DNA from: Candidatus Saccharimonadota bacterium
GTDB lineage: Bacteria > Patescibacteriota > Saccharimonadia > Saccharimonadales > UBA4665
Reading direction: 5' to 3'
Length of the DNA stretch: 64,000 nucleotides
NCBI GenBank assembly: GCA_003133385.1
Contig: PKXF01000008.1
Coordinates: forward strand, 93,270-157,269
The notes under the pieces: model-generated
Told to the model about the DNA's origin: nothing
Seen by the model: the letters and a program-made list of their open reading frames with translations, nothing else
Database searches by the model: none
Program-made: the position numbers and the translations under genes
Shown here: positions 1 to 64,000 of the stretch, piece after piece
How positions within the stretch are numbered: position 1 is the first letter of the stretch
Layout: the number at the start of each line of letters is the position of its first letter

Positions 1-287
1 CCAATTTCAGCTTCTACGTCATTTGGCCTGTAGGTAACAGGAAGTGGTGTAACATTAGAATCTTCTTGGGGTGTACCCACTGTTGTAGGTATTTGCAACT
101 CTCGTCTTGCTACAAAATCTCCCACGAGACGTCCAGGACTAGGACTTCGGACCGGTACCATTTCAGTAGCAACCTCGATTACCGCTCGCCCAGCCGACAT
201 CGATTTTGAGCCTAGTTTCATAAAGGCCTTCTGAACTGCTTCAGTCGACAAAGTGGATCCTAGCTTTATCTCCCGCGGTACCATCAT
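1..287 (-). CDS. Hypothetical protein, 3'-truncated by the window edge
   Basis: An open frame runs leftward from ATG at 287 (a second ATG follows at 284) to the window edge without a stop, giving about 95 codons. An AAGGA Shine-Dalgarno-like stretch lies just upstream of the start. The visible protein is hydrophilic, begins MMVPREIKLGSTLSTEAVQ and contains a Pro/Ser/Arg-rich stretch (PVRSPSPGRLVG). No signal peptide, membrane segment or known motif is visible. Function unknown; the frame is supported by its start signal and unbroken length only. Confidence 0.5.
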   Translation of the reverse strand, partial: MMVPREIKLGSTLSTEAVQKAFMKLGSKSMSAGRAVIEVATEMVPVRSPSPGRLVGDFVARRELQIPTTVGTPQEDSNVTPLPVTYRPNDVEAEI

Positions 288-482
288 ATTTTCCTTCAAC
301 TTTAGATACTTTCTCAATAAATATGATAAAACCATGCCAATAATCAAGCTGTAAGAATCAATACAACACTTTAGTATTTATTATTACAAATAGCCGACTC
401 CAATAGCACTAAAAGTGATGAATAGAAAAAAGGTTTCACCGAGGAAGTCTAGAATCTATGTCGATCAAGTCTTTAGTAGCGT

Positions 483-650
483 TTAATAACCGCCAGTTGA
501 AGTGCTACCACTCTTATGAATAAAGATCAAATAAATTAGACCGTATACAATAATAGCTACCACAACGTACAGTAATATCCACTGCCATTTTGGGCGCTTG
601 CCATAGCCTTTAGATGGTTTTTGTGATGGTTGAGTATCTTGTTCTTCCAT
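483..650 (-). CDS. Small single-pass membrane protein
   Basis: A 55-residue ORF starts at ATG 650 with a good AGGAG Shine-Dalgarno about 9 bases upstream. It has a polar, Gln/Pro/Lys-rich N terminus (MEEQDTQPSQKPSKGYGKR), one hydrophobic helix (about residues 24-45) and a short Ser/Thr/Gly tail. This suggests a membrane anchor with a short cytoplasmic head. No family recognised. Small one-helix proteins of this kind are common in reduced Patescibacteria genomes. The preceding 195 bases (288-482) are AT-rich with no gene I can support. Confidence 0.55.
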   Translation of the reverse strand: MEEQDTQPSQKPSKGYGKRPKWQWILLYVVVAIIVYGLIYLIFIHKSGSTSTGGY

Positions 651-745
651 ATAGACTCCTATGACCGCTAAGTTAATACACCGCCATTATATAACAGCGT
701 TCAAAGCAGCTTAGTCAAATTGTCTAAGTTATCTGAGGCGCGAGC

Positions 746-931
746 TTAATCGTCTATCTGATCGACGAGCGCTGAAATTGCCAGTGCCCCGCCCATGAGC
801 AATAACTCCATTTCGAGCACTTCGGGCCTAGTAGTTATAAGCATTTCAGCAATAGCTAATTCAGGCTCATCTAGCTGATCTTGCCTCATATCTGGATCTT
901 CTACTGGTGGTGCGATGTTGGGGTTTAACAT
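746..931 (-). CDS. Small acidic hypothetical protein
   Basis: A 61-residue ORF, with the start placed at ATG 931 because a GGGAGC Shine-Dalgarno-like sequence lies 3-8 bases upstream. The open frame extends to 967, but the extra 12 codons have no initiation signal. The protein is acidic (many Glu/Asp), Pro-rich at the N terminus and mildly hydrophobic in the C-terminal half (LLLMGGALAISALV). No known motif; function unknown. Confidence 0.45.
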   Translation of the reverse strand: MLNPNIAPPVEDPDMRQDQLDEPELAIAEMLITTRPEVLEMELLLMGGALAISALVDQIDD

Positions 932-1024
932 AATGCTCCCATATACCTTAATTAGGTATAATAGCATAAGCTTGATAAAAAGTCAATGAGGTTGCACCAT
1001 GTGATAAATAACAGGTTGATAAAA

Positions 1025-1465
1025 CTATTGAAGTTGGTTTTCGACGGCTATTTTAAGTGCTTCCAGGTCCGATTGAAGCTCGCGGCGGGCTAACAATTTG
1101 AGTATTGGTTGGGTGAAAGCGAAAGACTTATGATCTGAGGAAACGTGAGTAGTACATACAACCTGCGTCTTACTGGTATTGTTGAGGAGCTTATAGTTTA
1201 CGCGGTAGTGAATGGTCCCAGTACTATTCGCAATCTCAATCTCCCTGTTTTGTATGTATTTGACTACTTTATTTGAGCCCCGAACCTCAATACCTAAGAG
1301 TAGGCTTGTACTTCTGTAGGTTACGCCTAGCTTAAGGCTATTTAACGGTGCCACCTTTCGCAAATGAGGGTTCCATAGATAGTGGCGCTTAAGATCAGTC
1401 AGGTAAGTGAATATCTCACTAGGCTTAACCCCTATATCAACCTTGGAGGTTATATTGACCTGCAC
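1025..1465 (-). CDS. SRPBCC (START/polyketide cyclase-like) family protein
   Basis: A 146-residue protein starting with GTG at 1465. The pattern of an N-terminal beta strand (VNITSKVDIGVKPSEIFTYLTDL), a Trp-containing WNPHLRKV segment, a long antiparallel sheet and a C-terminal amphipathic helix (RRELQSDLEALKIAVENQL) matches the SRPBCC fold of polyketide cyclase/dehydrase-like proteins. These bind hydrophobic ligands in a deep pocket; the ligand here cannot be told from sequence. The length is typical of the family. It is divergent from the cytochrome b-like gene, with a 106-base gap. Confidence 0.7.
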   Translation of the reverse strand: MQVNITSKVDIGVKPSEIFTYLTDLKRHYLWNPHLRKVAPLNSLKLGVTYRSTSLLLGIEVRGSNKVVKYIQNREIEIANSTGTIHYRVNYKLLNNTSKTQVVCTTHVSSDHKSFAFTQPILKLLARRELQSDLEALKIAVENQLQ

Positions 1466-1571
1466 GATTCTTACAGCCCGCTCATATGAATATATTCTAT
1501 AACAACGCTTAGTATTAATCGAAGCTAATTACCCTAGGCCAAACGCACCCGAACATTAAACAGCCTGATGT

Positions 1572-3380
1572 ATGATTAGGGTAATGGTTATACCGTTTGC
1601 TTCTGTAGTTAATCTGAATCAGCCTGGACATTATTTGCATTGGTCAATCTTCACTGTCTCAGTAGCAAATTTAGTAATAATTGCCGTCATGGTAATTATA
1701 TTTGGACTAGCCTTACTCCTACCCTTTCCAAAAGGCCACCGTGAAGAAAACGATGAGTCAGATAGTTCACGCCTACAAGAAAGGGCAGAGTTAGCAGCCT
1801 ACAATAAGGGGTTTCGGGGCGAAAATAAAATGTGGACTGCCAAGATTAGGAATTTTGCGTTAAGAATATTGCCGCCCGGAAAATTAATGCCCGATCGCCA
1901 ACCAGCATATGTGGCATCGTGGATCTATGTTTTCGGCGTGGCCACTCTTGCCGCTCTTGGCATGGTAATAATCTCGGGAACGGCTCTAGCAGTAGGCGGA
2001 CCTGACTGGTGGCACACCAATCCACTAGGGCATTTTTTCAATAGCATGCACCTTTGGAGTGTTGAGCTTTTTATGGCCTTTATGGTAATTCATCTATGGG
2101 GTAAGTTTTGGATGGCTGCCTGGAGAGGCAAGCGCACGCTTACTTGGATAACAGGAGTAGTAGCTTTTTTGGCGTCAATAATTGAGTGCTTCACTGGCTA
2201 TTTATCGCAGCAAAATTTCGACTCACAGTGGATAGCTACTAACGGCAAAGACGCCATTAATGCCACTGGCCTTGGCTCGTTCTTTAATCTACTAAACGTC
2301 GGGCAGATGTTGATGTGGCATATAGTTCTTATACCAATAGCCCTGGTCGCGTTGGTCGGCGGGCATGTACTACTCGTGAGGGTACGAGGCGTTTCTCATC
2401 CGCTCCCCACAAAAAGACCCCATGGCAGAGCAGCCCGCAAAGCTTTAAGGGCGGCCGATGCCGCTCAATGGCGCGGCCCAACTAAACGCTACGACATTCT
2501 AAAGGAAGCTACGGTTGCCACGCTAGTAGTATTTCTACTAGTAATAGGTCTTGCTGCAGTCCTGTCATCGCCGGACGATCCACCGGTTACTGTTTCAAGT
2601 TGGTCTAAAATTGCCCCGGCAGATTTTATGGGAACCACTGCCAGCGAGCTGGCTGGCACCAGTGAAACTGCCAATTATGGACCGCCGTATAATAATGGGT
2701 CAGCTAACGTTCAAAAAATTGGCGTGTCATGGCAGATGCTGACAGGGGTACACCAATCAATTGATGCTGCCCAGACGTTTGTGCTGTCGCCTTTATCAAA
2801 AATTGCTCCGACAGACCCTGTTCTAAAAAAGGCTTTGGCTACTTACCAAGCTGCGAGCCGATCTCAACAGCAAGCCTGGAACCAGGCTTACACAAACGCG
2901 TTAACCAATGTGGCGTTTGGTGCCTCGGGGCCGAAAGTGCCAGCCGCTAAAGACGGGCCGATACCCGTACTCGTATCGACTGAATTAATTCTTGCGCAAT
3001 CTGGTGCAATCGATGCCGATTTACTAGCTCAACGGCCGTTTTACGGCTCAAACTATACTAAACCACTACTGTTCATTGAGGACGGAAGCTACTTCTCTTC
3101 CCTAGCTCAAGGACAACACTTGAAAGGCGCCCAATGGGGAGTAATGAATGAAACAGGAAGTTACCCTGGCCAACCATGGTTATGGCTTTACACTTTGTGG
3201 TACCAGGTGCCAGGATTTAACTCCTCAGCTAATGTTGACCTGATCGCTATTTATATGACCGGCCTGGGAACCGCACTATTATTGGCAGTGCCCTTCCTGC
3301 CAGGCTTGCGTGATATACCCCGCCTAATACCGATCCACCGTCTAATATGGCGGCAGTGGAACAGTAGAGCCAACAAATAA
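1572..3380 (+). CDS. Solitary cytochrome b-like membrane protein (b6-type N-terminal domain)
   Basis: A 602-residue integral membrane protein. Two His pairs for two b hemes are visible: H160/H174 (spacing 14) and H250/H265 (spacing 15, as in cytochrome b6). Four helices (about 115-270) form the b6-like core, and another helix lies at about 313-332. A polar, probably extracytoplasmic domain of about 190 residues follows, then a C-terminal helix near 555-578. Where the PEWY quinol-site motif of cytochrome b is expected, the sequence reads PGQPWLWLYTLWYQVP (residues 532-547), so PEWY is not conserved. No Rieske or cytochrome c gene is nearby. It probably moves electrons within the membrane, but the partner is unknown. 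An alternative start is ATG at 1584. Confidence 0.8.
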   Translation: MIRVMVIPFASVVNLNQPGHYLHWSIFTVSVANLVIIAVMVIIFGLALLLPFPKGHREENDESDSSRLQERAELAAYNKGFRGENKMWTAKIRNFALRILPPGKLMPDRQPAYVASWIYVFGVATLAALGMVIISGTALAVGGPDWWHTNPLGHFFNSMHLWSVELFMAFMVIHLWGKFWMAAWRGKRTLTWITGVVAFLASIIECFTGYLSQQNFDSQWIATNGKDAINATGLGSFFNLLNVGQMLMWHIVLIPIALVALVGGHVLLVRVRGVSHPLPTKRPHGRAARKALRAADAAQWRGPTKRYDILKEATVATLVVFLLVIGLAAVLSSPDDPPVTVSSWSKIAPADFMGTTASELAGTSETANYGPPYNNGSANVQKIGVSWQMLTGVHQSIDAAQTFVLSPLSKIAPTDPVLKKALATYQAASRSQQQAWNQAYTNALTNVAFGASGPKVPAAKDGPIPVLVSTELILAQSGAIDADLLAQRPFYGSNYTKPLLFIEDGSYFSSLAQGQHLKGAQWGVMNETGSYPGQPWLWLYTLWYQVPGFNSSANVDLIAIYMTGLGTALLLAVPFLPGLRDIPRLIPIHRLIWRQWNSRANK

Positions 3381-3469
3381 CTGAAACGACCTAGTGCTGG
3401 GTGTTATTGATCTGGTACAGCGTTCTCGACGATGTTCGGACACTTTTATGTAAGCAGGTCGCATCGCCG

Positions 3470-4681
3470 TTAAGTGCCAAAGCTATTGGAATGAGCAAGC
3501 GCATTAGCAGTAGCTTGGCGGGCCAGTACTAGGCCATGCATTGCTTTGGTAGGAACTACTGTCTGCCAGCCTGGCACAATCACATTAGCGCCTTTCTTCT
3601 GGGCGCGGTCGGCCTCTGTACTACTATATGCTGTGGCAACGCCCGGAATGAGCCTGAGGGGAGTGAAGACGCCAGCATCCTTTAGGAAGCTATCCCCCAC
3701 GTACTCCATGATTGCTGCTTGGCGAGCGGTTGCATCAGGGACAACGCCAGAGAGTAATATTTCATCCCATTCTGGCGGTAGGGCTGCATCGTCTGCGCTA
3801 TACATGCGCTGATCTATAACCGAGCCGGCATTTGCGGAATTGAGCGCACTGACATGTTTATCGGTTGCAAGTGGATGGTGCACTGCCAAAGGACCACGTA
3901 CAACCATAAAAGGTGGCAAAGGCGTTCCAGTATTTTCTACCATATTCCAGGTTTTTAAAACACAGTGGTATTGAGTGCGGTCGCCTAACTGGTCATCGAG
4001 CAACCGGGCTTTATGGCCACCAGCATTCACTACCTGGTCGACCATGAGAGTCCCCGCCTCGTTACCTGACTCTATACTTAGACCGAAAGTGTTGTCGCGC
4101 ACCTCTACCCCAACTACACTTGTGTTGGTCATACTCTTAACGCCAAGCCGCTCTAAACCATTTAAAAGTGTATGCCGGACAGCAACTATATCAAGCATAA
4201 CTTCTTGGCCAACAATACCTCCTGCTATATTTTTAGCAAACGAATATTCTTCCGGTTCTAGAATTCTGAAGAAACTTTCGGGGGGACCAAATTGCTGGTC
4301 ACCCTCCGATAAGTCACCATAACGACCAGCCAAATCCGTGAAGAAATGAACGAAATCGTCCATGGGAATCTGAGAGTCTTCGGCTACTAAAAATTGTACC
4401 CTCTGATCAGTAAGGCTTTCCGGCATTGCCTTTTTCATTGCTACGGCTGAAGCCAGACATTCCAGAGCAGTCTGAAAACTACCGGAATATTCGGCACCCA
4501 AATGGAATTGTGTTGCGTGGAGACTTGTTCCACTAAACAACTCGGGCCGTTCTTCAATAACGGTCACTTCATAGCCTTCTTTGACAAGTTCGTAAGCAGC
4601 CATGCTTCCTGCTATGCCGCTGCCAATTACGGCAACACTTTCATTATCCCTATCTGATGATGGAAAATTCTCTTGCTTCAT
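3470..4681 (-). CDS. FAD-dependent oxidoreductase (DAO-like)
   Basis: A 403-residue protein with an N-terminal dinucleotide-binding fold: VAVIGSGIAGSMAAYELVKEG (GxGxxG, about residues 17-37) followed by an acidic strand end (VTVIEE). The second half has the DVVVNAGG-like segment VDQVVNAGGHKA typical of glycine oxidase/D-amino-acid oxidase-type flavoproteins. The substrate cannot be deduced. It lies 28 bases downstream of the small acidic ORF at 4710-4919 on the same strand, so the two probably form an operon. No clear Shine-Dalgarno precedes the start. Confidence 0.75.
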   Translation of the reverse strand: MKQENFPSSDRDNESVAVIGSGIAGSMAAYELVKEGYEVTVIEERPELFSGTSLHATQFHLGAEYSGSFQTALECLASAVAMKKAMPESLTDQRVQFLVAEDSQIPMDDFVHFFTDLAGRYGDLSEGDQQFGPPESFFRILEPEEYSFAKNIAGGIVGQEVMLDIVAVRHTLLNGLERLGVKSMTNTSVVGVEVRDNTFGLSIESGNEAGTLMVDQVVNAGGHKARLLDDQLGDRTQYHCVLKTWNMVENTGTPLPPFMVVRGPLAVHHPLATDKHVSALNSANAGSVIDQRMYSADDAALPPEWDEILLSGVVPDATARQAAIMEYVGDSFLKDAGVFTPLRLIPGVATAYSSTEADRAQKKGANVIVPGWQTVVPTKAMHGLVLARQATANALAHSNSFGT

Positions 4682-4709
4682 ATGTCATTAGGGCAGAGGA
4701 CACTCTGGA

Positions 4710-4919
4710 TTAAGACAGTAGTACAAGATTCGCTTCAGTAGCGGCGTGGCTTGCCAAAGCTTGCAGCGCAGTAACATCTTCATGCTCCTCCGGTGTAAGT
4801 GAAGAAGGGTCCACATTGGCATTTATAACAGCTTCTGCCGCACGATGCTGTAATGCTTCAACATCACCAACATCAACTGGAGCTTCACTTTGTTCCGGTA
4901 CCTTTTCAGTATCTGGCAT
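4710..4919 (-). CDS. Small acidic helical protein
   Basis: A 69-residue protein whose start (ATG 4919) is chosen for the AAGGA Shine-Dalgarno 8-12 bases upstream. The longer open frame to 4970 has no signal. It is strongly acidic and Ala/Glu-rich (VEALQHRAAEAVINANVDP, then HEDVTALQALASHAATEAN) and probably all-helical. No family recognised. It is the likely first gene of an operon with the FAD oxidoreductase. Confidence 0.5.
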   Translation of the reverse strand: MPDTEKVPEQSEAPVDVGDVEALQHRAAEAVINANVDPSSLTPEEHEDVTALQALASHAATEANLVLLS

Positions 4920-4982
4920 AATGGATTCCTTACGGACGTAATTTATACAGAATATCCAACTTATTTGCAAGCATAAGCAAAA

Positions 4983-5059
4983 TGGTACACCCGATAGGAT
5001 TCGAACCTACGACCTTTGGCTCCGCAAGCCAACGCTCTATCCAGCTGAGCTACGGGTGC
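4983..5059 (-). tRNA. tRNA-Arg (anticodon GCG)
   Basis: A full 77-nt cloverleaf on the minus strand, with the 3' CCA encoded. It has a 7-bp acceptor stem with a G1-U72 wobble, T8/A9, D-stem GCTC/GAGC with the loop AGCTGGATA that carries the arginine identity A20, anticodon stem TTGGC/GCCAA, loop TTGCGGA and T-loop TTCGAAT. The anticodon is GCG, which reads CGC and CGU. Most bacteria use ACG here, edited to ICG by TadA, so an unmodified G34 isoacceptor is unusual. Confidence 0.93.
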
Positions 5060-5149
5060 ATACTTAACTTTGACAATAAATCAACAGGGGTAATTCTAGC
5101 ATGATTAGGGCAAAAAAGCCATTCTAGGTTTAAAATAGACCATTGGCTG

Positions 5150-5239
<90 letters not shown>

Positions 5240-5256
5240 ACCAAAGGAGCTCTAAA

Positions 5257-6483
5257 TTACTGAATCAAACCCCGTGGTGGCCGGCGGTTCGTTCGCTTTT
5301 TTAAATTTTGAGGAGTTGTTTTTGTTGCCCCTACTATCTTAGTATCAGGGTCTACAGTATCAAATTCGGGCTTCCGTACGGGGCTTCCTGCCCCATAAAT
5401 GTTATCTGCCGGGGTTACTGCCCTTGCTTCGTCAGCTGATTTATTAGTATTTGATCCCTTAGATTGCGAAGTGCGGTGGCGGGTAAGTATCAATATGCCG
5501 ATCAGGACCACTGCCAGAGCTACATAGGCAATACCGAACCACAGATCAATCTTGACCAATTCTTTTTCCATGAAGTGCACAAAAGTCGTAAGGCTTTGTT
5601 GGATTTGACTACTACCGACGTTATTGAAGACCCGGTCCTTGAGCTTGTTGAAAGCAAAGTCGGTTGAGAATTTGTCGGCTATCATCAGCAGGCCGCTTAT
5701 CAGCAGAATAATACCGATGAGGCGTAGGCCTATGCGTTTCGAGCGAGAGCAGAAAACAATGACCAGAATGCTTAGGAGGCTTATTATGCCCAAAATCCAA
5801 GGCAACTTCTGAGCTAATTGGTAGCTTTTAGGTAATACCGACAGCTTCTTGTAATAAGGTTCGCCTCCGTTTAGCCCCTTGGTGCTTACAGTGCCGGCAG
5901 TAATAACTGGCTTGCTTAAGAAGCCGCTACCACTTACAACCTGCTGACTGACTTGGGACGCTTCAAGCTGCGGGCTGATGCCGGCTGGTAGGCAGCTGAG
6001 TAGAAGGGGGTTGGCGTTTTTCAGCTGTAGTGTTTGGGCGGTTGTGCATGTCGGTAAACCTGTTAAATGAGCAACGACTGACGTCTCAGCAACTTGGGTG
6101 GCAAATGCTTGCTTGGCTCCTGACAAGTCTATATTAAAGTTTGGAGTCGCGGTCTTTCCCTCGAGCCAGTCGTAGTTGCTATTAATAAATGTCTGTACGC
6201 TTTGTTGCAGTAGTGATTGGGGAAAGGCTGACTGGGCAGCCTGCTGGACCACTGTTTTGCTAATCGACACTCCCCCAGTAACATTGTTCTCTATAGAGCT
6301 TTGGGCTTTGTTGGTAATAGTTGTTGATATGCCTGAGTAAAGGTTACTTTGATCAAGCCAACTCTCTATTTTGCTGGGATGGGCCAGACTAACTTGGGCA
6401 CTGGTCGCCAGGGCTATACCGACCAGACTGACCAACAAGACAATCGACAATAGGAACACAAGTATACGTCGTACCCACTTCAT
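5257..6483 (-). CDS. Membrane protein with large extracytoplasmic domain
   Basis: A 408-residue protein. An N-terminal membrane helix or uncleaved signal (about residues 7-27) is followed by a Ser/Thr/Gln-rich soluble domain of about 200 residues, probably outside. Two helices follow near 230-265, one near 315-335, then a basic disordered tail (KKRTNRRPPRGLIQ). No recognised family; the organisation suggests a cell-surface or envelope-associated protein. A -10 box TATAAT ends 6 bases before the ATG, so the mRNA is probably leaderless. Confidence 0.6.
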   Translation of the reverse strand: MKWVRRILVFLLSIVLLVSLVGIALATSAQVSLAHPSKIESWLDQSNLYSGISTTITNKAQSSIENNVTGGVSISKTVVQQAAQSAFPQSLLQQSVQTFINSNYDWLEGKTATPNFNIDLSGAKQAFATQVAETSVVAHLTGLPTCTTAQTLQLKNANPLLLSCLPAGISPQLEASQVSQQVVSGSGFLSKPVITAGTVSTKGLNGGEPYYKKLSVLPKSYQLAQKLPWILGIISLLSILVIVFCSRSKRIGLRLIGIILLISGLLMIADKFSTDFAFNKLKDRVFNNVGSSQIQQSLTTFVHFMEKELVKIDLWFGIAYVALAVVLIGILILTRHRTSQSKGSNTNKSADEARAVTPADNIYGAGSPVRKPEFDTVDPDTKIVGATKTTPQNLKKRTNRRPPRGLIQ

Positions 6484-6634
6484 AAGCTCATTATAGCCGA
6501 AACCGGGCTATTTCATAGGTTTTTAATGATTATGCTTGTATTTCATTGCCCAAAGCCGTTTTATCGATTCTAGGCGCTCTAGATGGCTAGATTACACATA
6601 CCTGCCCTGCCCTAAAGCGTTATACTAGTGTTAT

Positions 6635-7027
6635 ATGAACGACAGTATTTTTACTAAGATTATCAAAGGCGAGATTCCAGCATACAAAATATACGAAGAC
6701 GAGCGAACATTCGCCTTTCTTGACATACACCCTAAACAACCCGGACATACCCTGGTAATATCAAAAAAACAGATTGAATTTGTATGGGATCTTGACGATG
6801 AAGACTTCGCGGCGGTTATGATAACTGTCAAAAAGGTGGCTGCGCAGCTGAGGGCCGTACTGGCTAGTCCGTACGTTGGCATGCTGGTCGTGGGCATAGA
6901 TGTGCCGCATGCCCATGTGCACGTCTATCCGTTTTCGACAAACGAGCAATCACGGTTTGTACCTGACCAATCGGCGGAGCCTGATCACGCCGCTCTGGCT
7001 GAAATGGCCAAAAAACTTGCCTTTTAG
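6635..7027 (+). CDS. HIT family protein (histidine triad nucleotide hydrolase)
   Basis: A 130-residue protein with the full HIT layout: N-terminal FTKIIKGEIPAYKIYED, LDIHPKQPGHTLVISK (about 29-44) and the catalytic triad HAHVH (H92, H94, H96) near the C terminus. HIT proteins hydrolyse nucleoside phosphoramidates or dinucleoside polyphosphates; the substrate here is unknown. No Shine-Dalgarno is present. TATACT (6621-6626) ends 8 bases before the ATG, fitting a leaderless transcript. The small membrane protein at 7045 follows closely. Confidence 0.9.
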   Translation: MNDSIFTKIIKGEIPAYKIYEDERTFAFLDIHPKQPGHTLVISKKQIEFVWDLDDEDFAAVMITVKKVAAQLRAVLASPYVGMLVVGIDVPHAHVHVYPFSTNEQSRFVPDQSAEPDHAALAEMAKKLAF

Positions 7028-7044
7028 TTTACAATAAGATTGAT

Positions 7045-7221
7045 ATGGCACTTCTATACTCCCTATTCTTTGGCGCCGGTGTGGCGGGTTTTGCATATAC
7101 CAAACTTGGAAGACGGGCCGGGTACGGCAATACGCAAAACGTCGTAACAATTGTCGGCGTCATATTCGTTTTAACTACTTTGTTTTTCCTCATTATTCTT
7201 ACGACGCTGGTACATATTTAG
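7045..7221 (+). CDS. Small two-helix membrane protein
   Basis: A 58-residue protein with two hydrophobic segments (about 1-18 and 34-57) separated by a short basic Gly/Tyr loop (TKLGRRAGYGNTQN), predicting a helical hairpin. It begins 17 bases after the HIT gene stop. TACAAT lies at 7030-7035, 9 bases before the ATG, so it may have its own promoter. Function unknown. Confidence 0.55.
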   Translation: MALLYSLFFGAGVAGFAYTKLGRRAGYGNTQNVVTIVGVIFVLTTLFFLIILTTLVHI

Positions 7222-7245
7222 TAGCCGTTTAGTACCTATTTTTAC

Positions 7246-7274
7246 TTGTTATTAGTAGCCGTAGTTGATACTAT
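7246..7274 (+). promoter_or_regulatory. Promoter of the HTH-HAD gene
   Basis: TTGTTA (7246-7251), 17-base spacer, TACTAT (7269-7274), then 7 bases to ATG 7282. The predicted transcription start falls on or next to the A of the ATG, so the mRNA would be leaderless. The upstream TTG that could serve as an alternative start codon is itself the -35 box. Confidence 0.6.
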
Positions 7275-7281
7275 ACGGCTC

Positions 7282-8133
7282 ATGGATGAGTTGAGTCTTG
7301 GCAAGCAATTGCAGGCGGCACGGCAGGCTGCTTCTTTAACGCAGCAGCAACTATGCCATAAGGCTAATCTTAGTTTTTCAACTTTGACCAAAATTGAACG
7401 TGGTGCCATCAAGTCCCCTTCTATTTTTACGATTCAAGCCATCGCCGATGCTCTCAATGTCAGTCTCGATGAGCTTATCGGCCAGAGTGTGTCTGGGGGT
7501 AGCCATAGAAGGCTTAAAAAAACCAAAGGCGGCGTCAGTTTCGTATACTTTGATGTCAACGGCTGCCTCATCTACTTTTACCAGCGCGCCTTTGACAAGT
7601 TGGCTGCCGATACAGGGGTCAATGCCGAAGTGGTAGAATCGGCTTTCTGGCGCTATAACGATGACGTGTGCCGGGGCGAAATGAGCTTGGACGATTTCAA
7701 CATTAAACTGGCCGAGCATATTGGCGTGCAGCGAGTGCAGTGGCAGCAATATTATCTTGAGAATGTCGAACCAATTGTTGAAATGCAAAAACTGCTGGTC
7801 TGGGCCAGCGAACGGTACCACGTCGGCTTATTAACCAATATAATGCCGGGGTTTTTACAAACTATGCGGCGTAACCAGCAGCTGCCCAATATTAACTACA
7901 GCGCAATCATTGATTCGTCAGAGATCGACACGATCAAGCCTGAAGCTAAGATGTATGAAATTGCAGGGGAGAAGGCCGGCTGCCCGCCTGAGGAAATTCT
8001 ACTAATCGATGACAGCCGGGCTAACCTAGCGGCCGCCAATCGTGTTGGGTGGCACGTGCTGTGGTTTGACGACTCCCGCCTTGAGGAGTCGGTAAATCGG
8101 GCCAGCCTGGCACTTGAACCTGCCGAAGATTAA
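7282..8133 (+). CDS. XRE-type helix-turn-helix fused to a HAD-like hydrolase domain
   Basis: A 283-residue two-domain protein. Residues 6-66 form a Cro/C1 HTH (LTQQQLCHKANLSFSTLTKIERG, then ALNVSLDELIG). Residues 85-270 form a HAD-like domain: motif I FDVNGCL (D91, but Asn at 93 where the acid/base Asp usually is), motif II T185 (GLLTN), K218 (IKPE) and motif IV LLIDDSRAN (D242/D243). It may be a DNA-binding regulator that senses a phosphorylated ligand, or a weak phosphatase; the Asp-to-Asn change argues against normal turnover. Its stop overlaps the convergent valS stop in a shared TTAA (8130-8133). ATG 7282 is preferred because the upstream TTG is a promoter element. Confidence 0.8.
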   Translation: MDELSLGKQLQAARQAASLTQQQLCHKANLSFSTLTKIERGAIKSPSIFTIQAIADALNVSLDELIGQSVSGGSHRRLKKTKGGVSFVYFDVNGCLIYFYQRAFDKLAADTGVNAEVVESAFWRYNDDVCRGEMSLDDFNIKLAEHIGVQRVQWQQYYLENVEPIVEMQKLLVWASERYHVGLLTNIMPGFLQTMRRNQQLPNINYSAIIDSSEIDTIKPEAKMYEIAGEKAGCPPEEILLIDDSRANLAAANRVGWHVLWFDDSRLEESVNRASLALEPAED

Positions 8134-10787
8134 GAAGTACTGAAGCGTTGTTCTTCAGCTTGAAGGGTGACGAGCAAATCCTGAGCGGCCTCAAGTTGTT
8201 GTTTGGTCTGGTCTACTACAGCGCTGGGAGCGTTTTCAAGATAGTTTTTGTTTTTTAGACGGCTCTCAAGTTGGGCAATGCTAGACTCTTGGATTGCCTT
8301 TTTGGCAGCAATTTCCCGTACGTAAGCTTTGGCTTTGGCCTTATCAATGTCCAGCCAGCATTTATACCGGGTAGCCGTTAGGTATATACCGTCGTGACTG
8401 TCTGTATTAGTGGCCGGCGATACGGCCTGCAAGCGGGCAAGCTGTTTAATAATGGCTGAATTTTCCTCGAGAAATGGCTGGTTTTCGTGCAAAAGCTTAA
8501 CGTTGTTTACTTTCAGTGATTTAGTGATGGAACGTGCCTCGCTTACTATTGCTTGAAGCTCGCTAAAATTACGGGCTTGGTCGTCGTCACTATTAATAAT
8601 TGTAGAGATAGGCTGGCTGGCTAATACTGCGTTGTCATGCCAAGCGAGGGTCTGCCAAATAGTTTCCGTAACGAAAGGCGCAAAAGGGTGCGCCAAAACC
8701 AGCACCGACTCCAACAAGTAAATTAACAGCGGTGAGTTAGGCTCGGCTTTACTCGTTTCTATATACCAGTCGGCTAGATCATCCCAGATAAAACGGTATA
8801 GCCTGGCGTAGGCTTCACTAAAACGGTATTTATCCAAGTCGTCAGTAATCTTTTCCTGGCTGATTCGCAATCTGTTAGTAATCCAGTGGTCAGCAGCCGA
8901 TGTCGGCTTGGCGTCTCCACCCCTTGATCCTTCGTCGACTACACTCTCAATGTATCTGGCGATATTCCAGAGTTTATTGCAGAAGTTGCGATTAGCTGCG
9001 ACCTTTCCCCTGCCCCAATTCTGATCATTGCCCGGGCTAACTCCCATGACAAGCGCCATACGCAGCGCATCTGTTCCGTACTCAGAAATAATTGATTCCG
9101 GATCTATAATTGATTCCGGACGGCTCTTACTCATTTTTTTGCCGTCTTCAGCCCTGACCATACCGTGCAAGTAGATGTCTTTGAAGGGTATCTGGCCAGT
9201 TACGTAGGTGGTTGACAGGATCATTCTTGCTACCCAGAAAAACAGAATATCCCAACCAGTTTCCATAACATTCGTCGGGTGATAAGCCTTAAAGTCCGGG
9301 CTACGTTCCAGTAGATCTTCAAGCGATAAGCTGTAGTCCTCTGCTAGGCGCTGGTCGATAAGCGTACTCCAAGTCCACAGAGCCGAACTGAACCAGGTGT
9401 CTAGAGTATCAGGGTCTTGTTCCCATTCATGCCAACCCTCGCTCTGATCCGTCGGCGGCTTAACGCCCACGTACGTCTCTTCCTTGCCGTCGGTGTCGCT
9501 ACGGTACCATACCGGTATCCTATGCCCCCACCAGATCTGGCGGCTTATGCACCAGTCACGGAGGTTATCAATCCAATTGAAGTAAACCTTTTGAAACCTC
9601 TCTGGGATGAGTTCAATATCCTCGTCGCGGATAACGCTTTGCAGTACCTCTTTCAGCGACTGCCGCTTCCCTTTCCAAAGGACTACGGTCTTATTGACGT
9701 CAACGAACCATTGCAGACGAATCTGCGGCTCAATAACACCTTTACCGCGTTCATTTATGGCCACGTTGTGGACATAGTTATCGTCGGTTTTGACCAACAA
9801 GCCCTTCTTGGCAAGCTTGTCCACAATGAGAGGCCTGGCGTCGTGAATCGGCATGTCGGCAAACTCCCCGGCTATCTGTAACAATTTCCCGTGAAAGGAT
9901 ATTATCTGCTGTTTGTCAAGTCCGTGACGCTCGGCGATCTCAAAGTCAACCAGGCTGTGCCAGGGTGTAATTGTCATAACTCCGGTGCCAAAGTTGGGGT
10001 CGGCTGCCTCATCCTTGATAATCGTGGCGGTAATCGGCCCATTAATCCATTCCACCTCAAAGGTGTCGCCATGGTTGTACTCGGCATACCGCTTGTCGTC
10101 AGGGTGCATGACAACGTACTTGTCGCCGAATTTGGTTTCCGGGCGGGCGGTGCCAATCTCAAACGGACCGTACTTGAAGGTATAGAACTTGCCTTTCTCT
10201 TCGGTGTAAATAACTTCATCGTCGGATACATTGGTCTCGAGATTGGGGTCCCAGTTAACAATGCGGTTACCCCGGTAAATTAGGCCGTCGCCGTACATCT
10301 TAACGAAGGTTTCATTAACACAGCGGTTAAGGGTGTCATCAAGCGTATAACGAAGCCGGGTCCAATCAGCACTGGCCCCCATAGCCCGCATTTGGGAGAG
10401 CATTGTATTACGGCTATTGCCTACGAACTCCCTTGTGCGCCTCAAGAACTCTTCCCGGCCTACCTCGTGCTTGTTAGTACCCTCATCCAGAAGCTGTTTT
10501 TCAATGATGGCATTTACAGGTAGCGCGGCGTGGTCGGTACCTGGCAGCCACAGGACGTCCTTACCCTGCTGGCGGGCGTGCCGTGCCAGGATGTCCTGCA
10601 AGGTAATAAACAGCGCGTGGCCGAGGCTCAGCGTACCAGTCTCATTGGGCGGCGGCATGCTTATTGAGTAGTGCTCTTTATCGCTGTCAGGATTGGCTAC
10701 GAATACACGGCTTTTCTCCCATAGAGCGTAGATATCCGACTCATATTCGCCGGCCTCGTAGTTTTTCGGCAATTTCATGCTTATCAT
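8130..10787 (-). CDS. valS: Valyl-tRNA synthetase
   Basis: An 885-residue class I synthetase charging tRNA-Val. A HIGH-type motif appears as LSLGHA near the N terminus, after the ValRS-typical PPPNETGTL. The editing (CP1) domain follows with IGTARPET. WDILFFWVARM precedes the KMSKS loop (DGKKMSKSRPESIIDP). The anticodon-binding domain comes next, with a C-terminal coiled coil (KAKAYVREIAAKKAIQ onward). The start is ATG 10787 because GAGGTG lies 6-11 bases upstream; a further ATG at 10811 has no such signal. The length is usual for bacterial ValRS. It lies downstream of tsaD on the same strand. Confidence 0.95.
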   Translation of the reverse strand: MISMKLPKNYEAGEYESDIYALWEKSRVFVANPDSDKEHYSISMPPPNETGTLSLGHALFITLQDILARHARQQGKDVLWLPGTDHAALPVNAIIEKQLLDEGTNKHEVGREEFLRRTREFVGNSRNTMLSQMRAMGASADWTRLRYTLDDTLNRCVNETFVKMYGDGLIYRGNRIVNWDPNLETNVSDDEVIYTEEKGKFYTFKYGPFEIGTARPETKFGDKYVVMHPDDKRYAEYNHGDTFEVEWINGPITATIIKDEAADPNFGTGVMTITPWHSLVDFEIAERHGLDKQQIISFHGKLLQIAGEFADMPIHDARPLIVDKLAKKGLLVKTDDNYVHNVAINERGKGVIEPQIRLQWFVDVNKTVVLWKGKRQSLKEVLQSVIRDEDIELIPERFQKVYFNWIDNLRDWCISRQIWWGHRIPVWYRSDTDGKEETYVGVKPPTDQSEGWHEWEQDPDTLDTWFSSALWTWSTLIDQRLAEDYSLSLEDLLERSPDFKAYHPTNVMETGWDILFFWVARMILSTTYVTGQIPFKDIYLHGMVRAEDGKKMSKSRPESIIDPESIISEYGTDALRMALVMGVSPGNDQNWGRGKVAANRNFCNKLWNIARYIESVVDEGSRGGDAKPTSAADHWITNRLRISQEKITDDLDKYRFSEAYARLYRFIWDDLADWYIETSKAEPNSPLLIYLLESVLVLAHPFAPFVTETIWQTLAWHDNAVLASQPISTIINSDDDQARNFSELQAIVSEARSITKSLKVNNVKLLHENQPFLEENSAIIKQLARLQAVSPATNTDSHDGIYLTATRYKCWLDIDKAKAKAYVREIAAKKAIQESSIAQLESRLKNKNYLENAPSAVVDQTKQQLEAAQDLLVTLQAEEQRFSTS

Positions 10788-10835
10788 AATATCACCTCTG
10801 TAAGCATTCAAGAAGTAACGATCAGCCCTTGCCCG

Positions 10836-11894
10836 TTACATCGACAGGTTGGGCTCGATGCCAAGGGAATAGGGGTCGGCCTGGGGCTGGTTGAGACTGG
10901 CTTTGAAGCAGCCCAAAGCCGCCACCATGGCGCCGTTGTCAGTGCAGAGCCGAATGTCCGGGTATTCGATAGCAATATGGAGTCTGTCAGTGAGTTGGCG
11001 GCGCAGATCGGCATTAGCCGCCACCCCGCCGGCAATGACAATGCTGCTCGGCGCGAATTCGTCACAGGCCAGTTTGGCCTTATCGACTACCGTTTCAATT
11101 GCTACCCGTTGGAATGAGGCAGCAATGTCGCGCTTCTGAGCTACGGAGAGGCGCCCAGGCAGCTTTATAGAAGGGAATCCGTAATCTTCCCCGATTTGAG
11201 CTTGTGCTAATCGTAGAACGGCCGTTTTGAGGCCGGAAAAACTAAAGTCGTACTTGCTCATCTTGGCCTTGGGCAATCGGAAAGCAGTAGGATTACCTTG
11301 GGCGGCGGCTTTAGCAACCGAAGGCCCACCGGGGTAGGGCAGCCCAAGAATCTTAGCTACTTTATCAAAAGCTTCACCGATGGCATCGTCCTGGGTTTGG
11401 CCAAGGAGGGTGTAGTCAAAATGATCCCGGAAGAGAACCAGTTGGGTATGGCCGCCAGAAACTATAATTGCCAACATTGGGAACGACGGCTGTTCCATAC
11501 GCATAGCTAAACCGGGAAGGGAAGTCTCCGTCAAGAAGTTGGCATAGACATGAGCCTCCACGTGGTTTATAGCGTAGAGTGGTTTGCTGTGAGCAATTGC
11601 CAGTGTCCGGGCAGTCAAAACGCCGATCAGTAAACTGCCGCCGAGCCCGGCGCCGTAGGTAACGGCGATCCCGTCGATGTCAGCCCAAGTGCAACCGGCA
11701 TCATCTAATGCCTGTTGGATGATCGGCAGAATAACTTCAATATGACTGCGGGCGGCCACCTCAGGTACCACACCCCCGTATTGGACGTGTAAATCCATGC
11801 TTGAGGCCACGGCGTTACTTAGCAGCCGCCGGCCATCTTCAACCACCGCTGCCGCTGTCTCGTCACAGCTAGTTTCAATACCCAAAATTCTCAT
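10836..11894 (-). CDS. tsaD: tRNA N6-adenosine threonylcarbamoyltransferase TsaD
   Basis: A 352-residue member of the Kae1/TsaD (Gcp) family, which adds the threonylcarbamoyl group to A37 of ANN-decoding tRNAs with TsaB/TsaE and TsaC. It opens with MRILGIETSCDETAAAVV, has the metal-binding NHVEAHVYAN (HxxxH) near residue 112, ATPase-fold IVSGGHTQLVLF, and a C-terminal CTDNGAMVAALG. Full length. It shares a 23-base divergent promoter with murE in which a palindromic -10 box serves both genes; the tsaD mRNA would be leaderless. Confidence 0.95.
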   Translation of the reverse strand: MRILGIETSCDETAAAVVEDGRRLLSNAVASSMDLHVQYGGVVPEVAARSHIEVILPIIQQALDDAGCTWADIDGIAVTYGAGLGGSLLIGVLTARTLAIAHSKPLYAINHVEAHVYANFLTETSLPGLAMRMEQPSFPMLAIIVSGGHTQLVLFRDHFDYTLLGQTQDDAIGEAFDKVAKILGLPYPGGPSVAKAAAQGNPTAFRLPKAKMSKYDFSFSGLKTAVLRLAQAQIGEDYGFPSIKLPGRLSVAQKRDIAASFQRVAIETVVDKAKLACDEFAPSSIVIAGGVAANADLRRQLTDRLHIAIEYPDIRLCTDNGAMVAALGCFKASLNQPQADPYSLGIEPNLSM

Positions 11895-11901
11895 CAGTTT
11901 A

Positions 11902-11911
11902 CAGTATACTG
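11902..11911. promoter_or_regulatory. Palindromic -10 element shared by tsaD and murE
   Basis: CAGTATACTG is a perfect 10-bp palindrome. It gives TATACT on the plus strand (11905-11910), 7 bases before the murE ATG, and TATACT on the minus strand (11908-11903), 8 bases before the tsaD ATG. Each polymerase would have its -35 region inside the opposite gene, and both mRNAs would be leaderless. Only one complex could occupy the site at a time. Confidence 0.65.
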
Positions 11912-11917
11912 AGAGGA

Positions 11918-13219
11918 ATGAGTTTTCGAAACATTGTTAAATCACTTATACCTCGCAGACTGTTTGCCGGAGTAGAGCCTTATGGGCACTTGTTTGAAGC
12001 GGTATTGCTAAACACGATCAGCGGCTTCCCGGGACGGGGTTTAAAAGTTATCGGTGTTACAGGAACCAATGGCAAGACCACGACTTCCTATTTGATCCAC
12101 CGCATGCTTCACGAGGCCGGATATAAGGCAGGGCTTATGAGTACAGTAGGCTATGGTGTCGGCGCCAATATTACCCCGCAAATGCATCACATGACGAATG
12201 TCAGCACGCCTGAGTTCATGCGGCGCCTAAAATGGATGAGAAAGCAGGAGGTGGAGTGGCTTGTCTTGGAAACAACCAGTCACGCCTTGGCCCAGAACCG
12301 AGTTTGGGGCGTACCATATTCAGTGGCGGTTTTGACGAATATTACCCATGATCACTTGACCTATCATCGGACCTTTGAGCGATACAGGGAAGCTAAACGC
12401 CGACTCTTTACACTGACAGACCGTAATAAAAAAGGCTTACGCATCGGCGTTATCAACGCCGAAGATCCGAGCGCTGAGGCATTTGCCAATTCGGTCACAC
12501 ACACCCTAACATACGGAATCAAAAAAGGCGACATCCGGGCTCGCAATATCAAACTTACCGCCTCTGGCGTGAGCTATCAGGCGGAAATCGGTGACGATAA
12601 TTACGCTATCCACTGTCAAATACCAGGCACTTTTAACGTCTATAATTCTTTGGCTGCAGTTGGCGTAGGACGGGCAATCGGCCTGAGTAAACAGCAGATA
12701 GAGCAGGGCATTGCTGCCCTTGAGGGCGTCGAGGGCCGCATGACAACTATAGACGAAGGCCAGAAATTCACTGTTATAGTGGATTATGCCCATACACCCG
12801 ATAGTTTTGAGAAGTTATTTAAAGATATAAAACCAGTCGCGCAGGGCAAATTAATCGTACTATTCGGTTCGCTAGGCGGAGGTGATAAAGGTAAGCGGCC
12901 AGAACAGGGCAGGCTGGCCGGTGAATATGCCGACGAGGTTGTTATTTGCGAAGAAGATGACCGCCAGGAAGACGGACGGGCTATCATGGACGAAATTGCA
13001 GCTGGAGTCCAAGAGAAGGGAAAGGTTCGAGACAAAGACCTTTTCCTGGTGCATGACCGTACGGAAGCTATGAATTTCGCCGTACGGCAGGCCAAGCCAG
13101 GAGATATCCTCTTGTTGCTGGGCAAAGGCCATGAGAAAACTATCGAGCATGCCGATGGCGAACACCCCTGGGACGAAGTCGGCACAGCCCGCTCCGCTTT
13201 ACGCTCACTATCATCGTAA
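11918..13219 (+). CDS. murE: Mur ligase, MurE-like (UDP-MurNAc-tripeptide synthetase family)
   Basis: A 433-residue protein with the Mur ligase ATP-binding core (VIGVTGTNGKTTT, residues 44-56), the central-domain TTSHALAQNRVWG and ITHDHLTYH, and the C-terminal ligase domain (VDYAHTPDSFEKL). It would add the third residue of the peptidoglycan stem peptide in the cytoplasm. It lacks most of the UDP-binding N-terminal domain: only about 43 residues precede the P-loop, against roughly 100 in typical MurE. The amino-acid selectivity motif (DNPR in diaminopimelate enzymes) reads EEDDRQEDG, so the amino acid added is uncertain. It could be a MurE-like paralogue with another substrate. Confidence 0.8.
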   Translation: MSFRNIVKSLIPRRLFAGVEPYGHLFEAVLLNTISGFPGRGLKVIGVTGTNGKTTTSYLIHRMLHEAGYKAGLMSTVGYGVGANITPQMHHMTNVSTPEFMRRLKWMRKQEVEWLVLETTSHALAQNRVWGVPYSVAVLTNITHDHLTYHRTFERYREAKRRLFTLTDRNKKGLRIGVINAEDPSAEAFANSVTHTLTYGIKKGDIRARNIKLTASGVSYQAEIGDDNYAIHCQIPGTFNVYNSLAAVGVGRAIGLSKQQIEQGIAALEGVEGRMTTIDEGQKFTVIVDYAHTPDSFEKLFKDIKPVAQGKLIVLFGSLGGGDKGKRPEQGRLAGEYADEVVICEEDDRQEDGRAIMDEIAAGVQEKGKVRDKDLFLVHDRTEAMNFAVRQAKPGDILLLLGKGHEKTIEHADGEHPWDEVGTARSALRSLSS

Positions 13220-13271
13220 GAACTTTATATTCTGTCACACGTAGTTCTTCTTAGAAACGCAAAAACAACCA

Positions 13272-13300
13272 TTGTAATTAGATTACTCTTGTGATATAAT
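13272..13300 (+). promoter_or_regulatory. Promoter of the 13310 gene pair
   Basis: TTGTAA (13272-13277), 17-base spacer, TATAAT (13295-13300) preceded by TG at -14/-15 (extended -10). ATG 13310 lies 9 bases after the -10, so the transcript has almost no leader. This is one of the best sigma-70 matches in the window. Confidence 0.7.
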
Positions 13301-13309
13301 ATATCCAGA

Positions 13310-13960
13310 ATGGCAGAACAAAACCAACCCAGTCATAACACCTCAGGCCCCGATATCTTGCGGCGGTTATTGACAGCTGAGAATCCCGATGTAATCGATA
13401 CGAACGGGCGCTATAACCTCGCTGCCGATGACAAATCTTTTGATGTAACCCAGCTTGACGACGGGGTGCCCATTGCCCGATTCTTAATAATTGACGAAGT
13501 CGCGGCGGTCAGTGACATAGAATCCGATCTTGAGGAAGCGGGAATCGAAATGCTAAAACCTTCCGGAATGGTCGACGGCAAAGTATTTTATGGAATCCAG
13601 ATCGGGGCGAAACCCCTTGCTAATGAACGATTCTTCCCAGATCGAGCTTCTACGGAGACTTATGTGAGTGACGAGGAACTCTGCCAGGTGCTAGGGTCGC
13701 TCTGGAAAGGTATTTATGCGGCCACTGGGCGCTTGCCCAAGGAAACGCCAATGAGACACACGGGTATGCTAGAGTTTTCAGGTCACCAGACCAGGCTTTT
13801 CCCGATTCCGCCTTATGACTGGATGAATTTTGGCCAGCCCGAGGTAGCTAAAGATCATTTTTTGAGCACCATGGGCGAAGAACTACTACTGCCTAGTTCG
13901 CCAGCCGGCGATTATGAACGACTGCTTGACGCTGCCAATCGGGCCTGGGAAGAAAGGTAA
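13310..13960 (+). CDS. Hypothetical protein, partner of a kinase-like gene
   Basis: A 216-residue soluble, acidic protein with no signal peptide or membrane segment. It has alternating hydrophobic strands (GVPIARFLIIDEVAAV, KVFYGIQIG) and a helical C terminus (YERLLDAANRAWEER). No family recognised. It is the first gene of a likely operon with the kinase-fold protein that starts 13 bases after its stop, and has a strong promoter of its own. A shared job with that kinase-like protein is inference. Confidence 0.6.
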   Translation: MAEQNQPSHNTSGPDILRRLLTAENPDVIDTNGRYNLAADDKSFDVTQLDDGVPIARFLIIDEVAAVSDIESDLEEAGIEMLKPSGMVDGKVFYGIQIGAKPLANERFFPDRASTETYVSDEELCQVLGSLWKGIYAATGRLPKETPMRHTGMLEFSGHQTRLFPIPPYDWMNFGQPEVAKDHFLSTMGEELLLPSSPAGDYERLLDAANRAWEER

Positions 13961-13972
13961 GGGGCAACTGTC

Positions 13973-15037
13973 ATGCCGGGGGTTGGGATTAGGGAGCAGG
14001 CTGACGTTTCTTGGGAGACGATTCCGTCCGGTGAGCTGGAAGAAGTTCCGCATGGCCGGCTGCAGGAATTTCGCCAGGACCTGGAACATATCCAGGAAAG
14101 CGGCGCTTTAGTTATACGGGCAGAAGCATTTGCTGAAAATATACAATCCGTAAAACCAATCAACATACAGATGATCAACAACATTCATAGACAAGTAGCC
14201 GGCGGCGGCAGGCAGCTTTACTTATCCCCCGATTTCGGTTGGTTGGGGGAGGACACGGTCAGTCGTTTTTCTGTAGTTCGAACGGCCGGAGCTGAGACAT
14301 CGGCCCATGGCGTGTTTTTTGGATTATTAGCTGGCGAAGAAGGAAAGTGGGCATTGCCGGTCGCTATCAAACCCTGCCGGAAAAATCCTGCCAACGCTTA
14401 TGCGGATTGGTTAAACAACAGTTTAATCGCTCAGATTAACCAGAATCACTTTGAGCCGGTCGGCTTCATGATAGGTGAGAAGGTCAACTATTCGATAACT
14501 GAGCTTAGACAAGGCGCCGAGACGCTAGATAACTCTGATTGGACGACAGCTTTATGGGATGAAGATAACCCGGAGTACGCCGGACAGAGGGCTTTGTTAA
14601 AAAAGGTGGGTGCAGAGCTTGGCGACTTCAACGCTCGCCGTATTTTTCATGGCGACCTCCAGTTTAAGAATATCGTGAATGATGTGGCCGGAAACGTGTT
14701 TTTCATTGATTGGGAATCATCATCTTTTCATGGCGATCAAGCTCCCGAAGATGTGCTTATGAAAAAGTCGGCGCATGATTTGCTCGTACTGTTTGGCAGT
14801 ATGGCCCGCTCTGAGGCGGATAAAGGGGTGGGGCTTTTAAATAGCTTTACGCCATGGATGCAGTGGCAGCATTTCAGAGAGTATATCTTTAATCCTTACA
14901 TGGGAAAATTTTTAGAGGCCAGTGATGACGGAAACGCATTCGAACGGCTGGCCGCAGTCGAAGAGAAAGTCAGGGACTATATTCTCGACAGCGGTTTGAA
15001 GGCCTCATTAAGTCGCGTACGCCACGAGCACGACTAA
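13973..15037 (+). CDS. Phosphotransferase (protein kinase-like fold) family protein
   Basis: A 354-residue protein. The catalytic loop RIFHGDLQFKNIVND (about residues 223-237) and the metal-binding FIDWESSSF about 10 residues later give the HGDxxxxN...DxE pattern of aminoglycoside phosphotransferase/kinase-like proteins. An upstream strand with VAIKPC supplies the likely ATP-contacting Lys. The substrate is unknown; the family includes antibiotic, sugar and choline kinases. AAGGGGC lies 9-15 bases before ATG 13973. It forms an operon with the 13310 gene. Confidence 0.7.
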   Translation: MPGVGIREQADVSWETIPSGELEEVPHGRLQEFRQDLEHIQESGALVIRAEAFAENIQSVKPINIQMINNIHRQVAGGGRQLYLSPDFGWLGEDTVSRFSVVRTAGAETSAHGVFFGLLAGEEGKWALPVAIKPCRKNPANAYADWLNNSLIAQINQNHFEPVGFMIGEKVNYSITELRQGAETLDNSDWTTALWDEDNPEYAGQRALLKKVGAELGDFNARRIFHGDLQFKNIVNDVAGNVFFIDWESSSFHGDQAPEDVLMKKSAHDLLVLFGSMARSEADKGVGLLNSFTPWMQWQHFREYIFNPYMGKFLEASDDGNAFERLAAVEEKVRDYILDSGLKASLSRVRHEHD

Positions 15038-15054
15038 GTAGCGCTACTCCAAGG

Positions 15055-15095
15055 TTGACTCGTTTCTAGCACTCTAGTATAGTGAGTGCTAGAAA
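15055..15095 (+). promoter_or_regulatory. groESL promoter overlapped by a CIRCE operator
   Basis: TTGACT (15055-15060), 17-base spacer, TATAGT (15078-15083). The CIRCE inverted repeat CTAGCACTC-N9-GAGTGCTAG (15066-15092, extending to TTT/AAA at 15063-15095) covers the spacer, the -10 and the start region. CIRCE is the operator of the HrcA heat-shock repressor, so groES-groEL should be HrcA-repressed. hrcA is not in this window. Confidence 0.95.
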
Positions 15096-15156
15096 CAGGT
15101 GTTTGGTGCGAGAGAGCAGCTGTTACAGCGTAATCTAAAATGGAGGTTTAACTACT

Positions 15157-15423
15157 ATGAGTGCACCCCTGAAACCGTTAGGCGACTATGTTGTCGCCGT
15201 GGGAGAAGAGGCTGATAACAAGACAGCCAGCGGTTTATATTTACCTGACAAAGCCCAGGAAAAGCCTAAAACCGCTAAAGTGGTAGCAACTGGTCCCCAC
15301 GCCAAGCAAGTTAAAGTGGGCGATAGGATAGTTTATAAAAGCTACAGCACCACCGACGTTAAAGTTGACGGGGATGAGTATATTTTAGTTAAAGAAGAAG
15401 ACGTCCTGGCGACGGTTAAATAG
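15157..15423 (+). CDS. groES: Co-chaperonin GroES
   Basis: An 88-residue GroES of normal but short length: PLKPLGDYVVAVGEEADNK at the N terminus, the mobile loop region TASGLYLP that contacts GroEL, and the terminal strand YILVKEEDVLATVK. It forms the heptameric lid of the GroEL folding chamber. TGGAGG lies about 10 bases before ATG 15157. It is first in the operon, 17 bases ahead of groEL, under the CIRCE-controlled promoter. Confidence 0.96.
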   Translation: MSAPLKPLGDYVVAVGEEADNKTASGLYLPDKAQEKPKTAKVVATGPHAKQVKVGDRIVYKSYSTTDVKVDGDEYILVKEEDVLATVK

Positions 15424-15440
15424 GGAGATAATTTAAGCAT

Positions 15441-17090
15441 ATGGCAAAGAAAGTATTTTATGATGACGATGCCCGCAAACGGGTACTAGCTGGTGCGGAG
15501 ATTTTATACAATGCCGTGAAAATGACCATGGGCCCCAAAGGGCGTAACGTCGTGATTAGTAAGTCGTATGGCGCACCGACAGTTACCCATGACGGCGTAA
15601 CGGTCGCCAAAGGTGTTGATCTGGCTGATGTCGATGATGAAACTTTGGGATATAAAGTAGGCGCTGAGCTTATCAAGCAAGCAGCCAGCAAGATGAACGA
15701 TCTTGCAGGTGACGGTACAACCACGGTGACGGTACTTACGTATCACATTTTAAGCGAGGCCAATAAATTAATTGCCGCCGGCCACAACCCAATGCTTCTT
15801 CGCAAAGGCCTTGAAGCAGCAGCTCATGACGTTATTAGTAAACTACCTAGCTTCGCCGAAGATATACAGGGTAAGAAAAGCCGTGTCGCTGAAGTTGCGA
15901 CTATTTCGGCAGGTGATTCTGAGATTGGCAGTCTTATTTCTGATGTTATCGAAAAGGTTGGCAAAGACGGCGTCGTAACAGTCGAAGAAGGGCAGGGGCT
16001 TTTGCTGGAGAGCGAAGTAGTAGAAGGCTTTACCTTTGACCGGGGTTTTGTGAGTCCTTATATGGTTACCGATACAGCCCGCATGGAGGCCGTATATGAT
16101 AAAGCGGCTGTTGTCATCACCGACAAGAAGATTTCCAGCATCCAGGAGTTCTTACCACTGCTTGAGAAGCTTGCCCAATCAGGGAAGAAAGACCTGGTGT
16201 TGATTGCCGAGGAAGTTGAAGGCGAAGCGCTCGGTACCTTGATACTGAACCGTCTGAAAGGCGTTTTCAACACCGTAGCTATAAAAGCGCCGGCTTTTGG
16301 CGACCGCCGTAAGGACATATTGAACGATATCGCAATTCTAACTGGCGCTGAAGTCATTACCGAAGACCGGGGAATGTCATTCGAAAATGTTGAGATTGAT
16401 GTCGTCGGCTCGGCCCGTCGGGTGATTGTTAACAAGGACGAGACCACCATTATAGAAGGCGGTGGCAACCCGGCAGAAGTCGCGGCCCGAGTTAAGCAGA
16501 TTAACGCGCAGGCTGATCAGGCAACCAGCGAGTACGATAAAGAAAACTTAGAAAAACGCCAGGCGGCGCTTTCAGGCAAAGTTGCCGTAATTAAGGTTGG
16601 TGGCGCTACGGAAACCGAGATTGAGGAGAAGAAATTCCGGGTTGACGACGCGGTACATGCCGTAAAGGCTGCCCTGGAAGAGGGTATTGTGCCGGGCGGA
16701 GGCGTGACGCTGATTAATCTCACAACCACTGTTGTGACTAAGAATGACGATGACGATTCGGTCATGGCCGGTAAACAGCTGCTGGTTAAGGCGCTTGAAC
16801 AGCCGTTCCGTATTTTACTGAGTAATGCCGGTTTGAATGCTGATGAATGGCTACCGCAAGTTAAAGCAGGCAAGCCTGGCTTTGGCGTAGATCTCAATAA
16901 TCCCAGTAAACTCGTTGACTTGAAGGCCAGCGGAGTCGTCGATCCGGCACGCGTAACTAAGGAAGCAATTCAAAGCGCCGCATCTATCGCCGGTACATCT
17001 ATGACAATGGGCGCACTAGTCGTTGAAGTACCTAAGGAAGAAAAGGCCGACCCAGCCGCCGGAATGGGCGGTATGGGCGGAATGATGTAG
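15441..17090 (+). CDS. groEL: Chaperonin GroEL
   Basis: A 549-residue type I chaperonin of full length. Visible landmarks are the ATP-site MTMGPKGRNVVISK (about 28-41), DGVTVAKG, DLAGDGTTTVTVL (around 83-95), the apical domain, and the C-terminal equatorial PGGGVTLI. It ends with the flexible Gly-Gly-Met tail (GMGGMGGMM) usual for this family. It folds cytoplasmic proteins with GroES. A GGGAG Shine-Dalgarno precedes ATG 15441. A single copy is seen in the window. Confidence 0.97.
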   Translation: MAKKVFYDDDARKRVLAGAEILYNAVKMTMGPKGRNVVISKSYGAPTVTHDGVTVAKGVDLADVDDETLGYKVGAELIKQAASKMNDLAGDGTTTVTVLTYHILSEANKLIAAGHNPMLLRKGLEAAAHDVISKLPSFAEDIQGKKSRVAEVATISAGDSEIGSLISDVIEKVGKDGVVTVEEGQGLLLESEVVEGFTFDRGFVSPYMVTDTARMEAVYDKAAVVITDKKISSIQEFLPLLEKLAQSGKKDLVLIAEEVEGEALGTLILNRLKGVFNTVAIKAPAFGDRRKDILNDIAILTGAEVITEDRGMSFENVEIDVVGSARRVIVNKDETTIIEGGGNPAEVAARVKQINAQADQATSEYDKENLEKRQAALSGKVAVIKVGGATETEIEEKKFRVDDAVHAVKAALEEGIVPGGGVTLINLTTTVVTKNDDDDSVMAGKQLLVKALEQPFRILLSNAGLNADEWLPQVKAGKPGFGVDLNNPSKLVDLKASGVVDPARVTKEAIQSAASIAGTSMTMGALVVEVPKEEKADPAAGMGGMGGMM

Positions 17091-17105
17091 CACAAGGGTC
17101 TATGT

Positions 17106-17660
17106 ATGAGCGAGCTTGATCCTGAAGTTGGACTGGCTACTACTGAGCAGGCAGTTCGGACAGCGCAATTTCTTACAGATCTAGGTGCTCGAGCCGTCTT
17201 CTTATTCGGTAGTGTGGCACAATCGGGAGAAGGACACGATATAGACATGTATCTCATAACACCCGAGTGCAACTGGCTTCCTCTGGGTTTTGCTACTCAC
17301 GTAGCAATGATGCCGGGTCTTACGCATGAGGAAAACAGACAGTCCCGTCTACAGCTCATGACTCAAGTAATGAAGTTGAACGCCCAGGAGCTTGAAGTGG
17401 CATCAGGCGGTGCAGTTTTAGACCTTTTTAATCTCGATGAATATGTATGGTGGGAGACTTTTGATTTACTCCAAGCTGGCGAAACGGATAATGAAGACGT
17501 GGACCCTGTTATGAGAGAGGTATTCCATGAAACTCGTGGACTTCGCCAATTTGAACCGGAAACAGCTACTTTTAACCCGCCGGGCATCTTAAGAGCACCG
17601 CCTAATCTGAACAGGCCACCAAGCCTCTTAGACCTTTTTAGACTTCAGGCTGCTGAGTGA
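17106..17660 (+). CDS. Nucleotidyltransferase-domain protein
   Basis: A 184-residue protein with a minimal nucleotidyltransferase motif: FLFGSVAQSGEGHDIDMYLI (GSxxxxGxxxDxD, about residues 36-55). It resembles the MNT/antitoxin-like or DNA polymerase beta-like superfamily. The rest is helical with a Pro-rich C terminus. The substrate is unknown. It starts 15 bases after groEL, so it may be read through from the heat-shock promoter. Its 3' end overlaps the convergent gene by 23 bases. Confidence 0.6.
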   Translation: MSELDPEVGLATTEQAVRTAQFLTDLGARAVFLFGSVAQSGEGHDIDMYLITPECNWLPLGFATHVAMMPGLTHEENRQSRLQLMTQVMKLNAQELEVASGGAVLDLFNLDEYVWWETFDLLQAGETDNEDVDPVMREVFHETRGLRQFEPETATFNPPGILRAPPNLNRPPSLLDLFRLQAAE

Positions 17661-18261
17661 AATAGTTAATTTCGTTCACGATATCTAGCAAGGCCAAGGC
17701 ACGTTCTTTCTCGTCATCAATAGTTTTAGCTATATCGTAAGCTTTCTCGATGAGAGTATGGTTGTCGCTGGCTTGGATAATCATCATGAGTGTCTTAAAT
17801 TCTTCTTCAGGAGTCTGATCTAATTTGTCGATCAAAGGGAACAGATCTTCGAGGGCTTTTTGCTTAACTTCAATAAGGTTATCATCCGTAGCTTCGGTCA
17901 ACTGGTTGTCGCTTACGGAGGTGGGGGGGTTCAAATGGACATGATTGCCTACGGGCGGCACTAGGCCGAGTGAAGGCTCCTTGCTGCTTAGGGCTTGCGG
18001 AAAACCTCCAGCCGGAGATATGATATCGTCCTTCTGGTCGTTTGGGCCTCCTATAGCACCTACCGGATGCTGCAAAGCCGGAGTATCGCTGGGCGTTTGC
18101 GGACGTTGATCTGATGGAGTATCTAAGCTGCTGCTCGGCGGCGTAGCTGTCTGGTCAGTAGGCGTATGGCTAAGTGGTGTAGCTGTCTTGTCCTGAACAC
18201 TATCTGTTGTAGCCGCTTGATCGCTTTGATCTGTCGACTGATTATCTTGGTGCCCAAACAT
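17638..18261 (-). CDS. Hypothetical protein with disordered Pro/Thr/Gln-rich N terminus
   Basis: A 207-residue protein preceded by a run of seven G (a strong Shine-Dalgarno) just upstream of ATG 18261. Residues 1-110 are low-complexity and rich in Thr, Pro, Gln, Asp and Ser (for example TDQTATPPSSSLDTPSDQR). Residues 120-205 are a charged helical domain (LIEVKQKALEDLFPLIDKLD). No membrane helix or signal. It may be a scaffold or adaptor; function unknown. Divergent from the isomerase gene. Confidence 0.6.
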   Translation of the reverse strand: MFGHQDNQSTDQSDQAATTDSVQDKTATPLSHTPTDQTATPPSSSLDTPSDQRPQTPSDTPALQHPVGAIGGPNDQKDDIISPAGGFPQALSSKEPSLGLVPPVGNHVHLNPPTSVSDNQLTEATDDNLIEVKQKALEDLFPLIDKLDQTPEEEFKTLMMIIQASDNHTLIEKAYDIAKTIDDEKERALALLDIVNEINYFTQQPEV

Positions 18262-18343
18262 GTCCCCCCCTATAAAAATACTAGTTGCTTAGGCTATACT
18301 ATATACAATTGACCTATAAAAGCACAAGGAGTTTGGAAGTAAC

Positions 18344-19375
18344 ATGCTTGATGATCTCAAATTAATTCATAAGCGTGATGCACAAGATGCGCTAGGTGTA
18401 GCCGAAAAACAGTGGCAACAGCTGGCTCACGATTACAATGTCAAACTGCCAGAGTTAACAGGCATAACTAATATTGTACTGGCCGGCATGGGCGGTTCGT
18501 CGCTACCGGGTGTGTTCTTGCGTTCATGGCCCGGAACGCGGGTGCCGTTTGAAATTGTCAGAGACTATAACGTCCCGGACTATGTTAATGAGCATACTCT
18601 TTTTATATCCTCAAGCTATTCGGGCAATACCGAGGAAACTTTAACGGCTCTACACGAAGCTGAATCCCGACAGGCCCGTATTGTAGTTTTGAGCGCCGGA
18701 GGTAAACTGACAGAGCATGCCAAAACCAAAAACCACCCCTTGTTTCTCATACCAAGCGGTATCCAGCCACGTATGTCATCATTTTACTTCCTCACTGCTT
18801 TTATACAGATCTTAGAGCCGCTGGGCTTAATTGACAAAGGCAAAAGGGCAGAACTGGAAACTGCTGCAAAGTGGCTAAAAGACCAAACTGCGTCCTGGCA
18901 GGCCGATGTACCGACGACCAAGAATCCGGCAAAACGATTAGCGCTGGAACTTTTTGGCAAGTCGGTTGTAGTTTATAGCGGTCCGAAACTTTTCCCGGTG
19001 GCGAATAAGTGGAAAATTTGTATGAATGAAAACGCTAAGAACGTAGCTTGGACTAACCAGTACCCGGAGTTTAATCACAATGAGTTTATAGGCTGGTCAA
19101 GCCACCCAACCCAAAAACCATATGCCGTGGTGGAAATTCGTTCCAACCTGGAACATGAGCGGATTCAGAAGCGCTTTGAGGTTACCGAGCGGCTGCTGTC
19201 CGGTTTACGACCAGCTCCTGAAGTGGTTACGCCCAAAGGCAAGACTTTACTTGAACAACTGCTGTGGACTTCAAACTTCGGTGACTATGTCAGCTTGTAC
19301 GTGGCATTGCTTAACGGACTCAATCCAACACCAGTAGATCTCGTAGAAAAACTCAAAGTACTGCTTAATCAGTAG
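18344..19375 (+). CDS. Bifunctional phosphoglucose/phosphomannose isomerase-type SIS protein
   Basis: A 343-residue SIS-domain protein. N-terminal NIVLAGMGGSSLPGVFLRSW and SSSYSGNTEETLTALHEA are the sugar-phosphate-binding loops of the archaeal/bacterial bifunctional PGI/PMI family, and IPSGIQPRMSSFYFL matches its conserved middle segment. It would interconvert glucose-6-P or mannose-6-P with fructose-6-P in the cytoplasm. AAGGAG lies about 12 bases before ATG 18344. The length matches the family. Confidence 0.85.
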   Translation: MLDDLKLIHKRDAQDALGVAEKQWQQLAHDYNVKLPELTGITNIVLAGMGGSSLPGVFLRSWPGTRVPFEIVRDYNVPDYVNEHTLFISSSYSGNTEETLTALHEAESRQARIVVLSAGGKLTEHAKTKNHPLFLIPSGIQPRMSSFYFLTAFIQILEPLGLIDKGKRAELETAAKWLKDQTASWQADVPTTKNPAKRLALELFGKSVVVYSGPKLFPVANKWKICMNENAKNVAWTNQYPEFNHNEFIGWSSHPTQKPYAVVEIRSNLEHERIQKRFEVTERLLSGLRPAPEVVTPKGKTLLEQLLWTSNFGDYVSLYVALLNGLNPTPVDLVEKLKVLLNQ

Positions 19376-19406
19376 TCGATAAAGCTTAAGGTATAATTGG
19401 GGAGTT

Positions 19407-20423
19407 ATGGTGGCATGGCGGACCCCCCGCAGGCAATTTCTGTTAGCTCTGTTGACTTCCAGTCTAGTTAGTCTGGGCCTGTTCGCCTATGGAGCTTGGC
19501 GCAATCACAGCTTTGAGGAGTTTAGCTACTTATCGTGGAACCTGGTACTGGCCTGGTTGCCACTTATTTTTGCCCTGCGTCTTATAGCAATCCTAAAACG
19601 GAAACTGTGGTCGAGCTGGGAAGGGTTGGCTTTAAGTGTTCTCTGGCTGGTTTTTCTGCCGAACAGCTTTTACATGATCAGTGACTTTATCCACCTCGAA
19701 GACGTTAAACGGGTCAATGTCCTGTATGACACCCTGATGTTTACGTCCTTTATCTACACCGGCGTCGCCCTTGGTTTTAGCAGTCTTTATCTCATTCATG
19801 TCCAACTTCGGCGTCGGCTGATGGCCTATGAAGCCAGTATCTGGGTAGCGATAACTTTGTTAATCTCGAGCTCTGCTATCTATCTCGGGCGTGATTTGCG
19901 CTGGAACAGTTGGGCCGTTATAACCAACCCGGGGGGTTTGCTTTTTGATATATCCAATGGTCTGCAGCACCCGGCATCTTATCCGCAGATGATTATGACA
20001 ATCTCTGTTTTTTTCATTGTGCTCGCCAGTATGTACAGCCTGCTTTGGCGGGGCATAGGTCTGCTTCAGCGGCAACCGCCGTCTTCACGCCCAGTCCGCT
20101 ACATTGCTTTTTACGGAACGCTTAAACGCAATGGCAGGACGGTAATGCACCCAATACTGCGGGAGCATCTTACCTATCTGGGGCACTGTCATATACCTGG
20201 CAGGTTATACAAACTTGGACGGCTGGTGGGCGTAGAAGCCGGTAATGGTGACGTTGTCGGCGAGCTGTACCGCCTTAAAGATTTACAAGTGCTGCCCCAA
20301 CTAGATGAATATGAGGCAGTTGATAACGTCAATCCCTCAAAACCCGGCTTCAGCCGCGTGTTGGTCGAGCTATCGAAGCCGAAGGTACTAGCCTGGGTCT
20401 ATTTTTATGACGGCAACACCTAA
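19407..20423 (+). CDS. DUF1361 membrane domain fused to a gamma-glutamylcyclotransferase-like domain
   Basis: A 338-residue single frame with two parts. Residues 1-215 form a six-helix membrane domain with DUF1361 hallmarks (LSWNLVLAWLPLIFALR, VLWLVFLPNSFYMISDFIHLED). Residues 229-336 form a cytoplasmic GGCT/AIG2-like fold: RYIAFYGTLKRNG (YGTL 236-239), GRLYKLGRLVGV, GELYRL and a catalytic-type acidic LDEYEA (300-304). GGCT-like enzymes cut gamma-glutamyl amines or peptides. The fusion would tether this activity to the membrane; its substrate is unknown. GGGGAG lies a few bases before ATG 19407 and TATAAT shortly upstream. Confidence 0.8.
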   Translation: MVAWRTPRRQFLLALLTSSLVSLGLFAYGAWRNHSFEEFSYLSWNLVLAWLPLIFALRLIAILKRKLWSSWEGLALSVLWLVFLPNSFYMISDFIHLEDVKRVNVLYDTLMFTSFIYTGVALGFSSLYLIHVQLRRRLMAYEASIWVAITLLISSSAIYLGRDLRWNSWAVITNPGGLLFDISNGLQHPASYPQMIMTISVFFIVLASMYSLLWRGIGLLQRQPPSSRPVRYIAFYGTLKRNGRTVMHPILREHLTYLGHCHIPGRLYKLGRLVGVEAGNGDVVGELYRLKDLQVLPQLDEYEAVDNVNPSKPGFSRVLVELSKPKVLAWVYFYDGNT

Positions 20424-20438
20424 AGAGTGCCTGGTAAA

Positions 20439-23400
20439 TTATTGAGACTGCAGCGAACGAACGACATGCCGTCTATGCCTGGATTCTTGCATGGAAGCAA
20501 CTATAGCTTTGATAGCAGGGAGAGATGTTACTACAAAAACATGGCGTTCTAAGGCGGCTTTCCGGGTTTGGTAGCCATCGGTTTGGGCCTTGGTCGAACC
20601 GTTCGGGACATTAATAAGCAGTCGCACCTCGTTATTGTTAATAAACTCTACGATATTGTCACTTGAATTCTCGCTTACTTTAGCAATAGTCTGGCTGACA
20701 ACTATTCCGTTTTCCTGCAAGAATGAGGCCGTACCCTTCGTAGCGATTAAGTGGAATCCCATGCCCAATAGCGAACGGGCAATTGGCAATATAGCTTGTT
20801 TGGCAAAATCCGCTACAGTTATAACAATAAAACCGGCGTTAGGAATTTTAAAACTGGCTGCAACTTCAGCTTTGCCGAAGGCCTCAGCAAAGTTTTCGCC
20901 AATGCCCATAACCTCTCCGGTGCTTTTCATCTCAGGCCCGAGTACTATATCGGTGTTGCTGAAACGGCTGAATACAAAGACCGATTCTTTGACTGAGACT
21001 AAGCGTTTTGGCTTGGTCCTTTGCAGTAGTTTTTGCCCGTTGACCTTGAAGTCGTATATGCTTTTGAGACTATCAAGTGATTCTCCGAGCATTATCCGAG
21101 TTGCCAATTTAGCTAAAGGTACCCCGATAGCTTTAGCAACAAAAGGTACGGTACGGCTGGCCCGGGGATTAGCCTCAATGACGTACACCTGCTCGTCGCG
21201 AACAACAAATTGGATATTAATGAGCCCTACAACCTGTAATTCTTTGGCGATTGCTTCAGCGTACTTTATTAGCATGGCAAGCGTTGACTTGGATAGATTT
21301 TGAGCGGGCAAGACACAGGCGCTGTCGCCACTATGCACGCCAGCCGCTTCAACGTGCTCCATAATACCGGCGACTGCCACGTTGCCTTTTGTGTCACGCA
21401 GAGCATCCAGGTCAATCTCTATAGCATCACTCAAAAAATGATCCACTAAAACCGGCCGTTCGGCGCTTAGACCACCTTCTTGGATGAGTGCTCCGATGCC
21501 GGCTACTTCGTTGAAGGTAGCTGCCAACTGCTGTTCATTGTAGATAATGCGCATAGCTCGGCCACCTAAAACGTAACTGGGGCGAACCAATAACGGATAG
21601 TTAACCCGCCTGGCGACAGCCAGGGCTTTTTCCAAGGTTGTAGCTGTGCCGCCCGGCGGTTGCGGGATATTAAGCTTCTGGCACAGCTTACTCCACTCTT
21701 TACGGTCTTCGGCCCGGTCAATAGCTTTTGGGCTAGTGCCAAGTATTAACTTTTGGGGCAGAACATTGGCCAGTTTCAGCGGTGTCTGGCCGCCCAGGCT
21801 GACGATAATGCCATCAGGTTTTTCAACAGCTATGACGTTCATGACGTCCTCAAGAGTGATGGGCTCAAAGTATAATTTATCGCTGGTATCGTAATCAGTA
21901 CTGACTGTTTCAGGATTACAGTTGTACATGATGCTTTCAACCCCGGCTTCTGCTAACGCAAAACTGGCATGCACGCAGGCGTAATCGAACTCAATGCCTT
22001 GGCCGATCCTATTTGGTCCGCTGCCAAGTATCATGACCTTTTTGCGTTTGCTCCTGACCACTTCAGTTTCGTCTTCCCAGGTTGAATAACAGTAGGGAGT
22101 ATCGGCACTGAACTCGGCGGCGCAAGTGTCGACCATCTTATATGTCGGCTCAACTTTTAGAGCATGGCGGCGTGAGGTTATGGCCTCAGGATCTACTTTG
22201 GCAAGATAGGCCAGCTGGGCATCGGAGAAACCTAATTGCTTTATCGCTTTCAAATCACGGGCCGAAAGTTTGCGGAAGTCTTGGGCGGCAAAATTGGTCC
22301 GGGCATCGCTGATCCGCTTCATTTGGTGCAAGAACCACGGGTCATAGCCGCATAGTCGGCTTAGTTTCTCGGGTTTTTGGCCACGCCTGAGCAGTGATTC
22401 CACTTCGAATATCCGGTTTGAGCTGGGCAAGGCGATCGACTTTAGAAGACGAGCGGTGGTTGTTTTATCAAAAACTGCTTCTGAAGCATCGGCGTTTAAG
22501 CCAGTCCTGCCAATTTCCAGGCTGCGTATAGCCTTTTGCAGGCTCTCTGGAAATGTCCGCCCAATGGCCATTACTTCACCGATTGATTGCATTTGGGTGC
22601 CCAAGATGTCCGGTGTGCCGGGAAATTTCTCGAATGTCCAGCGCGGAATCTTAGTTACGACATAGTCAATAACCGGCTCAAAGCTGGCCGGTGTCTTTTT
22701 TGTTATATCGTTCGGTATTTCATCTAAGCTGTAGCCAACGGCCAGCAAAGCGGCAATTTTGGCGATAGGAAAACCGGTGGCTTTTGAAGCTAGGGCTGAG
22801 CTACGGCTGACTCGGGGGTTCATCTCAATGATAATTTGTTCGCCGGTCTTGGGATTTACGGCAAACTGCACGTTGCTACCGCCGGTTTCAACCCCGACCC
22901 GGCGCAGGCAGGCAAAAGCCGAGTCACGCATTTTTTGATATTCGACGTCAGTTAATGTTTGAGCCGGGGCAACAGTGATTGAGTCGCCGGTATGTACGCC
23001 CATGGCATCAACGTTTTCAATTGAGCACACCACAACGCAGTTATCGCGGCAATCGCGCATAACTTCCAGCTCAAATTCTTTCCAGCCTTTGACGCTTTGC
23101 TCAATAAGTATCTCGTTGATCGGACTGGCATCAATACCCTTGAGGGCCAAGTCATTAAAACTTTCCTCAGTTTCGGCAATGCCAGTACCTTTTCCTCCCA
23201 AAATGTAGGCTGGACGAATAATTACCGGTAAGCCGATCTTTGATACAACGGCCTGGGCCTCGCTTAAGTTATGGGCGGAACCTGATATCGCCGAAGCGAT
23301 ACCAATCTCGCTCATGGCATCTTTAAATAGTTGGCGGTCCTCAGCTGTGGCTATAGCTTCGGGACTGGCACCAATTAATTTTGTCTTATATTTCTTCAGG

Positions 23401-23720
23401 ATGCCGTTTTCGTGCAGTTCAATGGCCAAATTAAGTGCTGTTTGGCCACCTAACGTCGGCAGGATAACGTCAGGCTTTTCTTTGCGTATAATTTGCTCCA
23501 GAACTTCGACGGTAAGCGGTTCAATGTACGTAGCATCGGCAAAATCAGGATCAGTCATTATCGTTGCCGGATTGGAATTAGCCAGGATTATCCTATAACC
23601 TTCGCCCTTTAGTGCCCGGCAGGCCTGAGTGCCTGAATAATCGAATTCGCAGGCCTGGCCAATGACGATTGGCCCGCTGCCAATAATAAGTATGCTACTT
23701 ATGTCGGTTCGCTTAGGCAC
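20439..23720 (-). CDS. carB: Carbamoyl-phosphate synthase large subunit
   Basis: A 1093-residue CarB with both ATP-grasp halves: the N-terminal carboxyphosphate domain ([41 protein letters not shown]) and the C-terminal carbamate-phosphorylation domain ([37 protein letters not shown]). The methylglyoxal-synthase-like allosteric domain follows ([18 protein letters not shown]). With CarA it makes carbamoyl phosphate for arginine and pyrimidines. The start is GTG (23720), one base after the carA stop, indicating translational coupling. It is co-transcribed from the leader promoter at 24874-24902. Confidence 0.97.
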
Positions 23721-23721
23721 G

Positions 23722-24786
23722 CTACGTTTGCTCCATCAGGCTTTTAAAGGCGGTAAAAAGGTGGCGGGCGTCATGCGGCCCGGGCCCGGCTTCGGGGTGG
23801 TACTGCACGCTAAAAGCCGGGTACAGCGTGCTTCTTAGTCCCTCAACGACGTTATCGTTAAGATTGCGGTGGGTTACAACTGCGTCCTTTAGGCTGCTTT
23901 CAATGACGGCAAAGTTATGGTTTTGGCTGGTAATTTCCACGACGTTGGTGCTTAGATCCTGGACCGGATGATTTCCGCCGTGATGGCCGAACGGCATTTT
24001 TACTGTTTTGCCGCCAAGTGCTGTTGCTAGCAACTGATGGCCGAGGCATATACCGAAAATTGGGGCGTGACCCAGCAGTTTTCGTATTGTCTGCACGCCA
24101 TAGTTAACGGTTTGGGGATCGCCTGGACCGTTGCTTAAAAATATTCCGTTTGGACGGGAGGCCAGAACCTGCTCACTGGTAGAGTCGGCCGGCAGCACAG
24201 TCACCGTGGCGAAGGTTGCCAGCTGGCTGATAATTGAAGATTTAATGCCGTAATCCAGGGCGGTCACCCGTAGTTTGCCGGAGCCGACGCTGTAAGCCTT
24301 TTTAGTTGAGACGGCTTTTACTAGATCAATACCGGCTGTGCCGGGTTCTTTTTTTGCGGCGAGCTGAAGCTCACGCAAACTGGCTGAACCGAAAGCGCCA
24401 GGCAAGGCGCCTTGTTCTCTGATATGCCGGGTCAGTTTCCGGGTATCAATGCCGGTAATAGCTGCAACATTAGTCCGTTTCAGCCACGTGTCGAGTGACT
24501 TTGTGGCCCGGTAATTACTGTACGCTTCATGATAGTCCCTGACGATCACGCCCCGGGCAAAGATAGCCCGGCTCTCATTATCGGCATTATTAATTCCGTA
24601 ATTGCCGATGTGAGGGTAGGTGAAAGTTACTATCTGGCCGGCATAACTTGGGTCGGACAATATTTCCTGGTAACCCGTGGGAGCCGTATGAAAGACGACC
24701 TCGCCGCTGCTTATAGATTTTTCGCTGCCGAAGACATAGCCTTCAAAAACCGTCCCATCTTGTAATACCAGAGCGCCCGGGGTCAT
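23722..24786 (-). CDS. carA: Carbamoyl-phosphate synthase small (glutaminase) subunit
   Basis: A 354-residue CarA. N-terminal [17 protein letters not shown] and [28 protein letters not shown] define the small-subunit domain. The class I glutaminase follows with nucleophile Cys in [12 protein letters not shown] and the His/Glu pair in [13 protein letters not shown]. It supplies ammonia from glutamine to CarB. The ATG at 24786 overlaps the stop of a 26-codon leader ORF (ATGA), and an intrinsic terminator lies 13-39 bases upstream, so expression is probably attenuated. Confidence 0.97.
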
Positions 24787-24863
24787 AATCCGTACTCCAA
24801 AAAAATAAGACTCCCAAATGGGAGTAACGAAACTCGATGAAGGTATTGGACGACCCGGGACAT
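24783..24863 (-). CDS. Putative carA leader peptide (26 aa) with two Arg codons
   Basis: ATG 24863 lies 10 bases after a TATAAT -10 box. The ORF encodes MSRVVQYLHRVSLLPFG followed by nine more residues and ends in TGA overlapping the carA ATG. Arg codons are CGG (codon 3) and CGA (codon 10). The attenuator terminator lies inside the ORF. With CGA in the A site, a stalled ribosome would reach about base 24824 and clip the 5' arm of the terminator. That would favour read-through when Arg is scarce; this reading is inference. No Shine-Dalgarno is seen, as expected for a near-leaderless message. Confidence 0.5.
   Translation of the reverse strand: MSRVVQYLHRVSLLPFGSLIFLEYGL
24799..24825 (-). terminator. 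Intrinsic terminator in the carA leader (attenuator)
   Basis: On the minus strand ACTCCC-ATTT-GGGAGT (24825-24810) forms a 6-bp stem with a tetraloop. CTTA and then seven T (24805-24799) follow. It lies between the promoter and carA, so it can only act as an attenuator for carAB. A competing GAGT/ACTC pairing is possible just upstream, but it is short. Confidence 0.65.
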
Positions 24864-24873
24864 GTAAGCCCTG

Positions 24874-24902
24874 ATTATAGCTTCGTTATAGAAGCGGGGC
24901 AA
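24874..24902 (-). promoter_or_regulatory. carAB promoter
   Basis: On the minus strand TTGCCC (24902-24897), 17-base spacer, TATAAT (24879-24874). Transcription would start 2-4 bases before the leader-peptide ATG at 24863. The -35 box overlaps the left arm of the inverted repeat at 24899-24925. Confidence 0.7.
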
Positions 24903-24925
24903 GCTGGCTACCCGCAACAGCTTGC
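24899..24925. promoter_or_regulatory. Inverted-repeat operator between the carA and argH promoters
   Basis: GCAAGCTG-N11-CAGCTTGC is a perfect 8-bp inverted repeat centred at 24912. Its two arms overlap the two divergent -35 boxes symmetrically (24897-24902 and 24922-24927). Part of the symmetry comes from the TTGC of each -35, but four further bases per arm also match. It is a candidate site for a dimeric regulator that controls both operons at once. It does not resemble the classical ArgR box, and no regulator gene lies nearby. Confidence 0.5.
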
Positions 24926-24950
24926 ATATTTGCTTAGAAGGTAGTATTAT
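24922..24950 (+). promoter_or_regulatory. argHFJBDC promoter
   Basis: TTGCAT (24922-24927), 17-base spacer, TATTAT (24945-24950), then 10 bases to the leader-peptide ATG at 24961. The mRNA would have only about 3 bases before the leader start codon. It mirrors the carAB promoter in spacing and distance to its leader ORF. Confidence 0.7.
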
Positions 24951-24960
24951 ACACACCGTT

Positions 24961-25029
24961 ATGAACAATCAGACTTCGATTATTATCGTTCGCCGCAGCT
25001 CACGTATATCCGGGAGTTGTCCTTCGTAA
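24961..25029 (+). CDS. Arginine leader peptide of the argH operon (22 aa)
   Basis: ATG 24961 to TAA 25029. The peptide is MNNQTSIIIVRRSSRISGS plus three residues, with tandem Arg codons CGC CGC (24991-24996) and CGT (25003-25005). Base 24996 to 25001 (CAGCTC) can pair with 25014-25019 (GAGTTG). A ribosome stalled at the Arg pair would cover this segment and free 25012-25021 to form the antiterminator. A ribosome reaching the stop codon covers 25012-25021, allowing the terminator. This is the logic of his/trp-type attenuation. The codons match the tRNA-Arg(GCG) in this window. Confidence 0.7.
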   Translation: MNNQTSIIIVRRSSRISGSCPS

Positions 25030-25063
25030 TTCTTTGAAAAAATCAAGGCTCCAGACAGCTCCC
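25012..25063 (+). promoter_or_regulatory. Antiterminator stem of the argH leader
   Basis: GGGAGTTGTC (25012-25021) pairs with GACAGCTCCC (25054-25063) over 10 bp with one G-U. The 3' arm contains the whole 5' arm of the terminator (25057-25063), so the two structures exclude each other. The 32-base loop includes the leader stop codon. Confidence 0.6.
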
Positions 25064-25087
25064 ATTGGTACAACAGGGAGCTTTTTT
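25057..25087 (+). terminator. Intrinsic terminator in the argH leader (attenuator)
   Basis: AGCTCCC (25057-25063) pairs with GGGAGCT (25076-25082). The loop can add a TTG/CAA inner stem, and T25082-T25087 give a run of six T. It sits 48 bases before the argH ATG, downstream of the leader peptide. The perfect hairpin AAAAGCCTGA-GGT-TCAGGCTTTT follows at 25094-25116 and may structure the region in front of the argH ribosome site. Confidence 0.75.
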
Positions 25088-25134
25088 AATACCAAAAGCC
25101 TGAGGTTCAGGCTTTTAGACTGGAGAATATAACT

Positions 25135-26322
25135 ATGAGTACAAAACTCTGGCAACCCGCCACTTTAAGCAATTTACATCCGCTGATTGAGTCCTACACT
25201 GTCGGTTCTGACAAGCAAGCTGACCAGCAGCTATTGGGCTATGACATCATAGCTACTAAGGCTCATGTCGCGATGCTACACGCCATTGGGATTTTAACCA
25301 AAACCGAACTGAAGCAATTAACTTCCGCCCTAGATGATTTACATGATCTATGGCTGGACGGCTCATTTATCGTTGGAGAACATGACGAAGACAGCCACAG
25401 CGCTATTGAGGCTTATCTGGTCGATCGTCTCGGCGACGTAGGCAAAAAGGTTCATAGCGGCCGTAGCCGAAATGACCAATGCCTGGTCATGGTTCGGCTC
25501 TATCTTAAAGACACGCTGGAGCAGCTGACTGCTCTAGCAATGCAGGTGGCATCTTCATACGCCAAGGCTGCCAAGGCGTCCGGCGATACGCCAATGCCTG
25601 GCTATACCCATATGCAAAAGGCCATGCCGACTAGTGTCAGTACCTGGCTTGATTCATTCGCTGCCGGCTTTAGCGATATGAGCGACCTCCTAGTAGCAAC
25701 TCGCAACATTATTGACCAAAACCCACTTGGCTCAGCGGCCGGGTTTGGCGTTTCGTTGCCACTTGATAGACAGCATACGACTAAGAGCCTTGGCTTTAAG
25801 AAGCTGCAAAGCAATCCAATGTACTGTGGTCTATCGAGAGGACTTTTTGAGCTTATGGCCGTACAAGCCTTAAACCCGATCATGGCTCTGGCCGGCAAGT
25901 TTGCTCAGGACATGTTGCTGTTTACAACCCAAGAGTTTAACTTTTTCAGCCTGCCGGACAATTTGACTACCGGCTCGTCAATCATGCCTCACAAACATAA
26001 CTATGACCTCTTCGAGATTATGAGAGGCCAGGCCAATGCTTTCGGCGGCTACATCCAACAGCTGCAAGCCGTAGTCAGCGGTACAGGCAGCGGCTATAAC
26101 AGGGACATACAATTGACCAAAGCTATACTGCTAGCTTCTATGGAAACCGCTAAAAGCACCTTAGAAGTCCTATTACTAGCCGTACCACAGATCCAGTTGC
26201 ACCACGAGGTGCTATATGCGGCGATGACTGATGAAATGCAGAGTGTTAGCAAGGTCAATAAGCTTGTCGAACAGGGCATGCCCTTTAGGGATGCCTACGG
26301 CTTGGTCAAAAGCCAGCTGTAA
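25135..26322 (+). CDS. argH: Argininosuccinate lyase, short at the C terminus
   Basis: A 395-residue member of the fumarase/aspartase superfamily that splits argininosuccinate into arginine and fumarate. N-terminal conserved HEDSHSAIEAYL and HSGRSRNDQ are present, and the signature loop GSSIMPHKHNYDLFE carries the catalytic Ser region. Typical ArgH is about 460 residues; this one stops after FRDAYGLVKSQL, so most of the C-terminal ASL domain is missing. TGGAG lies 10-14 bases before ATG 25135. It is the first structural gene after the attenuator. Confidence 0.92.
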   Translation: MSTKLWQPATLSNLHPLIESYTVGSDKQADQQLLGYDIIATKAHVAMLHAIGILTKTELKQLTSALDDLHDLWLDGSFIVGEHDEDSHSAIEAYLVDRLGDVGKKVHSGRSRNDQCLVMVRLYLKDTLEQLTALAMQVASSYAKAAKASGDTPMPGYTHMQKAMPTSVSTWLDSFAAGFSDMSDLLVATRNIIDQNPLGSAAGFGVSLPLDRQHTTKSLGFKKLQSNPMYCGLSRGLFELMAVQALNPIMALAGKFAQDMLLFTTQEFNFFSLPDNLTTGSSIMPHKHNYDLFEIMRGQANAFGGYIQQLQAVVSGTGSGYNRDIQLTKAILLASMETAKSTLEVLLLAVPQIQLHHEVLYAAMTDEMQSVSKVNKLVEQGMPFRDAYGLVKSQL

Positions 26323-26336
26323 TATCGGTGTACAGG

Positions 26337-26366
26337 TTGACAAGAGTAGGCCGGATATACTACAAT
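26337..26366 (+). promoter_or_regulatory. Internal promoter before argF
   Basis: TTGACA (26337-26342), 18-base spacer, TACAAT (26361-26366), in a very AT-rich 156-base gap between argH and argF. It would allow argFJBDC to be expressed apart from argH. A TGAATA-N-type half site near 26381 is too weak to call an ArgR box. Confidence 0.55.
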
Positions 26367-26379
26367 TTTTGAAATATAT

Positions 26380-26469
26380 ATGAATATTTTTAAAAAAGTG
26401 TACAAATTACCATCCAAAACAACACGTTTTGAAAAAATAACGCTTAAAATACTAGAAAATGACTCATAA
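26380..26469 (+). CDS. Possible leader ORF before argF (29 aa)
   Basis: ATG 26380 lies 13 bases after TACAAT and the ORF ends in TAA at 26469, directly before the AAGGAG of argF. It encodes a Lys-rich peptide (starts MNIFKKVYKLPSKTTRFEK) with a single Arg codon, CGT, at codon 16. No terminator is visible here, so if translated it may act by coupling to argF and not by attenuation. Strong AT bias means it could be chance. Confidence 0.25.
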   Translation: MNIFKKVYKLPSKTTRFEKITLKILENDS

Positions 26470-26478
26470 AGGAGCTAT

Positions 26479-27381
26479 ATGAACAGCCTTCTCTCGATTT
26501 CTGACTTATCTGCCGACCAAATCAAGCAGTTGGTGGACAAAGCAATTGCCCTGAAAGCGGAAATCAAGAACAAAGGCGGGCACGATAAACTGCCGTTAAA
26601 GAATAAAAGCATGGCCATGATTTTCGACAAATCCAGCCTAAGGACCCGGCTGTCATTTGAAATCGGAATGACCCAGCTGGGCGGCCACGCCGTTTACTTG
26701 GCGCCCGACGATATAAAGTTAGGCAAGCGGGAGACCGTTCACGACACCGCCAAAGTTATCAGTAGCATGGCGGATATTATCATCGCCCGGGTTACTTCCC
26801 ACGAGGATGTCAGCGATCTTGCACGCTACTCTACGGTCCCTGTAATTAACGCTATGACCGATGTCGAGCACCCCTGCCAGGTATTGGCAGACCTTATGAC
26901 CATTTATGAAAAATTCGGCACACTTACAGGCCTAAAGCTTGCCTATTTAGGTGACGCCGATGCTAACGTTATTTACTCAATTGCCTTGGCTGCCGAGATA
27001 CTTAACTTAGAGCTCGCCATCGCCGCGCCTAAAGGTTACGAAATGGCCCCAGCAGCTAGGAAGCAGGCGCCAAGCGTTAAGCATTACAACGACCCAGCTA
27101 AAGCCGTTAAGGGTGCACATGTAGTTATTACCGACACCTGGGTTAGCATGGGCAAAGAAGCTGAAAGCCAAGAGCGACTAAAGAAGCTAATGCCGTTCCA
27201 AGTCACAACCGATCTTATGGCTAAGGCCGATCCAAAGGCGATATTTTTACACTGCTTACCGGCTTACCGCGGTAAAGAAATGACCACCGAAGTCATAGAC
27301 GGGCCCCAGTCAGCCGCTTTTGAAGAAGCTGAAAACCGGCTGCACATGCAAAAAGCTGTGGTCCTGGAGCTTTTAACATGA
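26479..27381 (+). CDS. argF: Ornithine carbamoyltransferase
   Basis: A 300-residue OTCase making citrulline from ornithine and carbamoyl phosphate. The carbamoyl-phosphate motif is SSLRTR (52-57), HPCQ is at 131-134, the ornithine-binding DTWVSMGKE (SMG 223-225) follows, and the catalytic HCLP is at 258-261. Full length. AAGGAG lies 8-13 bases before ATG 26479. Its stop overlaps the argJ start (ATGA). Confidence 0.96.
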   Translation: MNSLLSISDLSADQIKQLVDKAIALKAEIKNKGGHDKLPLKNKSMAMIFDKSSLRTRLSFEIGMTQLGGHAVYLAPDDIKLGKRETVHDTAKVISSMADIIIARVTSHEDVSDLARYSTVPVINAMTDVEHPCQVLADLMTIYEKFGTLTGLKLAYLGDADANVIYSIALAAEILNLELAIAAPKGYEMAPAARKQAPSVKHYNDPAKAVKGAHVVITDTWVSMGKEAESQERLKKLMPFQVTTDLMAKADPKAIFLHCLPAYRGKEMTTEVIDGPQSAAFEEAENRLHMQKAVVLELLT

Positions 27382-28544
27382 AGCGCCTAAGTGGCGGCTT
27401 CAGTAATATAGCTGGCTTTTCCACGCTTGGTAAGCACATTGGTATAAAACATAGTGGCAAGGATTTTGCTGTACTATTCTGCGACAAAGTCTGCACGGCT
27501 GCGGCCGTATACACCAGTAATCAAATCCAAGGTGCGCCAATAATAGTTGATAAACAGCACCTTGCCAATAATATGGCCCAGGCTGTCGTCGTAAATAGTG
27601 GTAACGCCAACGTAGCCACTGGCGAACAAGGTATAAAAAACGCTGAGGAAACCGCTGCAATAGCGGCAGCCGAACTCGGCATCAAGGCCGATGACGTACT
27701 TGTGTGCTCAACAGGTGTTATTGGTCCTCAACTGCCGATGGAAAAAATTAGAGATGGCGTTAAGGGTATAAAACAGGACTTAGGCACTAGCGATGATTTC
27801 GCAGAGGCCATATTAACGACTGATACCCGGAAGAAAGAAATTTGTGTAACCGCTGACGGTTTCACGATTGCCGGTTGCGCCAAAGGCTCGGGCATGATCG
27901 CGCCGGACATGGCCACAATGCTGGCATTTATCGCTACAGACGCCGATATTGCCGGTCCTGAGCTTACCAAACTATTGAAAAGCTGCGTAGCATCATCGTT
28001 CAATATGATGAGCGTTGACATGGACACCTCAACTTCCGATACAGTTATTGTGTTAGCAAGCGGCGCTATGAGCGTCGATATTGAACAATTCCAAGAAGCT
28101 TTGCTATATGTCTGCCAGGAACTTGCTAAAATGATTGCCCGTGATGGCGAAGGCGCGACCAAGCTTATAACCTGCGAAACCCGCGGCGCATCCAGTCAAA
28201 GCGATGCTAAGAAAGTTGCCAAATCGATCATAAACTCCAACCTGGTTAAGACTGCTATCTATGGCAATGACCCCAACTGGGGCCGCCTGATGATGGCTCT
28301 TGGTAATAGCCAAGCCGAGAAAATTGAACAGGATAAGATACAGATATGGATTAACCAAACGTCAATTGTGGACGGTGGCAAGGCGGCTGCTGACTATGAC
28401 ACCAAAAAGCTAAGCACTATACTAAGCTCCAGTCAGGAAATAGCAATCACGATTGATCTAAACCTGGGAAACTACGCTGCCGAAGCCTACGGTTGCGATA
28501 TGAGCGAAGACTATATAAAAATAAATGCTGAGTATACGACTTGA
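27378..28544 (+). CDS. argJ: Glutamate N-acetyltransferase / N-acetylglutamate synthase ArgJ
   Basis: A 388-residue ArgJ that moves the acetyl group from N-acetylornithine to glutamate. It is autocatalytically cut before the Thr of AKGSGMIAPDMATMLAF (T180), giving alpha and beta chains. N-terminal GFSTLGKHIGIKHSGKDFA and ASGN-like VVVNSGNANVATGE are present, and the C-terminal GNDPNWGRLMMALG is also visible. With ArgJ the pathway recycles acetate; whether it is also bifunctional with acetyl-CoA cannot be told. Start ATGA-overlaps argF. Confidence 0.95.
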   Translation: MKRLSGGFSNIAGFSTLGKHIGIKHSGKDFAVLFCDKVCTAAAVYTSNQIQGAPIIVDKQHLANNMAQAVVVNSGNANVATGEQGIKNAEETAAIAAAELGIKADDVLVCSTGVIGPQLPMEKIRDGVKGIKQDLGTSDDFAEAILTTDTRKKEICVTADGFTIAGCAKGSGMIAPDMATMLAFIATDADIAGPELTKLLKSCVASSFNMMSVDMDTSTSDTVIVLASGAMSVDIEQFQEALLYVCQELAKMIARDGEGATKLITCETRGASSQSDAKKVAKSIINSNLVKTAIYGNDPNWGRLMMALGNSQAEKIEQDKIQIWINQTSIVDGGKAAADYDTKKLSTILSSSQEIAITIDLNLGNYAAEAYGCDMSEDYIKINAEYTT

Positions 28545-28549
28545 AAAAT

Positions 28550-29383
28550 ATGAACGAAGCCGCCACAAAAGCCGAACTCCTACTCCAAGCACTCAAATAC
28601 ATTAAGAAATTTGAGGGCAAGATCATTGTTATCAAGTACGGCGGCAACGCTATGGAAAATGAGGAGCTTCAATCATCGGTGTTCCAAGACATTAGTATGC
28701 TGTCACGGCTCGGCTTGCAAATAGTTGTTGTGCACGGCGGCGGTCCTAAAATTGACGCCGAACTTGCCAAGCGCGGCATTAAAAAGAAAACTGTTCATGG
28801 CCTGCGGGTTACTGACGATGAAACCCTAAAGGTGGTCGTCAAAACACTGAAGTCCGTCAACAAGGATTGCGTTGAGGGCCTTAAAAAAGTTGGTGTCAGG
28901 GCCAGGGATTATACGTCTGGCATGTTCCTTACCGAGGCTAAGGACGCTCCCGGCCTAGGCCATGTCGGCGAGATTATAAAGGTTGATTCAATGTCGCTAC
29001 TCAGACCGCTAGCCTATGGTATCGTCCCGGTTATATCTTGCATGGGCAAAGATGCTGGGGGACAGATCCATAACATTAATGGCGATACGGCTGCTACAAA
29101 GCTTGCCGAAGCCCTCAAGGCCGAGAAACTAACCATACTGACAAATATTAACGGCGTGCTGGACTCGAAAGGCAAACGTATTTCGCATTTGAGCGTTAAA
29201 GATATTCCTAGGTATATTGAAAATGGCGTGATTCACGGCGGTATGATTCCAAAAGTCCGGGCATGTGCCGATGCCGTCACCCATGGCGTGAAAAAAGCCC
29301 ACTTGCTGGACGGCACCGTACCGCGGGCCCTGCTACTGGAAATATTTACAGCCGGCGGTATCGGAACGGAGATTGTGAAATGA
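28550..29383 (+). CDS. argB: Acetylglutamate kinase
   Basis: A member of the amino-acid kinase family that phosphorylates N-acetylglutamate. Landmarks are IIVIKYGGNAME, VVVHGGGPKIDAEL with HGLRVTD, ISCMGKDAGGQIHNINGDTAATKLAEAL, and LTNINGVLD. ATG 28550 gives 277 residues. A TTG at 28541 that overlaps the argJ stop (TTGA) would add three residues and is an alternative start; neither has a Shine-Dalgarno, so coupling to argJ translation is likely. Its stop overlaps the argD start. Confidence 0.95.
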   Translation: MNEAATKAELLLQALKYIKKFEGKIIVIKYGGNAMENEELQSSVFQDISMLSRLGLQIVVVHGGGPKIDAELAKRGIKKKTVHGLRVTDDETLKVVVKTLKSVNKDCVEGLKKVGVRARDYTSGMFLTEAKDAPGLGHVGEIIKVDSMSLLRPLAYGIVPVISCMGKDAGGQIHNINGDTAATKLAEALKAEKLTILTNINGVLDSKGKRISHLSVKDIPRYIENGVIHGGMIPKVRACADAVTHGVKKAHLLDGTVPRALLLEIFTAGGIGTEIVK

Positions 29384-30537
29384 GTGATGACCTGAAACTA
29401 CTCGATAGTACCCATATAATGCCAACTTACCCGCGACAGGACCTCATACTGGAGAAGGGAAGCGGCTGCTACGTTTTTGACAGTGACGGCAATAAATACC
29501 TAGACTTTTTTGGCGGTCTTGCTACCTGCAGCGTCGGTCATGCCAATCCCGAGGTAACCAAAGCTATAGCTGACCAGGCAAAAAAATTAATCAGCGTCTC
29601 CAATCTCTACTACACAGAACCACAAATCCGTCTGGCCAAAAAACTGTCTGATCTGTCTGGGCTCAAGAAGGTATTTTTCTCCCACAGCGGCGCCGATGCT
29701 AACGAAGCAGCTATTAAGCTAGCTAAAAAAGTTACCGGCAAGCAAGAATTCATAGCTTTTAGCGGTGCGTTTCATGGCCGTACAACAGGTAGTCTGGCCC
29801 TAACTTGGAACCAAAAAATTAAAGAGCCGTTTTTGCCTCTGGCGCCAGCAGCTAAATTTGCTACCTATAATGACACTGCCAGCCTGGAGTCACTTATAAA
29901 CGACAATACGGCTGCAGTTATTGTCGAGCCAATCCAAGGTGAGGCCGGGGTTGTAGTACCGGATAAAAACTTTCTAAGTGAAGTACGAAAAATATGTACC
30001 TTGCGCGGCATACTGATGATAGTTGATGAAGTACAAACCGGCATCGGCCGGACCGGTACGTTTTTTGCCTATAGTCGCAGTAATATAAAGCCTGATATAG
30101 TCACCATCGCCAAAGGCTTGGCTAACGGTGTACCAATCGGAGCATGCTTATCCGATTACAATCTTGAGTTAGGCGAGCATGGGTCAACGCTTGGAGGCAA
30201 TAGCCTGTCATGTGCTGCGGCCAACGCCACGATTGATTACATTGAGAAAAATAACCTAATGAGCAACGCCGAGGGTGTCGGCAACTACTTAATGGACCGA
30301 TTACGTGCATTGCAAGAAAGCACCCCCCTAATTAAGGACGTTCGCGGCCAAGGCCTGATGATTGGTATCGTGCTCCAAAAACCCGAAGCAGCCAAGATCG
30401 TTAAATTAACTTTGTCTGACGGTCTGCTATGTAATAATGCTGCTCCTAACGTGGTTCGGCTTCTGCCGCCGCTGATTGCTACAAAAGAGCAGGCCGATGA
30501 GTGCTTGAGGATATTAAGTAAGGCGATGCAGCCGTGA
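29380..30537 (+). CDS. argD: Acetylornithine aminotransferase
   Basis: A 385-residue class III PLP aminotransferase converting N-acetylglutamate semialdehyde to N-acetylornithine. The PLP-phosphate site is FSHSGADANEAAIKLA, the Asp of DEVQTGIGRTG (216-226) contacts PLP, and the Schiff-base Lys is K245 in TIAKGLANGVPIGA. The start is ATG 29380, overlapping the argB stop (ATGA). A longer open frame upstream lies within argB and is not used. Confidence 0.94.
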   Translation: MSDDLKLLDSTHIMPTYPRQDLILEKGSGCYVFDSDGNKYLDFFGGLATCSVGHANPEVTKAIADQAKKLISVSNLYYTEPQIRLAKKLSDLSGLKKVFFSHSGADANEAAIKLAKKVTGKQEFIAFSGAFHGRTTGSLALTWNQKIKEPFLPLAPAAKFATYNDTASLESLINDNTAAVIVEPIQGEAGVVVPDKNFLSEVRKICTLRGILMIVDEVQTGIGRTGTFFAYSRSNIKPDIVTIAKGLANGVPIGACLSDYNLELGEHGSTLGGNSLSCAAANATIDYIEKNNLMSNAEGVGNYLMDRLRALQESTPLIKDVRGQGLMIGIVLQKPEAAKIVKLTLSDGLLCNNAAPNVVRLLPPLIATKEQADECLRILSKAMQP

Positions 30538-31511
30538 AATCCGTAGGTATAATCGGTGCCAGCGGTTTCACTGGACACGAACTGCTCAAGCTACTAAATG
30601 CACACGAACTAGTAGATCTTAAAGTTATGAATAGCCGGAACTACGCCGGCAAAAAAGTGAGTAGTTTATATAATGACTTTGAGGGAGATGACGTCTACAC
30701 AGGTTACTCGTTCGATGAGGTTAATGCGTTCAATTTAGACCTTATATTCTTAGCTTTGCCGCATGCTAAATCCATGGATACCATAAAGGAATTAGATACG
30801 ACTAAAACCAAACTCATAGACCTGAGCGCCGATTACCGTTTTAAAGACCCTGAGGTGTATGAAAAAATCTACGGCCGGGCTTCGCTAGCGACGGAGCACA
30901 CTTGGGTCTACGGTTTGCCTGAGCTGTTTAAGACAGAAATACAAAATGCTAAGGCCGTTGCCAATCCCGGCTGTTACGCCGCAGCTTCAATCCTGGCCGC
31001 CTATCCAATCCAAGATGAGGCAGCCCATATTGTATTTGATTGCAAAAGCGGTTGGTCAGGCGCCGGCCGTGACAGCGACTATGCCAAAAATCCTGGCTTG
31101 CTTAAAGATAATCTTATTGCCTATAAACTCACCAAGCACCGGCATAAATATGAGATTGAACAGTTTGTTAAAACGCCGATCAGTTTTACTCCCCATGTCT
31201 TTGATACGTTTGAGGGAATGATGTGTACCGCCCACGTCCTGCTTAAAAATGGTGCTAACAGCGACGAAATTATGAAGCGTTACCAAGATTTTTATAAAGA
31301 CTCGGCCTTTACGCGCGTCAGCCAAGCCATACCCGATGTAAGTCAAACCCAAAAAACCAACTATTGCGATATTGGCGGTTTTGAAATAGACGAAAACAAC
31401 CAATTGGTTATAGTATCGACGCTAGATAATCTATGGAAGGGAGCTGCCGGACAGGCAGTCCAAAACATGAATCTTATGCTCGGTCTACCGGAAACAGAGG
31501 GACTGATCTAA
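30534..31511 (+). CDS. argC: N-acetyl-gamma-glutamyl-phosphate reductase
   Basis: A 325-residue NADPH-dependent reductase. The Rossmann motif is VGIIGASGFTGHELLKLL at the N terminus, and the catalytic Cys is C147 in ANPGCYAAAS. HRHKYEIEQ and PHVFDTFEGMMCTAH follow, as in the family. It starts with GTG 30534, overlapping the argD stop (GTGA), so it is translated by coupling. It is the last biosynthetic gene before argS; argG is not in the cluster. Confidence 0.95.
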   Translation: MKSVGIIGASGFTGHELLKLLNAHELVDLKVMNSRNYAGKKVSSLYNDFEGDDVYTGYSFDEVNAFNLDLIFLALPHAKSMDTIKELDTTKTKLIDLSADYRFKDPEVYEKIYGRASLATEHTWVYGLPELFKTEIQNAKAVANPGCYAAASILAAYPIQDEAAHIVFDCKSGWSGAGRDSDYAKNPGLLKDNLIAYKLTKHRHKYEIEQFVKTPISFTPHVFDTFEGMMCTAHVLLKNGANSDEIMKRYQDFYKDSAFTRVSQAIPDVSQTQKTNYCDIGGFEIDENNQLVIVSTLDNLWKGAAGQAVQNMNLMLGLPETEGLI

Positions 31512-31530
31512 TCTGTTACACTAGTAGAGC

Positions 31531-33219
31531 ATGAAGAGTATATTGGAGCAGCGGGTTGTATCAGCTTGCCAGGAGCTGTTCAATGTGGAGGCAGCCGTTA
31601 CGCTTAGCCGGCCGCAGGAGCAGTTCGGAGACTACACGACGAATGTGGCACTGAGACTGGCCAAGCAATTAGGTAAAAATCCACATGAGGTTGCTGAGAC
31701 GCTTGCCGCCAAGCTGCGCGAAACCCTCAGTGAGCATGTCAGCCAAGTTACCATTGCCGGGCCCGGCTTTATTAATCTTCATCTAAACGACCCTTCGCTT
31801 CAAAGCGCACTTCAAGACAAACCCGCGAAGTCACTTCAAGGGCAATCAATCGTTGCCGAATATTCGGACCCCAATCCTTTCAAAGTCCTCCATGCCGGAC
31901 ATCTTTATACAACGATCACCGGTGATGCCATAGCCCGTTTGCTGGAAGCGGCTGGAGCGACGGTCCATAGAATTAATTATGGCGGTGATGTCGGCCTGCA
32001 CGTTGGTAAAACAATGTGGGCAATTATTAATTCTTTGGGCGGCGAACTGCCTGAAAAACTTGCAGAAGTTGACGCTACTAACCGTCCCGAGTGGCTAAGC
32101 GAACGTTACGTGGAAGGCAATACCGCTTACGAACAGGACGAAAAAGCTAAAGATGAGATAGCCAGGAGTAATAAGCGGGTCTACGAAGTGCACGCTAAGG
32201 AAGATCATGAATCGCCGTTTGCCCAAATTTATTGGACCTGCCGGGGATGGAGCTACGACGGCTTCCACGAGCTATACAAACAATTGCAAGTTACGGACTT
32301 TGAGCGCTATATAGCTGAGAGTGAAGTAACGCCGATCGGTATCGAGATGGCTAAAAAAGGACTGGAGGAGGGCGTGCTGGCCCGTTCCGACGGCGCGGTA
32401 GTGTTCGCTGGCGAACCACATGGTTTGCACACCAGGGTATTCTTAAATTCCGAGGGTCTTCCCACCTATGAAGCCAAAGAACTTGGTCTGGCAGCTCTCA
32501 AATGGCGAGATTATAACTTCGATCAGGGGATCATTATTACAGCTAACGACATCGTCGAGTATATGAAGGTTGTGTTGAAAGCTTTGGAGCATTTTTATCC
32601 CGAAGTCGTGGCCCGCAGCAAGCATATTACGCACGGCATTATTAAATTACCCGGTGGCCAAAAAATGAGCAGCCGCAAAGGTAACATATTGCGTGCCCAG
32701 GACATACTGGAGATAGCCGATAAGGCCAATCAAGCTCTCAATAATCAAAACAACCACGAAACGGTACTTGGCGCCGTTAAATACGCTTTTCTTAAAAACC
32801 GTATTGGCGGAGACATTATCTATGACCCGGAGCAATCTGTAAGCCTGGAAGGCAATAGCGGTCCTTATCTTCAGTATGCCCATGCTAGGGCCTGCTCGAT
32901 TTTGCATAAGGCAACCAAAGAGGGCAGTGAGGCGGAAGCCTTAAACGGCTCAATAAAGTTTGATCCCGAAGAACGCTCTTTAGTACGTAAAATAACTGAG
33001 TATGTCGAGGTATTCGATAATGCAGTCAACGAATTAATGCCGCATCACCTTTGCACTTACCTCTATGAATTAGCCCAAACATTTAATCATTTTTATGAGC
33101 ACAACCAGGTAGTTGGCGATACGCGTGAGGCTATTCGGCTAGTTTTAGTTCGTCGTTATGCGGACACATTGCAGGCTGGGCTGGACTTACTTGGTATAAC
33201 CGCACCTGATAGAATGTAA
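31531..33219 (+). CDS. argS: Arginyl-tRNA synthetase
   Basis: A 562-residue class I synthetase. It has an N-terminal Add-1-type domain (ECR end VTIAGPGFINLHLN), the HIGH-type motif NPFKVLHAGHLYTT (about 114-127), a KMSK-type loop GGQKMSSRKGN and a C-terminal helical anticodon domain with ArgRS-like ETREAIRLVLVRR. It starts 19 bases after argC and also has TACACT (31517-31522) 8 bases before its ATG. It can therefore be read both from the arg operon and as a leaderless message of its own. It charges the tRNA whose charging level would set the upstream attenuator. Confidence 0.96.
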   Translation: MKSILEQRVVSACQELFNVEAAVTLSRPQEQFGDYTTNVALRLAKQLGKNPHEVAETLAAKLRETLSEHVSQVTIAGPGFINLHLNDPSLQSALQDKPAKSLQGQSIVAEYSDPNPFKVLHAGHLYTTITGDAIARLLEAAGATVHRINYGGDVGLHVGKTMWAIINSLGGELPEKLAEVDATNRPEWLSERYVEGNTAYEQDEKAKDEIARSNKRVYEVHAKEDHESPFAQIYWTCRGWSYDGFHELYKQLQVTDFERYIAESEVTPIGIEMAKKGLEEGVLARSDGAVVFAGEPHGLHTRVFLNSEGLPTYEAKELGLAALKWRDYNFDQGIIITANDIVEYMKVVLKALEHFYPEVVARSKHITHGIIKLPGGQKMSSRKGNILRAQDILEIADKANQALNNQNNHETVLGAVKYAFLKNRIGGDIIYDPEQSVSLEGNSGPYLQYAHARACSILHKATKEGSEAEALNGSIKFDPEERSLVRKITEYVEVFDNAVNELMPHHLCTYLYELAQTFNHFYEHNQVVGDTREAIRLVLVRRYADTLQAGLDLLGITAPDRM

Positions 33220-33236
33220 ACATAAGGAGAGATTTT

Positions 33237-33725
33237 ATGGCAGCAAGACAGCGCGCACGTACTGTCAACCAAACCCAGGCAGTAACCACCGGAACTACCA
33301 TACGTATAGAGCAGCCGAAGAGTTCACGTCAGCAAAAGCAGAATATAACCGTCGTTATGGCTCAGGAGCACAATCCGGTTGGTGGCTTTGTTGATTTTCT
33401 GCGCGAGCACGCAATAGTTGGCCTAGCCGTTGGTTTCGCCATTGCCACACAGCTGCAAACAGTCATCAAGCAGCTGATCGCCAGCTTTATAAATCCACTT
33501 TACGCCCTACTATTTAACGGCCAGCAGCTTAGTAGTCTTTCGACCACTATCCACTGGCATGGCCGCCAACAAACATTTGGTTGGGGGGCTTTTGTATACG
33601 ACGTTGTTGACCTTGTGTTTGTGCTAGTAGTTATTTATTCAATAGTCAAGATCCTTCATCTAGATAGCCTGGATAAACCACAATCGGGAAAGAAAGAAAA
33701 CGTAAAAAAACATATGAATCCATGA
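33237..33725 (+). CDS. MscL-family mechanosensitive channel-like protein
   Basis: A 162-residue protein. The first 55 residues are polar and Gln/Arg-rich. The MscL-like core follows: GGFVDFLREHAIVGLAVGFAIATQLQ, an Asn/Pro-containing end of helix 1 (SFINPLYALLF), a periplasmic loop and helix 2 (FVYDVVDLVFVLVVIYSIVKIL), then a Lys-rich cytoplasmic tail. MscL opens under membrane tension to release solutes. The polar N-terminal extension is unusual. AAGGAGAG lies a few bases before ATG 33237. ATGA overlap with msrB. Confidence 0.75.
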   Translation: MAARQRARTVNQTQAVTTGTTIRIEQPKSSRQQKQNITVVMAQEHNPVGGFVDFLREHAIVGLAVGFAIATQLQTVIKQLIASFINPLYALLFNGQQLSSLSTTIHWHGRQQTFGWGAFVYDVVDLVFVLVVIYSIVKILHLDSLDKPQSGKKENVKKHMNP

Positions 33726-34120
33726 AGCTTTCCGAAGACGAGTGGAAGAAAAAACTAACTCCCGAGCAGTACCATATATTACGCGAGAAAGGTACGGAAA
33801 CGCCTTTCAGCGGTAAACTGTTACACCAGGATAGCAATGGCGACTTTGTCTGTGCAGCCTGTGGCACGGTTTTGTTTCATAGCGACAGTAAGTACGACTC
33901 AACAATCCCAGGCCTTGAGGGCTGGCCCAGCTTTGCCGATGCTGCTAAAAGTGACGCCGTAGAGCTAACTGATGATAACACTTTCGGTATGCACCGCACC
34001 GAGGTTACCTGTAAAACGTGTGGTAGCCACCTAGGCCACCTGTTTGATGATGAATCCTCACCAACCGGTAAGCACTATTGCATCAACTCCGCAGCTCTGG
34101 ATTTCCAGGAAAAGCAGTAG
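33722..34120 (+). CDS. msrB: Peptide-methionine (R)-S-oxide reductase
   Basis: A 132-residue MsrB that repairs the R-form of methionine sulfoxide. Two CxxC zinc motifs (CAAC and CKTC) are present, with GWPSF, the LGHLFDD segment and the catalytic Cys in HYCINSAAL near the C terminus. Normal length. The start overlaps the channel gene stop (ATGA). It shares the area with an HxlR regulator and a flavin reductase, a mix consistent with redox stress response, though that link is inference. Confidence 0.95.
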   Translation: MKLSEDEWKKKLTPEQYHILREKGTETPFSGKLLHQDSNGDFVCAACGTVLFHSDSKYDSTIPGLEGWPSFADAAKSDAVELTDDNTFGMHRTEVTCKTCGSHLGHLFDDESSPTGKHYCINSAALDFQEKQ

Positions 34121-34121
34121 C

Positions 34122-34463
34122 CTAGCAATTTGCTTTGTAGTGTTTGTTACCCCAAGTTGCCATCTGCTTCAAGATAGGCAATAGGTCACGACCTTTTTGA
34201 GTTAAGGTGTATTCGGTGCGTGGCGGGACTTCGGCGAAACTTTTACGGCTTATGATGCCGCAGTCTTCAAGGTCATCAAGCCGTTGGCTGAGCGTCCGAG
34301 GGTTAATATTACCTACGGATTTCTCCAGTTCAGAGAAGCGCCTGGGGCCACTAAATAAATCCCGCAGGATCAAGGCCGTCCATTTATTACCAATAACATC
34401 CATGGCACTGGCAATACAGCCAACATGCGGTTCTAGCTTAGTCTTCGGAGAAAGAGTTTTCAT
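34122..34463 (-). CDS. HxlR-type winged-helix transcriptional regulator
   Basis: A 113-residue HxlR regulator when started at ATG 34463. Landmarks are HVGCIASAMDVIGNKWTALILRDL with the Cys typical of thiol-sensing members, GPRRFSELEKSVGNINPRTLSQRLDDLEDCGII (recognition helix) and the wing RTEYTLTQKG. A longer open frame to 34622 runs through the promoter region and is rejected. TATACT lies 10 bases before the ATG. It is divergent from the FMN reductase gene and likely controls it and itself. Confidence 0.88.
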   Translation of the reverse strand: MKTLSPKTKLEPHVGCIASAMDVIGNKWTALILRDLFSGPRRFSELEKSVGNINPRTLSQRLDDLEDCGIISRKSFAEVPPRTEYTLTQKGRDLLPILKQMATWGNKHYKANC

Positions 34464-34466
34464 TAC

Positions 34467-34510
34467 TTTACAAAGTATAGTATTAGGCCTATACTGAAGC
34501 TTAATACTAT
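34467..34510. promoter_or_regulatory. Divergent promoter/operator of the HxlR and FMN reductase genes
   Basis: On the plus strand TTTACA (34467-34472)-17-TATACT (34490-34495). On the minus strand TATACT is at 34479-34474. The inverted repeats AGTATAG-N8-CTATACT (34474-34495) and ATAGTATTA/TAATACTAT (34477-34485 and 34502-34510) overlap these boxes and are candidate HxlR sites. Confidence 0.5.
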
Positions 34511-34539
34511 AAAAAGTATACCATAAAGGAGATACAAGT

Positions 34540-35148
34540 ATGAAACTAGCAGTTATTATAGGAACGACTCGCGAAGGACGTAAGACCCCACAACAGGCCA
34601 AATGGGTATTCAACACAGCCAAGCAATTGCAGGGCGTAGAGGCAGAGTTAGTTGATCTTAAAGACTATCCAATGCCATTTTTTACCGAACCTGTATCGCC
34701 ACGTTATAATCCTGAACGCAAAATTGATCCGGCTGTTATTCCCTGGCTAAAAAAGTTGGAAGAGTTTGATGCTTATATATTTGTGACACCTGAGTATAAC
34801 CACTCGGTTCCTGGAGTTCTAAAAAACGCCCTAGACTACGTCACCTGGGAACTACTACACAAACCGGCTGCCGTGGTATCGCATGGTACGCAAGCCGGTG
34901 CCCGGGCCATGACCGACCTAAAAGAGATCCTATCAGAAAGCCGGGCCGTCCCGATTCCTACGGTTTCATCTACAGCTATGTCAGGCATGAGCGAGATAAT
35001 AGACGAAAACGGTAACTTGTCCGAAGCGGCTAAAGCCAATCCTTACGGCCCGAAGGCAGGCCTGGATGCCTTATTGGCAGACCTCAAATGGTACAGCGAT
35101 GCACTAAGTACCGCGCGTGCAAACGATCAACAGGCTTCCAGCGACTAA
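34540..35148 (+). CDS. NADPH-dependent FMN reductase family protein
   Basis: A 202-residue flavodoxin-fold protein. N-terminal MKLAVIIGTTREGRKTPQQA binds the FMN phosphate, and TPEYNHSVPGVLKNALDYV with SHGTQAGARA is diagnostic of the NADPH-dependent FMN/quinone reductase family. It reduces quinones or flavins with NAD(P)H in the cytoplasm. AAAGGAG lies about 9 bases before ATG 34540. Paired divergently with the HxlR regulator, a common arrangement for such reductases. Confidence 0.9.
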   Translation: MKLAVIIGTTREGRKTPQQAKWVFNTAKQLQGVEAELVDLKDYPMPFFTEPVSPRYNPERKIDPAVIPWLKKLEEFDAYIFVTPEYNHSVPGVLKNALDYVTWELLHKPAAVVSHGTQAGARAMTDLKEILSESRAVPIPTVSSTAMSGMSEIIDENGNLSEAAKANPYGPKAGLDALLADLKWYSDALSTARANDQQASSD

Positions 35149-35216
35149 AATCCCTATAACCTGATTAGAGTAGATAAAAAGTAGCTGCTAGAGATAGCTT
35201 TTGGTATGCTGAAGCC

Positions 35217-35780
35217 ATGATTGATAAAAAAGCTATCCCAACCAAGCTACTGTGGATGGACTTGGAAATGACCGGGCTTGATCCTAATGAAGACGTTATT
35301 TTAGAAGTTGCAGCCGAAATTACAGATTTCAACTTCAAAACACTGGCTAATTACGAGGCAATAGTAAGCCAGCCCAAAGAAGTCGTAGTTGACCGCATGC
35401 AAAAGAACACGTGGTGGGCAGATTATCCCGAGAACCGTGATGAGTTTGTAAGCAAGCTAGCTAATGGGAAACCAAGCCAGCAAGTTGAGGGCGAACTCAT
35501 ATCACTTATTGAACAACAATTTGGCAATGAGCCGGCACTGCTAGCGGGCAACAGCATACACAATGACCGTAATTTCATTAAAAAGTGGTGGCCCCAGCTC
35601 GACTTAAAGCTGCACTATCGCATGCTCGATGTTAGTGCTTGGAAAGTTTTTATGCAGGGTAAATATGGCGTGCAGTTTGAGAAAAAAGAAATTCACCGGG
35701 CCTTTGACGATATTCAGGCCTCAATCGCCGAACTACAGCATTATTTGGAATGGTTTGCCCATGGACCACAAGACGGTTGA
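35217..35780 (+). CDS. orn: Oligoribonuclease
   Basis: A 187-residue DEDDh 3'-5' exonuclease that finishes degradation of short RNAs. Catalytic residues are visible in WMDLEMTGLDP (D, E), GNSIHNDRNFI (D), RMLDVSAWK and HRAFDDI (H, D). Normal length. TATGCT (35205-35210) lies 6 bases before ATG, with no Shine-Dalgarno, suggesting a leaderless message. Its last 20 bases overlap the next gene. Confidence 0.95.
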   Translation: MIDKKAIPTKLLWMDLEMTGLDPNEDVILEVAAEITDFNFKTLANYEAIVSQPKEVVVDRMQKNTWWADYPENRDEFVSKLANGKPSQQVEGELISLIEQQFGNEPALLAGNSIHNDRNFIKKWWPQLDLKLHYRMLDVSAWKVFMQGKYGVQFEKKEIHRAFDDIQASIAELQHYLEWFAHGPQDG

Positions 35781-36102
35781 AGACTATATTTTGACCATGC
35801 CGAACTCATGGCTCGACTATCCGTTCGGCGAGGGTGTGGCCGTCTATAAGATTGGGGACAGTCCCAGTGACGGCAAAATGTTCGCCCTAATAGAAGAAGG
35901 CAAGAACCCGGTGAGGTTGAGTCTTAAATGTGACCCAGGATTGACTAAGCTGCTACGCGAAAAATATGACGAAATTATGCCTGGCTATCATCTCAATAAA
36001 AAACACTGGAATACATTAGCCTTGACCGGACAACTGGAATGGGAAGAAGTCCAGGCCCTGATCAGACACAGCTACCAGTTAGTAGCCGGCATAAACTCCT
36101 AA
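35761..36102 (+). CDS. MmcQ/YjbR family protein
   Basis: A 113-residue protein of the MmcQ/YjbR family: MDHKTVEDYILTMPNSWLDYPFG, KMFALIEEG, VRLSLKCDP and the C-terminal PGYHLNKKHWNTLAL. The fold resembles a DNA-binding cystatin-like domain, but the cellular role is not established. ATG 35761 gives the family length; the open frame extends upstream inside orn. Its stop overlaps the convergent gene by 4 bases. Confidence 0.85.
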   Translation: MDHKTVEDYILTMPNSWLDYPFGEGVAVYKIGDSPSDGKMFALIEEGKNPVRLSLKCDPGLTKLLREKYDEIMPGYHLNKKHWNTLALTGQLEWEEVQALIRHSYQLVAGINS

Positions 36103-37154
36103 CCGACAGGGGTGCTACCTGCCTGGTTGAGCTGCTTAATAAGCAGCCGCGCCTGCTTGTAATCATCATTAAGCTGGGCGCGGCCTTTTTTGCCGGTTGT
36201 CTGGGCGTAGGCACTACGAAGATCAGCCGTGTAGGTGTTTAGTTGGCTGCTCATAATTTGCTGGAAAGTTGCCGTATAGTTGCCGCTCGCCGACGCACCA
36301 GTCAGCTGCGTGTCTGTAGCAGTACTAATTTTGAGGTTGAGTTGCTTCGGGCTGACCTGCTGTTTGTTAAGAGCAAGGTACGTAATAAGCTGGGACTGGA
36401 CGCTGGTTACCGTAAGCTGGGTAGTGGCTATAAAACCCTGGTAGCTTGCTGGCAGCGAGGCTTGGCCTGTCGAGGACTGGTTTGCCTCAGTTGATAGGTG
36501 GATCAATTCCTGCTGGTCCTGCAATACGGCTAAAAATGGCTGGACATCAAAGCTTCCAGCCAGCAGACCCTTTAAAATACTGAAAATGATCAATAGGCCA
36601 ACCAGCCCGCCCCCCAAAACTATAATCCGGGTACGTAATGATTTTCCGTTCAATAGTGACGGCAGCATTGACGCTGGCCTTTCTGAGGTAGCTGGATTGG
36701 TGATAAATTCATACGGCCCCTGGTTACCGTAAGCTTGTGGCTGAACGGCTGGCTGGGGACCTTGCATTTGAGGGGATATTTGCTGAGGCTGTGACACTGC
36801 CTGAGTCTGATCTTCAAAAGGATGCAATGGCTGCACCGCGTTTTCGAGTGATGGTGATGGCGGATGGGGGGTAAAATGTGTCGGTTGACCCAGCGGCACT
36901 GAAGCCAGATGTTGGGGCACTACTTGTTGTTGCATGTATGGATTTATGTATTCCTTCAAGTGGTTGGGCATAGTCTGCTCCATATGCTGTGCCATCTGCT
37001 TCTGCACGTTGGGGGGAACATAGCCACCGCTTTGCTGGTAATACTTTAAATTAGCTGGTAGCGTCTGCTCCATATGCTTGGCCATTTCCTGCTGTATGCG
37101 GGGCGGTATATAGGCTGCTCTATCTTGGGGCAGGTGAGGTGACGTTGGATTCAT
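36099..37154 (-). CDS. Single-pass membrane protein with N-terminal PP-motif repeats
   Basis: A 351-residue protein. Two tandem repeats of about 27 residues open it (YIPPRIQQEMAKHMEQTLP, then YVPPNVQKQMAQHMEQTMP; residues 15-72). A Gln/Pro-rich disordered stretch to about 170 follows, then one membrane helix (RIIVLGGGLVGLLIIFSIL, about 177-195) and an extracytoplasmic domain of about 150 residues. The repeats may be a cytoplasmic protein-binding region. No known family. Divergent from dnaG. Confidence 0.65.
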   Translation of the reverse strand: MNPTSPHLPQDRAAYIPPRIQQEMAKHMEQTLPANLKYYQQSGGYVPPNVQKQMAQHMEQTMPNHLKEYINPYMQQQVVPQHLASVPLGQPTHFTPHPPSPSLENAVQPLHPFEDQTQAVSQPQQISPQMQGPQPAVQPQAYGNQGPYEFITNPATSERPASMLPSLLNGKSLRTRIIVLGGGLVGLLIIFSILKGLLAGSFDVQPFLAVLQDQQELIHLSTEANQSSTGQASLPASYQGFIATTQLTVTSVQSQLITYLALNKQQVSPKQLNLKISTATDTQLTGASASGNYTATFQQIMSSQLNTYTADLRSAYAQTTGKKGRAQLNDDYKQARLLIKQLNQAGSTPVG

Positions 37155-37275
37155 GCTCTAATTAAACCATAAGCGCTAGGCTCTTAGTAGGTAAGGCTCT
37201 TAAAAAGGGCTACTCGGGCTGGTTTGCATTACCCTTATGCTATGCACCAGCGGCTATTCGCTATAAGCTAGTGAT

Positions 37276-39054
37276 ATGGATGCAATTGAAGAGGTCAAAA
37301 CCCGTCTGTCGATTGAAGACGTCATCAGTGAGTATGTACCGCTCAAACGGGCCGGACGTAATTGGAAAGGCCTGAGCCCTTTTAGCAGCGAAAAAACACC
37401 CAGCTTTGTGGTAAGTCCCGAAAAACAGATCTGGAAAGATTTTAGTTCGGGTAAGGGCGGTAGCATGTTCGACTTTGTTATGGAGGTGGAAGGGCTTGAC
37501 TTTAAAGGAGCACTTAACCTACTAGCCCGTAAGGCCGGCGTAGACCTTGAACAGTACGCCTCGCCGTCGTCTAAGCGTAGTGGTCCCGACAAAGAGCGCC
37601 TGTACCAACTGCTAGACGCCAGCGCCAAATTTTACCAAGTGCAATTTTCCAAACACAGCCGAGCGCTCGAGTACGTATTTAAGAAGCGAAAGTTCACCAA
37701 GGAAACAGCACTTAAGTGGCGCCTTGGCTACGCACCGAATACCGGTAATGCGCTAAGCGACTTTGCCAAAAGCAAGGGTTTTAGTGAGGCCGAAATGAAG
37801 CAAGCCGGCCTTAGTTCAAAGTCATACAATGGAATGAGCCAGGATATGTTTCGGAGCCGGCTGATGATCCCGTTGCAAGATCCTCAAGGTAAGGTTATTG
37901 GTTTTACGGCCCGCCTGCTGGACGGCGATGACACTGACGCTCAGAGCCCTAAATATATCAATACGCCCAGCAGCGCACTATACGACAAAAGCCGTCATAT
38001 TTATGGCCTGCATCTGGCAAAAGAATCAATCCGTAAGACAAAATTCGTAGTTATAGTTGAGGGTAACCTGGATGTAATAAGTAGCCATCAGGCTGGCGTA
38101 ACCCAAGTCGTAGCTACCGCCGGCACGGCCCTGACTGAACCAAATTTGAAAACCTTAAGCCGCTTCACTGGTGACATCCGCCTGTGCTTTGATGCCGACT
38201 CGGCCGGAGCCGCTGCGGCAGAACGTGCCATACCGATTGCCAGTCGCGTCAAAGCATCCTTAAGCATAATTGACCTGCCGAGCGCAAAGGACCCTGATGA
38301 ACTTATTCGTAAGGACCCTAACTTATGGAAATCGGCCATAGACAGTCCCCAATATGCGTTGGATTGGCTGATGAAGCGCTATCAAAAACTACTTGACCTG
38401 AACTCGGCACCAGGAAAACGTGAGTTCAGTGATGTTCTGCTCCCTGTGGTGCGCGGTTTGGCGGACCCTGTGGAGCGTGATCACTATCTAAGCACCATTT
38501 CCAAGCAACTGAACGTCAGCCAGTCAGCCCTCGACCAAAAGTTTCAAAAAATTAGCGAGTCGCCCGTGTCGCAACGGCGTCGCACTATCAAAGTCAGCCC
38601 GGCAAAACTTGATAAGATTGCCATTGAGAACCAAAAAATCCAAGACAAGTTTCTGGCACTTGTACTTATGCGGCCGACTCTGCGCGAATTTCTGGAGCTG
38701 GTTACAGGTGACATGCTATTTAGCGGTAATGGCCGTGACTTGCTGGAATTTCTAAAGCAAAACCCCGATTTTAATAATTCAGACGCGGTACCCGTGCAAA
38801 ATTTAGCCGATTATGTTAAAATAGAAGCATTACTCTACGAGGAACTTTACCAGGGTCTCGAGCTCAATGAGCTTCATGATGAAGCCGCTCGATTGCAGGC
38901 CGAATTGGTAACTAAATTTATTAAAACCCAGAAAAAACAACTGTCCGAACGCCAGCGTGACGCCAACGACGAGACCACTCTTAGGGAATTGCAGGAACAA
39001 GACAAACAATACAACATACTACTCAATAAGGTGAAAGGAATAGCCCATGGCTAA
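37276..39054 (+). CDS. dnaG: DNA primase lacking zinc-finger ligands
   Basis: A 592-residue DnaG that makes replication primers with DnaB. The N-terminal CHC2 region aligns well ([12 protein letters not shown]), but the four zinc ligands are replaced by S34, S37, D55 and S58. The TOPRIM core is intact: [11 protein letters not shown] (EGxxD) and [15 protein letters not shown] (DxD). A C-terminal helical DnaB-interacting domain follows. TATAAG (37262-37267) ends 8 bases before ATG. It overlaps rpoD by 8 bases, giving a conserved dnaG-rpoD pair. Confidence 0.95.
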
Positions 39055-40201
39055 AAAAGAAGACAGCAAGGCCAAGAAATCGAAGCCAAGCGAAGAACAA
39101 TTGACAATTGAACAGCATAAACAACAATTATTTGCGAAGGCTAAAAAAGAAGGGCATATTGAGCAACGGGACATTTTTGCCGCCATTCCGGAGACCGCTG
39201 AAAACGCCGAAGCCCTAGACGCTCTCTATACCGAACTGGCTGATGCCAATCTTGAAATTACGACTACTGAACCAAACCCTGAGAACTTTACTGATGAGTG
39301 GGAAGCCGAAGAAGCCGAAGAAGAAGTAGCAGCAGTGGCTACAAACACTGCCGTGTACCTGGACGATGACGTTGCTGACGACTCGGTCCGCTTGTACTTG
39401 CGTGAAATCGGTAAAATACCCCTACTAAATGCCGAAGAAGAACTGGCGCTTGCCCAACGTGTCGTATCCGGCGATAAAGACGCCAAAGATAAGATGGCCG
39501 AGGCAAATATGCGTCTGGTCGTCTCGATAGCTAAACGTTACGTCGGCCGGGGGCTGGACTTACTCGATCTGATCCAAGAAGGCAATACAGGGCTGCTCAG
39601 GGCTGTAGAAAAATTTGATCCCGACAAGGGTTTTAAGTTTTCAACTTATGCTACCTGGTGGATTCGCCAGGCAATAACCCGCGCCATTGCCGATCAAGCC
39701 CGGACGATCCGTATTCCCGTCCATATGGTTGAGACCATCAATAAGTTGCTACGCACCCAACGCCGTTTGACCCAGGAACTGAACCGCGAACCGACCAATG
39801 AAGAAATTGCCAAAGAGATGGAGATCGATATTGATAAAGTCGAACACATCATGAAAATTAAACAAGACATCTCCTCACTAGATGCTTCGATACGTGATGA
39901 TGAAGAAGACAGTGTCCTGGCTGACTTTATTGAAGATGAGGATACTGTCAGTCCTGAAGAATCAGCGACTGGCCAGCTGCTCAAGGAGCAAGTAAAAGAT
40001 ATGCTGAGCGCGCTTACCGAACGTGAACAAAAAATTCTTAAATTACGTTTTGGCCTAGAGGACGGCAAGAGCCATACGCTTGAAGAAGTAGGCCAGGAGT
40101 TCAGCGTTACACGCGAACGTATCCGACAAATTGAGGCCAAGGCTCTCGCTAAGCTTCGTAAACACCGCGACGCTAAAAAACTTCACGATTACATTAAATA
40201 A
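39047..40201 (+). CDS. rpoD: Primary RNA polymerase sigma factor (sigma-70)
   Basis: A 384-residue housekeeping sigma factor. An acidic N terminus ([13 protein letters not shown]) precedes region 1.2 ([17 protein letters not shown]). Region 2 follows with the -10-recognising [19 protein letters not shown], then region 3 and region 4 with the -35-binding helix ([29 protein letters not shown]). It should read the TTGNNN-17-TATAAT-type promoters seen across this window. It overlaps the dnaG 3' end by 8 bases. Confidence 0.97.
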
Positions 40202-40204
40202 ATC

Positions 40205-40798
40205 ATGGATAAAAAGCTGCGGATCATAGGCCTAGCCGGCACCAATGGCAGCGGCAAAGACAGTGTGGGACAGTTACTGAGCCAATACCATAATTATCTA
40301 TTCGTGTCGGTAACCGACCCACTGCGTAATGAGCTAAAAGCCCGTAACCTGCCTATAACCCGTGAGAACTTACGTATGGTCAGTGCCGAGTTGCGACGCG
40401 ATCAGGGGCTTGGCGTGCTCGTCGATATGGCCATGGCTACTTACGAGGCAGTCAAGGGTAAGTACAAAGGTATAGTCATAGCTAGCTTGCGGCATCCTGG
40501 CGAGGCCGACCGCGTGCATGAGCTTGGTGGAATTGTCATTTGGGTCGACGCCGATGCGCGTATTCGTTACGAGCGGGTGCAGGCAAACGCTGAAGCCCGG
40601 GGCAGGTCAGGGGAAGATAATAAAACCTATGAACAGTTTAGGTTAGAGGAAGCAAGCGAAATGAACGGCTTAGTTAGCGACGATGACACGGCACTTAGTA
40701 TGTCGGCCGTAAAACTGCTAAGCGATATGCAAATTGATAATAGCAAGTCAGACCAAGCTAATTTGCGTCTTACAGTCGAAAAAGCTCTCAGCCTTTGA
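40205..40798 (+). CDS. P-loop nucleotide/dephospho-CoA kinase-like protein
   Basis: A 197-residue P-loop kinase with Walker A GLAGTNGSGKDSV near residue 12 and the segment IVIASLRHPGEADRVHELGG before a lid-like region (RYERVQANAEARGR). It resembles dephospho-CoA kinase and deoxynucleotide kinase-like proteins, but the substrate is not clear. It begins 4 bases after rpoD and is likely part of that operon. Confidence 0.65.
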   Translation: MDKKLRIIGLAGTNGSGKDSVGQLLSQYHNYLFVSVTDPLRNELKARNLPITRENLRMVSAELRRDQGLGVLVDMAMATYEAVKGKYKGIVIASLRHPGEADRVHELGGIVIWVDADARIRYERVQANAEARGRSGEDNKTYEQFRLEEASEMNGLVSDDDTALSMSAVKLLSDMQIDNSKSDQANLRLTVEKALSL

Positions 40799-40809
40799 AA
40801 AACTGTTGC

Positions 40810-41358
40810 CTATTTTAGGCTTTGGATTATCTCTAGAAGCTTAGGGAATGTAGTAAACCCTGCCTCAGTGTTAAGATGACCACCTTCAGTGATGATCATG
40901 GGACTTACATCAAGCTGAATCGCGACTTCATTAAGTGCTTTTTGGGGTACATACGGATCATTGTCGCTAAACAAAACAAATGATTGGGACAAATTTCGTC
41001 TTACCTTATCAAAGTCTACACTTTTTAGCTTAAGGAAGTAGCTGTTTAGCTCGGCCCCGTAATCAGAGATAAAGCCCGACACGCTGACCAGGGCTTTTAT
41101 CGGACCGTTAGCTTGCTCAACAAAATCTATAGCTGTCGTTACGCCCAATGAATGTCCAACTATGACAAGTTCGCTGAGTTTTGTATCACCGATACTACGT
41201 ACAATTTCATTCAGCCATGCCTGCCGGTCCGGATGGTCTGCTTTGGGTAACGTAGGCATGATAACAGAATATCCAAGCTTGCCCGATTCATCGTGAAGCC
41301 ACTGCTGCCAATGTATGCCAGCGTGTCCACCAATTCCATGAATAATAAGAACCTTCAT
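40810..41358 (-). CDS. Alpha/beta hydrolase, RBBP9/YdeN type
   Basis: A 182-residue small serine hydrolase. The oxyanion-side VLIIHGIGGHAG opens it, the nucleophile elbow is VIVGHSLGV, the acid is in FSDNDPYVP and the His in EGGHLNTEAG, giving a complete triad. The family includes RBBP9 and YdeN; the substrate is unknown. Convergent with the P-loop kinase gene, 11 bases apart. Confidence 0.88.
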   Translation of the reverse strand: MKVLIIHGIGGHAGIHWQQWLHDESGKLGYSVIMPTLPKADHPDRQAWLNEIVRSIGDTKLSELVIVGHSLGVTTAIDFVEQANGPIKALVSVSGFISDYGAELNSYFLKLKSVDFDKVRRNLSQSFVLFSDNDPYVPQKALNEVAIQLDVSPMIITEGGHLNTEAGFTTFPKLLEIIQSLK

Positions 41359-41470
41359 GTAATTATCATGATACCTTATCGGTCGGGAAACTACTTAGCC
41401 AGTTCTAAAACACTCTAGCTTTAACTTTAGTGAAGAGAATTATACTTGCTGCAAGTTATAATAGGCATAA

Positions 41471-43363
41471 ATGAACAAGCTTCAAAAAGGTATGATCGGA
41501 CTTATGATCGGCGCTCTTGGGGTCGTCTTTGGCGATATAGGCACCAGTCCGCTCTATGCCATGAGCGCTGCTTTTGGAAAACTTGGGTTCCGCTTAGCAA
41601 TCAACCAGCAAAATGTGTTCGGCGTTATTTCACTCATACTTTGGTCAATAGGCTTGGTTGTTTCGGTGAAGTTCATTCGCTATATAATGCGGGCTGACAA
41701 CAACGGTGAGGGCGGCATAATGGCTTTGATGACCCTAATAAAAAACGCTAAATTGCGCTCTCAATATAAATGGTTTTTTCTTATATTGGGGATAGTGGGC
41801 GTTGCTTTATTTTACGGAGACAGCACCATAACGCCGGCCATATCGGTATTATCGGCAGTAGAAGGCTTAAAAGTTGTTAATACGAGCCTTGCCTCGTTTG
41901 TGATTCCCACCACCCTCGTTATTATAACTATGCTTTTTGTTATCCAAAAATATGGCACAGGTTTTCTCGGGGAGCTATTTGGTCCAATCATGTTACTTTG
42001 GTTTGTTACCATAGGCCTTGGCGGTGGCTGGCAAATTTTGCAGCATCCTTCGGTCTTGGTCGCACTGTCTCCTTATACGGCCATACATTTCTTTATTGCA
42101 CATACGGCTGTAGCATTCATTGCTATGGGCGCAGTCGTACTGGCCATAACGGGCACGGAAGCGCTTTACGCCGATATGGGGCATTTTGGGCGGGCGCCGA
42201 TTGCTAAAAGTTGGTTTTGGGTAGTATTTCCTTCGCTCTTGCTATGTTACATGGGGGAAGGGGCACTACTAGTTCACAACCATGTAGCCGCTGAAAACCC
42301 GTTGTTTTTACTATTCCCAGTAGTTTTACGTATACCGGTTGTTGTGCTGGCAACCGTAGCAACTATAATTGCTTCCCAAGCCGTTATATCGGGAGCATTT
42401 TCTCTTACCCGCCAAGCAGTACAACTAGATTTTCTTCCTAAGATGTTAATTCTGCATACCTCAAAACGTGAAGGTGGGCAAATATACCTACCATTCGTTA
42501 ACACCTTACTATTTATCGCTGTTGCCGCACTTGTAATCTTATTCGGGTCGTCAGTAAGATTGGCAAACGCTTACGGCGTAGCGGTTAGTGGAACCTTAGC
42601 CATAGATACGATACTCTACCTTGTTATTATGCGAAGCGTCTGGCACAGATCAAAACGGCTGATACTACTCGCAGGTCTAGCATTTATGCCGATTGACTTA
42701 CTATTTGTGTCCTCAACCATTCCCAAAATTTTACACGGCGGATGGGTACCTGTGCTCATAGGCCTTGTTCTCTTTATAGTAATCACCACCTGGATTAAGG
42801 GTCAAAGGGTTGTCGCTAGGGAACGGAGAGCCCAGGAAGGGTCGCTTCAGGGCTTTATTGATAAAATACAGCACGAACAACCACCGGTAAGACGCGTACC
42901 GGGAACCGCAGTTTATATCGGTCATCATGCCGATCTGGCACCGCTGGCCCTCCATGCTACTTTTAAAGATCTTCACGAACTTCAGGCAGAGGTTGTTATT
43001 TTATCTGTTGAGCTGACAACCGTTTCGCATATCCCCGAAGATAAACGGGCGGTTATTGATGATCTTGGCTATGAACATGACGGCATTCGCCATGTTCACT
43101 TATCTTTCGGCTTTCATGATAAAGTCAATATTCCTGAGACACTGAAAGCTATACATAGCTACAATCCGGAATTTAACGTCAATCTGGAAAATGCCGCTTA
43201 CTTTATTTCGCTCAGCAGGATTATTCCAAGCAAACGCCATAACTTGTTCCGCTGGCGCAAATCCCTTTACTGCCTTATGGCTCGTAATGCCATCAGCACC
43301 AGCGACTATTACAAACTCCCGATTGGCCGCACGGTTGAGATGAGTTCCTTGATTAAGCTATAG
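41471..43363 (+). CDS. kup: Kup-type potassium uptake protein
   Basis: A 630-residue KUP/HAK/KT transporter with the hallmark N-terminal GVVFGDIGTSPLYAMSAAF, about 12 membrane helices through residue ~440, and a cytoplasmic C-terminal domain (VPGTAVYIGHHADLAPLALHATF). It brings in K+ probably by proton symport. TATAAT (41457-41462) ends 8 bases before ATG and there is no Shine-Dalgarno, so the message is probably leaderless. Confidence 0.95.
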   Translation: MNKLQKGMIGLMIGALGVVFGDIGTSPLYAMSAAFGKLGFRLAINQQNVFGVISLILWSIGLVVSVKFIRYIMRADNNGEGGIMALMTLIKNAKLRSQYKWFFLILGIVGVALFYGDSTITPAISVLSAVEGLKVVNTSLASFVIPTTLVIITMLFVIQKYGTGFLGELFGPIMLLWFVTIGLGGGWQILQHPSVLVALSPYTAIHFFIAHTAVAFIAMGAVVLAITGTEALYADMGHFGRAPIAKSWFWVVFPSLLLCYMGEGALLVHNHVAAENPLFLLFPVVLRIPVVVLATVATIIASQAVISGAFSLTRQAVQLDFLPKMLILHTSKREGGQIYLPFVNTLLFIAVAALVILFGSSVRLANAYGVAVSGTLAIDTILYLVIMRSVWHRSKRLILLAGLAFMPIDLLFVSSTIPKILHGGWVPVLIGLVLFIVITTWIKGQRVVARERRAQEGSLQGFIDKIQHEQPPVRRVPGTAVYIGHHADLAPLALHATFKDLHELQAEVVILSVELTTVSHIPEDKRAVIDDLGYEHDGIRHVHLSFGFHDKVNIPETLKAIHSYNPEFNVNLENAAYFISLSRIIPSKRHNLFRWRKSLYCLMARNAISTSDYYKLPIGRTVEMSSLIKL

Positions 43364-43390
43364 ACGAAAGCCTACAATCTAGCCACATTT

Positions 43391-43909
43391 ATGAATAAAG
43401 CTGAGTTACGAAGCCACTTAAAAAACCTGCGCCGCAATATGCCAGATACTGAACGGAGCACATTAAGCCAACAAATTTGTCAACGGCTGGCGGCATTAGA
43501 CTGGGCAGATATTAATACGTTTCATTGCTATGAGCCGATTGCACCTCTTAAAGAGGTCGATATAACTGCTTTTATAGCTACTATACAAAAACAATATCCA
43601 AAAATTCAGCTTTACACATCAAGACGTATTGATAACGTTTGGAAAGTAGTTTCATGGCAGGATCATAACGAAGTTGAAGCACCACATTTTGATGCCGTTA
43701 TTGTGCCAATGCTTGGCTTTGACACCAGCCTTCACCGTATTGGTTACGGCGGAGGTTATTACGATAAATTTCTAGCTATACAGTTGCATGCTAGAAAAAT
43801 AGGGGTGTGTTTTGATCTTGGCAGAGTACAGCAGGTACCAGAAGAGCCACATGACGTGGCACTCGACACTATCATTACCGAATCCAATATCTATAAAAGC
43901 TACTCATAA
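43391..43909 (+). CDS. 5-formyltetrahydrofolate cyclo-ligase
   Basis: A 172-residue enzyme that converts 5-formyl-THF to 5,10-methenyl-THF with ATP. It carries N-terminal KAELRSHLKNLRRNM, FHCYEPIAPLKEVDI and the diagnostic GFDTSLHRIGYGGGYYDKFL. A short form, as usual in bacteria. It is 27 bases downstream of kup on the same strand. Confidence 0.92.
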   Translation: MNKAELRSHLKNLRRNMPDTERSTLSQQICQRLAALDWADINTFHCYEPIAPLKEVDITAFIATIQKQYPKIQLYTSRRIDNVWKVVSWQDHNEVEAPHFDAVIVPMLGFDTSLHRIGYGGGYYDKFLAIQLHARKIGVCFDLGRVQQVPEEPHDVALDTIITESNIYKSYS

Positions 43910-43959
43910 CCATATAGAAGCTCCCATATGGCGAGTTGTTTGGCGTATACTGTCAAGTA

Positions 43960-46617
43960 ATGAGCGAGAAGGACAAAGTAACGGGCAAGAAGCTTGTCAT
44001 TATCGATGGCAAAAGCGTCTTTTATCGTGGCTACTATGCTATGCCTAATCTAACTACCAAAGACGGCACTCCTACAGGCGGTGTGTTTGGCTTTGCTACC
44101 ATGGCCCTCGAAGTGATCCGCCGACTAAAACCAGATTATGTAGCCGTAGCCTGGGACAAACCCAAAACCAATATACGGAAACGATTGGCTATGTATCCTG
44201 AGTATAAAGCTGGGCGCAAGCCGGCACCGGCAGACTTCTATGAACAAGTACCCATACTTCAAGAACTACTAAAGGCTTTCGGGTGGCCACTATATGAACT
44301 TGATGATTATGAAGCTGACGACATAATGGGTACATTGGCTGTCCAGGCTAGCAAAAAGGGTCTTGAAACTCTTCTTATAACCTCAGATATGGACATGCTA
44401 CAACTTGTTAATTCGAGTGTTCATGTATATGCACTCAAGACTGGCCTATCGAACATTGAATTGTATTCACCGAGCAGTTTTGAGGCGAGGTATGGCATAC
44501 GCGTCGATCAATTTTTAGACCTTAAATCACTAAAAGGTGACTCGTCCGATAATATTCCTGGTGTGCCGGGTATCGGTGAAAAGGGGGCTCTAGAGCTGCT
44601 AAAACAATATGAAACCTTGGACGGAGTCTACGATAATCTAGCACTGATTAAGGACTCAACCTGCAAAAAACTGGAGGAGGGTAAGAAGCTGGCTTACTTA
44701 AGTAAAGAATTAGCACGAATCTGGACTGACGCACCAATTAAACTTAACTTGCCAGAGGTAGATGGTAGCAAAGTACAGCCCGAGAAGGTACTGGACTTAT
44801 TGCAAAAGTTAGAATTCCGGACACTGGCCCGACGTTTGCCGGAAGTTATGCAGGTAGCCATAGATAATCACCAAACTGCCAACGGTAAAATGAGCACCAA
44901 AGCAGGGACCAACATTGTCATTGATAGTCCTCAAAAACTCGCTGAGGTTAAGCTACCTAATTCGGACAAGTTGTTTATTTATTCGCGGGCGGCAGGCAAG
45001 CACGGCCGTGACCCGCAAGTCTTACTACTCAGTACAGACGGTAAGACAGTATATAGCTTCGATCTTTCCAAGCTTAATAATTTCCAGGCCGAGTCTCTGA
45101 TGCACGTTCGGCCGTTGGTCGGCTATGACATTAAGTACAGCTTGAAAGTGCTAAAAGCACTGGGCGTCAAGGCCTTACCGCCTGTCGGGCATGACGTTTT
45201 GATCGGCGCTTTTCTCTTAAACTCACTCCGTAGGGAGCAAACTTTAAGTGAGCTAGTAATTGCTGATCTTGATTATGAAACTTCACCCTTCGAGGACCTT
45301 GATCCTGAGCAGATTATTGCCCGGGCTCCAGAAATTATAGGTGTTATCAAAGCTCTGTACGAACTGCAAAGTAAAGAAATGCAGAAAATAGTGAAACTAT
45401 CGGAACTTGCCGATAAAGTGGAATGGCCGGTTATCCCGGTACTGGCCGACATGGAATACGTTGGCATCGAACTCGATACTAAATACCTGGCCACCTTTGC
45501 CGACCAAGTAAACGATTTAATTTCTGACTATGAGCAACAAATATACGGCCACGCCGACAAGGAGTTCAATATAAGTTCCCCGACCCAGCTGGCTGAGATT
45601 TTATTTACCAAATTGCATTTGCCGACCAAAACCATAAAAAGGGGAAAAACCGGCTATAGCACTGCAGCCCGGGAGCTAGATAAATTGCGCGGCACCCACC
45701 CAATCGTTGATCTCATTACCCAGTACCGCGAAGTTGCCAAACTGAAAAATACCTACGTCGATACCTTGCCGCACATGGTCGATGAACATTCGCGCGTACA
45801 CACCACATTCAATCTGACAATTGCCCAAACTGGACGTCTGAGCAGCACCGATCCTAACCTGCAAAATATTCCAACGCGCACTGACCTAGGACGTCATATT
45901 AGAACTGCCTTTGTAGCCGGGCCGGGCAAGCAATTGGTTAGTGCCGATTACTCCCAATTTGAGCTACGTCTGGCCGCAGTACTAGCCAAGGACACGGAAC
46001 TCATCGAGATGTTTAACCGCGGCGCCGATATTCATGCTACTACCGCCGCTCTAATATATGAGCGTGAACCCGAAGATGTTACGAAACAAATGCGGCGGGC
46101 GGCAAAGGTTATAAATTTCGGTATCTTGTATGGCATGAGTCCGCATGGCTTATCGATTGCAACTGGAATGACCCGCGAGCAGGCCGTAACTTTTATTGAT
46201 CGCTATAAATCCGTACGCCAGCCGCTGTTTGACTACATGGACCGAGTGAAAGAACAAGCCAAAGTCGATGGTTACGTTGAAACATTGTTCGGCCGGCGCC
46301 GGCCTATGCCAGACATTCATTCCAGTAATTTTGTTGTCCGCCAAGCAGCTGAACGGGCCGCTATAAATATGCCGATACAAGGCACCGAGGCTGATCTAAT
46401 GAAATTAGCGATGACACAAGTTGATAAGCAGCTCGGCACTAAATACGACGAAACGAATATGCTGCTACAAATTCACGACTCGATTTTACTAGAGTGTCCA
46501 GAAGGCGACACCAAACGGATTGGCGAATTACTAAAAGAAACCATGGAAAGCGTATATAAACTACCCGTTCGCCTTGATGTCGACGTTACCGTCGGTGATA
46601 ATTGGGGCCAACTTTAG
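43960..46617 (+). CDS. polA: DNA polymerase I with degenerate proofreading domain
   Basis: An 885-residue Pol I. The 5'-3' exonuclease domain is complete (LVIIDGKSVFYRGYYA, DDYEADDIMGTLA, ITSDMDMLQLV, GDSSDNIPGVPGIG). The 3'-5' exonuclease acids are gone: the DTE motif reads YSRA, the second-motif YD is YS, and the third Asp is missing. Polymerase motif A is SADYSQFELRLAA, motif B RRAAKVINFGILYG, and motif C QIHDSILLE has Ser where HDE is usual. ATG 43960 is chosen because TATACT (43946-43951) ends 8 bases upstream; an earlier in-frame start would lie in the promoter. Confidence 0.94.
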   Translation: MSEKDKVTGKKLVIIDGKSVFYRGYYAMPNLTTKDGTPTGGVFGFATMALEVIRRLKPDYVAVAWDKPKTNIRKRLAMYPEYKAGRKPAPADFYEQVPILQELLKAFGWPLYELDDYEADDIMGTLAVQASKKGLETLLITSDMDMLQLVNSSVHVYALKTGLSNIELYSPSSFEARYGIRVDQFLDLKSLKGDSSDNIPGVPGIGEKGALELLKQYETLDGVYDNLALIKDSTCKKLEEGKKLAYLSKELARIWTDAPIKLNLPEVDGSKVQPEKVLDLLQKLEFRTLARRLPEVMQVAIDNHQTANGKMSTKAGTNIVIDSPQKLAEVKLPNSDKLFIYSRAAGKHGRDPQVLLLSTDGKTVYSFDLSKLNNFQAESLMHVRPLVGYDIKYSLKVLKALGVKALPPVGHDVLIGAFLLNSLRREQTLSELVIADLDYETSPFEDLDPEQIIARAPEIIGVIKALYELQSKEMQKIVKLSELADKVEWPVIPVLADMEYVGIELDTKYLATFADQVNDLISDYEQQIYGHADKEFNISSPTQLAEILFTKLHLPTKTIKRGKTGYSTAARELDKLRGTHPIVDLITQYREVAKLKNTYVDTLPHMVDEHSRVHTTFNLTIAQTGRLSSTDPNLQNIPTRTDLGRHIRTAFVAGPGKQLVSADYSQFELRLAAVLAKDTELIEMFNRGADIHATTAALIYEREPEDVTKQMRRAAKVINFGILYGMSPHGLSIATGMTREQAVTFIDRYKSVRQPLFDYMDRVKEQAKVDGYVETLFGRRRPMPDIHSSNFVVRQAAERAAINMPIQGTEADLMKLAMTQVDKQLGTKYDETNMLLQIHDSILLECPEGDTKRIGELLKETMESVYKLPVRLDVDVTVGDNWGQL

Positions 46618-46638
46618 GTCATATAGCTAAGAACAGGC

Positions 46639-47097
46639 CTATATATGATGAGTAGAGTTTTTACTGCGTCGCTGGCGCTTTACAACCCGTCCGCCGCTGG
46701 CTTTTATTAGGCGGTAGGCGATACTAATGACCCAGACGGATAGAATGACGTCAATACAACTTGTAATTAGGCTTAAAATGCCGTTGTGAAAACCGAAATG
46801 GTCAAGCTTAATATTGTAGCTCGCCACAGCAAGAACGGCCAGTTCGGCACAAATTAGCGATAGAGCCAAGCGTTTATTACGCCCCTCTTGCGCGGCAAAA
46901 CCGAGGAGTAAGATTACTCCGAACCACCCAACGATTAGAACATAATATATGACAGACGATAACAGATTCCCGACACAGTCACCGCCACTATGGCCACAGG
47001 TTGCAATGATAGATTGCAGGGCAGTTGCTATATTAAGGATTCCCAGCACAATAAACTGGATCATCGCAGCCTTGCCGGTTTCGTATGTGAGACGCAT
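46639..47097 (-). CDS. Small multi-pass membrane protein
   Basis: A 152-residue protein with four predicted helices (about 12-30, 47-65, 78-92 and 107-130) and a very basic C-terminal tail (GGRVVKRQRRSKNSTHHI), probably cytoplasmic. Three Cys lie in and near the first external loop. No family recognised. TATAAT lies 6 bases before the start (ATG 47097), suggesting a leaderless message. Convergent with polA. Confidence 0.55.
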   Translation of the reverse strand: MRLTYETGKAAMIQFIVLGILNIATALQSIIATCGHSGGDCVGNLLSSVIYYVLIVGWFGVILLLGFAAQEGRNKRLALSLICAELAVLAVASYNIKLDHFGFHNGILSLITSCIDVILSVWVISIAYRLIKASGGRVVKRQRRSKNSTHHI

Positions 47098-47217
47098 ACG
47101 TTCATTATAATGGACTGCGACAATTTGTAGACATTAGCCTTAAAAACAACCCTACAACCCTTGCAAAAACACATAATAATGTTAGTATATATATTGTCAC
47201 CTTTGTGAGACAGTATT

Positions 47218-47775
47218 ATGCGTTATTATATTGGTTTATCAGTCACCGTTATCCTTCTTATATTGCTCGTGTTCTTACTATTTCACAGTAGTGGTAAATC
47301 AAATGTACCCACCACATCTATGCCTCTCCACAGTTATGCTAATACCGATGCCGAAGTCCGCATGACTATTGATGGCCCAATTAATGCCAACGAAGACCAT
47401 CAACAGGTACAGATAACGGCTAACCAGAACGTTGTTACCTTTGACCAATTTAAGGGCTACGACAGCACAGTAGTCAACCAACAGCAGTTTGTTAATTCCG
47501 TGAATGCTTACTCGGCTTTCCTGTACGCCCTGGAATTGAATGGTTTTACCGAGGGCAATAATAGTAGTGCCTTAAGCAGCGAGCAAGGACATTGTGCTCT
47601 AGGCGACCGTTACGTATTTGAACTAATCCAGGGAGGCAACGACTTAGAACGCTATTGGGCCACCAGTTGCCCCAAAGTTGCTGTAAGTTTTGAGGGTAAT
47701 TTGACTGTAATGCTTGCCTTGTTTGAAGCCCAGGTTCCCAATTACCAGACTCTGACGAAGAACGTCATCTTCTAG
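47218..47775 (+). CDS. Secreted or membrane-anchored hypothetical protein
   Basis: A 185-residue protein with one N-terminal hydrophobic segment (IGLSVTVILLILLVFLLFH) followed by an extracytoplasmic domain. Two Cys (in GHCALGD and TSCPK) could form a disulfide. The domain has RMTIDGPINANEDHQQVQ and a C-terminal VMLALFEAQVPNYQTL. No known family. GTGAGA precedes ATG 47218. Confidence 0.55.
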   Translation: MRYYIGLSVTVILLILLVFLLFHSSGKSNVPTTSMPLHSYANTDAEVRMTIDGPINANEDHQQVQITANQNVVTFDQFKGYDSTVVNQQQFVNSVNAYSAFLYALELNGFTEGNNSSALSSEQGHCALGDRYVFELIQGGNDLERYWATSCPKVAVSFEGNLTVMLALFEAQVPNYQTLTKNVIF

Positions 47776-47799
47776 TCCCCGGTATGCGACAATAGAGGT

Positions 47800-48366
47800 A
47801 TGGTTAAAGCTATAATTTTTGATTGCTTCGGCGTACTGGCTACTGAAGCCTGGCTGCCCTTCAAAGCCAAGTATTTTGGTCATGACCCAGAGTTATTCGA
47901 GAAAGCCAGCGAAATAGGTCATCAGGCCGATAAGGGGTCTATAAGTTACGATGATTGCATGAGGGCTATAGCCAAATTGGCCGGTATAACACCGGAGCAG
48001 GCCGTTGAGGCCATCGCTCACAACGTACCTGATGAGGAACTTTTTGCCTACGTTCGCGAGCTGAAGAAAGACTATAAGCTCGGTCTGCTCAGCAATGTGG
48101 CCGGTAATTACCTGCACCAGATATTTACGACCAGCCAGCTGTCCCTGTTTGACGCCATCGCCTTGTCGTTCGAGAGCGGTTTTATCAAACCGCAGGCCGA
48201 GGCTTTTGGCGTAATGGCTAAGCAACTGGGGGTAGACCTCAACGAGTGCGTATTCATAGACGACCAGCAGCGTAACGTTAATGGGGCAATCACTGCCGGT
48301 ATGCTGGCTATCGTGTACCATGATGCCGTCAAGTTGCAGCGTGAGCTCAGTAAACTTTTATCCTAG
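47800..48366 (+). CDS. HAD-superfamily hydrolase
   Basis: A 188-residue HAD hydrolase of the epoxide-hydrolase/dehalogenase-like type. Motif I is IIFDCFGVL (D at 8, with Phe where the second Asp often is, as in this subgroup), motif II GLLSNVAG, the Lys is in FIKPQ and motif IV VFIDDQQRNV. Likely a small-molecule phosphatase or relative; substrate unknown. It shares its last 4 bases with the convergent gene. Confidence 0.82.
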   Translation: MVKAIIFDCFGVLATEAWLPFKAKYFGHDPELFEKASEIGHQADKGSISYDDCMRAIAKLAGITPEQAVEAIAHNVPDEELFAYVRELKKDYKLGLLSNVAGNYLHQIFTTSQLSLFDAIALSFESGFIKPQAEAFGVMAKQLGVDLNECVFIDDQQRNVNGAITAGMLAIVYHDAVKLQRELSKLLS

Positions 48367-48599
48367 CCAATGCGAAAAGTCAGCCGCTTGTCAAGCTGAC
48401 AGCGGCGTTTGATGTCCGGGCCGCGCAGACGCAAAGTATTAGCCAGGGCGGCACTAGGAACGGCAATAATAATGTCGCGTTCTCGGACTTGCACGCCTAC
48501 GACTACCCCGAACTCGGCCAGAACATACTTTTTGATGCTGGTTATCTCAGGCGGCTCGTCATAGTCTTTATTACTTAAAATACTTTGCAGGGAATCCAT
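48363..48599 (-). CDS. Small DUF721/DciA-like protein (tentative)
   Basis: A 78-residue protein: an N-terminal helix, then AEFGVVVGVQVRERDIIIAVPSAALANTLRLRGPDIKR and RLTFRIG. The strand-helix-strand pattern with A-L-A-N-x-LRLR resembles the KH-like part of DUF721 (DciA), a replicative helicase loader partner. The match is short, so this is tentative. TATACT (48613-48608, minus strand) ends 8 bases before its ATG. Divergent from mutM with 32 bases between. Confidence 0.45.
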   Translation of the reverse strand: MDSLQSILSNKDYDEPPEITSIKKYVLAEFGVVVGVQVRERDIIIAVPSAALANTLRLRGPDIKRRCQLDKRLTFRIG

Positions 48600-48607
48600 G
48601 TCCCATT

Positions 48608-48624
48608 AGTATACTTGTTACAAT
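48608..48624. promoter_or_regulatory. Divergent leaderless -10 boxes of mutM and the DciA-like gene
   Basis: Plus-strand TACAAT (48619-48624) lies 7 bases before the mutM ATG; minus-strand TATACT (48613-48608) lies 8 bases before the ATG at 48599. Both genes fit in a 32-base gap with no room for leaders. Confidence 0.6.
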
Positions 48625-48631
48625 AGACAAT

Positions 48632-49507
48632 ATGCCAGAATTACCAGAGGTTGAGACTCTGCGCCTTGGCCTTAGTGAACTGTTGCCGGGGCGCACCATT
48701 AGTACGGTGGATTTTAATTGGCCCAAGTCATTTCCTAATTCTGATGGAGACGTGCAGCGATTCTTAATTGGTGCAAGCGTTACTAAAATAAGACGCCGCG
48801 CAAAAGTACTAATAATTGAACTCACAACAAACTACTCGCTGGTCATCCATCTTAAAATGACGGGGCAGCTGGTATTTAGCAGCAGCGGCAAAAGGTTTGG
48901 CGCAGGCCATCCAAGCGATTCGTTAGTTGGCAAGCTGCCAGATAAATCCACGCGGGTAACGCTAGGCTTCAAGGACGGAAGCTACCTGTTTTTTAATGAC
49001 CAACGTAAATTCGGCTGGATGCGTCTCTTGCCGACAATCGAGATAATGAACCTGGATTTTTTCAAAAAAGTCGGACCAGAACCGCTCAGCGACGACTTTA
49101 CGTGGCAGATGTTCCGCGACAGGCTACTGCGCCGCCCAAATTCTATAGTTAAAGCTGCAATTCTGGATCAAACGGTCATTGCCGGGATCGGTAACATATA
49201 CGCCGATGAATCATTGTGGGGGGCGAAAATTCATCCAGCTACGAGAGTCAGTCAATTATCGCCACGGGATTTCAAAACTTTGTATAAAGAACTTGTTTTT
49301 GTTCTTAAACTGGCTATAGAAAAAGGGGGTTCTAGCGACAGGAATTACGTAAATGCCGAAGGCAAAAAGGGCAGCTACTTGAGCTTTGCCCGGGTTTTCC
49401 GAAGAGAGGGCCAGCCCTGCCCGCGTTGTGGCACTATTATAATAAAAAGCCGTGTCGCTGGCCGGGGAACGCACACCTGTCCTTACTGTCAACGAATAGC
49501 TGGTTAG
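48632..49507 (+). CDS. mutM: Formamidopyrimidine-DNA glycosylase
   Basis: A 291-residue Fpg/MutM that removes 8-oxoguanine and other oxidised purines. The catalytic N terminus is MPELPEVETLRLGL, the middle part has HLKMTGQLVF and DQRKFGWMRL, the helix-two-turn-helix ends in IAGIGNIYADESLWGAKIHP, and the C-terminal zinc finger is CPRCG...CPYCQR. Full length with all catalytic elements. Leaderless start as described for the promoter. Confidence 0.96.
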   Translation: MPELPEVETLRLGLSELLPGRTISTVDFNWPKSFPNSDGDVQRFLIGASVTKIRRRAKVLIIELTTNYSLVIHLKMTGQLVFSSSGKRFGAGHPSDSLVGKLPDKSTRVTLGFKDGSYLFFNDQRKFGWMRLLPTIEIMNLDFFKKVGPEPLSDDFTWQMFRDRLLRRPNSIVKAAILDQTVIAGIGNIYADESLWGAKIHPATRVSQLSPRDFKTLYKELVFVLKLAIEKGGSSDRNYVNAEGKKGSYLSFARVFRREGQPCPRCGTIIIKSRVAGRGTHTCPYCQRIAG

Positions 49508-49515
49508 AAGGCAAG

Positions 49516-51702
49516 CTAAAGTTTAACTATTTTCTTTAATAACTCTATGATTTGTTTGCTGGAAGCCAGCCGGAAACGAGCTGCAGTCCGGCCACGGCCA
49601 ACCTTGATGCTATAACTAGTATCCGGCAGGGACGTAAATAATGCTTCGTCGGTTACGTCGTCACCGATCGCCAATACGAATTCGTATCCCCGGTCTAGCC
49701 AGGGTTGGGCGGCATGGGCTTTACTAATTCTTGGGTTTTTAATTTCTATGACTTTATTGCCATGCACGAGCTCTAAGCCATAGGTTTTAAGGAAAGGTTT
49801 TAAGGCCTGTTTAATAATCACGGCATATTTTTGGGCGTAGTAAGGCATGGCTGCCCGGTAATGCCAAACTAAAGAGTGCGGCTTAATCTCCACCCGGGCC
49901 CCAGGCGTGAGACGCGCATATTTTTCAAGCGAAGGCAGTAACAACTGCTTCCAGTCGGTGTTAGTTTTTTCAACCAATTGCCACGTTTTATTGCCGACTT
50001 TCTTAGTAGCAGCTCCATGCTCTGCAACTAAATTAACTGGCATTGAACCGAACCATGCATTCAAGTCTTCAGCACTGCGCCCACTGATAATTACTACGTC
50101 GTTTGCCCGGTCAGCAACCAGGCTTTCAAGCAATTGCAGCAGGGATCTTGGCGGTTTGGCGTTATGATAGTCGGCGGTAAATGGCACCAAGCTGCCGTCA
50201 TAATCGAGTAGGAGCAATCGTTTCTTTGCACTAACGTAATCTGCCTGTAAGTCCTTCATAAGTCGTTTGTTCAGGGTACGAGTTAAGCGGGGTGTTCCAG
50301 GTATAGGTTGTTGCAGGGTATCGACGAAGGTCTTCGCCCAATGCTGTACGGTGTTAATCGATAGGTCTTTTTGCATTCGTTTCAGCCTGCCGCGAAGCTC
50401 CTTTTTGCGCATTGTTAAAGCTTGTTGCAGGGCATCGACCAGGCTTTCCGGCTCGGCGGGATTTACCATGATGGCATCATGCAGCTCTTGGGCTGCGCCA
50501 GCTGTTTCACTTAAAATCAACACCCCATGCTTCTTATTGCTGGCCACGAATTCTTTGGCCGACAGGTTCATGCCGTCTCTGATGGGGACAATAAAGGCAA
50601 CATCAGCGATTTGGAATAAAGCTGCAACTTCTTCAAAAGGCTGCGCAATATTCATGTAATCGACTGGTTGCCAAGAGAGCGATCCATAAGTTTTGTTGAT
50701 TTCCTTAGCTAGTACTTCCAGTCTGCGGGAGAGTTGAACATAGACGGCAATGTCAGTTCGAGAAGGTGCAGCGACCATGGCAAACACGACTTTGCCACGA
50801 AGCTCGGGACGGTAGGCCAAAAGCTGACCATAGGCTCTCAAACGTTCTTCCAGGCCTTTCGTTGGGTCTAGACGGTCAACACTTACAATGACTTTGCGCC
50901 GGCCGTAGCGTTTTTTATACCGTTTTGCTGCTTTCTTAACATCCCTGGATTTGCTGGCGGCCGCGTATTTCTCATAGTCTATGCCCATGGGGAACTCGGC
51001 AACCCGTACGCTACGGTCAGGTAGTTTAACCTGGTTGTCGGTTACCATACCAACGTTCATGGCCGATGCACTATCCGCAAAGTTTTTTACGTAATCGGTT
51101 GTATGAAAGCCAATCAAGTCAGCGCCGAGCATACCAACCATCAGCCTTTTAGCTTCGGGCAAACGGGCAAATGTTTTTTGGTCGGGGAAGGGAATATGCA
51201 GAAAAAATCCGATGTTTAAGGCTTTTTCCTCTGACCGCAACATTTCGGGCATAAGCATGAGTAGATAATCATGCACCCAGATTTGGCTTTTAGGGTTTGC
51301 TAGACTTACCACGGCTTCGGTAAATTGCTGGTTGACCTTACGGTAGGCTTGCCACCAAGCGTTTAAATGCTCCGAACTGACACGTTTACTAGGCAGGTTA
51401 TGAAACAAAGGCCATAGCACTGAATTGCTGTAGCCGTTATAAAAGTTATTAATTTGTTTCTGGCTCAAAAAAACTGGGTGGCAGTTATGGGTAGCAAGCT
51501 CGTTGGCAATTAATTGCTTGTCGTTTTCACTTAATTCGTCGCTGGCTATACCTGGCCAGCCTATCCAGCTATTGCCCGGGTCCTCCGCATAAGAAGATAA
51601 TCCAGTAGCTATGCCGCCTAAACTAGGCGAAAATACTAATTTGGCGTTCTCTTTTTTAACGCTAATGGGAAGTCGGTTGGAAACAATAATTACCTGAGCC
51701 AT
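49516..51702 (-). CDS. Bifunctional trehalose-6-phosphate synthase/phosphatase (OtsA-OtsB fusion)
   Basis: A 728-residue fusion. Residues 1-470 form a GT20 glucosyltransferase (IIVSNRLPISV, SLGGIATGL, VWVHDYLLMLMPEML-like IWVHDYLL, VDRLDPTKGL). Residues 490-725 form the trehalose-phosphate phosphatase: LLLLDYDGSLVPF (DxD), VVIISGRS, VAEHGA and AIGDDVTDEALF. It would make trehalose from UDP-glucose and glucose-6-P in one polypeptide, a stress protectant. A 17-base gap separates a TATGCT box from its ATG. Confidence 0.94.
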   Translation of the reverse strand: MAQVIIVSNRLPISVKKENAKLVFSPSLGGIATGLSSYAEDPGNSWIGWPGIASDELSENDKQLIANELATHNCHPVFLSQKQINNFYNGYSNSVLWPLFHNLPSKRVSSEHLNAWWQAYRKVNQQFTEAVVSLANPKSQIWVHDYLLMLMPEMLRSEEKALNIGFFLHIPFPDQKTFARLPEAKRLMVGMLGADLIGFHTTDYVKNFADSASAMNVGMVTDNQVKLPDRSVRVAEFPMGIDYEKYAAASKSRDVKKAAKRYKKRYGRRKVIVSVDRLDPTKGLEERLRAYGQLLAYRPELRGKVVFAMVAAPSRTDIAVYVQLSRRLEVLAKEINKTYGSLSWQPVDYMNIAQPFEEVAALFQIADVAFIVPIRDGMNLSAKEFVASNKKHGVLILSETAGAAQELHDAIMVNPAEPESLVDALQQALTMRKKELRGRLKRMQKDLSINTVQHWAKTFVDTLQQPIPGTPRLTRTLNKRLMKDLQADYVSAKKRLLLLDYDGSLVPFTADYHNAKPPRSLLQLLESLVADRANDVVIISGRSAEDLNAWFGSMPVNLVAEHGAATKKVGNKTWQLVEKTNTDWKQLLLPSLEKYARLTPGARVEIKPHSLVWHYRAAMPYYAQKYAVIIKQALKPFLKTYGLELVHGNKVIEIKNPRISKAHAAQPWLDRGYEFVLAIGDDVTDEALFTSLPDTSYSIKVGRGRTAARFRLASSKQIIELLKKIVKL

Positions 51703-51770
51703 AACTGTGGGGCCACTGAAGCATAGCAGATATTGCCCCGAAACGGAGTGTCAATTGTTACAATAACAAG

Positions 51771-52691
51771 GTGATTACTACGCTTACGGGAGAAAATAGC
51801 TTTGCTTTGGGGGAGCTTCTTCATCGATTAACTGACAGTTTTGTGGCTAAACATGGCGAGCTTACACTCGAGCGCCTCGATGGGGAGGACGACGACTTTA
51901 CTCTAATCCAACAGGCACTGACGAGTTTGCCATTCCTGGCCGCACAAAAAATGGTTGTACTAAGAGCTCCGGGTAAAAACAAACAGTTTCTTGAACAGTT
52001 CGAACAATTATTAGTCTCTCTGCCGAGTACGACCGATGTTATTATAGTTGAACCGAAGCTCGATAAGCGGCTGAGTTACTATAAGTTTTTAAAAAAGAAC
52101 ACCAACTTTCGGGAATTCCCAGAGCTGGACCACAATGCTCTGGCTGGGTGGCTCACGTCAATTTCTAAAGAACGTAATGGGTCACTCGGAGCAGGCGATG
52201 CCCGTTATCTAGTAGATCGTATCGGCGCTAACCAGCAGTTGTTAGCCCATGAGCTTGATAAATTAATCTTATATAACCCGCACATTACCCGCCAGACGAT
52301 AGATTTGTTAACTGAGCGGCAGCCGCAAAGCACTATATTCCAGTTACTTGAAGCGGCTTTTGCTGGTCATAGCAGGGAAACACTTGAGCTCTATGCCCAA
52401 CAACGGGCTCTTAAAGTAGAACCCCAGCAAATAATTGCTCTGCTGGCCTGGCAATTGCATGTAGTGGCCGTAGTAAAAACAGCTGGCGATAGAAGCGCCG
52501 ACCAAATTGCCGGGGAAGCCAGGATGAACCCGTACGTAGTTCGTAAAAGCCAATCGATAGCCCGCAGTTTAAGTCTCACAGAACTCAAAAAACGTGTGTC
52601 CGACCTAGCTGTAATAGATAAACGTCTGAAGCGTACTCCAATCAGCCCAGATGAAGCACTGCAGCACTACCTCTTAACATTGAAAACTTGA
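51771..52691 (+). CDS. holA: DNA polymerase III delta subunit
   Basis: A 306-residue clamp-loader delta subunit: MITTLTGENSFALGELLHRL, the helical-strand region LPFLAAQKMVVLRAP, then SKERNGSLGAGDARYLVDRIGANQQLLAHELDKL and the C-terminal lid/collar FQLLEAAFAGHSRETLELY. It opens the beta clamp. The start is GTG 51771, six bases after TACAAT (51759-51764), again a leaderless layout. Divergent from otsAB. Confidence 0.93.
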   Translation: MITTLTGENSFALGELLHRLTDSFVAKHGELTLERLDGEDDDFTLIQQALTSLPFLAAQKMVVLRAPGKNKQFLEQFEQLLVSLPSTTDVIIVEPKLDKRLSYYKFLKKNTNFREFPELDHNALAGWLTSISKERNGSLGAGDARYLVDRIGANQQLLAHELDKLILYNPHITRQTIDLLTERQPQSTIFQLLEAAFAGHSRETLELYAQQRALKVEPQQIIALLAWQLHVVAVVKTAGDRSADQIAGEARMNPYVVRKSQSIARSLSLTELKKRVSDLAVIDKRLKRTPISPDEALQHYLLTLKT

Positions 52692-52698
52692 GGGCGCC

Positions 52699-53703
52699 GT
52701 GGCAGACTTAGCCCCACCAGAAATTTTAAAAGCGTACTTTCCGGATGGTATAAATAGCCAAGCAAAAATTCCTGGCGGGGAAATTAACACTACTTTATTA
52801 ATAACTAAAAGGGGCGGCGAGAAAACCATTCTTCAAAGACTGAGTAGGATCTATGACGTCTCAATGAGTGAAGATTATGAGGCGTTAGCAACATACTTAA
52901 GAGACAAAGGCTGGGAAATTGCTACTGCGCTTGAAGCAGACAGTGGCTCTAATTATATATCAGATAATTCGGGGCGGCTGTGGCGTTCATTTAGTTATAT
53001 TGAGTCTGTAGCCGGCAGTAAGTTTGAGGGAGACTTGGAGGCGAGCGAGAGATTAGGAGGCTTACTAGGAAAACTACACGCAGCGTTAGCTACGTTTAAC
53101 TACCAGCCAAAATTCAGAGTGCCTCATTTCCAAGACACTGACTACTACGTTAGTAAGCTCAAAACTATACGAACAAAAATCCCTGACCCAATCAGCCGCG
53201 AACTTGCTACGAAAATGATGGCATTATCCAACGAGATAACTATTGTTAATAAGCCTGAGCAATTAATTCACGGCGACACAAGAATAGGTAACACACTTTT
53301 TAGGCAGGGTAAGCCGTTCACTTTTATTGATTGGGACGGCCTAAAGACAGCCAATCCGCTCATAGATGTTGGCGATATGCTGCAATCAACCGTAGGCGAA
53401 GTAATAACTAAAGGCAAGAAAAGTTGTTCGCTAGCGCAACTCTATCCCATACTTGAAGCATATTATAGGGAAGCTGGAATTACGGGTGACAAACAGGCTT
53501 TCATGACAGAGTCCTTAAATGCTGCTCAAGCTATAGCCTTAAATTTAGGCATAAGACATCTAATTGATAGTGTTGAGGATTGCTATTTTCTTTGGGACAC
53601 TAATCTGTTTGAATCACGACTTGCCTTTAATCTATTCGGTGCCCGAAGACAGTGGCAAGTGCAAAAGGTCTTAAGGGGTAAGCGTAGTACGCAGAACTTT
53701 TAG
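52699..53703 (+). CDS. Aminoglycoside phosphotransferase-like kinase
   Basis: A 334-residue kinase-fold protein. The catalytic loop QLIHGDTRIGNTLF and the metal-binding FTFIDWDGLKTANPLIDVGDM about 13 residues on are typical of the APH/choline kinase family. An N-terminal TTLLITKRGGEKTILQRL supplies the nucleotide-binding strands. The closest known shape is the homoserine/hydroxyalkyl kinase-like group, but the substrate is unknown. It starts with GTG 52699 after an AGGG site, 7 bases beyond holA. Confidence 0.75.
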   Translation: MADLAPPEILKAYFPDGINSQAKIPGGEINTTLLITKRGGEKTILQRLSRIYDVSMSEDYEALATYLRDKGWEIATALEADSGSNYISDNSGRLWRSFSYIESVAGSKFEGDLEASERLGGLLGKLHAALATFNYQPKFRVPHFQDTDYYVSKLKTIRTKIPDPISRELATKMMALSNEITIVNKPEQLIHGDTRIGNTLFRQGKPFTFIDWDGLKTANPLIDVGDMLQSTVGEVITKGKKSCSLAQLYPILEAYYREAGITGDKQAFMTESLNAAQAIALNLGIRHLIDSVEDCYFLWDTNLFESRLAFNLFGARRQWQVQKVLRGKRSTQNF

Positions 53704-53708
53704 ATTGA

Positions 53709-54029
53709 TTACTTTTTCTTCGCGGTGGATTTTTTAGCCGTAGCCTTCTTAGCAGGCGCGGCTTTTTTAATAGATTTGGTAGACTTTACTCCGGCGGCTT
53801 TGGCCTTTTTGGCAGCTTGAGACTTTAAGCGGGCAGCCTTGTTCTTATGGATCACACCTTTTTTAGCGGCTCGATCAATTTGACTCTGAGCGTCACTTAT
53901 TGACTTACCAGAGGGACTTTTATCGAAAACCTTGAGCGCGCCTTTAAGGCTGCGCTTGGTCTTACTGTTACGAACGGTCGCTTTTCTGGCGGTGCGGACA
54001 CGTTTCTTGGCTGATGCAATTATGGGCAT
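53709..54029 (-). CDS. rpsT: Ribosomal protein S20 with Lys/Ala-rich tail
   Basis: A 106-residue bS20: MPIIASAKKRVRTARKATVRN, RSLKGALKVF and AAKKGVIHKNKAARLKS are diagnostic. After about residue 75 a tail of Lys, Ala, Ser and Thr (KKAAPAKKATAKKSTAKKK) extends the protein beyond the usual 87 residues. It binds 16S rRNA in the small subunit. AAGGA lies about 10 bases before ATG 54029. Confidence 0.93.
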   Translation of the reverse strand: MPIIASAKKRVRTARKATVRNSKTKRSLKGALKVFDKSPSGKSISDAQSQIDRAAKKGVIHKNKAARLKSQAAKKAKAAGVKSTKSIKKAAPAKKATAKKSTAKKK

Positions 54030-54076
54030 GTAAGGTGATTCCTTTTTAGATTATCCTTGGTTTAGTTGTGGCAGTG

Positions 54077-54128
54077 ACTATACCAGATATGACCAGGGGT
54101 TGTAAAGCGAAACCGTTTATGGTACACT
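54077..54128. promoter_or_regulatory. Back-to-back promoters of rpsT and the DHH-like gene
   Basis: Plus strand: TTGTAA (54100-54105)-17-TACACT (54123-54128). Minus strand: TTTACA (54106-54101)-18-TATAGT (54082-54077), with TGG before the -10. The two -35 boxes share 5 bases, so polymerase binding to one promoter should exclude the other. Confidence 0.6.
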
Positions 54129-54199
54129 CAGGAAGAACTTTAGGCTGCAAAAGCTTCTTAAGAAACAAAAATCTAAAAACAACCAAAACGGTACCTAAC

Positions 54200-55873
54200 A
54201 TGGAAAATACCAAACAACAGCTTGTTGACCGGATAAAGTCCGCTAGCAACGTATTGGTAACAGTTGGCCGTAACCCTTCTGTGGACGCCTTGTCGGCGCT
54301 ATTAGGCTTGACGCTAATTTTAAACAAACAAGGCAAGCACGCCGCGGCTGTTTTTAGCGGCGAGGTACCATCAACGATTGAGTTTTTACAGCCCGAGGAA
54401 ACAATCGAGAAGAATACCGACTCTTTACGCGACTTTATCATTGCCTTGGATAAGAACAAGGCCGACAAACTACGTTACAAAGTTGAAGATAACGTTGTAC
54501 GTATCTTCATAACTCCCTATAAAACTTCAATATCACAAGAAGATTTTGAGTTTAGTGAGGGTGATTTTAACATTGACGTCGTCATAGCTCTAGGCGTCCG
54601 CCAACAGGAAGATCTGGATGAAGCAATAACGGCCCACGGCCGTATCTTGCATGACGCTACGGTCACTACTATCAATATTGTGACTGACGCCGGCCTCGGG
54701 AGTATCAACTGGTCCGAACCACAGGCTAGCAGCCTGAGTGAACTGGTAACAGAGTTAGCTCAAGTACTTGGCGCCAATCTGTTTGATGAACAGATTGCAA
54801 CCGCACTACTGACTGGCATTGTGGCCGAAACCGATCGTTTCAGTAACGATAAAACCAGTTCAGTGACCATGAGTATGAGCGCAACGCTTATGAAAGCCGG
54901 TGCTAATCAGCAACTCGTCGCCAGCAAGCTTGAAGGGCAGCTTTCCGTACGTGCTCCAGATCCATCGGATAAATCTAATGCCAGCGACAGTAATTCCCAG
55001 GCTTCGGACGGTACAGCCCCTAAAGATGACGGTGCGATTAGGATTGATCACAATGACTCTTCAGACGATACTTCGTTAGCAACCCCAACTTCAGAACACT
55101 CAGAATCTGACCAGGCTCCTAGTCCGGACGGCGAAGAACAAACACCTGAAATTAAAGTTGATGAAGCAGGATCACCAACAACACCGGCCATCGGTGCTAC
55201 GACTAACTTATCTTCCGGGGCAAAACTAATTACAGAACCGCCAACGCTCGGCGGTACACTGACCGCTAACTCAGCCCAATCTGAGCTTGATCCGGTTACG
55301 GATCCGTTTAGCATGCCCCAGTCCGATGACAACCAATTGATTGAACATGACAAACCAGCCGATATTAAGGCACATGATCTGGCACCGCCATCAAGCTTGC
55401 CGCCCGCCCCAGCTGTTAGCTCTCCTCCTCAAGTACCGGTTACGCCGAGTTTAACGCCACCACCACCTAACTGGACGCCTCCGGCTTCACCGCCTACGCC
55501 GCCACCGACGCAGCCTTCCTCTAAACCGCCATCATTGCCGCTACCTCCAGACGGCACCGGCAACGGGGATGACGAAACACTTGCAGATATAGAGCACGCT
55601 GTGGCTAGTCCGCACGCGACTAGTCCTACAATTGATGCCGCCAGAGACGAAGTCAAACGGGCATATAACGACACTAGCGGAACCGATAGCGATGCATTGC
55701 CGGCTATTGACAGCCTTAACGCTCAGCCGCTCGGTGACGAGCTTCATCCGGGCAACCCAAGCCCGAAGACCGACTTGCCACAGACATCTCAACCTACGGA
55801 TTCTACGGCGCCACCCCCAGTACCACCCCCAATCCCATTCCAATTTGGCAATTCTTCGCAGCCACCCAAATAG
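54200..55873 (+). CDS. DHH-family (NrnA-like) protein with lost active site and Pro-rich tail
   Basis: A 557-residue protein from ATG 54200; the open frame extends upstream to 54068 but crosses the promoter. Residues 10-255 follow the NrnA layout, yet the metal sites are altered: the HxPDxD-type site reads GRNPSVDA (23-30), the DHH site reads NIVTDAG (159-165), and the later GIxxDTG reads GIVAETDRF. Residues 260-557 are low complexity, rich in Asp/Ser/Pro, with long poly-Pro stretches (PPPNWTPPASPPTPPP). Probably a non-catalytic scaffold or binding protein. Operon neighbour of truB. Confidence 0.75.
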   Translation: MENTKQQLVDRIKSASNVLVTVGRNPSVDALSALLGLTLILNKQGKHAAAVFSGEVPSTIEFLQPEETIEKNTDSLRDFIIALDKNKADKLRYKVEDNVVRIFITPYKTSISQEDFEFSEGDFNIDVVIALGVRQQEDLDEAITAHGRILHDATVTTINIVTDAGLGSINWSEPQASSLSELVTELAQVLGANLFDEQIATALLTGIVAETDRFSNDKTSSVTMSMSATLMKAGANQQLVASKLEGQLSVRAPDPSDKSNASDSNSQASDGTAPKDDGAIRIDHNDSSDDTSLATPTSEHSESDQAPSPDGEEQTPEIKVDEAGSPTTPAIGATTNLSSGAKLITEPPTLGGTLTANSAQSELDPVTDPFSMPQSDDNQLIEHDKPADIKAHDLAPPSSLPPAPAVSSPPQVPVTPSLTPPPPNWTPPASPPTPPPTQPSSKPPSLPLPPDGTGNGDDETLADIEHAVASPHATSPTIDAARDEVKRAYNDTSGTDSDALPAIDSLNAQPLGDELHPGNPSPKTDLPQTSQPTDSTAPPPVPPPIPFQFGNSSQPPK

Positions 55874-55918
55874 CTGACCGCGGCCGATCCTAACGGCACT
55901 TAAGCTACACTTAAAGTC

Positions 55919-56617
55919 ATGCAAGGTATCTTATTAGTTGACAAACCGGCTGGTTGGACCAGCTTTGACGTTGTTAACTATGTACGACGCATGGTAGCCA
56001 ACGCTGAAGGCAAGAAGCCGAAATCCATAAAAGTTGGTCACAGCGGCACACTTGATCCGTTTGCAACTGGACTTTTGGTTTTACTAATTGGTAAAGAATA
56101 TACCCGCCGGGCAAAAGAGTTCTCTGACCTTGATAAAACCTACGAAGCCGTCTTACGACTTGGCATAACAAGTTCAACGGGGGATCCCGAAGGTCATTTA
56201 ACTGATGGATCAGAGTCTAAACCCAGCCTTGACGATATCCGTCGGTGTGCAATCAAGCTGACAGGTGTTATTTCTCAGACACCGCCGGCTTACTCGGCCA
56301 TAAAAATTAATGGCCGGCGAGCCTATCAATTAGCCCGCGCCGGCAAACAGGTAGTGATTGAGCCCCGCAAGGTAGTCGTCAGCCAGTTAAGTATTAAACA
56401 GTACACCTACCCAGAGGTTACAATTGTGACTGACGTGTCCTCTGGTACTTACATCCGCAGCCTAGTCGAAACTATAGGGCAGGTATTGCATACCGGTGCG
56501 TATACCACGGCACTTCGCCGAACCAGGATTGGTGACTATTCTGTCGACCAGGCGGCGGCAGTTGAAACGTTAGATATACAAAAACTACCAAACCTTTTGC
56601 GCGACATAGCGGCTTAA
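55919..56617 (+). CDS. truB: tRNA pseudouridine-55 synthase TruB, short form
   Basis: A 232-residue TruB that makes pseudouridine 55 in the T-loop of tRNAs. The catalytic motif is VGHSGTLDPFATGLL with the nucleophile Asp. GILLVDKPAGWTSFDV opens it, and TPPAYSAIKINGRRAYQLAR plus SGTYIRSL are present. The C-terminal PUA domain of full-length TruB is missing, as in other short forms. TACACT (55906-55911) ends 7 bases before ATG; no Shine-Dalgarno. Confidence 0.95.
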   Translation: MQGILLVDKPAGWTSFDVVNYVRRMVANAEGKKPKSIKVGHSGTLDPFATGLLVLLIGKEYTRRAKEFSDLDKTYEAVLRLGITSSTGDPEGHLTDGSESKPSLDDIRRCAIKLTGVISQTPPAYSAIKINGRRAYQLARAGKQVVIEPRKVVVSQLSIKQYTYPEVTIVTDVSSGTYIRSLVETIGQVLHTGAYTTALRRTRIGDYSVDQAAAVETLDIQKLPNLLRDIAA

Positions 56618-56662
56618 GTACTGCTGCTAGGCAGAATGAACACATTTTCTGCCACGACGCAC

Positions 56663-56691
56663 TTGCACTTGGGGTCAACATCTGATAAAAT
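56663..56691 (+). promoter_or_regulatory. rpsO promoter
   Basis: TTGCAC (56663-56668), 17-base spacer, TAAAAT (56686-56691), 9 bases to ATG 56701. The rpsO message would have at most 2-3 leader bases. Confidence 0.6.
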
Positions 56692-56700
56692 GAGTGAACA

Positions 56701-56967
56701 ATGATCGCGACCGAAAAGAAAGCTGCGGCTATAAAAGGCTCACAGACTCACAAGGACGACACTGGCAGCCCAAATGCACAGGTGGCTGTGCTGAGCGAAC
56801 GTATCAAAGAATTAACCGAACACCTGAAGATTAATAAGCATGACTTTATGGCTCGACGCGGTTTGTTGCAAATGGTTGGCAAGCGCCGCCGTTTGTTACG
56901 CTATATTGCTAAGCGAGACAGCCAGGCCTACCTTGATCTTATTCAAAAACTCGGCATCCGCCGCTAG
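56701..56967 (+). CDS. rpsO: Ribosomal protein S15
   Basis: An 88-residue uS15: HKDDTGSPNAQVAVLSERIKEL and the rRNA-binding HDFMARRGLLQMVGKRRRLLRYI are diagnostic. It binds the central domain of 16S rRNA. Its neighbour downstream is pnp, the common rpsO-pnp order. The 180-base gap to pnp holds TCTCGA-GCAT-TCGAGA and a CACAAGCTTGTG palindrome without T-runs, possible processing or autoregulation hairpins, not clear terminators. Confidence 0.96.
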   Translation: MIATEKKAAAIKGSQTHKDDTGSPNAQVAVLSERIKELTEHLKINKHDFMARRGLLQMVGKRRRLLRYIAKRDSQAYLDLIQKLGIRR

Positions 56968-57147
56968 TGCCCAGACTAGAGTTCTCGAGCATTCGAGATC
57001 ACAAGCTTGTGCACATTAAATTAAGTCTAAGGGAGTATTTCCTTGTCAGAGCAGCAGATATATAGCAACCCATAGTCGCACAAGGGGTGACTGTATATTT
57101 GAACTCTGCCAATGAAACTGCCTATTTAGAAAGGAACGTAAAGCATT

Positions 57148-59283
57148 ATGGCACAAACCATAAATCCTTTAGGTAAAGCAATAATAAAAGTAGAGACCGA
57201 ACTGTGTGGCCGGACACTTAGCCTGGAAGTCGGTCGCGTCGGTTTTCGTACCTCCGCCTCAGTTTTGGTGCGTTACGGCGACACAGTTGTACTTGGTACG
57301 GCAATGGTCGGTTCAAAGCCAGTCGCCATGGACTATTTCCCGTTGAGCATTGATTATGAAGAGAAAATGTACGCTTCGGGTAAAGTCAGCGGCTCGCGTT
57401 TCATAAAAAGGGAAGGGCGGCCTAGTGACGATGCCATTCTCATCGGGCGTTTGATTGACCGGCCAATAAGACCGTTGTGGCCCAAGGGTTACCGGCACGA
57501 AGCTCAGGGCGTGGCAACTGTTCTCAGCATGGACCCGGATTTTCGTCCCGATATGGTCGCAATGATTGCCATGAGCGCGGCTTTCATGCTCAGTGGCGCG
57601 CCGTTTGACGGCCCGGTAGCCGGCCTAAGGGTTGGCCTGGTCGACGGTAAATTTACGGCTTTCGCCTCACCTGAGCAATTAGAAACAGGCGATCTTGACC
57701 TGGTAGTAGCCGGCACCAAAGACGGCGTTATGATGGTTGAAGCTGGCGCCGGTGAAGTCACTGAAACCCAAGTGGCCGAGGCAATATCCTTCGCTTTTGA
57801 AGCTATGCAACCGGCGATAGCCTTGCAGCAGGAGCTAATCGAGAAAGTTGGCGTTACCAAACAGGAATATACTTTAAGCCTGCCTGATGAATCAATCCAG
57901 ACTGCAGTAGACGAATGGCTAGAGGGCAAACTCGGCGAAGACCTGCGTAAACCGTATCCGGAACGCAATGTCCTGGTTCAGAACCTGCGCGACGAAATGC
58001 ACGCCGACCTTGACGAAAAACTGGGCGAAGCCCATGCCGACTTCAAGGACCATTACGATGAAGCCTTCCAGTCCGCCCTGCACAAGGATGTCCGTAAGGG
58101 CATTGTTGAGGCCAATGCGCGGCCTGACGGGCGCAAATTAAAAGAGGTGCGCCCGCTTGAGAGCGAAGTCGGTCTCCTACCGCGGGCACATGGTTCCAGC
58201 ATCTTTACTCGCGGTCTGACCCAGGCCTTCAACATCGTGACTTTGGCACCGCTAAGTATGGTCCAGCTAGTCGACACGATGGAAAGAGAAGGCGAAAGGC
58301 GTTACCTGCACCACTACAATGCGCCCGGCTATACAGTCGGCGAAGTCCGCCGCCTTGGCAGTCCGGGCCGGCGTGAAATCGGGCATGGTTACCTGGCTGA
58401 AAGGGCCTTGACGGCCGTCTTGCCCAGTGAAGCTGACTTCCCCTACATGATGCGGTCTGTAACAGAAATTATGTCCCAGAACGGTTCGACTTCTATGGCT
58501 GCGACCTGTTCCAGCTGTTTGGCGCTGCTTGATGCCGGCGTGCCACTAAAGGCTATGGTCAGCGGCATTGCCATGGGCCTGATGGTCGACGGTGATAAGT
58601 TTTACATCTTGAGCGATATCGCCGACGCTGAAGATTTTGCCGGCGACATGGACTTCAAGGTAGCCGGTACGCCCAAAGGCATCACGGCTCTACAGATGGA
58701 CATGAAGGTCCATGGCCTGCCAGTAGACGTCCTTAAGCAAGCCTTGGAGCAGGGCAAGGACGGTCGGGCACATATTCTGGAGCACATGGCCCAGACTTTG
58801 TCTAAGCCAAACCCAATGAGCCCATATGCGCCGCGTGTCGAATCAATTCAGATCAACCCCGACAAGATCCGCGAAGTCATCGGTAAGGGCGGGGAGACTA
58901 TCCAGAAAATCACCGGGGAAACCGGGGCCGACATTGATATTAAAGATGACGGCACGGTTATGATTGCCAGCCCCGATGGTGCCAGCATTGCCGCCGCCAA
59001 ACAGTGGATCGAGAGCATTGTTGCCGACCCGGAAGTAGGCAAAATCTACGTTGACGTACCGGTTGTCAGCGTCCTAGACTTTGGAGCTTTCGTACAAATT
59101 ATGCCCGGCAAAGACGGTTTGGTGCATGTCAGCGAATTGTCTGAAGAACGGGTTAGCAAACCAAGCGACGTAGTTAAAGAAGGCGACAAAGTCACCGTTA
59201 AACTAGTTGCAATTGATGACCGTGGCCGTCTGCAACTCAGCATGAAGGCTGCTGCTCGCGAGCTCAAAGACAATAACAAGTAG
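57148..59283 (+). CDS. pnp: Polyribonucleotide nucleotidyltransferase (PNPase)
   Basis: A 711-residue PNPase that degrades RNA 3'-5' with phosphate. It has two RNase PH domains (VLVRYGDTVVLGTAMV; EREGERRYLHHYNAPGYTVGEVRR and a second-core QNGSTSMAATCSSCLALLDAG), a KH domain (IREVIGKGGETIQKITGETG) and an S1 domain (FGAFVQIMPGKDGLVHVSEL). Full length. AAAGGAAC lies about 13 bases before ATG 57148. A small membrane protein gene starts 7 bases after its stop. Confidence 0.97.
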   Translation: MAQTINPLGKAIIKVETELCGRTLSLEVGRVGFRTSASVLVRYGDTVVLGTAMVGSKPVAMDYFPLSIDYEEKMYASGKVSGSRFIKREGRPSDDAILIGRLIDRPIRPLWPKGYRHEAQGVATVLSMDPDFRPDMVAMIAMSAAFMLSGAPFDGPVAGLRVGLVDGKFTAFASPEQLETGDLDLVVAGTKDGVMMVEAGAGEVTETQVAEAISFAFEAMQPAIALQQELIEKVGVTKQEYTLSLPDESIQTAVDEWLEGKLGEDLRKPYPERNVLVQNLRDEMHADLDEKLGEAHADFKDHYDEAFQSALHKDVRKGIVEANARPDGRKLKEVRPLESEVGLLPRAHGSSIFTRGLTQAFNIVTLAPLSMVQLVDTMEREGERRYLHHYNAPGYTVGEVRRLGSPGRREIGHGYLAERALTAVLPSEADFPYMMRSVTEIMSQNGSTSMAATCSSCLALLDAGVPLKAMVSGIAMGLMVDGDKFYILSDIADAEDFAGDMDFKVAGTPKGITALQMDMKVHGLPVDVLKQALEQGKDGRAHILEHMAQTLSKPNPMSPYAPRVESIQINPDKIREVIGKGGETIQKITGETGADIDIKDDGTVMIASPDGASIAAAKQWIESIVADPEVGKIYVDVPVVSVLDFGAFVQIMPGKDGLVHVSELSEERVSKPSDVVKEGDKVTVKLVAIDDRGRLQLSMKAAARELKDNNK

Positions 59284-59289
59284 ACATAT

Positions 59290-59502
59290 ATGAGCATGAT
59301 AAAAGAACTCGATAAATGGCATCGGACAAGGTTGGGGTTAGCGGCGTGGAGCCTGGTTGAGCTGGGCATCGCCTATGGATTCGCCAGCCTGTCCATTGAT
59401 AGGGGAAACCTATGGTGGTATTTACTGACGGTCATTTTCTTCATCAGAGCTGTACAAAATTTATTTAAACTTATACGGACATCCATACATGGCAGACACT
59501 AA
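59290..59502 (+). CDS. Small membrane protein (two helices)
   Basis: A 70-residue protein with two hydrophobic segments (about 17-35 and 41-60), a Trp/His/Arg-rich N terminus and a basic end (KLIRTSIHGRH). It starts 7 bases after pnp; an in-frame ATG at 59296 is an alternative start. Its end overlaps the next gene by 14 bases, placing it in a pnp-UDG-rnj operon. Function unknown. Confidence 0.5.
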   Translation: MSMIKELDKWHRTRLGLAAWSLVELGIAYGFASLSIDRGNLWWYLLTVIFFIRAVQNLFKLIRTSIHGRH

Positions 59503-60067
59503 GCAAATCAAACTCGATGCCATAGCTAAGCAGATTGTTGCCGACAAGGTTACCCCAGATTTGGCAAAAACTGCCACACAACTAGTATTCGGCGACGGTA
59601 ATCCCAGCGCCGAAGTGGTATTAATAGGTGAAGCCCCCGGCAAGAACGAAGATGTGCAAGGCAAGCCGTTTGTCGGTGCTGCCGGCCAGTTCTTAAACGA
59701 TATGTTGGAAATGATTGGCCTCAAGAGACAAGATGTCTACATAACGAACATCGTAAAATACCGCCCGCCGGATAACCGTGACCCTTTCCCTGAAGAGAAA
59801 CAAGCCTTTTTACCCTATTTGGAGTCCCAATTAGAGGTAATTCAGCCACTGATAATAGTGACCCTTGGTCGCCACAGCCTGAATTGCTTCTTGCCGGATC
59901 TGCAAATCAGTCAAGTGCACGGCCAGCCTAAACGCTACAAAGGACGTATCTATTTGCCTATGTTTCATCCGGCAGCTGCGCTCTATAACGGTGCTATGCG
60001 CCAGACGTTGATTGACGATTTTGCTCTCATCCCAACTGTTATTAAGAAAATTAACGACAAGACTTAA
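59489..60067 (+). CDS. Uracil-DNA glycosylase family 4-like protein without Fe-S cysteines
   Basis: A 192-residue UDG-superfamily protein. The active-site loops are present: VLIGEAPGKNED (GEAPG 47-51), GKPFVGAAGQFLN, and the C-terminal MFHPAAAL (160-165). Family 4 enzymes hold a 4Fe-4S cluster with four Cys, but here the VKCRPP site reads VKYRPP (Y91), the CxPyL site reads FLPYL, and the N-terminal Cys pair is absent; C133 is the only Cys. It could still excise uracil from DNA without a cluster. It overlaps the preceding gene. Confidence 0.85.
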   Translation: MADTKQIKLDAIAKQIVADKVTPDLAKTATQLVFGDGNPSAEVVLIGEAPGKNEDVQGKPFVGAAGQFLNDMLEMIGLKRQDVYITNIVKYRPPDNRDPFPEEKQAFLPYLESQLEVIQPLIIVTLGRHSLNCFLPDLQISQVHGQPKRYKGRIYLPMFHPAAALYNGAMRQTLIDDFALIPTVIKKINDKT

Positions 60068-60086
60068 ATATCCAGAAAGGAAAATT

Positions 60087-62192
60087 ATGCAACCAAAAAA
60101 TAGTAAAGACACTCAGAAGGCAAACCGCCCTCCGAGAAATAATAAGAATAATAAATCCGGAGGCGAGCGGAAAACCTCCAACTCGCAGATGACCGGTAAC
60201 AGCCTAAGTACGTCACGCGGCCAAGCCGTGCGCGCCCAAAGGCGCTCACAGGCTGACGCCCAACGAGTTGCCAATCAATATGTTTCAGCAGACTCCGCGA
60301 TCGTTGCAAACCGGCTCACCCGAGCCAATGTTATTGATGACCAGCCAGTGCTCAAAATCATTGGGCTGGGCGGAATGGATAGTGGCGGCTCCAAGAATAT
60401 GATCCTGGTTGAATATATGAATGATGCCATTATCCTGGATTGCGGAAACGACCTTGGCGTTGATCTTCCAGGTATTAACTACGGTATTGCCGACACGGCT
60501 TACTTAGAGGAAATTAAGCCTAAATTACGAGCTTACGTAATTACCCACGGCCACCTTGACCACATTGGCGGATTGCCTCATATAGTACCCATGTTTCCCG
60601 CCCCGATTTACGGCAGTAAGTTCACTATTGGCCGTGTCGAAGAAATCTTTGAGAACTTTGGCCTGCCCATGCCGGAAGGCTTTGAGCTCAAAACGGTAAC
60701 AATGAATGAAAACACTCATGAACGGCTTAAAATCGGCGCGTTCTACGTTGAACTAGTGCGCATAACGCACTCCATACCAGGTAGTAATTGCATAGTGGTT
60801 GATACTCCAGTAGGACGTATCGTGAATACCGGCGACTTTAGGCTTGACCCGAACCCATTGGATCATGAACGCAGCGACATTGAGCGTCTAACGGAACTTG
60901 GCAAAGAAGGTGTGCTGGCACTGCTAAGTGAGTCGACCACAACTGAACGCCCCGGCCGAACGCCAAGCGAATCAACCATTGAGCAAAGCTTTAAGGATAT
61001 TATGGACAACGCTCCGGGCCGTATCTTCGTAGGACTTTTTTCTACGAACATGAACCGCGTCCAGATGATCATTAATGCTGCCGTTCACCACAACAAAAAG
61101 GTGGCTATGGACGGGCGCAGCATGGTGAGCACTCTGGAGATGGCGGTCCGCCATGGCTTCGTCCGTATTCCGAAGGGAACATTTGTGCCTATTGCTTCGG
61201 CGGCTACCATGAAAGACACCGATCTTGTCGTAGTATGTACGGGTTCGCAGGGCGAGCCAAGCTCGGCGCTGCAGCGTATGAGCAATGGCGAGCATCGGCA
61301 CGTAAAACTGAAAGAACAGGACACCGTTATTTTATCGAGCACGCCAATCCCGTACTCCGGTAACGACGGAGCAATCAGGGCTATGGTAGACGAACTCTTC
61401 AAGAAAGGCGTGCACGTTTTTCGGCACCAGACCCGCGAAATTGACGGTGTCGGCCCTCTGCATGTTTCGGGGCATGCCTCCCGCGATGAGTATGCCGATA
61501 TGATCAACATGCTTAAGCCCAAGTTCTTTATACCGATTTACGGTGATTTTACAGCCAAGCGCTACCATGTCGATCTGGCAGTTGAGCAGGGCATACCAAG
61601 AGCTAATACTATGAATGTTGGCAATGGTGAGATCGTCGCTCTTACCCCCGATAAAATGGAAGTAGTTGGTGAAGTACCTCACGGTACCATGTTAGTTGAC
61701 CAAACCGGAGCACTAGTCAGCAACGTCGTGGTGAAAGACCGGGTGTTATTAAGCGAAGAGGGACTTGTAGCTATTGTTCTGACCGTCGACAAAAAGACGG
61801 GGGCTTTGCTAACCAGTCCTGACATTATTAGTCGCGGCTTCATATATATGCGCGATAACGAAGAAATAATGAACGGTTTACGCACCGAGCTGAAGCGGGC
61901 TGTCCAACAACGCTTTAAGCGTATTGATCTTGATAGATTCAAGGCCGAGCTGAAAGACCATGTGACCCATTACTTGTTTGAGCACACCCAGCGCAGCCCA
62001 ATCGTTATACCGGTGGTTAATATCATCTCTGGCGGCGGTAGCAGCAAATCCAATCAGGGTGATGTCAAAAAACCCGGCCAAAAGCAAACAGTTGAGTTGG
62101 TTAGGACTCCTGAACAAATTGCTGTTGAGCAGCAAAAACGTTTCCAAGAAATGCGAGCTCGCCTACTTACGCAAGATCCACGAGTTGACTAG
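60087..62192 (+). CDS. rnj: Ribonuclease J
   Basis: A 701-residue metallo-beta-lactamase/beta-CASP RNase. The metal site is VITHGHLDHIGGLPH; NTGDFRLDP, SESTTTERPG and the beta-CASP HVSGHAS follow. It cuts and 5'-trims mRNA and rRNA. An unusual N-terminal extension of about 80 residues is rich in Asn/Lys/Arg (NRPPRNNKNNKSGG). ATG 60087 has AAAGG 7-11 bases upstream; the open frame starts earlier inside the UDG gene. Confidence 0.94.
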   Translation: MQPKNSKDTQKANRPPRNNKNNKSGGERKTSNSQMTGNSLSTSRGQAVRAQRRSQADAQRVANQYVSADSAIVANRLTRANVIDDQPVLKIIGLGGMDSGGSKNMILVEYMNDAIILDCGNDLGVDLPGINYGIADTAYLEEIKPKLRAYVITHGHLDHIGGLPHIVPMFPAPIYGSKFTIGRVEEIFENFGLPMPEGFELKTVTMNENTHERLKIGAFYVELVRITHSIPGSNCIVVDTPVGRIVNTGDFRLDPNPLDHERSDIERLTELGKEGVLALLSESTTTERPGRTPSESTIEQSFKDIMDNAPGRIFVGLFSTNMNRVQMIINAAVHHNKKVAMDGRSMVSTLEMAVRHGFVRIPKGTFVPIASAATMKDTDLVVVCTGSQGEPSSALQRMSNGEHRHVKLKEQDTVILSSTPIPYSGNDGAIRAMVDELFKKGVHVFRHQTREIDGVGPLHVSGHASRDEYADMINMLKPKFFIPIYGDFTAKRYHVDLAVEQGIPRANTMNVGNGEIVALTPDKMEVVGEVPHGTMLVDQTGALVSNVVVKDRVLLSEEGLVAIVLTVDKKTGALLTSPDIISRGFIYMRDNEEIMNGLRTELKRAVQQRFKRIDLDRFKAELKDHVTHYLFEHTQRSPIVIPVVNIISGGGSSKSNQGDVKKPGQKQTVELVRTPEQIAVEQQKRFQEMRARLLTQDPRVD

Positions 62193-62297
62193 TGCCCGCC
62201 GGCCTTGATTTTCGTGGTATTTTATGCTACAATTTACTGCACGCACATAGCGTTATATAAGGAAATTGATATAATAAGTATCTAAACCCCTATCGTA

Positions 62298-64000
62298 ATG
62301 GCAAATAAGAAAAAAACTACTAAAAAGAAAAAAGTTGCTCCGCAGCCGGTTGAACGTTCGCCGTTCTGGGCAATGGCTGGGGCGGTCGTCCTAATGCTTT
62401 TGGCTTTTCTTTTGCTTCTCGGCGGTTTCGGTACAGGAGGCAAGGCACCGGTTGACCTGTTCAAAGGTGCTTATTGGGGACTAGGCTGGGCGGCCTATCT
62501 CGCACCCGTAGCCCTTGTTTACTGGGGAGCTTATAAATTTATAAGCGAAGACCGACGGATTCCCCTGGCTAAATTAACCAGCATGACTGGAGTGTTAGTT
62601 TTTGCCAGTAGTTGGTTTGATACGGCTTTCGCCAAGAAAAATGCTCTCGGTAATTGGAATGACGGCCACGGTGGCATGATAGGCAAGGGCATCGGCAACG
62701 TGGTGCTGAGCGTTTTAGATAAAATCCCGGCCTCAATACTATTTTTTGTTATCGCCGTGCTGGCGGCCTGCTTTGCATTCGGCGTTGATCTAAAGGTTTT
62801 ACTGAAGCTCGGCTCATTACTAAAAAGATCTGAAGGCGAGTCTGACTCCGAGCTGGCGGCCCTTAAGAATAAGGCTGCCGAACAGCCAGGCTTCAAACTT
62901 AACGAAGGCGTACCTGTAGTACATCATAGTCCCAATGAGCAAACGGCCCGGCTCAGTACTCTAAAAAATACGGCTCAAAAACTCACGGGTAACGAAAGTC
63001 ACGAAGCTCTCACGACGACTCGTGACGCGGACTGGCAGTTCCCCAGTATCGACCTGCTGAACCAGAAACAGGACAAGGCTGACGCTGGCGATGTTAACGC
63101 TAATGCCCAGATTATTCACGACACTTTCGAAAACTTCAATATAGAGGTTGAAATGGAAGGGGCCAACATCGGTCCCCGGGTTACACAGTACACACTTAAA
63201 CCCCCAACTGGCGTGAAGCTGACTAAGATAACGGCTCTTGAGAATAATTTGGCGCTGGACCTAGCTGCGCATTCAATCCGTATGGAAGCTCCTATTCCCG
63301 GTAAGCGCGCCGTTGGTATTGAGGTGCCCAATGTACGTTCAGCTACAGTTCGTACTAGCTCCATCCTATTATCCCCGCAGTGGCAGGAAATGCAGAGCCC
63401 CCTGGGCATCGCTATCGGTAAAGATATTTCCGGTACGGCCATAGTGGCCGATCTTGATAGCATGCCTCACTTATTAGTTGCCGGCCAGACCGGTTCCGGT
63501 AAGTCAGTAATGATCAACACTATCTTAACCAGCTTGTTGTATCGTAATTCACCGGCCGATCTAAAACTTATCCTAGTTGATCCAAAACAAGTTGAACTGA
63601 AGCCATACGACGAGATGCCGCACTTGCTAACGCCGGTTATAACTGAGCCGGAAAAGTGTATTAGCGCCCTAAAATGGGCTGTAGCTGAGATGGAACGGCG
63701 CTACCGGGCCTTGGCCGAGGTCAATAAGCGTAACATTGGCGAATATAACAGCTTGAAAAAAGAAGAGGGCATGCCTTATATAGTCATCGTAATCGACGAG
63801 CTGGCCGATTTGATGATGATGGCCGCCAGGGATGTCGAATCCTTAATTGTACGTATTGCTCAAAAGGCCAGGGCAGTTGGTATTCACCTGGTTTTGGCTA
63901 CCCAGCGTCCGTCCGTCGATGTTATAACCGGCCTTATTAAGGCCAATGTTCCGGCCCGTATCGCCTTCACAACCGCTTCGCAAGTCGACTCCCGTACAAT
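62298..64000 (+). CDS. ftsK: DNA translocase FtsK, cut by the window edge
   Basis: The first 567 codons of an FtsK/SpoIIIE translocase. A Lys-rich N terminus (MANKKKTTKKKKVAPQP), about four membrane helices (25-165), a short linker, then the motor: LLVAGQTGSGKSVMINTIL (Walker A), VIVIDELADLMMMAARD (Walker B) and HLVLATQRPSVDVITGLIKANVPARIAF. It pumps chromosomal DNA during division. An in-frame stop at 62283 fixes ATG 62298 as start. TATAAT is at 62270-62275; no Shine-Dalgarno is seen. Confidence 0.95.
   Translation, partial: MANKKKTTKKKKVAPQPVERSPFWAMAGAVVLMLLAFLLLLGGFGTGGKAPVDLFKGAYWGLGWAAYLAPVALVYWGAYKFISEDRRIPLAKLTSMTGVLVFASSWFDTAFAKKNALGNWNDGHGGMIGKGIGNVVLSVLDKIPASILFFVIAVLAACFAFGVDLKVLLKLGSLLKRSEGESDSELAALKNKAAEQPGFKLNEGVPVVHHSPNEQTARLSTLKNTAQKLTGNESHEALTTTRDADWQFPSIDLLNQKQDKADAGDVNANAQIIHDTFENFNIEVEMEGANIGPRVTQYTLKPPTGVKLTKITALENNLALDLAAHSIRMEAPIPGKRAVGIEVPNVRSATVRTSSILLSPQWQEMQSPLGIAIGKDISGTAIVADLDSMPHLLVAGQTGSGKSVMINTILTSLLYRNSPADLKLILVDPKQVELKPYDEMPHLLTPVITEPEKCISALKWAVAEMERRYRALAEVNKRNIGEYNSLKKEEGMPYIVIVIDELADLMMMAARDVESLIVRIAQKARAVGIHLVLATQRPSVDVITGLIKANVPARIAFTTASQVDSRT

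Follow-up and report, generated by a model that had tools for sequence, protein, structure and literature searches.

How are two divergent genes transcribed from a gap of 23 bp that holds a perfect palindrome? In the window, by which we mean the whole 64,000-nt stretch of DNA analysed here, tsaD and a murE-type gene start back to back around the sequence CAGTATACTG. The features of the gap and its two genes are as follows.

10836..11894, minus strand: tsaD, 352 aa (ORF list; Pfam PF00814, TsaD), with its ATG at 11894-11892
11895..11917: intergenic gap of 23 bp between the divergent tsaD (minus) and murE (plus), from the sequence and the ORFs
11902..11911: CAGTATACTG, a ten-base palindrome, from the sequence
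11903..11910: AGTATACT, the 8-bp conserved core of CAGTATACTG, from the sequence and the alignment of relatives
11903..11908, minus strand: predicted tsaD -10 hexamer TATACT, 8 nt before the ATG
11905..11910, plus strand: predicted murE -10 hexamer TATACT, 7 nt before the ATG
11918..13219, plus strand: murE-type Mur ligase, 433 aa (ORF list; Pfam PF08245 and PF02875, the middle and C-terminal domains), with its ATG at 11918-11920

The tsaD start codon is fixed by the conserved N-terminus in a comparison of TsaD proteins. The label murE is provisional and is taken over from an earlier, sequence-only reading of this DNA. That reading placed TATACT on both strands of a 23-bp gap, 7 and 8 bases from the start codons, and the sequence and ORFs bear it out: the spacers to the murE and tsaD ATGs are 7 and 8 nt when counted from the hexamers, and 6 and 7 nt when counted from the ten-base palindrome, which occurs at a single place in the 1.09-Mb genome. 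The predicted opposite-strand -10 elements overlap, as in a bidirectional promoter, with TATACT on both strands and TATA in common. No TTGACA-like hexamer, as expected of a sigma70 promoter with a -35 box, lies 16-18 bp before the -10 at the gap. We consider it highly probable that the gap is a bidirectional promoter of a published kind, and that the murE and tsaD transcripts are leaderless or nearly so.

Leaderless-type signals at tsaD and murE

Leaderless bacterial genes have been described as carrying a TANNNT signal some 12 bp ahead of the start codon (PMC3160421), with the caution that AT-rich bias at that site may have other causes (PMC5397173). Both tsaD and murE resemble these TA-led genes: the TANNNT lies at about that distance, and there is no SD motif in the normal place. 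They differ from them in standing back to back with overlapping boxes; the accessible part of PMC3160421 makes no mention of divergent genes. One feature counts against a leaderless murE and towards a short leader, namely the SD-like GAGAGGA that abuts the murE ATG at an unusual distance. Among the ATG genes of at least 80 aa in the window (n=52), 16 have a strict -10 box at 5-10 nt and 11 an SD motif at 4-11 nt; tsaD and murE are both in the -10 class, without SD. Across the window these are two exclusive classes, as 0 of the 52 genes have both signals (Fisher p 0.012).

In the family, a search via the TsaD protein finds a match in 83 of 93 genomes, and the upstream sequence could be read at 81 loci, 40 of which have a divergent murE upstream of tsaD. 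Whatever the neighbour, 75/80 family loci have a TANNNT whose end is 5-10 nt upstream of the tsaD start, compared with 14-24 of 80 in the six other 6-nt bins, and an SD-like motif precedes tsaD in 2/80. In three genomes of genus g14 (G017, G018 and G023) the TsaD match falls into three pieces within one long frame (419-459 aa), as if it contained extra segments. The literature searched, which takes in few subscription journals, yielded no study of leaderless genes in Saccharibacteria or Patescibacteria, and none that maps their transcription starts.

The murE/tsaD gap among relatives

We searched 392 genomes of the order with promoter-blind patterns and examined all matching places. The blind murE search is confined to starts with ATGA or ATGG, to gaps between about 15 and 35 bp and to TsaD N-termini of the standard type. 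Two genomes (G153 and G045) have two rows each in the resulting murE/tsaD table, and both are outside the short-gap set, which consists of 31 genomes in which no more than 32 bp separate the murE and tsaD starts. The sequence-only reading had asked for a check of palindrome conservation, and the answer is positive: AGTATACT is kept in 29 of these 31 gaps, representing 25 genera and 10 families by group codes. The eight bases of AGTATACT are invariant in the 29 by class definition, and the other gap positions are variable, with 0.02-0.88 bits at the 7 positions to the left and 0.02-0.68 bits at the 6 to the right. The distance from AGTATACT to tsaD is 7-10 nt at all 29 loci; the distance to murE is 6-9 nt at 26 and 13-14 nt at the other 3. 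An AG precedes the murE-side TATACT in 29/29 short-gap rows versus 5/22 long-gap rows (p 1.8e-9, with kinship ignored), and 4 of those 5 come from one genus with two palindromes, one beside each gene. In the family set found via the TsaD protein only, AGTATACT is present in 14/14 loci whose gaps measure 23-32 bp. Most of the named records that show this arrangement carry the title Candidatus Saccharibacteria. One record titled Chlamydiae bacterium (L124) has the same murE/tsaD region as a family relative (G006), and its title is probably wrong. That many distant relatives share the arrangement suggests that it is used and not accidental.

In the two exceptions of the short-gap set, both genes have a TANNNT box, at 6-7 nt from the start codon. 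The 24-bp gap of L189 contains ACTGTATCAT, in which two different TANNNT boxes share 2 bases and both stand 7 nt from their starts; in the 31-bp gap of L217, 6 bp separate the two boxes. Where the gap reaches 35 bp (L158 and L177), the boxes are two and separate. Gaps of 46-200 bp make up 29 rows, and there the two genes generally have separate boxes, usually non-palindromic. Only four of those 29 rows (three genomes) contain AGTATACT; all belong to genus g23, and each has two copies, one per gene. Two other g23 loci (L064 and L066) have one copy in a short shared gap of 25 bp, and the long g23 form may be derived by doubling of the shared element. Of the long g23 loci, L070, L071 and L072 have gaps of 103-116 bp, with a copy of AGTATACT by each start.

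To ask whether the short gap had one origin or many, we built a tree of TsaD N-termini, for which 133 of 147 rows are long enough. The short-gap state takes 16 changes on the best tree, of which supported branches force only 2. For gap class against palindrome, only 1 pair on independent well-supported branches is obtainable, so that many of the 29 loci may go back to a single inherited arrangement.

The mutM locus and other divergent pairs

The window has a second place of this kind at 48597-48634, where mutM and a small ORF diverge, with AGTATACT and TACAAT in the 32 bp between them.

48599, minus strand: start of a conserved 78-aa ORF with no Pfam match
48608-48615: AGTATACT, 8 nt from the 78-aa ORF
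48632, plus strand: start of mutM, divergent from the 78-aa ORF

The TACAAT in the window's genome is separate and lies 7 nt from mutM. For the small ORF, an apparent likeness to DciA/DUF721 received no support from Pfam. A promoter-blind mutM search matched 49 of the 392 genomes, and 44 of these loci were checked for the small ORF (G052, G054, G061, G074 and G077 were left out). It is present with at least 60 aa in 37/44; it failed in L237, L239, L240, L242, L254 and L267, and L263 is truncated at the end of the stretch. With G051 (L267) removed from 12 shared boxes, there are 11 ORF-confirmed genomes in which the boxes overlap by 4 bp, 8 of them as AGTATACT and 3 as AGTATAAT. The latter is non-palindromic, yet it reads TATAAT in one direction and TATACT in the other; this speaks for a pair of overlapping -10 hexamers more than for an operator. 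In G090 the mutM gap is only 17 bp and contains GAGTCTATAATAGACCT with TATAATA, in which TATAAT and TATTAT overlap with 6 nt on either side. Its starts, if leaderless, would be 18 bp apart, which is the commonest published spacing.

Other divergent pairs with a double-sided box and long ORFs occur in the family: xthA-like/pyrH-like (L229), rdgB-like/tilS-like (L230) and endonuclease-like/ROK-like (L223). A double-sided box also lies between tsaD and other neighbours in L095, from a record titled Vogelbacteria, and L103 (Peregrinibacteria). The gene names at these five loci are candidates, from a reading of the N-termini. Since the loci were picked for their box, they show that such pairs can occur and say nothing of frequency. 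The loci analysed here contain 16 candidate divergent short-gap pairs beyond the murE/tsaD and mutM pairs; 3 have the box, these being pairs that had been chosen for it, and most of the remaining candidates look like spurious ORFs. In the window's genome there is no convincing excess of double-sided boxes (ANTATANTN{5,10}ATG has 36 and 41 matches, versus 33 and 34 for the control), and none of three further co-located double-sided places there has convincing ORFs on both sides. Elsewhere in the family, double-sided AGTATACT-ATG places occur at about chance frequency by a rough estimate among the matches listed; 4 of 10 that were checked have ORFs of at least 78 aa on both sides.

A proposed promoter core shared by two genes

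In the mechanism that we propose, two opposite-strand TATACT hexamers would overlap by TATA to form AGTATACT. Because TATA is self-complementary, any two TATACT hexamers sharing it make AGTATACT, and the palindrome is explained without a regulator. RNA polymerase would bind in either orientation, on steric grounds one molecule at a time, and transcription would begin about 7 nt past each hexamer, predicted at about 11917-11918 for murE and 11896-11894 for tsaD. The 5' ends would then lie at or within about 3 nt of the start codons, and both mRNAs would be translated leaderless or nearly leaderless. The upstream part of each promoter would sit in the first codons of the other gene, with no good -35 box, and the box would be maintained by selection on both genes. 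If the gap is so short and both genes are leaderless, the -10 boxes must overlap, and the TATA overlap would be the usual solution. When the two boxes share 4 bp, the gap length is 8 + d1 + d2, where d1 and d2 are the distances to the two starts; with each distance at 7-9, this comes to 22-26 bp, the range into which 26 of the 29 loci fall. The remaining three, with 13-14 nt on the murE side, have gaps of 31-32.

The sequence-only reading had described one -10 box driving two leaderless genes. The shared -10 region stands as the best explanation, with the 29/31 conservation and the mutM locus behind it; the single hexamer gives way to two TATACT hexamers with a four-base overlap. We part from its further claim that the two genes would share initiation events. 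One bound polymerase at a time is stated for bidirectional promoters (PMC12825309), and if only one direction is open at a time, initiations would be mutually exclusive and not shared. According to the accessible text of PMC12825309, the five E. coli bidirectional promoters tested there had a basal activity too low for competition to play a part, so any coupling between murE and tsaD would presuppose a strong promoter.

Three other readings have to be weighed against a shared -10 region. The palindrome could be the operator of a dimeric regulator acting on both genes, with the promoters elsewhere or incidental, and a small operator could indeed look like a perfect 8-bp palindrome kept in 29 loci. 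We regard an operator as very unlikely, since the symmetry does not extend past the two merged hexamers (C or T stands at position -1 in 27/29, but A or G at position +8 in only 11/29), the box at the mutM locus is the non-palindromic AGTATAAT in 3/11, and genes that lie apart each have a TA-type box near the start, mostly without the AG. The AGTATACT word is also found at just 11 places in the genome, mostly within genes. This is no genome-wide excess (8 places for the reversed control), and the lack of enrichment is what one would see if the palindrome were a chance product of an AT-rich gap. Chance is nonetheless extremely improbable, as the same distances are found in 29/31 short-gap relatives from 25 genera despite a variable rest of the gap, and the varied flanks rule out recent copying of every AGTATACT instance. 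As AGTATACT is not enriched as a word, what counts is its position, and the position is conserved.

The box may instead be used by one gene only, the other being transcribed with a real leader from upstream, inside its neighbour. The 3/29 loci with the box 13-14 nt from murE and not 6-9 would fit such one-sided use. We think it unlikely: the tsaD box is at leaderless distance in 75/80 family loci regardless of the neighbour, the murE-side boxes in long gaps are at similar distances, and a scan of 11600-12200 for a sigma70-like two-box promoter or -35 match finds 0 sites (0.8 in shuffles).

Prokaryotic bidirectional promoters with a symmetric -10 element were reportedly described by Warman et al. 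2021. The murE/tsaD gap is like these in its predicted opposite-strand starts, its common -10 region and its place between divergent genes, as far as the accessible parts of PMC12825309 and PMC10268837 describe them. The class takes divergent starts 7-25 bp apart, with published spacings most often of 18, 10 and 23 bp (PMC12825309), 18 being the commonest (also PMC10268837). Here the predicted spacing is 21-24 bp, close to the published 23-bp class (PMC12825309). Unlike at those promoters, both transcripts are predicted to be leaderless, the gap is approximately the bare promoter core with each -35 region in the other gene, and the arrangement is conserved at one gene pair across 25 genera. 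Apart from being generally needed, murE and tsaD are not known to be functionally linked. This is a known kind of promoter, in a variant that we did not find in the literature searched.

More generally, we propose, with slightly less than even confidence, that in Saccharibacteria, and perhaps in other Patescibacteria, -10 symmetry restricts divergent leaderless genes to a few spacings (about 17 bp for TATAATA and about 20-26 bp for AnTATAnT), the 8-bp element being a complete, mutually exclusive two-gene promoter core selected at several loci across the order. If this is true, gene starts would report transcription starts on both strands, and in this lineage, whose members are difficult to cultivate, the genome sequence by itself would suffice to identify bidirectional promoters and, with no need of transcriptomes, to measure their conservation. 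Two genes would also be dividing one promoter on a very small scale, the upstream regions lying inside each other's coding sequence.

Follow-up and report, generated by a model that had tools for sequence, protein, structure and literature searches.

Genomic context of the arginine operon

The window, a stretch of 64,000 nucleotides, belongs to a genome of 1.09 Mb in 14 contigs from the order Candidatus Saccharimonadales. Its forward strand carries an operon that, according to TIGR profile matches, has the order argH-argF-argJ-argB-argD-argC-argS. The first gene, argH, encodes argininosuccinate lyase (25135-26322; TIGR00838, 295 bits) and is preceded by the Shine-Dalgarno sequence GGAG at 25122-25125. 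Behind it lie argF for ornithine carbamoyltransferase (26479-27381; TIGR00658, 369 bits), argJ (27378-28544; TIGR00120, 415 bits), argB for acetylglutamate kinase (28541-29383; TIGR00761, 213 bits), argD for acetylornithine transaminase (29380-30537; TIGR00707, 474 bits) and argC (30534-31511; TIGR01850, 353 bits). The last clear operon member is argS, which encodes arginine-tRNA ligase (31531-33219; TIGR00456, 329 bits). The carA-carB genes are divergent from the arg operon and lie on the minus strand. An original prediction had placed an arginine-codon attenuator in front of argH; it was silent on the promoter, on argS as the closing gene and on the leader of the divergent carAB genes.

The carA leader (24783-24863, minus strand) has a promoter-like TATAAT and a leader ORF that overlaps the start of carA, with a terminator (24825-24810) inside this ORF. 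The layout resembles pyrBI-type control via ribosome-polymerase coupling. We set the carA leader aside as a second Arg attenuator: its ORF continues past the terminator, and the two Arg codons that it contains are not adjacent. In four genomes of the same family (L226, L228, L229 and L230, near 1480), a conserved hairpin like ATCGCTCCGAAAGGGGCGATTTT precedes carA, lying near the reading-frame start or within it.

Anatomy of the argH leader

Upstream of argH, a predicted sigma-70-type promoter consists of TTGCAT (24922-24927) and TATTAT (24945-24950), separated by a 17-nt spacer; most relatives have the same layout. Since these promoter-like hexamers lie upstream of the leader, the leader falls inside the predicted transcript, rather than the transcript starting beyond 25029. 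The leader ORF, MNNQTSIIIVRRSSRISGSCPS, occupies 24961-25029 and comprises 22 codons plus TAA, without a Shine-Dalgarno match. It contains the tandem Arg codons CGC CGC (24991-24996) and a third Arg codon, CGT (25003-25005). A tRNA-Arg gene with the anticodon GCG, at 4983-5059, would read CGC and CGT, the sole Arg codons of the leader.

All the pieces named in the original prediction are real and lie where it had placed them. Besides the ORF with its three Arg codons, these are a 1:2 hairpin (24996-25001, CAGCTC, with 25014-25019, GAGTTG; 6 bp including one G-U; -7.2 kcal/mol), an antiterminator or 2:3 stem (25012-25021, GGGAGTTGTC, with 25054-25063, GACAGCTCCC; 10 bp including one G-U; -17.7 kcal/mol), and an intrinsic terminator or 3:4 stem within 25057-25082 (25057-25063, AGCTCCC, with 25076-25082, GGGAGCT; -12.0 kcal/mol), followed by the U run TTTTTT at 25083-25088. 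Energies were computed with ViennaRNA. The pairings are mutually exclusive, the terminator is conserved, and the 1:2 hairpin, the pause or protector stem of classical attenuators, spans the regulatory codons. A second perfect 10-bp hairpin (AAAAGCCTGA/TCAGGCTTTT) occupies 25094-25116, between the terminator and the ribosome binding site of argH.

As a check against chance, the region 24787-25134 was shuffled 3,000 times with its dinucleotides preserved, and no ORF, antiterminator and terminator this strong arose together. Across both strands of the whole window there were seven leader-type candidates with any codons, and only one other candidate equalled the Arg-codon count; it lies within argH, on the minus strand near 25709. 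A simple terminator scan overlooked the argH-leader terminator, because the scan allows loops of up to 8 bases and this loop has 12; this is not evidence against the terminator.

Searches for other regulators

The operon could instead be controlled by another sensor, such as an ArgR operator, a T-box or an arginine riboswitch, with the leader playing a secondary role. Other sensors do occur on argH, as T-box-like sequences (GGTACCGCG) were recognised by eye in two other Patescibacteria (L093 near 1400, L109 near 1440). At the site itself, however, no Rfam family reached its gathering score (one search returned only tRNAs, a second nothing); no known family covers the element, and no T-box was matched there. 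Nor did ArgR (PF01316, DNA-binding family) match in any of 17 genomes, namely the host and 16 others of its order that carry argH, while PF01316 was matched in 9 of 14 control genomes. We therefore rejected the class of ArgR-repressed operons, PF01316 having no match in 17 of 17 genomes, and likewise the T-box class, as Rfam gave no match at the site. Control by another sensor is accordingly regarded as highly improbable. The T-box-like argH leaders in the two other Patescibacteria suggest an exchange between T-box and peptide attenuator. In a further locus (L158, 1-200), a T-box-like tail (GGTGGTACCGCCCC), which scores below the Rfam gathering threshold, runs directly into a leader that has Arg codons and its own Shine-Dalgarno sequence; these are two sensors in a row, with argS two genes on.

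Proposed mechanism

We consider it very likely that the argH leader acts as a ribosome-mediated transcription attenuator of the classical type, with charged tRNA-Arg as its signal and with both the arginine biosynthesis genes and argS under its control. The transcript would begin at the leader ATG or just upstream of it and, being nearly leaderless, would then be loaded with a ribosome. With ample Arg-tRNA, the ribosome would reach the stop codon (25027-25029) and cover arm 2 (25012-25021), so that the terminator (25057-25082) could form and the U run would end transcription. Under a shortage of Arg-tRNA, the ribosome would stall at CGC-CGC (24991-24996) and cover arm 1. Arm 2 would then be free to pair with arm 3 as the antiterminator, and the polymerase would continue into argH-F-J-B-D-C-S.

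Ribosome masking in silico, with a footprint assumed to end 13 nt past the first nucleotide of the A-site codon, agreed with this scheme. Masked stalls at 24991 or 24994 made the antiterminator the best fold, with 10 of 10 pairs, whereas stalls one codon later, at CGT 25003 or at the stop codon gave the terminator with 7 of 7 pairs. Under this model, antitermination would occur only for stalls at the tandem CGC-CGC. The his/trp logic that had been proposed for the leader thus fits in the masking folds as far as the CGC-CGC pair is concerned, but it does not extend to the third Arg codon, where a stall would no longer favour the antiterminator. The full-length minimum-energy fold without a ribosome is the antiterminator, and hence the basal behaviour of the element would hinge on how fast the 1:2 hairpin forms and opens.

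The likely mode of translation is indicated by the spacing of the promoter. Among the 37 leaders with a scored promoter, 26 have a -10 hexamer whose end lies 6-7 nt upstream of the leader ATG. This puts the transcription start at the ATG, and the transcript from which the leader is translated is thus probably leaderless; for the leader in the window, the distance from -10 to ATG is 10 nt. A Shine-Dalgarno match of at least 4 bases was present in 5 of 38 leaders, compared to 30 of 37 first structural genes. A leaderless start is not new in itself, since leaderless Cys-codon leader ORFs are known in mycobacteria. Work by Canestrari in 2020 reportedly dealt with such leaderless Cys-codon leader ORFs in mycobacteria.

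Conservation and covariation in relatives

The same device, with Arg codons, is present in relatives upstream of argH, argG-argH or argS. The gene argH is rare in the order (17 of 393 genomes), and therefore the direct argH comparison is small. Leaders of relatives read SRRSSRISGS (L022), VRRTRIFESG (L021), NRRSYRITGS (L005), ARRSSRIHGS (L006), SRRTRI (L001) and GRRSSRIHGS (L094). Those of family f35 (L086, L087, L088 and L095) are of RRRR types, and two unplaced bacteria have SSRRLYGEGS and NSRRISGEGS (L036 and L047). The Arg pair is kept in all 25 of the RR leaders listed. In the Saccharimonadales cases, argH is only ~32-64% identical to that of the window, so that a recent shared ancestry does not suffice to explain why the leaders are nearly identical.

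The stems have been kept as well, with compensatory changes. Among 7 leaders, 7 of the 10 antiterminator pairs showed double changes and 95.7% of the cells were paired; none of 500 shuffles reached any of five covariation measures in this set. A model-based alignment of 29 distinct sequences had double changes in 8 of 10 pairs (43 cells), with 95.8% of the cells paired. A structure-free MAFFT alignment of 20 sequences, 19 of which had not been used in building the model, gave 97.0% paired cells and 5 double-changed pairs. In slid controls, pairing dropped to 38-57% overall and to 44-56% on the MAFFT alignment. These covariation figures count sequences, not independent events. The relatives' pairing also backs the terminator. 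The 1:2 hairpin is the weakest of the three stems, with 82.5-83% of the cells paired in relatives and two of the six pairs often broken.

An alignment-free comparison, in which arms were swapped between leaders, points in the same direction. Native arms paired at -15.3 kcal/mol in 14 leaders, versus -11.1 (sd 0.8) kcal/mol for permuted arms, and at -18.0 versus -13.9 (sd 0.5) kcal/mol in 40 leaders; in both sets, 0 of 20,000 permutations did as well. Within f35 alone (5 leaders), native and permuted values were equal; the arms of this group differ too little for the swap to be informative.

The Arg codons of the leaders were CGT, CGC and CGA only (83 of 83), whereas 41% of those in the coding sequences of the window were CGG, AGA or AGG. 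This bias is partly circular, as CGY leaders were the basis of model R1, and it is not our main evidence.

Outside the order, many argH upstream regions from Peregrinibacteria, Levybacteria and archaea were scanned, and no clear Arg leader was seen in them. Marinimicrobia argG operons carry Arg-run leaders of RRRRSN type, for instance MLKLRRNNRQNRRRSNHLGGHR, with strong terminators (L014, L020, L030, L049, L051, L054 and L060 near 6550). These apparently form an independent family.

Arginine, proline and cysteine versions

A search with model R1 in 393 genomes of the order yielded 29 matches in 27 genomes. Among the 26 Arg leaders found in this way, 16 precede arginine biosynthesis genes or argS, and the operons behind Arg leaders include GNAT-argS, argB-like-argS and GNAT-argG-argH. 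The other ten precede genes with an unproven link to arginine (Asp/Glu-racemase-like, AspA/AstE-like plus GNAT, or GNAT), which counts against the attenuator reading. So does the host's own argG, located on another contig, which has no such leader upstream.

Some of these associations are worth recording in their own right. In five loci (L125, L134, L135, L137 and L157), an Arg leader lies upstream of an Asp/Glu-racemase-like gene without an obvious arginine link; this gene might be an unrecognised arginine enzyme. In L127/L149, L133/L150 and L136/L153, Arg leaders lie upstream of genes for GNAT and an AspA/AstE-like deacylase, and it is possible that this pair performs an unknown step in arginine/ornithine acyl metabolism.

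The three weakest R1 matches have codons other than Arg (Pro, Pro and Cys), each of which fits the gene behind. The Cys-codon leader, MSNMITQKDCCSCKFLECGF, lies directly upstream of a cysteine synthase gene (L142, reverse strand). One Pro-codon leader, MIITRTIIAIIPPQP, precedes an amino-acid kinase gene and proS, and the other, MNHICQYTISVLPTPPLT, a gene for a tRNA-binding protein and proS. The host's own proS has an upstream Pro leader, MSKKLRFASVLPLPPTRA, and a terminator (G000:C8 near 54572-54730; L196 545-602, reverse strand); this is the genome's second-best R1 match, though weak (E 0.44). Outside this genome, Pro leaders occur in L143, L144 and L224. From one version to the next the scaffold is retained and the codons are those of the pathway behind, a pattern in favour of codon-specific stalling.

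These data bear on two further explanations. The nascent leader peptide might act together with free arginine or ornithine to stall the ribosome in the exit tunnel, as for SpeFL or the fungal arginine attenuator peptide, rather than the ribosome responding to starvation for charged tRNA-Arg. The peptide motif RR-S-x-R-I-x-G-S/G-C is indeed strikingly conserved across the order. However, its conserved C-terminal residues overlie arm 2 of the antiterminator and co-vary with the RNA partner, which largely explains the motif. Moreover, f35 and Marinimicrobia leaders retain Arg runs, not the motif, while the Pro and Cys versions retain the scaffold with other codons upstream of cognate genes. For a starvation response, antitermination has to occur when the ribosome is at the tandem Arg codons, and this is what the geometry gives. 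We regard an arrest peptide as very unlikely.

The other explanation is that a short ORF and a terminator merely separate the divergent carAB and arg operons, without any regulation. The intergenic region is common to the two operons and also holds the unrelated second hairpin at 25094-25116, which would speak for a stray or constitutive arrangement. Yet conservation, covariation, the arm swap and the codon-gene match recur in many genomes with different neighbours, and we give this explanation next to no credence.

The attenuator interpretation of the original prediction is therefore supported, although the device is not special to argH. Our results support a Saccharimonadales family that also serves argG-argH and argS operons and has Pro and Cys versions. 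On balance we lean slightly towards a broader picture. In these reduced, apparently ArgR-free Saccharimonadales, modular near-leaderless attenuators with exchangeable codons (Arg for arg genes and argS, Pro for proS, Cys for cysteine synthase) may be a main way of sensing amino acids and may partly exchange with T-boxes, the arginine attenuators of Marinimicrobia having arisen separately.

Comparison with known systems

Bacterial arginine genes are usually described as being under ArgR or T-box control. Such control concerns the same genes and the same signal, arginine or uncharged tRNA-Arg. The leader described here differs in that neither an ArgR match nor a T-box match at the site was obtained, and the ribosome on the leader would be the sensor.

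If our interpretation is true, arginine, and in this order also proline, joins the amino acids sensed by classical attenuation, and the mechanism is placed in Patescibacteria, where little is known of regulation. Cultivated Saccharibacteria are epibionts on host bacteria (PMC10633639). The predicted direct read-out of arginine supply is relevant because of this lifestyle, and a short element with swappable codons lends itself to simple tests.

In the open-access literature we found no Arg-codon peptide attenuator for arginine biosynthesis genes or argS; subscription journals lay outside this search. The original prediction suggested that the device would be new or little described; its novelty is provisional. 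Attenuators for other amino acids have been described in Bacilli (PMC2965389).

Close parallels are the trp and his attenuators of Escherichia coli and the trp attenuators of Actinobacteria (PMC1262725). They share the short leader ORF in which cognate codons stand in tandem, the three stems 1:2, 2:3 and 3:4, an intrinsic terminator with U run, and a biosynthetic operon downstream. In contrast to these, the amino acid here is arginine, argS is part of the operon, the host is a member of the Saccharimonadales, and the ATG lies at or near the predicted start without a Shine-Dalgarno sequence.

Arginine supply is also sensed by a pair of adjacent Arg codons in orf34, the leader ORF of Salmonella speF, for which Rho-dependent termination, decay by RNase G and exposure of a ribosome binding site are reported (PMC6386406). 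However, orf34 has 34 codons and a Shine-Dalgarno sequence, speF serves putrescine synthesis rather than being an arginine gene, and a switch between 2:3 and 3:4 pairing at an intrinsic terminator is not reported. We rejected the speF/orf34 (SpeFL) type for the arg leader, which has other downstream genes and an intrinsic terminator.

Mycobacterial Cys-codon leader ORFs (PMC4633059) are likewise short, leaderless or nearly so, and have a run of cognate codons with biosynthesis genes behind. They differ in their amino acid, cysteine, in their host group, Actinobacteria, and, as far as a citing paper describes them (PMC13236596), in using translation attenuation rather than a terminator and antiterminator. 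The uORFC-8-2 motif of cysS in Rhodobacterales (PMC8632094) shares tandem cognate codons, an attenuator-like structure and an aminoacyl-tRNA synthetase gene behind, but concerns cysteine and belongs to another phylum. Set beside these systems, the argH leader is well supported as a classical attenuator with a new specificity and in a new host group, forming part of a larger family.
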